A stretch of DNA of 25,681 nucleotides, from NCBI RefSeq assembly GCF_000281045.1, contig NW_008246092.1, forward strand, positions 30,389-56,069, in the 5' to 3' direction. Within the stretch, counting starts at the first letter, position 1. Every line of letters starts with the position of its first letter. A program made the translations under genes and the position numbers. The notes beneath the pieces were generated by a model. It was not told the origin of the DNA, did no database searches, and saw nothing but the letters and a program-made list of their open reading frames with translations. Origin of the DNA: Saprolegnia diclina VS20. Its lineage: Eukaryota; Oomycota; Saprolegniomycetes; Saprolegniales; Saprolegniaceae. Positions 1 to 25,681 of this stretch are shown in pieces.

Positions 1-74
1 TAAAATGCGAATTTTCCTTCGCGCGCGTGACGCAAGATGGTAGATAGATCGGCTTGCAAAGACCATACACGCAG

Positions 75-290
75 CCAATCGTCGCAACCAATCGCAGGCG
101 CGTGCATCGCATACGCGGATGTGATTGGATCCGCCTTCCCCATATAGCCAATCAAAAGCTGCAATACAAAAGATTGGCAAAAAGTATACAAGAGAGTGGA
201 ATTGGACCTGTGCGTCGGTGCGCGTCACGGACGCGGTTCCCCAATCTTGCTGCGCGAGCTTAACTTCGACATGGAGTTCCATTCTCCAAT
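75..290. promoter_or_regulatory. CCAAT-box cluster upstream of the RWP-RK gene
   Basis: Eight CCAAT pentamers lie within 216 bp. Five read CCAAT on the + strand, starting at 75, 88, 148, 241 and 286. Three read ATTGG, starting at 124, 173 and 201. Fewer than one would be expected by chance in this length. CCAAT is the core site of the NF-Y (HAP2/3/5) complex in eukaryotes. The cluster ends 24 bp before the proposed ATG at 314, so it is probably the promoter and 5' leader of that gene. NF-Y binding is inferred. Confidence 0.55.
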
Positions 291-313
291 CCGCTACAGT
301 TGTAAACGACCTC

Positions 314-1102
314 ATGGAACCTGCTGCTCGGTCCACACGCTGCTTGGTGGACATTAGCTCGTCCTCGTCGGCAAAGAAGCTCGTGGTCTCGCCGTCCAAG
401 AAGAAGCTCAGTCCCAACGCAACGCACAGCCTCTCCAAGCACATCACGATCGACATTTTGCGCCCGCACTTTGAGAAGCCGCTGGCCGAAGTCGCCAAGC
501 TCTTTGGCATTTGCACGACGCTCATGAAGAAGGTGTGCCGCCGCGTCGGCATCCCGCGCTGGCCGCACCGCCACATCCGCTCGCTGCGCAAGAGCATCCT
601 CTCGATGGAAACGGCCTCGACCATGTTTGAGGGCGAAGACCGCGCCGCGTACGACATTCAGATCCGGAAACAGCACCGCCGCCTCGCCATGCTGCTGCAC
701 AACCCAAACAGCATCGACCTCGAAGACGATGACGAGGGCTCGCTGCCCGACGAGCCAATGGTGTCGAGCCCGCCGTACCGGTCGTCGCACTCGTCGGCCA
801 CTGAGATCCAGCCCATCACAAAGCACGAAGCGCGCACGGAGCTTCCGAAGCTCAAGCCGTTTGACCTCTCGGTGCGCGAAATCAACTACATCAACTGCCA
901 TCCGCACTACCAGCCGTACGAGCACCATCATCATGCGATGCAGCAGCAACACACCGAGTACGCTTACGTGCCATCGCACTACTACGCGTACGACTATGCG
1001 CCACCGCAGGACCGCGCACCTTCGCCGCTCAAGACCTTTCCGTCGCTCACACAAGCGGCACCGCTCCCTACACTGCCGTCCATCTCCACCTGGTATTCTT
1101 AG
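314..1102 (+). CDS. RWP-RK domain protein (putative transcription factor)
   Basis: A 262-aa protein. Residues about 43-95 form an RWP-RK domain: a helix with LRPHFEKPLAEVAKLFGI, then a CTTLMKKVCRRVGIPRWPHR segment that carries the signature. The canonical RWPxRK reads RWPHRH here, with a basic LRK shortly after. RWP-RK proteins are DNA-binding regulators known from plants, algae, slime moulds and stramenopiles, so a nuclear role is inferred. The rest is low complexity: an N-terminal Ser/Lys stretch, an acidic patch near residue 138, and a His/Gln/Tyr-rich C-terminal third. The ATG at 314 was chosen because the 63 codons open upstream overlap the CCAAT cluster and do not look like coding sequence. 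No intron is needed. The large ORF antisense to it is a codon-bias shadow. Confidence 0.8.
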   Translation: MEPAARSTRCLVDISSSSSAKKLVVSPSKKKLSPNATHSLSKHITIDILRPHFEKPLAEVAKLFGICTTLMKKVCRRVGIPRWPHRHIRSLRKSILSMETASTMFEGEDRAAYDIQIRKQHRRLAMLLHNPNSIDLEDDDEGSLPDEPMVSSPPYRSSHSSATEIQPITKHEARTELPKLKPFDLSVREINYINCHPHYQPYEHHHHAMQQQHTEYAYVPSHYYAYDYAPPQDRAPSPLKTFPSLTQAAPLPTLPSISTWYS

Positions 1103-2006
1103 TTATTTATTAGAAGACGGCAACAATTAATGCATGCACATTTTTATTCATTCCGCTTGTGCCCTGTGTCATGGACAGTGCACGCATCGATCGTTGTGGC
1201 TGCATACACTGCATTTGTCGAGTCGACCGTCGCACTCGGATCTTAGTTCGGCGCCATTTTGTACCGGCGAAGTCGCAACCACACTCGCTGGCTACTTGGC
1301 AGAAAGAACGCGTGGACCAAGCGCCCCACGTCCCGTCGTAGCCGTCGGCCACCGTTCCCGTCGATATCCGGAAAAGAACGTGCGCGGCGTATTCCCAGCA
1401 CGTGCGCGCATTGCGCGCAGCCTATGCAGTCGCCCACATGTGCTGTCTGTCGCTGTCCCTGCCAGCCCTCTTGTGTTTCGTGGACAAAGTACACCCACAC
1501 AGATGGTTGCGCCGTGTCCACAGCATCGTCCAGCCAGCCAGGCACAACCAACAAGCACCAAGCAGTCAAGCAGCAGCGAAGATCAACGATCTCCGACTGC
1601 ATAGAGCCGGCAATGGCTTTTTGCCGGCGTCGACAGCTTCAGCGTCGTGACGGGTTTTTCTTTTGCGTAGCACATGCGTTTGTACACGAAGCAGGTGCTT
1701 GAGATGGGCCTCGCGCACTACGTAAATGATGCTCTTCGTAAGCGCGTTGTGTTGACTAGGCAGCCCACACCGTGACATAGACAATGCCCTCACGATGACG
1801 TCATGCCATGACCGACTAACCGGATTTGCCACGGCTCTCGACTAGTCGGCTATGAACCGGTTAGACGTCGCAGTTAGTCGGTTTGAATTCGTGAGTCGGT
1901 TACTCTGTCGTATCCGGATTCGAAGAACTGGGGCGCCACCGGATAACGGGGTCGTGGAACGAATCGAAGTTGGCGTCGCCGTACAAGACGTTTGGTTATC
2001 GTCGAC
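1103..2006. other. Intergenic stretch; no gene assigned
   Basis: This 904-bp gap separates the RWP-RK stop from the importin-alpha ATG. Several overlapping ORFs exist on both strands, but none resembles a known family. The most unusual is a + strand stretch near 1407-1510 whose translation has nine Cys in about 37 residues, including the run TCAVCRCPCQPSC. It lacks an obvious signal peptide or a convincing start, so I do not call it a gene. The right end holds a cluster of related short palindromes, listed separately. Confidence 0.4.
1811..1904. promoter_or_regulatory. Cluster of AGTCGGTT-like repeats and palindromes upstream of importin alpha
   Basis: Within 94 bp there are related copies of one short motif. 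They are ACCGACTAACCGG (inverted orientation, 1811-1823), the perfect palindrome CGACTAGTCG (1839-1848), AACCGGTT inside GAACCGGTTAG (1854-1864), GTTAGTCGGTTTG (1873-1885) and GAGTCGGTTAC (1892-1902). The common core is (TT)AGTCGGTT or its complement. The cluster lies about 100-200 bp before the importin ATG at 2007, a position suited to transcription-factor binding. The factor is unknown. Confidence 0.5.
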
Positions 2007-4025
2007 ATGTCGGAGGCGAAGAAGGACCACCGCCAGCCCATCAAGCGCATGCTCAACGGCGTCAATGGCCGGCGCGCCCGTATGGACACGCAGGTAGATG
2101 CACGTGATGGTCGCCACGATGGCTCATATGCGCGCGGGCAGGTGTCGATCCGTAAGGCGCGCAAGGAGGACGGCTACAACCAGCGGCGCAACATGGCGGC
2201 GCAAGCCAAGGCGCTGGCTGAGTTGATGCCCAAAGAGAAGTCGCAGATGCTCCACGAGATTGCGCAGCGCTGCCAAGCGCTTCTCATCGGTCTCAAGCAC
2301 GCCGAAGCGGACGTGCGGCGAAAGAGCCTCCGCGCGTTCGTGTACCTCATGAGCTCGGGCGTGCCGCCTCTTTTTGACGATAGCGACCCGCAGCATATCC
2401 CGCTCTGGCAGACGATCCTCGCAGCGATTCCGTTCTTTGTTGGTGCGCTCGATCTCGCGGACGTCTCGATGCAGTCGGATGCGGCCTTTGCGCTGCGCTT
2501 CATTGCGTCCATGGACCGCTCACTGCACGTCGTTCAAAGCGGTGTCTTGCCCAAGATGGTCGTCTTGTTGCAGTGCGGTATCTCGGAGCTGCAAATTCAA
2601 GCGGCGTGGTGCCTCGGCAATGTCGCGAGCGAGTCCAAGGTCATGTGCGAGGCGGTCGTCGGGGTCTGCCCGCCACAAACCGTGCTTCCGCACATCCGCA
2701 TGAGCACACCAAGTCTACGCCGCGCGTCGGTCTGGCTCCTTCGTAGCATGATCGATATGCCGGAGCTCCTCGCGGGACTCGGCCTCCTCACGCCGCAACT
2801 CGAAACCGATGTCATGACGGTCCTCGCCAACGTAATGAAGCAGCTCGTCATTGAAAAAGCCAAGGCCCTTGCGAAAGAGCCGGCCGCGCCGTCGCCTGCG
2901 GTCGCGACGTGGCGCTACTTCCAGATGGACTCGGGACGCCCGGCGCCCAACGACATCGTGCTCGTGCGACTCATGCGCGAGATTGACGCGGCGACGGTCG
3001 AGGTCGTCGATGTCGATGTCAATTTCGAAACCGGCGAGTACTCGGTCTTTACGGTCCAAAAGTCTGCGCTCCGGCCGATGCAGACGATCGACGGCGACGA
3101 CGAGTCGGCCGAGGCTGACGACGACGCCACCGAGAGCCTCACCTTGGACGAGAAGGCGCTCACGCTCTGCGACTGCGCGTGGGCCATCATTGAAATGACG
3201 ACGCACAACAAGTCGCTCGTGTCGACCTTTGTGGCGACCGGCGTTTTGCCCAAGCTCGTCGAGCTCCTCCACTTGTATGCGTCCCCGATGCTCCTGCACC
3301 CGCTCTTGCAGCTCCTCGGGCAGATTTTGGCCATGGACGAGAGCCTCGCCGTCGTCGCGATCGAAGCGAAGCTCCTCCCCGCGCTCCCGCGTGTCCTCAA
3401 CTCGATGAGTCGCAGCATCCGCGAAGAGACGTGCTGGATCCTCGCGCACTTGACGACCGGGAGCGAGGCGCTCGTACGTCGTGCGCCCTCGAAAGAGGCA
3501 TCTCATATTGTTTGTATGGAGTAGCTGCACGCCGTGATCGACACGCCTGGAGTGGTTCCCGCTATCTTGGAGCAGCTCGCGTGGGCCGAGTACGACGTCA
3601 AGCATGAGGCCGCGTGGGCGACGTGCAGCCTTCTCGTGCGGGGCAACAGCAACGTCATTGGCGAGCTCGTGCGCCTTGGCGCGCTCGTGTCGCTATGCCC
3701 GCTCCTCGACAAGTACGAGGACCCGGCGATCGAGCTTGCGGTGCTCGAGGCGATTAGCAACGTCCTCCACGTCGGTCAGGAGACGAGCACCATCGACGCG
3801 GCCAAGCAGGCAGTCGAAGAAAGCGGATGCGTCGTCGCGATCGAGGACCTTTGCTACGATGAGAACGACGATGTCTCGGCGGCGGCGTCGTACGTTATGG
3901 ACAAGTGGTTCAGCGGCGACACCAACGACGAAGTGGACGCTACGCTTGCCCCAGGCGTCGCTGACGGCGAGCTCACATTCCAGCCCGCAACCGGCCCAGT
4001 CCAGTTTGACTTTACACAGAAGTAG
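2007..4025 (+). CDS. Divergent importin-alpha-like ARM-repeat protein
   Basis: Exons 2007-3473 and 3525-4025 give 655 aa. The 51-nt phase-0 intron has a GTACGT donor and a TAG acceptor, and that TAG is also an in-frame stop if the intron is retained. An importin-beta-binding-like region (about residues 10-62) ends in IRKARKED...QRRN, close to the family's RKAKKDxQxxKRRN. ARM repeats follow. The repeat with QAAWCLGNVASES matches ARM3, and CWILAHLTTGS and EAAWATCSLL match late repeats. Importin alpha carries nuclear-localisation-signal cargo with importin beta, and is usually about 530 aa. Here about 100 extra residues (about 285-385) interrupt the ARM array. They hold an Ala/Pro linker, a beta-rich segment around VDVDVNFETGEYSV, and an acidic stretch. 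Most WxxxN cargo-binding pairs are altered. It could be a specialised paralogue rather than the housekeeping adaptor. Confidence 0.8.
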
Positions 4026-4629
4026 TGCGACTTGTTTATGGCCTTTCAAAAACGATGGATAGTACAGTTTTGAGTGCTCTCCCCAGCTATCTCATGGGCG
4101 CCTCGAGCCTCCAAAGACGAACGATGGACGAAGCTGCCACCCGGTGGATGCTACCAGTGCATGTAATCAAGAGACGTTGATTGAAGCACACTGTTGACAT
4201 GACAACGCGCGACCGGCGAGACGTGGGACATCGGACAGTCGCTCCCCCGAATGCACCGCGCGTCCGTGGCTCCTTCTGCGTCCCCATCATGTTTGATTGA
4301 TGGCATCGGAGATTCGAGATCCGGCCACCCTGGGGATTCCTTCCAGTCGGCCAGGCATCAATGACGATCTAATCGGCCGACGTCTCTACGGACGCTTGTG
4401 GTAGGGTTCCTGAGATGAACCCGCAGCATACTAGTACGAATCTCATGCGCGATTCCCGTGGTGCATCATGCGCCACCGGCGATCTTGACACCCATCGTTG
4501 TCTCTCATCTTCTGCTCGGCCGATGCGCGCTCGATCCGTCATTTCCTTGCCACATCGACGGTTGAGATGAGAGGAATTAACTTAATTATATAGATATACT
4601 TCGACCGCATACTAACGACTAGACAACGC
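4026..4629. other. Intergenic region between convergent genes
   Basis: This 604-bp gap lies between the stop of the importin gene (+) and the stop of the START/FYVE-like gene (-). Only short, unconvincing ORFs are present. The last 60 bp are AT-rich (around 4577-4610) and probably belong to the 3' region of the minus-strand gene. I see no RNA gene or repeat here. Confidence 0.5.
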
Positions 4630-6219
4630 TTAAATCTTGAGCGCGAATTCTTGGTTCCGGCGCACAATGTCGTGCGTCTCGCGCGCTTGCATCGAGAGCT
4701 GCATCATCTTCATCGCCATGGAGCGCGGGCTCGCATCGCGATAGGCCATCGGCCGCGGTTCGTAGACGTCGGTGCCAGGCGCAGACGAGCTCACAACTTG
4801 GAGGGGTACCACATGGGGGCTGTCTTCGCCGCCAAAGCTCTGCGAGCTGTCGTAGAGCCGCATGCGGGACATGCTGCCGACCTCTGTGCCGTCAAACGAC
4901 GTCGTGCCGGTCGCGAGCGGACCAGTGTAAAGCACTTGAACCTTGTCCTTGCTTTCGTCGTGAAGGCTTGCGACGGAGCTAGTTTGGTCGAGGTCGAGAC
5001 CCGAGTAAACCGACTCGTCCTCTTCTTCGTTGTCGAAATCCAAAATCGGACACACAGCGCCGTGCTGGGGCACGCTCGCGGCTTCGTTGACTATCGCATG
5101 GTCCGAGCCGTAGCTGCCGCTGAGACCGCGCTGGCTGTGCGCGACCGAGACAGACGAGAGCGACCGGCGCGACGTCAAGCTCGCGCGGTTGGCCGACAAG
5201 CATTTTTTGCAGTAGGGCTTCTTCGTGGCCCGAATCGACGTGCCGAGGAGCTCGACGACCTTCTTGTCCTCGACGCACGTTTTGCACGCGTCAAACTCGC
5301 AGAGCGAGCACTCGGCCCGTTCGCGCTTCCCGCCGGCAAACGACGCGAGACAACAGATGCACTCGCGGTTGCGCACGGCCGTGCCCCGGCGCGACCCCCG
5401 CGTCGACGCCGACTCGTCACAGCCCATGGTGGCCAACGAAAGACGCGCCGATTCGGCGCACTCGGACGAGCGGGCGGCCGACGAGAGGAAAGGAAGTGTC
5501 GTCATGTCGCTCATAAAGCCAGACATCTTGCCACACGCGTCGATACTGCAGTGCGTCATGACGAGCGTGTAGCCGTTGGAGACTTCGCGGAAGATGTGGC
5601 GGATGCTCATCTTGGCGCGGACGAGCGAGATCGCGTCGAGCGGCGGGCACTGGCCGACGTCGCACGAGTCCATAAAGCAGTAGCCGTACTCGAACGTGTT
5701 GCCGTTCTTGTCCGTGTTGCGCGCAATGCCCATCGACTCAAAGTAGCAAAAGTCGCGCGACTTGGACATCGAGCCACCGGGCCACTTGGTCGCGATCCAC
5801 TTGAGGCCATTGAAACGGAAGGGCGCCGCCTCGTCCTGGACGTCCATCGCATGCAGCACCTCGCAGTCGAGGTACTCCTTGGGCATGAGCAGCGCCGACT
5901 TGACGCGGAACGAGACCGAGTCGTGGGCGTAAATCCCGCGGAGCACCTCGAGAAGGTTGCCGCGGACGATACCGGTCGCCATGAGCTGATGGCCCGGGAT
6001 TGTCTTGCTCGGCTTCTTGGCCTTGTACAGCTTGAGGCCGTTGGCCTCGCGCACGTATTTCCACTTGCCGTGGATGTCTTTTGCCGTGTCTTCGCACTCG
6101 ACGATCGCGTTCTGAAGGAGTGATGATGCGACTCCGCGAAAATGGGCGTCCTGCGACGCCGAGAGGCGAAAGTCTGGAAACTTGTTGGCGCCGCTCGCGC
6201 TACCCCGAGACGTCGTCAT
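4630..6219 (-). CDS. START-domain protein with FYVE-like zinc finger
   Basis: An uninterrupted 529-aa protein. Residues about 20-235 form a START-like lipid-binding fold, beginning with GKWKYVREANGLKLYKAKK and continuing through the KWIATKWPGGSMSKSRDFCYFE and SNGYTLVMTHCSID strands. Residues about 283-345 form a zinc finger with four CxxC pairs (CICC, CSLC, CKTC, CKKC), as spaced in FYVE-type fingers. The basic R(R/K)HHCR motif that binds PI3P is absent, so membrane targeting through PI3P is doubtful. The C-terminal third is Ser-rich, acidic and probably disordered. START-FYVE combinations are strongly expanded in oomycetes (established knowledge). Ligand and location are unknown. A 490-aa ORF on the opposite strand is its shadow. 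Confidence 0.85.
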   Translation of the reverse strand: MTTSRGSASGANKFPDFRLSASQDAHFRGVASSLLQNAIVECEDTAKDIHGKWKYVREANGLKLYKAKKPSKTIPGHQLMATGIVRGNLLEVLRGIYAHDSVSFRVKSALLMPKEYLDCEVLHAMDVQDEAAPFRFNGLKWIATKWPGGSMSKSRDFCYFESMGIARNTDKNGNTFEYGYCFMDSCDVGQCPPLDAISLVRAKMSIRHIFREVSNGYTLVMTHCSIDACGKMSGFMSDMTTLPFLSSAARSSECAESARLSLATMGCDESASTRGSRRGTAVRNRECICCLASFAGGKRERAECSLCEFDACKTCVEDKKVVELLGTSIRATKKPYCKKCLSANRASLTSRRSLSSVSVAHSQRGLSGSYGSDHAIVNEAASVPQHGAVCPILDFDNEEEDESVYSGLDLDQTSSVASLHDESKDKVQVLYTGPLATGTTSFDGTEVGSMSRMRLYDSSQSFGGEDSPHVVPLQVVSSSAPGTDVYEPRPMAYRDASPRSMAMKMMQLSMQARETHDIVRRNQEFALKI

Positions 6220-7231
6220 GCTTCTTGAGAGTCAAAATAAAGAATTGCAAACTGGTAGCATCCCGCGTTGGTGCGCCAGAGGGTACGGCGTTGAGAGATT
6301 CCATTGGGCCGTCGCCAGAAAGGCCGACAGGTGCCACGACGTGTAACCGTTCGCGGCCGGATTCTAACAAGCCACTTCGCTGTGCGCACTCCCTGCCTTT
6401 ATCCCGCTATGAATCTGGCGCCGAATCTCGACGCCTACCACATGGTGCTGGACACGCGACCGGTCATTCCCAACGAAGTCGCCATCGCCCTCGAACGCGC
6501 GCGAGTCTTTTCACTTGCAAAGCGGCGCTGTAGGAGACACACAGAGAGGCGACCGTCACCAATCGTGCAAGCCCTCTGCCATCCCAACGCCGACCATGCG
6601 ACGGCGTACGCGCCGGATGGCAAACGGCAACTTGACAAACTTGACAAGTGCAATGTCAAGTGGGAAACGCCCGAGAAGTGCAACAGCAATGTGGCCGGGC
6701 GCGTTGAAGGCGGAATCTGCGCGGTGGACCCTGCTTCGTCGCGCCCACGACTGCAAAGAAGTCGCTCGCAAAGGCCGCGTCGCCGTGGTCCTGCGTTAGG
6801 TGCAAAGTCGTCGAGCAGCAGAGGTGGTCGCGCGGGATGATCGGCGATCGCAGAGGCGCCGCGTGTATCACACGTGGTCAAGGAAAAAGAATGGAACCAT
6901 CAACAGCGTAGACGGGAAGCAAAGGTTGGTCGCGCTCGGGCAAGGGCAGCAACACTCGCTTCTCGGAAGCAGCTGCCGACGTCTTTGGATGCTCCTCGAA
7001 GTCCGGCCTCCATCGCCTTCTCGCTAACTCATCCGATGCCGATCGACGCCAAATATGAGTTGTGTAATGTCCCCAACCGCCCAAGATTGGTAGCACGCTC
7101 CTGTGCAGTTGGAGCTGTACTACGATGACATGACTCGACGAAAATGGCAACTCTGAGCATGAGGAAGCTTTTGTTGCAGTCGGAGTGTACCATGAAGCAA
7201 GCAATCCTCGTCAATACTACATTACTTGCAT
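6220..7231. other. Intergenic region upstream of the START/FYVE-like gene
   Basis: This 1,012-bp gap separates two minus-strand genes. It should hold the START/FYVE-like promoter at its left end and the eIF3d 3' region at its right end. A CTTGACA motif occurs at 6631-6637 and 6640-6646, with the inverted copy TGTCAAG at 6654-6660, making a 7-bp-arm hairpin. A weak + strand ORF is listed separately. Nothing else is recognisable. Confidence 0.4.
6409..6840 (+). CDS. Doubtful small ORF, hypothetical protein
   Basis: A 143-codon open frame starts at an ATG and opens with MNLAPNLDAYHMVLDTRPV followed by a helical, gene-like stretch (IPNEVAIALERARVFSL). The first 45 residues have codon use like the neighbouring genes. 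After that the frame becomes Arg/Ser/Pro-rich and looks like chance sequence, so a real exon may end near 6530. It runs divergently from the START/FYVE-like gene 190 bp away. I recognise no family and could not find a convincing second exon. It may be spurious. Confidence 0.2.
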   Translation: MNLAPNLDAYHMVLDTRPVIPNEVAIALERARVFSLAKRRCRRHTERRPSPIVQALCHPNADHATAYAPDGKRQLDKLDKCNVKWETPEKCNSNVAGRVEGGICAVDPASSRPRLQRSRSQRPRRRGPALGAKSSSSRGGRAG

Positions 7232-8917
7232 TTAGTTGTCTTCGTCGTCGTCCAAGTCGTCGTCGTCCTGGTCGTCGTCCTCCTCGTCGTCGTCCTCGTC
7301 GTCATCGTCGCCTTCATCATCGAAGGTGTTGAGCGGCACCGAGTAGATGCGCACGACGGGCTTGTTCGGGTCCTTCATCATGACGTACTTGCCTTCGGGC
7401 TGGTTGAGGAAGATGTCGACAAGCATCTTGACGATGCCCCACGCGTTGTTCTGGTTGAGCGACGTCTGCGCCGCAAAGTCGACGGGGTTGTAGCTCTGCG
7501 TGGCGAGAATCGTGTGGTTGAACGGGTCCTTGGCGTTCGCACGCGAAACGAAGCCGAGCTTCATCTGGTCAGCGCCCGCGAGGATCGCAGAGTGCGTCCA
7601 CTTGGCGATCTTGCACGAGTTGTTCTTGAGCTCCGTCGCGAGGAGCGCGCCGCGCTGAAGATCAATCTTCTTGCGCCACTCGACGCTGCCGCTGAGCTTC
7701 GGGTCCCACTCGTTAAGCGCAAAGGCAGCGACCGTCTGCTCGGCGCCGCTCTTGGTCGAGATCGCGTGGAGCTCGCAGCGCGCAACCATGGCGACCGTCT
7801 CCGAGAGCTGGAAGCGACGGTACTTGTACGCGATCGGCGCGAGGTTCTCGCCGCTGAACGGGTTGGCTTCGAACGTCTTGACAAAGTCGTCGTTGGCCTT
7901 GAGCACCTGCTGCGTAAACGCCTGGTTAATGAGCGTCGCCTCGAGGCTGAGGCGGTCCGGGTGGTTGATCGAGTCCGGATCGTCCGCGTTCGGCGTGTCG
8001 ATCGCCGTCTCGTTGACCGTCACCATGTCGAACGTCGACGCGTCGCGCTTGTCGAAGAAGAGCATGTTGCCGACGCGCTGGACGACAATGTCCCACGGGT
8101 ACACGGAGCGCGGCGAGGCCATGAGGTGCGAGAGGATCGCGTCCGTGGCAAAGACGGTGGCGGCACCCTCGGTCGCGAGCGCCTCGATGATCGGATCGTC
8201 CGTCGTCGTGACCGAGACAAACTCCTTGTCTTCGTGACGGCCGAGCGTCTTGGCGAAGCGCGTCGTGATGCGGTCGTACGTGTCGTCGTACTTGCGGAGC
8301 TTGCCGCACGTCTTGAGGTCCTCCGAGGCCGGGATGTTGGCCTGGAGCTTGACGAGCTGCGCGAGCTCGAACTGCTCGATCATCTTCCACGTCGTGTCGA
8401 CCTGCACACTCGCGACGCGCTCCTTCGTGTCGTTGTCGCGGCGCTTGTTGCCAAACATGCGGCGCGCCGTGTTGAGGCGGTCCCAACGCTTGTTCTGCTT
8501 TTGCTGGCCCTTCTTCATCTGCGTCGAGGTTTCGAGCGCGACAAGGCCCTTGTCCTTCGCCAGGTTGTTGCGGTTGTTGTTGCGGTTCGCCTGGAAGCGC
8601 TGCTGGCCCCACGTCGGGCGAAGACGCGTGTTGTTGCGGACCGCCTTGGCCGTGTCAACGAGCTGGAACGAGAGGTCCTCGACCGCGTCATGCTTGTACT
8701 GGAACTCGGCGTTGACGCCCGACGGGTCGTTGCTGCGCTGGAAGCGGCCCGGGCGACCGATCGCTTGGTTGTTCTGGCTGATGAAGTCGGCAGCCTTACC
8801 GAGCTTGTCGCTCTTGCCGAAGGGCGCGTACGGGATGTTGGCGAACTGCTTGGGGAGCGACGTCGGGCCCCAGCCCGCGCCGTTGACGCTGACGGACGGA
8901 GCAGTGTAAGCGGCCAT
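7232..8917 (-). CDS. EIF3D: Eukaryotic translation initiation factor 3 subunit d (eIF3d)
   Basis: A 561-aa single-exon protein, close to the family length of about 550. The N-terminus has the diagnostic GWGPTSLPKQFANIPYAPF followed by KSDKLGKAADF, the conserved eIF3d opening that contacts the eIF3 complex. The central region is the cap-binding-type fold with its family core (FATDAILSHLMASPRSVYPWDIV, VQRVGNMLFFDKR, FNHTILATQSYNPVDFA). The last 30 or so residues are almost all Asp/Glu, as in other eIF3d proteins. eIF3d sits at the mRNA exit side of the 40S complex and can bind the cap of selected mRNAs (established knowledge). The ATG at 8917 is chosen over the longer frame because MAAYTAPSV matches the family start. 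The 583-aa antisense frame is a shadow. Confidence 0.96.
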   Translation of the reverse strand: MAAYTAPSVSVNGAGWGPTSLPKQFANIPYAPFGKSDKLGKAADFISQNNQAIGRPGRFQRSNDPSGVNAEFQYKHDAVEDLSFQLVDTAKAVRNNTRLRPTWGQQRFQANRNNNRNNLAKDKGLVALETSTQMKKGQQKQNKRWDRLNTARRMFGNKRRDNDTKERVASVQVDTTWKMIEQFELAQLVKLQANIPASEDLKTCGKLRKYDDTYDRITTRFAKTLGRHEDKEFVSVTTTDDPIIEALATEGAATVFATDAILSHLMASPRSVYPWDIVVQRVGNMLFFDKRDASTFDMVTVNETAIDTPNADDPDSINHPDRLSLEATLINQAFTQQVLKANDDFVKTFEANPFSGENLAPIAYKYRRFQLSETVAMVARCELHAISTKSGAEQTVAAFALNEWDPKLSGSVEWRKKIDLQRGALLATELKNNSCKIAKWTHSAILAGADQMKLGFVSRANAKDPFNHTILATQSYNPVDFAAQTSLNQNNAWGIVKMLVDIFLNQPEGKYVMMKDPNKPVVRIYSVPLNTFDDEGDDDDEDDDEEDDDQDDDDLDDDEDN

Positions 8918-9377
8918 CTTGTGCAAGTCGTAGACTGCCAACCGATAGCCGATATGTGTTTTTATTGCCAAATTTAATGTTGCTACAAACACCAATATAA
9001 TTCAATGCTATAATCGGTCCCGCCAGTCATTGGCTAAAATCCTTGAGCAAGACCGCCAGTGAAATAGAATAGTGTGCATTTTTCTAAATAGTATTCCATA
9101 TGCACTTCGCAGTGTTGGCAGGACCATGGACGAAGCGTTTATCGGAGCCTCATACTAGTCTAGACATCTAGTGGATCTTAGATAGCTCAAGAGAAAGCGT
9201 GTAAATCCATGGAACGCCTCGAACCGCGAGACGCTCGGTGTCTCTGGTGCGATGCCTTGTGACACTATTCAAGGGTGGAGTGCCAGTATAGTGTATGTCC
9301 TTGTTCCAGGACATGGTGCGCTTGGATTAGGATCAGGTCGGGATCCCAAGATTCGCCCGGCCAGCATCGATCGCATT
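8918..9377. promoter_or_regulatory. Divergent promoter region between eIF3d and La
   Basis: This 460-bp region separates the start codons of eIF3d (-) and La (+) and must hold both promoters. The half next to eIF3d is clearly AT-richer than the coding DNA around it (about 8953-9010 and 9065-9110). One ATTGG (CCAAT on the other strand) occurs near 9028. Pairing of two RNA/translation genes on a shared control region is suggestive but not proof of co-regulation. Confidence 0.45.
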
Positions 9378-10601
9378 ATGAGTGTCAAGAAGCGCGTCCA
9401 GAAGCAAATGGAGTTCTACCTCAGTATGGCCAACCTCCGAAGCGACAAGTTCCTCCAGCAGTCCATGGATGACGAAGGCTACATGCCCATCGACGTCTTC
9501 CTCACCTTCAACCGGTACACGCAAGCTTCGGAGGACGTGCATGATCATTAGCACGAGTACTGTAGCATGAAAGCCATCGGAGCGACGACGCGCATTCTCA
9601 CGGACGCTATCCGCAAGTCGCCGATCATGGTGCTTAGCGACGACGAGGCGTACGTTCGTCCGACAGAGTTGCCCGACTATGACGACGACGACAGTATCGG
9701 TACGCATTGCATGCGCCGTCCACTCTACATATCTCTACAGAGCGAACCATCTACATTGAAAACTTCTCGGTGGGTTCGGACCACGACAGTCTTCGCAAAC
9801 TCTTCTCGCCCTTTGGCAAGGTACGCCAAGCGCGCTCGTGCCATGAGCCCACGCACGGATAGGTCAACCTCGTGAGCATGCCCCGCTTTGCAGGCTCGAG
9901 AAAGTTCAAAGGCTTTGCGTTCATCGAATTTGCCTCGGTTGATGTTGTCGCCCCAGTCCTCGCGGCTCTGAAGGCTCACAAGAAGACGACACCATCGCCG
10001 GACGCACCGCCGACGGCCGGCATCTCGGGCATGGCAAAGACACGCTGGGTCGCGCTGCGCGATAGCCTCAAAGCACAGATGGCCATGGCACACACGGACA
10101 CATCGTCCTGCAGCACGCTTCAGCATGCTGTCGAGAGCGCTTCCGCGGCGCCAACCCCCGACTTTTTCACCCGGGGCCTCCTGGTGCAGCTCACAAACGT
10201 GCCCGTGGAGACGCCTCGGAAGACGCTCAAGGCCGCGCTTGAAGTCGCTGCGCCCGTTGCCTTTCTCGACGACACCAAGCTCCGCGCCGGCGGATCCGTC
10301 GTCGTGGCGCGCTTCTTGTCGACGTCGCACTCGGCCAACGGTATATTTCTTGGTCAAGCATGGCGATCCCAATACATCTCACTGTATGGGAATAGTGCTG
10401 CGACATTTTGCCGCCCATCCGCTGCAGCTCCAAGACGTGACGATCGAGATGACGGGCATGACGGGCCTTGCCGAAGAGCAGTACTGGACGTCGCATGTCC
10501 ACCTTCAGTCGGCCAAGCAGGCGCAGAAGCGCGCCAAAGCGGACAACGACGACGAAGACACTTCGCATTCCAACAAACGCAAGAAGAGCGAATTCTATTA
10601 G
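9378..10601 (+). CDS. SSB: La-type RNA-binding protein (La motif, RRM1, atypical C-terminal RRM)
   Basis: Five exons: 9378-9514, 9566-9699, 9741-9820, 9863-10340 and 10396-10601. Together they give 344 aa in one frame, with introns of 51, 41, 42 and 55 nt. The La motif comes first (QMEFYLSMANLRSDKFLQQ, then FNRMKAIG across the first splice). RRM1 follows, with RNP2 at TIYIENF and RNP1 at KFKGFAFIEF. A third domain (LLVQLTNVPVETPRKTLKAA through LQLQDVTIE) resembles the C-terminal xRRM of La and LARP7. The tail ends in a basic KRKK nuclear signal. La binds the UUU-3'OH ends of RNA polymerase III transcripts. Genuine La is favoured over LARP7 by length. Its TAG stop overlaps the stop of the opposing TRAPPC12 gene. 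Confidence 0.9.
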
Positions 10602-12947
10602 ATGCGAAAGCTGCTCGGCTCAATGTGTTCGACGCTGTACGCATCTGCCAGCCGCTTGATCGCCTCCTTGCGGCTCGTCGCGTTGGCATTGTCGCACACC
10701 AAGTCGTAGAGCGTGCTGAGGTTGAAGACAAGCGCGGCGTTCAAGTGGCGGCGCGGATCGCTCTGGAGCACCGACTCGAGCACGTTCACCGCTGTGAGCA
10801 CCTCGCACGAGTAGAGGGCGCAGATCGCCAGGTTGTTGGCCGCGCACGACGCCACGTCGCCGTCGTCGATCGTCACAAACGGGTCGGTAGCAACGTACAT
10901 GGGCTCGGGTGCTGCATGCAGTTCGAGGATCGTGTTGAACGTGTCGAGTGCTTCCTTAAACTAGTGGTGGTGGATGTGAGCGGGCGTCGACAGCGTTACG
11001 AGGGTACCTTGTTTTGCGCAAAGAAGAGCAACCCCTGGTTCAACAGAAGACGCGCCGAGCAGTCTACTGATCCAGTGAGTCAACAACGCGTTGTCAAATC
11101 GCAATCCGACCGTGAACCATCGAAGCCTGGAGTGTCGTGGCTTTGGCAAACGTGCGTTCGGCGGCGACGAGGTTGCCCATTTGGAGGTGCACGCGACCGA
11201 CGCGCGACGTCCAAAGCAGCTCTTGCCACGGCGAGAAGCGACCCGCGTTGGTCGTCTGCAAAGAATGTCATACATACACGACTGGAGCAAGGCTCGTACG
11301 AGGTAGTGGACGCTCAGACGTAGCGCCAAGTGCAGCTTCTTGCGCTCAATGAACGTGTTGATCATGGCGCCGGTCGTCATGTCCCGCCACACATCAGCCG
11401 CAGCGTCCTGTGCGCCATCGAGCCGCTGGACAAAGGCCGCCGAAGCGGCTTCGTACTCGAGATAGTTGTCTACCATGCTTCGTCAATATATTGCTTCGTC
11501 GTCGCAGGAGATGTGTGTACTCTGAAGGCGCGGTAGCTGCATGGCGAGAAAGTGGAGGCGCCAGGGAACCATGGACCCCGTCTTGCCAGACTAGAAGGAA
11601 AGTGTGGGACAGAGGTCTCTCGAAGCGACGCAGACCTCTGAAAATGTCGCCCACTGGTACTGCGGGCTATCGAGATCGCCGAGGCCTCGGACGATGGCCT
11701 CGAACGCCGTCACATTGCGCTGCTTGTACAGTGCGACGAGCTGCCACGACTACAAAAACAACTTGAGTCGGCAGAACGTCCTTCTTTCGTACGCGCGCAG
11801 CAAGCATCGCAGCGACATCGTTGGTTTGGGCCATGGACGCAGCGGCCGCCTCGAGTGACTTCCAGCGCTGGTGGTCGTAGAGCAACCGAAGACCATCCTC
11901 GGTGCCGTCAAAGGCCGGAAGAGGCGTTGGGTGCATCTCGGGCGACACTTGCGCCATAAACGCCTCAAAGAGCTCTGCGACGCTGCGTGGCGGCGGAAGG
12001 ATCTGCGTCGCGGTCTGGCGCTGTGGCGATGTGAGCGATGGCGACCGGCTGAGCGGTGATGGCTGCCGGTGCGCGAACGACGGCGACGGGTGCGTCGGGC
12101 CCGCAAACATCGGTGACGTGTTCGAGCTTGCGTACGGCGATTGGTTGTATCCCAAGAAAGGCGCGGCCGGCGGCGGCGGGGCCACGGCGGTCGCAGCACT
12201 AAACGGGTCCTGACGTTCGACGTGTAAGACTCAACGACAAGTCGCGTTCCGGACGTACCGACATGGACGAGGTGCGCGGCGCGTCAGAGAAGCTGTCTCG
12301 CTTGGCCGCTGGTGGTGGACCACCAAACATGTTGGCAAGCTCGTCCGAGGCCGAGTCTGCAGAATTGAAGTTGGACGCAGGGGCTGGTTGCGCCGGGGTC
12401 GTTGGTGGCGCATGCTGGAAGGGCGTCGACGCCTCCGCTACGTGCTGGAAAGGGTCGCTGAGGTCTGCAGTGTGAAACTGCGTATTGGCCGTCGAGTAGT
12501 CTGCGACGTGGTCAAAAGGACTCGCGCTTGAGTCGGCTGTCGGCTTGACGACCATCGGGGTCTTCAGTTGGCTCGTCGCTGGTGCCCGAGCACCAAGACC
12601 TACGTGTCCTCACATAAGCACATATGTACATCTATAGTCAGTTGTCGTACCACCGCCAGCCAGCGGTAGTCCTGGGCCCGGCTTCATCGGGTTGACGTGC
12701 GCTACAGGCCTACTCGCCGATTTAGGTCCTTGGCCGTCCACAAAGACGATGCATACCCGGACGCAAAGGGCGACGCCGACGGCCTTCGTGGCGGCGCCGC
12801 AAAGGGGTTGGGCGGCGCGTCCCCCGCGGGGAAGAGCCCGTCGTCGTATCCTTGGCTCATGCTGTCAGTCGGCTCTGCGGCGCCCTGCGGCTTTGGCAAA
12901 CGGCAGTTCGCCGGGAAATTTCCGGGCGTAAAATATGCCCAAGGCAT
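10598..12947 (-). CDS. TRAPPC12: TRAPP complex subunit 12 homologue (TPR protein)
   Basis: Ten exons, read downward: 12947-12757, 12709-12651, 12599-12259, 12209-11793, 11749-11636, 11590-11521, 11469-11300, 11255-11111, 11063-11008 and 10960-10598. They give 641 aa in one frame, with nine introns of 43-51 nt. Residues 1 to about 250 are Pro/Ser-rich and disordered, with NPF, SPF and DPF motifs. The structured half (from about 255, SVAELFEAFMAQVSP) carries TRAPPC12 landmarks: LGDLDSPQYQWATF, GSMVPWRLHFLAMQLP, and the last TPR region AANNLAICALYSCEV and HLNAALVFNLSTLYDL. TRAPPC12 is a subunit of the metazoan and stramenopile-type TRAPPIII tethering complex in ER-Golgi traffic and autophagy. 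Each splice was set by frame phase. The first two joins (residues 64 and 83) are the least constrained. Confidence 0.88.
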
Positions 12948-12991
12948 CTGATTCGACTTGGCGTTTGTATGCTCTTTGTTGGGACACGTAC
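12948..12991 (-). other. Possible 5' UTR intron of TRAPPC12
   Basis: Directly before the ATG at 12947, the minus strand reads a GTACGT donor at 12991 and a CAG acceptor ending at 12948. This would be a 44-nt intron like those in the coding region. The sequence upstream of the donor gives no in-frame ATG that would extend the protein convincingly, so a leader intron is the simplest reading. Confidence 0.45.
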
Positions 12992-13657
12992 CTTGCCAGT
13001 GGTCTAAACGCACACAACTGTCATGCGCGCCAGCTCATTCGTCATGACGCCACGCCTCTTGTGGCACGAGAGCTGCGTACTGGTATCTAGCTGCGTGCAT
13101 GCAGCAGGTCCTATATGCACGCCATTGACGTTGCGTCGGGACAAAGAGCAAACACGGACCCTTTGTGAAGAGACTTCCAATATCAGTCGTTCTAGCACCC
13201 AAAGGCTACATGCACGACCGACAACATTGGCCGTCAAACGAGGACGGTGTGATTTTTTGCATAGGATCTGCCGTAGCTTCTGTGCAAGCCGCCTTCCCGG
13301 ACATTCAGGATGCTGAAGAAATGACTGTTTGCCGCTTGTCGAAGCAAGGCCCGGCTGCGTCGAACGATGGAGATCACCAGCAGGTTTAGCAACCGCTACT
13401 GCCATGACGCGACTTGGACCAAGCACGAGCGGCTCCGTGTTGCCGCCCGTTGCTGCCCCGTCTGGTTGCGTGTTTTCCGCTCGTCTGGATTGTCTGCGTC
13501 AAAGGCCGCCTGTTTGGTCTAGGTAGGGCGCGGAAATGGCAAAAAATATGCCTCCATCATTGACACGCCACCGAATCCTAGCAGATGGACATTCTTTGGC
13601 TGCCTCCTTGCTCCTGGCTCGCAGTAAGTCGGCCATTTTGCCTCTGGGCCTTGCAGC
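12992..13657. other. Divergent intergenic region, TRAPPC12 / membrane protein 1
   Basis: These 666 bp separate the TRAPPC12 5' end (-) from the first membrane-protein ATG (+). Overlapping ORFs exist on both strands, but none resembles a family. The apparent in-frame upstream ATG at 13536 of the membrane-protein frame runs through the intron at 13698-13746 and lacks a signal peptide, so it is treated as non-coding. I see no repeats or RNA genes. Confidence 0.45.
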
Positions 13658-14714
13658 ATGCACGGTTCTACCACCGCTATCCTTGTGCTTCTCCACGGTA
13701 CGCGACCTTTCGTGGCAATGTCGAGGCTCATGCACCTCACGCACAGCTGCGGCGACGCTGGCGGTGCAAGACCCCTCCTTGTGCCGGCTCGTCGTGCTCT
13801 GCTTCACCATCACCAACACCCCGTGCAACCGCCAACTCGGTGCGTGTCCTCCATGTCTCTACGCGAACGCACAGGGCGGGTACCTTTGTTGGGCGAAAAC
13901 AGGCCCGTCGTGCCCGTTCACAGACAAGTCGGAGCTCACAATGTTCGACTGCTCTGGCAGCAACGCAACAACACCGACCCCAACAACAACGGCGGTACCA
14001 ACTACGACGCCGACACCAATAACAACGCTGACGGCAACAACAACAGCTACACCGACGACGGTACTACCAACGACGCCGACACAAACAGCCAACAACAGTA
14101 CGCAGAACGTACCGGGACCGAGCGAAGGCGCCAACTCGAACAGCGCTAGCTCGGCTACGGCGAGTCAAACGGTGCTCATGATTGCGATTGGCATGGGCGT
14201 CGCGTTCATGTTCGTGGCGGGTGTTTGCGCGCTCATGTATCGTCGCGAGAAGCGGCCGCGCCAGCCGTGTCCGCCTCCGACGCTCGTGGATCCGCCACCA
14301 CACAGTAAATTCAAGCGCGGCGGCAGCATCGCCATGCATGGGTCGCAGCTCCAGCGCATCAACTCGGGCTTCTCGTCGCAGAACGACGACCTTTCACTGC
14401 GCTCATTCCCAACGCCGTCGAGCTTTGGCGACGTGCAGAGCATTCTCGGCCAGGGCCGCGACGACGTGCAACCGCACAGTACGATCCACGAGTACATCGA
14501 CTCGGTGTCGTTTGCGCAGTTTTACCCGCTCCCGACAACAGCGACCGACGACATTTCAGACTCGGTGTCGCAGTACCGGTCGACCAACTCGCTCGTACTC
14601 GATGGGCGGTACAGCAATTTTTCCATCCTCTCGGACGACCCGCGCGACAACAACAACCCGAAGCTCCGCGTTTCGTGGGACGACGACGAGCGCGACAAGG
14701 AGGTTGAAATCTAA
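13658..14714 (+). CDS. Type I membrane protein with Cys-rich ectodomain and Thr-rich stalk
   Basis: Exons 13658-13697 and 13747-14714 (49-nt intron) give 335 aa. The join builds a clean signal peptide, MHGSTTAILVLLH|AAATLA, which neither reading frame shows alone. The ectodomain has the pattern CNRQLGACPPCLY...GYLCWAKTGPSCPF...DC. A Thr/Pro/Asn-rich stalk of about 70 residues follows and is probably O-glycosylated. Then come one membrane helix (VLMIAIGMGVAFMFVAGVCALMY), a basic stop-transfer (RREKRPR) and a cytoplasmic tail of about 150 residues. The tail contains YRSTNSLVLDGRYSNFSIL and many Ser and acidic residues. The architecture suggests a surface sensor or adhesion protein. No known family is recognised. 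It is the first of three related genes in tandem. Confidence 0.8.
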
Positions 14715-15669
14715 CGTCGCTTCCATCCTACTAAATTATATACACCAATATGTCAGTCATCCAGCGTCCGCTATCCCAGGCTAGGGCTAGGTGCAAAGTG
14801 TTATAACTCGCAACGACGGTCTACATTTCATGCGCCTCCATGCCATCGGTCATTGACATTCGCATTGTTTTCTGCGCTGCGAGCGATAATGATGCCAGAA
14901 AACCTATGTGCGTCTGCCAGCGCCACGGAAATATACTGTACAGCGCTTCAAGTTCTAACGAGGAAGGCCTCGTGGTGGAGGTACGCGACGCGCCTTGAAA
15001 CGAGGAAGAGGACGACCACAGATGCAAGTTCAAATAGGACACGTGACGCTGGCTTTAGTCCGAGGTGTCAGGTGTATATACAATCGTGCGCGGATCGTAC
15101 GCACGCACGTGTGTGGACAGTCGATGTGATTGCGCCTGTGCACGCTGTCCCGATCTCTGCTTGGTACCGAGATGGCAGCAACTGCACTCTCACTGGACTG
15201 ATGCAGCGATGGTAGCCAGTGGTATCGGAAGTACGTCTACTTGCCTCTCTGCATTGCAAATTGACGCGGCTGGGACCACGAACCTTCAAGACCGCCTCTG
15301 GCAAACGCTGTGTTGTCGTGTCGCCACGTGTTATAACACTTTGGGCCGATAACAGCCCAGTTACACATCGCCCATGCAGCAGCATCCAATATCATCTCCG
15401 AGCGTGTCGCCAAGTCTCTACGCGCCAGCGACCATCGAGAGAAGCCGAGATGGCAGCGATGGAAGGCAGCGTCGGCGGCGTCGACGAGCCAGCGCGGAGG
15501 AGGAGCGGTCGCACCGCTTGACCGGCTGCACCAGCTGCGGCCAAACGACTCAGAGTTCGTATCGAGTGGCCGGCGGCGATCGAACTTGACCAGATGTGTA
15601 ACACGTCGTCTTCGCCCACGCCTCACCCACGCGATTTCAAAATCAAACTGGTCCTCAGTAGCAGTCGTC
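14715..15669. other. Gap between membrane protein genes 1 and 2
   Basis: This 955-bp gap has no confident gene. A + strand open frame at 15065-15352 contains CVDSRCDCACARCPDLCLVP (about 15110-15170), Cys-rich in the style of the neighbouring ectodomains. It could be a lost or unrecognised 5' exon of membrane protein 2, but I could not join it in frame. Opposite-strand ORFs at 15237-15671 have no recognisable features. Confidence 0.35.
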
Positions 15670-16299
15670 ATGGGCGCGGAGACCTTTGTTGGTATTGGGC
15701 TCGTCGCGTTTGCTATCCTCTTCCTCGGCTACATGTCGTACAAGTGCAGCCGCGACAAGGCGCGCGTGCCGCCGCCTGCCAAGCCCGTTGAGACGCCCGC
15801 GTACAACCCGACCGCGCTCACCGAGATGGAAGATGGTCGTGGCAGCGGCTCGTTCGTCGTTCTGCAGGACAAGGTGCGCGACAGCAACATCCTGGACGCG
15901 TCGCCGCCGTCGCAAACGCACGTCTCGGCCAAGCTCGTCTCGTTCAGCGTCGGGTCGTCCGTCGGCGTCGGCAGCCACTTTGTCGTGACCAAGCCGACAG
16001 CGACCGACGACATTGCGATCCTCGAGGACGAAGAAGACGACGACATGATGGTCATCCAGCACGCGCCAATGAAGAAGCTCGGAGACGGCCTTGCCGAAGA
16101 CGACTTTGACATCGTCGACCAAGACTTGTACCGGTCGTCGACGTCGTTTAGCAAAGGCATGGACGGCCGGTACTCGCACTTCAGCATGGTCTCAGAGCTC
16201 TCAGCGTACGAGACGGCGAGCGAGTACGAGTCGCGCATGTCCCAGGCAAGTCGCGACAGCTACATGACCGACTACGACGGCAAGGAGGCCCGCATTTAG
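15670..16299 (+). CDS. Single-pass membrane protein 2 (signal-anchor, no ectodomain seen)
   Basis: A 209-aa frame. Residues 6-23 are one hydrophobic helix (FVGIGLVAFAILFLGYM) followed by SYKCSRDK, which should leave the long C-terminus in the cytoplasm. The tail is Ser/Asp-rich and includes an acidic EDEEDDDMM run. It also carries LYRSSTSFSKGMDGRYSHFSM, which matches the tail motif of the upstream gene (YRSxxS...DGRYSxFS). The protein ends in Tyr/Ser/Glu repeats (YETASEYESRMSQASRDSYM). The ATG at 15670 lies at the helix. The frame stays open for 28 codons upstream, so a longer version with spliced 5' exons coding for an ectodomain is possible. No family is recognised. Confidence 0.65.
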   Translation: MGAETFVGIGLVAFAILFLGYMSYKCSRDKARVPPPAKPVETPAYNPTALTEMEDGRGSGSFVVLQDKVRDSNILDASPPSQTHVSAKLVSFSVGSSVGVGSHFVVTKPTATDDIAILEDEEDDDMMVIQHAPMKKLGDGLAEDDFDIVDQDLYRSSTSFSKGMDGRYSHFSMVSELSAYETASEYESRMSQASRDSYMTDYDGKEARI

Positions 16300-16657
16300 A
16301 CGCGAGACGCAACTACTAGTTTGAATAGGATTTATTAATCAACGCGCCAGCGCGGCGCCGTGAGCTACATTATCACTGCGATGCCAGCCTCATGGAGCAT
16401 GGAGCAAACAGCAAGTCCGAGGATCCGGAGCACGAGCGACTGGACCCTGCATTGTGCATCCGTCCTATGTGATGAACCCACGCTTGACATGCAGCGCCGT
16501 TGACGACGACCCCTCTCCCCTGTCGCCATCTGCACGCGTTCTTTGCCCGCACGATTCTACGACCATGCTTCTGATAGGCAGACAGGCGCCACCAGCTGGT
16601 GCGGCCCCATCACGGTGCTTCGATCGGACCGAATCGCAGCCTTCTTTTCGCAGGGCG
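16300..16657. other. Gap between membrane protein genes 2 and 3
   Basis: These 358 bp should contain the 3' end of gene 2 and the promoter of gene 3. An open frame runs into gene 3 from 16454, but it lacks a signal peptide and is taken as untranslated. Nothing else is recognisable. Confidence 0.4.
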
Positions 16658-17694
16658 ATGACCCGCCGCCTCTTCCTTCTACTGCTGCTCCACACGGCGG
16701 CCGCGGGCCTCGCACCGCGCAACGCGACGCATCTCTGTACATCGATCGACCGCTGCATGACGCGCGAGGCTAAGACGTGCCACCGCGGCCGCGAGCGCTG
16801 CCCGTCGTGCCTCCTGCCGCAGCCTGAGACCGGTGCCTACGTGTGCATCGAGCCCACAGGCGCGCGCTGCCCCACCTACGACCCACCATCCATCGACTGC
16901 AGTTCGTAATTCTTATTTGTGTCGCGTGATCTCATGCCCAAGCCTGTAGCGGCGGTGCGGCGCCTTGATACCAACAGCACGACGAGCCGAATACCGCCGC
17001 TCGACCCGAAATCCTCCAATGTCCCGACACCCGTCCCTGGTGAGCGCTTGACACGACGTCACGTCTCGTAACATCGCGAGTAGGCCCGGCGCCGCCGTTG
17101 TCGACACTCCACATCGCCTACATTGTCGGTATCTCGGTGTGCACGATCAGCATCTTTGGCTTCCTCTTCCTCTATCGCCCCGCGAGCGCAAGCGCCAAGG
17201 ACGATGTCCCGATGCTGCACCCGCCCACGTCGTCGCGCAAGATGGAAACGTTCCTCGAGGCCTTTGGCACCAACGACATGCTCTTGCAGAGCAAGCGCGC
17301 ACTGCAGCCGATCGAGTCGGCGAGCCCGTTGGAAGCCCGCGCGTCGTACTTTGACTCGGTGCGGACCAGCGATCTGCTCACGTGCGCGCGGCAGATACCG
17401 CTTCTCGAAGACGATGTCGAGCCCAAGGCCAAGACTCGTGCGGCGTCTGGCGGCGGTCGTGGCACCGTTGTCATCGCCGAAGAGACCGAGCTGCCGAAAG
17501 AGGTGGGCGAAACGCCTTCGCTCATGCGGCCCACGGAACTGCGGAGGCAGCGGCCGATCGAGAGCCTCATGTCGCCATACTCTGTCGGCTCCTCTGAGAG
17601 CGCCGACTCGGTTCTCTCCGACAACAGCGAGGAGGTGTTCATGTCCCGGTCCTTCTCCTGGAATAAGTTTAGCCTCCATGGCACCCCTGCGTAA
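16658..17694 (+). CDS. Type I membrane protein with Cys-rich ectodomain (paralogue of gene at 13658)
   Basis: Proposed exons 16658-16901, 16950-17039 and 17084-17694 give 314 aa, with introns of 48 and 44 nt. The signal peptide MTRRLFLLLLLHTAAAG is clear. The ectodomain CHRGRERCPSCLL...GAYVCIEPTGARCP...DC follows the same C-x5-CPxCL-...-GxYxC-x5-GxxCP-...-DC spacing as the gene at 13658. A short Thr/Pro stalk (exon 2) leads to one membrane helix, AYIVGISVCTISIFGFLFLY. The cytoplasmic tail is Ser- and Glu-rich and ends with FMSRSFSWNKFSL. The first donor (GTTCGT) is weak. It was chosen because it is the only one near the C-terminal DC that keeps the frame. If it is wrong, exon 1 would end at the stop at 16909 as a secreted protein. 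Function unknown. Confidence 0.72.
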
Positions 17695-18385
17695 TCGAGC
17701 CGCTTATTTATACGAGATTTCATTGGTCCTATTTAAACGAATCAGCGCGTGCCAAGCACCCTGTCTTGGATGTGGCAATTCCGGTCAAGTTCAGAAACCA
17801 AAGATCACGACAAAGTTTTCGCGTTTGGCGATACATCACAACTATTGCACCAAGCGTACACACACATACATCTACATATCTACCTAACCACCTCACCTAT
17901 ACTGGCTGTGGCAGGCGCATTCATATATTGTTGTTGCTGGATACTGATGTCATGGTTCGCCAGTTAGTGCCCAGGCGGCGCCATGGAAGGTGTAGGCTAG
18001 GCACAGGGGAGCGCGCACGGGGCGCAGTTGTGTCATACGGCACAAGTAAGGGTACATACATTTGCTGATGAGCAAACTTGCTGCACGACGAACTCTCCGT
18101 ACGCATGCACCGTAGTCGTTCGAGGTCAGCACCGTTTCAAGTCCGCTCGTTGCAGTCTACAGGTGAAGGACTTTTTCGACTAAGGTCGCATCCTGGCTCT
18201 GACTCAGATAACATACTCGAAGAAGACTGCTGCACGTTGCATTTGATGTGAGCTCAAGCCGTGCTACGCTCAACACTGCCACGCCACCGTTGATTCCGGA
18301 TAAACGAGATCTCAAAGGGTTATTCCCTTGAAAAGTACAATCGTATTCGGATTGCCCTTTTCTGACACTGACGAAACGACGAACG
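17695..18385. other. Intergenic region; no gene seen
   Basis: These 691 bp lie between membrane protein 3 and the PH-START-ORD gene. The sequence is more AT-rich than its neighbours, with a CA/TA-rich run around 17849-17900. Only short chance ORFs are present. It should hold a 3' UTR on the left and the promoter of the next gene on the right. Confidence 0.45.
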
Positions 18386-21032
18386 ATGTCGGAGCTTGAG
18401 GTGCGTCGGTCGCTCGCAAGGAGGTGGTGATGCTCATGAGGTCCTGTACTAGGAAGGAAGCGGCTTGGAGCGCCGGCCCAACTATGACCCAACGTACATG
18501 AAGGAAGGGTACCTGCAGAAGAAGGGCCAGCTCCTCAAGGGCTGGAAGAAGCGCTGGTTTGTCTGCGACGGGCGGTCGCTGAGCTACTACATCTCGAGCA
18601 AGGACAAGAAGCCGAACGCGGTCATCCCGCTCGAGTCGGCGTCTGTCCAAGACGGTGGCCTCAGCGAGACGTGGCACTCGCCGCGCATTTACCTCACGGA
18701 CGGCACCAGTGGCACCATGTACTGCCTCTCGGCCGAAGAGAAGGGCGTCGCCTCCGACTGGCTCAGCGTCCTCACAAAGGCCGTCGCGCGCATTCAAGAA
18801 GTCAAGCACAAGCACCGCCTCGAGCGCAACACGAGCGTCGGCGGCACGACCATCACGCCGTTCGACGAAGAAGAGGGGCGGCAAAAGCCGATGAGCCAGC
18901 AGCACGCACCACCGTCGCCGGCGCGCAAGCCCATGACGTCTGAAGCGTCGCGCAGCCGCATACAGCCCACGTCGCAAGCGAGCCACGGCCCCAAGGTGCC
19001 GACGCAGCCGACCAACATTCGTCTCGAAAACCAACTCTCGAGCGCGTCCGAGCTGCTCTCGTGCCTCCTCTTCAACAAGCCGTCGTCGCAGCACCCGCTT
19101 CACTTTCACTTTCATGGCGCCAACAACGGTGTCCGAGTGTCGACGGCGACGCACGGCGCGACGGGCAAGCAGTACGTCCGCGGCAGCGTCGCGATCAAGG
19201 CCTTGCCCTCTGTCGCCCTGCGCATCATCCTCGACCACCAAAAGCGCAACGAGTGGGATGTGCATTTCCCAGTGTCGACGCACGTCGCGACCTACGGCGG
19301 GTCCACCGACCTCATCCACCTCGCAGGCGGCACGCCGTACAACCTCTTTGCCGACCCGCTGGTGGCAACGACCAACACGGCGCTGCCTGCCCTTGGCTGC
19401 GCGGCCCTCTCGACGCTGCTTGCAGGCGACGTGGTGCACTCGGCCTGCGCCGCCGTTCTCGGTGGCCTCGCGTCGAGCATTGATTGGCGGTCGCTTGCTG
19501 TGCCGCGCGATCTGCTCGTCCTCCGTCACGTCTACGAGGCGTCGACGCCCCATGCGAAGCGCAACGACCGCCTCTCGTGCCAGAACGTGCTCGACGCAGT
19601 GGGCATGTCGGCTGTGCCGTCCGCCATGGTGATCCTCGAGATGTCGGTCGCCAACGAGCTCAAGCCCGTCCCGACCGGCGTCGTACGCGGCCACATTGGC
19701 ACGTCGGGATGGCTCGTCGAGCCCCTGGACGCCGAGTCGACGTTATTGACGTATGTGACGGACTTGAACCTCGGCGGGTGGGTGCCCGCGGCTACGATGA
19801 CCAATGTGCTGCACGGCCGCATGCAGATTCTCTCTGCGATTGCCGAGTTTGTGCACCAAGCCAAGATCCACGGCCCGAATTTGGGCTACATTGATGACGA
19901 CGACGACGACGACGACACGCGCGACGCGCCGACGGCGCCGGCCCACGAGACGCACGTGGCCGACGCTAGCTCGTCGGTCTTCCACCCGCGCGACTACTTC
20001 AAGCTCATGCTGCAGATCCCGACGGGTGGCGTCAAGCTGACGGATAAGGAGGTCGCGAAAAAGCAGAACGGCGTGCTCATGGAAGTCATCAAGTCGATGG
20101 GCACCAAGCTCCTTGAAGGCAAGTCGGCTGTGAGTCTCTCGCTGCCCGTGCGCATCTTTGAGCCGCGCTCGATGCTGGAGCGCCTTGTCGACCTCTACTT
20201 GTACGCGCCCAACTACCTCAACCGCGCCGCGGACGCGACCGAGATGCTCGAGCGCTTCAAGCTCACAATGACGTTTGCGATCGCGGGCTGGCACCACGGT
20301 GTTGGCTGCATGAAGCCGTTCAACCCGATTCTCGGCGAGACTTTTGAGGCCGAGTTTGCCGACGGCGCGCAGGTCTATGGCGAGCACACGAGCCACCACC
20401 CGCCGATCAGTTTTCTTCAGATCGTGGGCCAAAAGTACTCGATTTCGGCCCAGTCGATCATGAACGGCTCGATGCAAGGCAACTGCCTCGTCCAAGTGCA
20501 GCAAGGACCGGTGCGCATTTCGTTCAACGACGGCACGCTCATCGAGTGTTCGCTGCCGGGCGTGCGCCTCGGCGGCTTCCTCTGGGGCGACCGCGTCGTG
20601 GACTTTGTCGGCACGATCGTCTTTGAGGACAAGGTGAACGGCCTCCGCTGCGACTTGAAGCTCGACCCGGACTCGAAGAAGGGCATGTTTGCCTCCAACA
20701 AACTGCCGACGGACCGCTTCCGGGGCACGATCACGCGCTTTGGCGACGAGATCTGCGACGTGAGCGGGTCGTGGCTCGAAGACCTCCGTTTTGACGACAC
20801 TATGTACTGGTCACTGCACAAGGATGCGTGCGCGCCGGTGGTGTGGCTCCCGGATGACAAGGTGCTGCCGTCCGACAGCCGGAACCGCCAGGACCTCCGG
20901 TTCCTTGCGCAAGGCGACCTTGAGGAGGCGCAGGAGTGGAAATTGCAGCTCGAGGTACTCCAGCGCAGCGACCGCTCCAAGCGCAAGGACGGGCGCCGTC
21001 CCAACCACTGGACGATGGGCACGTCGCATTAG
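18386..21032 (+). CDS. Oxysterol-binding-related protein with PH, START-like and ORD domains
   Basis: Exons 18386-18400 and 18453-21032 (52-nt intron, GTGCGT donor) give 864 aa. The five-codon first exon supplies MSELE, needed because the long frame has no ATG near its start. A PH domain spans about 22-116 (YMKEGYLQKKGQLLKGWKKR). A START-like domain spans about 195-475, with RDLLVLRHVYE, VRGHIGTSGWLVEPLD and NLGGWVPAA. An eight-residue Asp run follows near residue 487. The OSBP-related domain covers about 530-830, with MKPFNPILGETFE and EHTSHHPP near residue 650, the form here of the EQVSHHPP signature. ORD proteins exchange sterols and PI4P at membrane contacts. START proteins move lipids too. 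A PH domain would target the chain to a phosphoinositide membrane. The N-terminal START annotation is less certain than PH and ORD. Confidence 0.92.
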
Positions 21033-21107
21033 ATGAGACTTGATAACGCGTTGGTTTTGCATCCACCGGCTTCGGCCTTTACTGGTCGTCTTTGCTTTCC
21101 AGCTCAT

Positions 21108-23737
21108 ATGAGTAGCAGCAACTTCAACATGGGCAGCACAATGATATTGCAAAACGGCCGCCGGAGGTGCGATCTTGCGAAGCGTCGGCGGACGATGGCC
21201 AACCCGTGCAAGATCTCGCCCATGACCGACGACCCGACGGCCGAGGTTGGCGCGTTGCAGATCCCATGCGTCTCATAATGCGGTTGCCAGATCCGGCGAA
21301 AGAAGCGCACGGACGATGCGCTGCGCAAGAAGAAGGACGAGCGCAAGCATGCAGCGCGCCGACGCAAGCACGAGAAGCAGCAGGCGGCAGCGACCAAGAT
21401 CCAATCGCTCGTGCGAGGCGCCCAGACCCGCGTGTACATCTCGTCGAGCATTGCGCCCGCGCCGCCCGAGCCGTCTGTCGAAGACAAGCCAGGTTCTTCG
21501 TCCTCGCTACATCTGTGTGCAGCTGACGCAGAATGCATAGCGACACCCGCCGTCGACGTGCCTCGGCTCGTATTGAGGTAGTTGCATGTAGCACCGAGAC
21601 GTATGGTCGGCGACGCCAACTACATAGCGCACTTTGCCACAGCGCAGACGACCTCCACCGGAGTCAGCCGCGCAGTGCGAGGAAGCTGCCAACGTCTGCA
21701 AGTGCCAAGGACCTCTCTTTCGATCGAACACTGGCCAGCAGTCGAGACAAGGCGCCGAGTGCAAGCCGGCCTCCGTCCGCGCGGGCGATAACTCCTAAAA
21801 GCAGCAGCCGCCCTTCGAGTGCGACCAATCTATTAAGCCGACCACCCAGCGCGCTCACTCTCGCCAGTGGCAGCCGTCCACCAAGTGCACGCGACGCAAC
21901 ACCGCCCGCGTACGCATTTGAGACGAGTTTGTCCTTTGATGGTCGTCAGTAGACAGAAGGAGGCGACCGACGGGGACGCGAGGTATGGCGAAGCACGCAC
22001 ATGGCAGCGACGGGACTTTGTCGTTTCGTAGTTCACCCCCGAGCTCTGCTTTGGCCACACCACGCAGCGACGCTGTGAGCCCCAAGCTTGGTACGGCTGC
22101 ACCTTGGATCGTATTGAGCCATCGGGTAGAGTCGGCGGCCACGCGAGTACAAGCCTACTTTCGAGGCTACTCGGTGCGGAAAAACCAAGTCGGAATTGCC
22201 CCGCCTTCTGACGACGACGACGACGACGATGAAGCGCCGCCTGCAGAATTCATTCCCGACACGGAGCGACCGAGCGATGCCAAGGCAGCAGAAGAGGACC
22301 CGCCGACTCCATGGCCGAGTCCGTTGACCCTTGAGTCGTCTCTCGGTGCGACGCAGCACGTCTCGATCGCACAGATGTCAGCGAGTTTTTGTGGTAGACG
22401 TCTCGCAGGACACGACAGAGTCGGTGCTCGCGGCGGGTAGCGTCCGCGTCCTCGTGCTGACGTGGAATCTTCAGGCGCACAAGCCTCCACCGGACCTGTC
22501 GCCACTTTTGCGCCCCGGGACGTGTCACATATACGCGATCGGCACGGAAGAGTGTGTTCAGACGTACGTCTTCTAAGGCGCGTTGCCGGTGGCTCATGTT
22601 TTGACGTAGAATCGCCAAGTCGGTGCTCTTCCAGTCCAAAAAGGAGTGGGAAGACAAAATCCGCGCGACGCTTGGGCCAACAGATTACATCAAATTGCGC
22701 AGCCACGCGCTCACGGCGATGCACAACATGGTATTTGTACACAAAAGTGTCCTTTCGCTGGTCACGAGCCTCGAGTCGGACGCGATCGCGACCGGGATCG
22801 GGAACCAGCTCGGCAACAAAGGTACGCTACTGGTCGATGCTATCGTGATAAATGGGATTCTGTAGGCGGCGTCGGCATCGGCTTTCAACTCGGCCTCACG
22901 CGCTTCGCCTTCATCAACGCGCACTTTGAGGCGCACCAGTCACAACACGCTCTGAAGCGGCGCAACGCCAACTTTGCAAAAATCAACGCCGAGCTCCGGC
23001 TGCTCCCTGTTGCGTACTATGAGACATCCCGCGTTGATCGTCACCAACGACAATCATGTTGATAGAAAGTGCGACGACCGAGTCGGACCGATCTCGGATG
23101 TCTTTGACCGCGTCTTTTGGAGCGGCGACCTCAACTACCGCATCGACGGGACACGGCGCATGATCGAAACCCTCCTTGCGCGTGACATGCACAACGTGAT
23201 CACTTTGAATTCTCGTTATGTTCCGAGTTCTAACACAAGGGCTAGGTGTTACTCGCGAACGACCAGCTCACAAAGGAGCGCGACGCCCAGCGCGTGTTTC
23301 AGGTTTGTAGCGGTTGAGGAACATGTGGGTGGGTGCCCATAGGAGTGATCTAGCGCTTCCACGAAGGCCCGCTGCATTTTCGCCCGACGTACAAGTTTGA
23401 CAAGGGTGCGATATTTCTGATTTGTGGGCGATACCAAGAAGGAAGACGTAGGCTCCGACGCGTACGATACGTCGGCCAAGCAACGAATACCGTCGTGGAC
23501 CGATCGCATACTTTACGCCACGCTCCAGCCGGTACCGAATGTGTTTATTCAGGGTTGAAAAAAATGTGCTAGAATACGATCCAACTACGGTCGTATGAGA
23601 GCCACACGGAGATTCGAACGTCCGACCACCGCCCCGTCTCGGCTGTCTTTGACGTCGCGTTCGCTGGCCACGAACCGCAGTTGCATGCAGCGGCCAAATC
23701 CAACCAAACCAAGAGCGAAGTGTGCAGTGTGCAGTAG
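21108..23737 (+). CDS. IQ-motif inositol polyphosphate 5-phosphatase
   Basis: Twelve exons: 21108-21245, 21291-21577, 21628-21941, 21983-22345, 22398-22563, 22610-22821, 22866-23013, 23066-23195, 23246-23302, 23354-23405, 23452-23531 and 23573-23737. They give 703 aa. Residues 47-82 are Lys/Arg-rich. IQ motifs are at about 83-99 (TKIQSLVRGAQTRVY) and 298-314 (TRVQAYFRGYSVRKN), separated by Ser/Pro repeats of SRPPSA type. The 5-phosphatase domain runs from about 381 (VLVLTWNLQAHKPP) through TEECVQTI, NKGGVGIGF, FWSGDLNYRID (near 560), PSWTDRIL (near 635) and SDHRPVSAVFD (near 666). All catalytic motifs are intact. It should remove the 5-phosphate from phosphoinositides, with calmodulin-like proteins as likely IQ partners. 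Exons 5-12 are strongly supported. Exons 1-4 rest on phase alone, and one intron there (21942-21982) has a weak GTCGTC donor and a GAG acceptor. Confidence 0.88.
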
Positions 23738-23751
23738 ACAACAACAAGGTG

Positions 23752-24543
23752 TCACAACTCGCGTATTGGGTATATCTGGACGAGCGCGCGCTCGAGCGCG
23801 TGGACTTGGGCTTGCAGCGCGGACACCTTTTCGCGTGCCAAGTGGAGCTCGTTGGTTGTTGCATCGAGCCGCACCATGAGTCCCCTCTGGTCCTATACAC
23901 ATCAAGAGTGAACCAAATGCAGGATAAAGAGGGTCGTACTGAGAGCAGTCGCTTGTGCGCGACGTCATTCGACCGTTTTAGCAGCAGGAATTGCGTGGCT
24001 TGCTTGTCCGCCTCCATCGTTGCTTTGGTCCAAAGGGCCCCGAGACGGTGCACCTCGGCTTTGTACTGCGCGACCTGCGCTACTTGATGACGACTTCCTG
24101 TGTGAGATCGAGAACGCATATCGTGCCTGAGCCTGCAAGAGTGCAATCTGTGCGTTGGGCGGGCGCGGTGGAGACGCACGTCTTCTAGTTGCTCATGACA
24201 CCCCTCTATCGATACCAAAGCAAATCTCACGGGGTGGGTATTTGGACACGGGTTTTGTTGGGCTGTAGGTCCTCCGAGCGCACCGCGAGTCGCTCAATGA
24301 GCGAGAGATTCGTCGCGCCCAGAGTTTCGATGGTTGCGTGCATGGCGTGCATCTCTCCCTCGAGCGTTTGCTGCACCTTGTGGAGCTGCGCCAGCTGCGA
24401 CTCCGAGTGCGCTTTCAACGCCTCATAGTCAGCCAAAGCTTGGTCGGCTTCGTGCTTGTGGTATACGCACATGGGGCACTAGAGAGAAGGTAAGACGAGC
24501 ACACGAGCGCTTGGTGTACATTGGGTGGCGCCATAAATCGCAT
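23752..24543 (-). CDS. Small coiled-coil protein
   Basis: Proposed exons, read downward: 24543-24520, 24478-24231, 24184-24118, 24074-23940 and 23892-23752. They give 204 aa in one frame. The N-terminus MRFMAPPNCPMC contains a single CxxC. Two long coiled-coil segments follow: about 13-83 (ADYEALKAHSESQLAQLHKV...) and about 105-200 (VAQYKAEVHRL, LHLAREKVSALQAQVHALER). A Pro/Arg linker separates them. Introns are 41, 46, 43 and 47 nt. The third (24117-24075) would be a GC-AG intron. It is the only choice found that keeps both coils in frame, and it remains uncertain. No family is recognised. A structural or adaptor role is inferred from the coil. It ends 14 nt from the phosphatase stop and starts 48 bp from the next gene. 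Confidence 0.65.
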
Positions 24544-24591
24544 TTTGCTATCGTTCCAAGACAGAAAGGGAAACGCCCACGTTGAAGAGCC
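24544..24591. promoter_or_regulatory. 48-bp bidirectional start-to-start region
   Basis: Only 48 bp lie between the ATG of the coiled-coil gene (minus, 24543) and the ATG of the gene at 24592 (plus). Both promoters and both leaders must share this segment or extend into the opposing coding sequence. No CCAAT or TATA motif is visible in it. Confidence 0.55.
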
Positions 24592-25382
24592 ATGTCGACG
24601 AACCAAGAGGACGACCCGTCGCGCGAGCTTACCAAGGCCGAGGTTGATCTGCAAACAGCAAAAGGTGCGTCGTCATAACGAGATAGTGATAGATTCTCCG
24701 CTTGTGCCGGCACAATCGCATCTTGGTGTCGGCCGCGCGGCAAAAGAAGCTGCAAGCCGACCTCTCGGGCGCTGCACTCACGGCCGCCGAGAAGGCGCGT
24801 CAGAACCACATTGACTTTGTCTCGGACCTCACAGGCCCTGGCGTTGTAGTCGAGGTCCTCACCGAGGTACTTCACGCGTTGATTACCGTGGTTGTTCTCG
24901 GCTCTATTGTGTCGGGTGTGTAGACGACCCGGGGCTGGACAACGCGCGTTGGCTTCGAGGTGCTTGTGGTGCTTCGAGTGGAAGGAATCCAAATGTGTAC
25001 GTAGAAGCACTGGGTCTATATGGACGTGACGTACTCGACCTTGGCGTGGCGGCTCGCGACGTGGCTCTGGGGTACACCCCCGGCGCGGCCAATGGAAAAT
25101 GCCTTTGAGCTCGACCCGCGACACATGCATCTCACGCGCGTCATCACGTTGCTCCCAAAGATGCTTGCAAATAGTGACGAAGAGGCGTCTCCGTGTCTTC
25201 TAATCGAAGACGACGCACATGTCAAGCTCACGCTCCTCTGCACGTCCAAAGAAGAGCAGGCGCGCGTGCTTGATAGCTTGATGAAGCTCGTGCAGCACGC
25301 CAAGAACCGCGCCGAGATCAACAATATACAGAGCGACGACGATGGAAACAACCCCGACGACAACAAGCCCAAAAGAGAATAA
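24592..25382 (+). CDS. Conserved-looking protein of unknown family
   Basis: Proposed exons 24592-24642, 24693-24866, 24924-24959 and 25005-25382 give 212 aa, with introns of 50, 57 and 45 nt. The N-terminal half is helical (ILVSAARQKKLQADLSGAAL, then TAAEKARQNHIDFVSDLTGP). The middle is Trp/aromatic-rich (KHWVYMDVTYSTLAWRLATW), and could be a membrane-associated amphipathic segment. The C-terminus has a helical EEQARVLDSLMKLVQHAKN followed by a charged Asp/Asn/Lys tail. The last two splices are well constrained by phase. The first could instead use the GTGCGT at 24665 with an unusually long 92-nt intron. I recognise no family. It shares a 48-bp start region with the coiled-coil gene. Confidence 0.6.
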
Positions 25383-25559
25383 CAGTTAAGTACTCGACGA
25401 CGAGACGACCAGACCATATCTCACAGGTGGTCGAGTGTGACAGCGACGGCTCATGAAGTGGTCCCAGGACGGGACTGCTCAGGAGTTTGAGGCCAGGGCA
25501 TCAATCATCCATTAGCTTTAACACTCAAGTAGCCACTTTATAGCGCTTATTGTCGACGT

Positions 25560-25629
25560 CGTTGCGCACACTGTTCAACATGCTCAGTACACGACTGGTG
25601 CTTGAGCATGTTGAACAGTTTGCACAACG
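25560..25629. repeat. 27-bp-arm inverted repeat (hairpin)
   Basis: ACTGTTCAACATGCTCA at 25570-25586 is matched perfectly by its reverse complement at 25603-25619 around a 16-nt loop. The arms extend outward to 25560 and 25629 with 25 of 27 positions paired. The length and perfection are far beyond chance. It could be a miniature inverted-repeat element, a relic of a transposon end, or a hairpin in the 3' region of the upstream gene. Confidence 0.85.
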
Positions 25630-25637
25630 AAAACTAG

Positions 25638-25672
25638 TATCCGGACAGTGGAAGCTTTGAATATCCGGACAG
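25638..25672. repeat. Direct repeat of TATCCGGACAG
   Basis: The 11-mer TATCCGGACAG occurs at 25638-25648 and again at 25662-25672, a 24-bp period, 9 bp beyond the inverted repeat. Short direct repeats near an end are typical of the terminal regions of Tc1/mariner-like transposons, where the transposase binds. The window stops before any transposase frame could be seen, so this assignment is only a guess. Confidence 0.7.
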
Positions 25673-25681
25673 GCTGGAATC

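What the first reader, a model, noticed from the sequence alone, without database searches (positions are those of the whole stretch)
13658..17694. Tandem family of oomycete receptor-like membrane proteins with a shared Cys-rich ectodomain and a shared Tyr/Ser tail motif
Three consecutive + strand genes code for single-pass proteins. Genes 1 and 3 share the ectodomain spacing C-x5-CPxCL-x(6-7)-GxYxC-x5-GxxCP-x(7-9)-DC, although the rest has diverged. Genes 1 and 2 share the tail motif YRSxxS-x(4)-DGRYSxFS. Gene 2 seems to have lost, or hides, its ectodomain. A conserved cytoplasmic Tyr/Ser motif next to a fast-evolving Cys-rich outside domain is what one expects of a surface sensing or adhesion family. 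I know of no described family with this layout.
Basis: partly seen in the sequence, partly recalled or inferred. Interest (0 to 1): 0.75.

Follow-up and report, generated by a model that had tools for sequence, protein, structure and literature searches.

The report
Water-mould surface protein gene trio
Three neighbouring genes of a water mould encode single-pass membrane proteins: two carry a related outside domain with eight cysteines, and the third is mostly an inside tail that shares a short motif with the first; they look like a small, undescribed family of cell-surface sensors or wall anchors.

Summary
The window is Saprolegnia diclina sequence. The three genes are real: my models equal proteins P0001, P0007 and P0005 letter for letter. 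Genes 1 and 3 share a homologous 8-Cys ectodomain, and so do three more loci in the same genome. Genes 1 and 2 share a tail motif (hhalign E 1.9e-5) and a C-terminus KExxI.

Corrections: no hidden gene 2 ectodomain was found. Its 209-212 aa tail-only form is conserved in Achlya (86%) and Thraustotheca (69%), the best conserved of the trio. Gene 1's ectodomain is not fast-evolving: 100/82/56% identical to three orthologues, against 94/64/51% for the tail and 58/34/19% for the stalk.

No Pfam or NCBIfam match reached its cut-off, no PDB sequence matched, and no fold match was significant. Homologues appeared only in Saprolegniales. The layout (Cys-rich head, Ser/Thr stalk, one TM, non-catalytic tail) resembles fungal Wsc wall sensors, but no WSC domain was found. 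Best guess: wall/surface sensors, with gene 2 a tail-only partner of gene 1. The mechanism is inferred.

The parts
13658..14714 (+). Gene 1 (335 aa; exons 13658-13697 and 13747-14714): type I membrane protein
   Evidence: Spliced translation identical to P0001, S. diclina VS20 'hypothetical protein, variant'
13698..13746 (+). Gene 1 intron, 49 nt, phase 1, inside the signal peptide (signal peptide read by eye)
   Evidence: GT...AG, splice reproduces P0001
13782..13952 (+). Gene 1 8-Cys ectodomain (aa 26-82)
   Evidence: scan; HMM and shuffles; AlphaFold model mean pLDDT 80.7
13953..14168 (+). Gene 1 Ser/Thr/Pro-rich stalk (aa 83-154, 47% S/T)
   Evidence: least conserved part of the mature protein
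14169..14237 (+). Gene 1 transmembrane helix (aa 155-177)
   Evidence: Mean hydropathy 2.51 over 19 residues from aa 156
14574..14636 (+). Gene 1 tail motif YRSTNSLVLDGRYSNFSILSD
   Evidence: Shared with gene 2: hhalign E 1.9e-5, 22 columns
14697..14711 (+). Gene 1 C-terminus KEVEI, same KExxI ending as gene 2
   Evidence: 7 of 7 gene 1/2 proteins
15670..16299 (+). Gene 2 (209 aa, one exon): N-terminal TM anchor plus cytoplasmic tail, no ectodomain
   Evidence: P0007 (listed without source, as the window encodes it); orthologues of 212 and 210 aa with the same layout
15685..15735 (+). Gene 2 transmembrane helix, about aa 6-22, followed by K/R
   Evidence: Mean hydropathy 2.06 over the 19-mer from aa 1
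15847..15864 (+). Gene 2 GSFVVL, LIR-like (Atg8-binding consensus recalled)
   Evidence: Conserved in 3 of 3 orthologues; two or more such motifs arise in 3% of shuffles
16099..16116 (+). Gene 2 DDFDIV, LIR-like in an acidic context
   Evidence: Conserved in 3 of 3 orthologues
16129..16197 (+). Gene 2 tail motif YRSSTSFSKGMDGRYSHFSMVSE
16282..16296 (+). Gene 2 C-terminus KEARI
16658..17694 (+). Gene 3 (314 aa; exons 16658-16901, 16950-17039, 17084-17694): type I membrane protein
   Evidence: Spliced translation identical to P0005, SDRG_08235
16736..16900 (+). Gene 3 8-Cys ectodomain (aa 27-81)
   Evidence: AlphaFold model mean pLDDT 85.0
16902..16949 (+). Gene 3 intron 1, phase 1, just after the last ectodomain Cys
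   Evidence: same place and phase as in my model of paralogue C30
17040..17083 (+). Gene 3 intron 2
17107..17175 (+). Gene 3 transmembrane helix (aa 120-142)
   Evidence: Mean hydropathy 2.26; 20/23 identical in Achlya
17176..17691 (+). Gene 3 cytoplasmic tail with conserved block ASYFDSVRTSDLLTCARQIPLLED; no detectable kinship to the tails of genes 1 and 2

Best explanation
The trio is a lineage-specific set of Saprolegniales cell-surface proteins. Genes 1 and 3 are type I proteins with a compact, four-disulfide head (disulfides inferred from 8 conserved Cys), a probably O-glycosylated stalk (long in gene 1, short in gene 3), one transmembrane helix and a non-catalytic tail. They most likely work like fungal Wsc/Mid2-type wall sensors: the head contacts the wall or a surface ligand, the stalk transmits distance or force, and clustering exposes or phosphorylates the tail, which docks a cytosolic partner. 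Gene 2 is a tail-only membrane protein. It carries the gene 1 docking motif (YRS[ST]xS...RY[ST]xFS[IM]) and C-terminus, and so most likely joins or competes for the same partner. Shown: gene structure, homology, conservation, predicted fold. Inferred: signal peptides and topology, disulfides, glycosylation, partner, function.
For: Exact gene models. Ectodomain homology of genes 1 and 3: hhalign probability 93.7%, E 1.9e-7, running on through stalk and TM; Cys-kept shuffle test; E 3.8e-6 in the own-genome search. Tail motif of genes 1 and 2: hhalign probability 77.6%, E 1.9e-5. In gene 1, ectodomain and tail conserved, stalk divergent, as expected of a head on a spacer. Gene 2 conserved tail-only in three genera. 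Head models of genes 1 and 3 with the same first five elements. The Wsc layout of CRD, Ser/Thr-rich region, TM and tail is from PMC9024836 (abstract and introduction read); Mid2 is recalled.
Against: No WSC domain found, no expression, localisation or partner data, and no downstream component tested. Signal peptides were read by eye. Gene 3's stalk is short. The gene 1-2 tail link rests on about 22 columns and the C-terminus: a gene 1 tail HMM gives gene 2 only 10.7 bits (best of 300 shuffles 8.8), and the gene 2 tail HMM gives gene 1 9.5 bits and its Achlya orthologue only 2.2. The YxxPhi match in the motif is expected by chance (70% and 86% of shuffles). The two structure models share most of one small alignment, so they are not independent, and gene 1's five models range from 80.7 to 54.5 in mean pLDDT.
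Confidence: 0.38

Rival explanations
1. Adhesins or wall-membrane tethers: the Cys-rich head binds the wall or a substrate, and the tail only anchors or sorts the protein, without signalling.
For: Same anatomy; a Ser/Thr stalk suits adhesins; three further paralogues share the head while their tails show no kinship to those of genes 1, 2 or 3.
Against: Tails are conserved (gene 1 tail 86/170 and gene 2 72% overall in Thraustotheca), and a tail-only protein is kept in three genera, which a pure anchor does not explain.
Confidence: 0.25
2. Kinase-less co-receptors of the large oomycete family of TKL receptor-like kinases.
For: The paralogue at C68 hits several ORFs that read, by eye, as TKL receptor kinases, mostly over stalk and TM; oomycete TKLs include many transmembrane receptor-like forms (PMC3019232, passages seen).
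Against: The 8-Cys pattern is in none of the 6 fetched loci with a kinase HRD motif, each about 3 kb; the shared region is largely low-complexity stalk and TM.
Confidence: 0.12
3. Gene 2 is a membrane-anchored autophagy receptor that binds Atg8 through GSFVVL and DDFDIV, and its tail motif is unrelated in function to gene 1's.
For: Two matches to the recalled xLIR consensus, identical in 3 of 3 orthologues; two or more such matches in 596 of 20,000 shuffles; hardly any luminal part.
Against: Much of the tail is conserved, so conservation is not specific to these motifs; the consensus is loose; it does not explain the gene 1 link.
Confidence: 0.08
4. The head is an inhibitor-like knot of the potato type II inhibitor sort, acting on outside proteases.
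For: Four of the ten best Foldseek hits of the gene 1 model are 50-53 residue plant inhibitors (that IRD12 is one is recalled).
Against: E-values 0.42 to 3.6, TM-scores at most 0.38; none is listed for the gene 3 model.
Confidence: 0.04
5. Genes 1 and 2 resemble one another only by chance or convergence in a short linear motif.
For: Short, low-scoring similarity; the gene 2 tail HMM gives Achlya gene 1 only 2.2 bits.
Against: Adjacent genes, shared C-terminus, 0 of 300 shuffles reach the score in either direction, hhalign E 1.9e-5.
Confidence: 0.13

Closest known systems
Fungal Wsc-type cell wall integrity sensors (WSC domain PF01822; Wsc1 of yeast)
   Same: 8-Cys head, Ser/Thr-rich stalk, one TM, cytoplasmic tail (layout and eight cysteines from PMC9024836, introduction read)
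   Different: No PF01822 match listed at E up to 10 in 10 proteins; a tail-only neighbour gene shares the gene 1 tail motif
Oomycete transmembrane TKL receptor-like kinases
   Same: Single-pass layout with an outside part and a stalk; stalk/TM similarity to one paralogue
   Different: No kinase domain; 8-Cys pattern absent from the 6 fetched loci with a kinase HRD motif
TNFR-Cys domain proteins (name that UniRef gives P0005)
   Same: Small Cys-rich extracellular domain with a CxxC (recalled)
   Different: No TNFR Pfam model among the hits at E up to 10; the recalled PROSITE PS00652 pattern matches 0 of 9 proteins
Potato type II proteinase inhibitors
   Same: 8-Cys domain of similar size (Cys count recalled); weak fold resemblance of the gene 1 model
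   Different: Not significant, and not listed for the gene 3 model

Membership tests
WSC-type wall sensors | WSC domain (PF01822) | tested here: not met
   Not listed for any of 10 proteins at E up to 10; no PDB sequence match of the ectodomain profile at E up to 10
WSC-type wall sensors | Eight cysteines in the head | tested here: met
   9 of 9 ectodomains compared
WSC-type wall sensors | Ser/Thr-rich stalk | tested here: met
   Gene 1: 47% S/T over 72 residues; gene 3's stalk is short and was not measured
WSC-type wall sensors | One TM and a cytoplasmic tail without enzyme domain | tested here: met
   Hydropathy; no family above its cut-off; topology itself is inferred
WSC-type wall sensors | Signals to the PKC/MAPK wall integrity pathway | not testable with these tools
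   Needs experiment
TKL receptor-like kinases | Kinase domain | tested here: not met
   No kinase Pfam match listed
TNFR family | TNFR-Cys repeat | tested here: not met
   No TNFR Pfam model listed; recalled PS00652 pattern 0 of 9
Potato type II inhibitors | Fold and reactive loop | tested here: inconclusive
   Foldseek E 0.42 at best for gene 1, none listed for gene 3

The most novel reading that the evidence does not exclude
An oomycete-specific surface-sensing module, unrelated to Wsc, in which an 8-Cys receptor and a neighbouring tail-only membrane protein share one docking motif, so that the tail-only protein sets the receptor's access to its cytosolic partner; the head would be a disulfide fold not yet described, used with several different tails in one genome.
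Probability: 0.2. Interest if true: 0.65.

Novelty: new variant of a known kind. Interest (0 to 1): 0.42.

Why it matters
I recall no described upstream wall or surface sensor of the Wsc kind in oomycetes; one paper search on WSC, wall integrity and oomycetes showed none by title or abstract among the 15 of 250 papers listed. These three conserved genes are concrete candidates, and the tail-only gene 2 gives a direct handle on the signalling side.

Tried and rejected
Hidden ectodomain of gene 2: the 8-Cys scan of the six frames of the window finds only genes 1 and 3, strict and loose (unspliced frames only). Upstream ATGs between genes 1 and 2 give no signal peptide that convinces me. Two of two orthologues start at the same short N-terminus.

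TKL kinase kinship: looked promising, but the matches lie largely in stalk and TM, and the Cys pattern is absent from the six loci with a kinase HRD motif.

Endocytic YxxPhi reading of the motif: not above chance. Alignments set aside: A4 misplaced gene 2's TM, A7 read gene 1 in the wrong frame, A8 cut gene 1's head short; A5 and A9 replaced them. Locus-tag paper search: 0 papers. Other searches gave nothing on this family in the listings shown.
Full report
What it is. The window lies in a 54.15 Mb genome of 169 contigs. Gene 1 and gene 3 proteins are identical to Saprolegnia diclina VS20 records, so this is S. diclina, Saprolegniales. The contig lengths differ (635,788 here, 683,613 for the records), so it may be another assembly or strain. 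Gene 1 has one 49 nt intron, gene 2 none, gene 3 two of 48 and 44 nt. The three translations equal P0001, P0007 and P0005. P0007 is listed without source or name, because the window encodes it.

Orthologues. Three protein searches, all that were allowed, were run against 5.77 billion sequences. The gene 1 search scored only the 7,991 candidates sharing most words and found S. parasitica SPRG_01857 (86%), Achlya hypogyna ACHHYP_07089 (60%) and Thraustotheca clavata THRCLA_02268 (42%). Gene 3 found only ACHHYP_07091 (56%) besides itself. The tail profile A5 found gene 2 in Achlya (ACHHYP_07090, 86%) and Thraustotheca (THRCLA_02267, 69%), besides gene 2 itself and the four gene 1 proteins. No S. 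parasitica gene 2 or gene 3 and no Thraustotheca gene 3 was listed; P0005 and P0007 each stand for two member sequences at 90% identity, and I could not see the second. Consecutive locus tags in Achlya, on contigs listed with the same length, fit a conserved trio; I did not see that DNA. Nothing outside Saprolegniales appeared, but the searches need shared exact words, so distant relatives may be missed. The UniRef name 'Secreted protein' of some Achlya and Thraustotheca entries is presumably from prediction; the secretome paper of those species excluded proteins with a TM after the signal peptide (PMC4316629, passages seen).

Ectodomain. Single-protein searches of the own genome found gene 3 (E 3.8e-6 with gene 1) and further members at C30:409373 (E 1.8e-6 with gene 1), C68:244439 (E 1.4e-4 with the C30 protein) and C25:362049 (E 0.37 with the C68 protein; E 0.048 back to C68). 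The five genomic ectodomains share eight Cys, an Arg two residues after the third Cys and a Pro after the fourth; the spacing over nine sequences is C-x(4,5)-C-x7-C-x-R-x4-C-P-x-C-x(9-11)-C-x(7-9)-C-x(5-12)-C. An HMM of four gene 1 orthologues scores C30 at 42.1, gene 3 at 28.9, C68 at 18.2, C25 at 15.4 and Achlya gene 3 at 13.5 bits. Shuffles that keep the Cys in place reach those scores in 0, 0, 0, 2 and 3 of 500. So homology is solid for gene 3 and C30, good for C68, and weaker for C25. The regular expression was written after seeing these members, so its recurrence in them is descriptive. Counts of paralogues are lower bounds, as the tool says.

Introns. Gene 1 and C30 have a phase 1 intron inside the signal peptide; gene 3 and C30 have a phase 1 intron just after the last ectodomain Cys. 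The C30 splice is my own choice: one of eight listed for its first intron, one of two for its second, both with the same donor. If right, the head sits in a phase 1-1 exon, the classical arrangement of a shuffled module (established knowledge), and C30 keeps both introns while genes 1 and 3 keep one each. The start of the C68 gene was not settled.

Rates. In gene 1 the head is 57/57, 47/57 and 32/57 identical to the S. parasitica, Achlya and Thraustotheca orthologues; the stalk 42/72, 27/79 and 15/79; the TM 21/23, 18/23 and 8/23; the tail 151/160, 104/162 and 86/170. In gene 3 against Achlya: head 28/55, stalk 16/42, TM 20/23, tail 104/174. So the head is not the fast part of gene 1; in gene 3 it is a little below the tail.

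Gene 2 and tails. Gene 2 starts with a TM and has a 183-residue tail with long blocks invariant in three genera. Profile comparison of genes 1 and 2 gives one match of 22 columns (probability 77.6%, E 1.9e-5). The motif is YRS[ST]xS-x(3 or 5)-[DE]-x-RY[ST]xFS[IM][LVM]S[DE] in 7 of 7 proteins, and 7 of 7 end in KE[VA][ER]I. The ending has the shape of a class II PDZ ligand (recalled; lead only). Tails of gene 3, C30, C68 and C25 show no kinship to these or, for the last three, to gene 3's; they were not compared with one another. Gene 3 against the gene 2 HMM scores 1.3 bits with 13 of 300 shuffles as good, and hhalign gives probability 1%.

Families. Pfam at E up to 10 gave no hit reaching its cut-off in any of 10 proteins; NCBIfam at E up to 1 gave one hit, far below cut-off, in 6 proteins; the ectodomain profile found 0 PDB sequences.

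Mechanism. By anatomy the closest functional analogue is the fungal wall sensor: head, Ser/Thr stalk, TM, tail. The WSC domain was sought and not found, so this is 'works like', not 'is a'. The tail-only neighbour is the unusual point. Since it is better conserved than gene 1 and shares the motif, I take it as a second binder of one cytosolic partner. None of the signalling steps is shown.

Noticed in passing
window 18453-21032 (+): One open frame carries PH, START and Oxysterol_BP domains (Pfam 51, 41 and 160 bits), to my knowledge an unusual combination for a lipid-transfer protein.
   Followed up: no
window about 21940-23342 (+): IQ motif (20.2 bits, just under its cut-off) upstream of an Exo_endo_phos2 domain in two frames (33.2 bits, and 25.5, under the cut-off), probably an intron-split inositol 5-phosphatase-like gene.
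   Followed up: partly
window 15847-15864 and 16099-16116 (+): Two LIR-like motifs in gene 2, identical in three genera; chance 3% by shuffling.
   Followed up: partly
L026/L036 (G000:C25:362049): Fifth carrier of the 8-Cys head, on the same contig as the window, with a very long Thr/Pro stalk and an Asn/Gln/Tyr-rich tail.
   Followed up: partly
P0002, P0003 N-termini: Database models of S. parasitica and Achlya gene 1 start at an upstream ATG, probably too early by comparison with the S. diclina variant.
   Followed up: no
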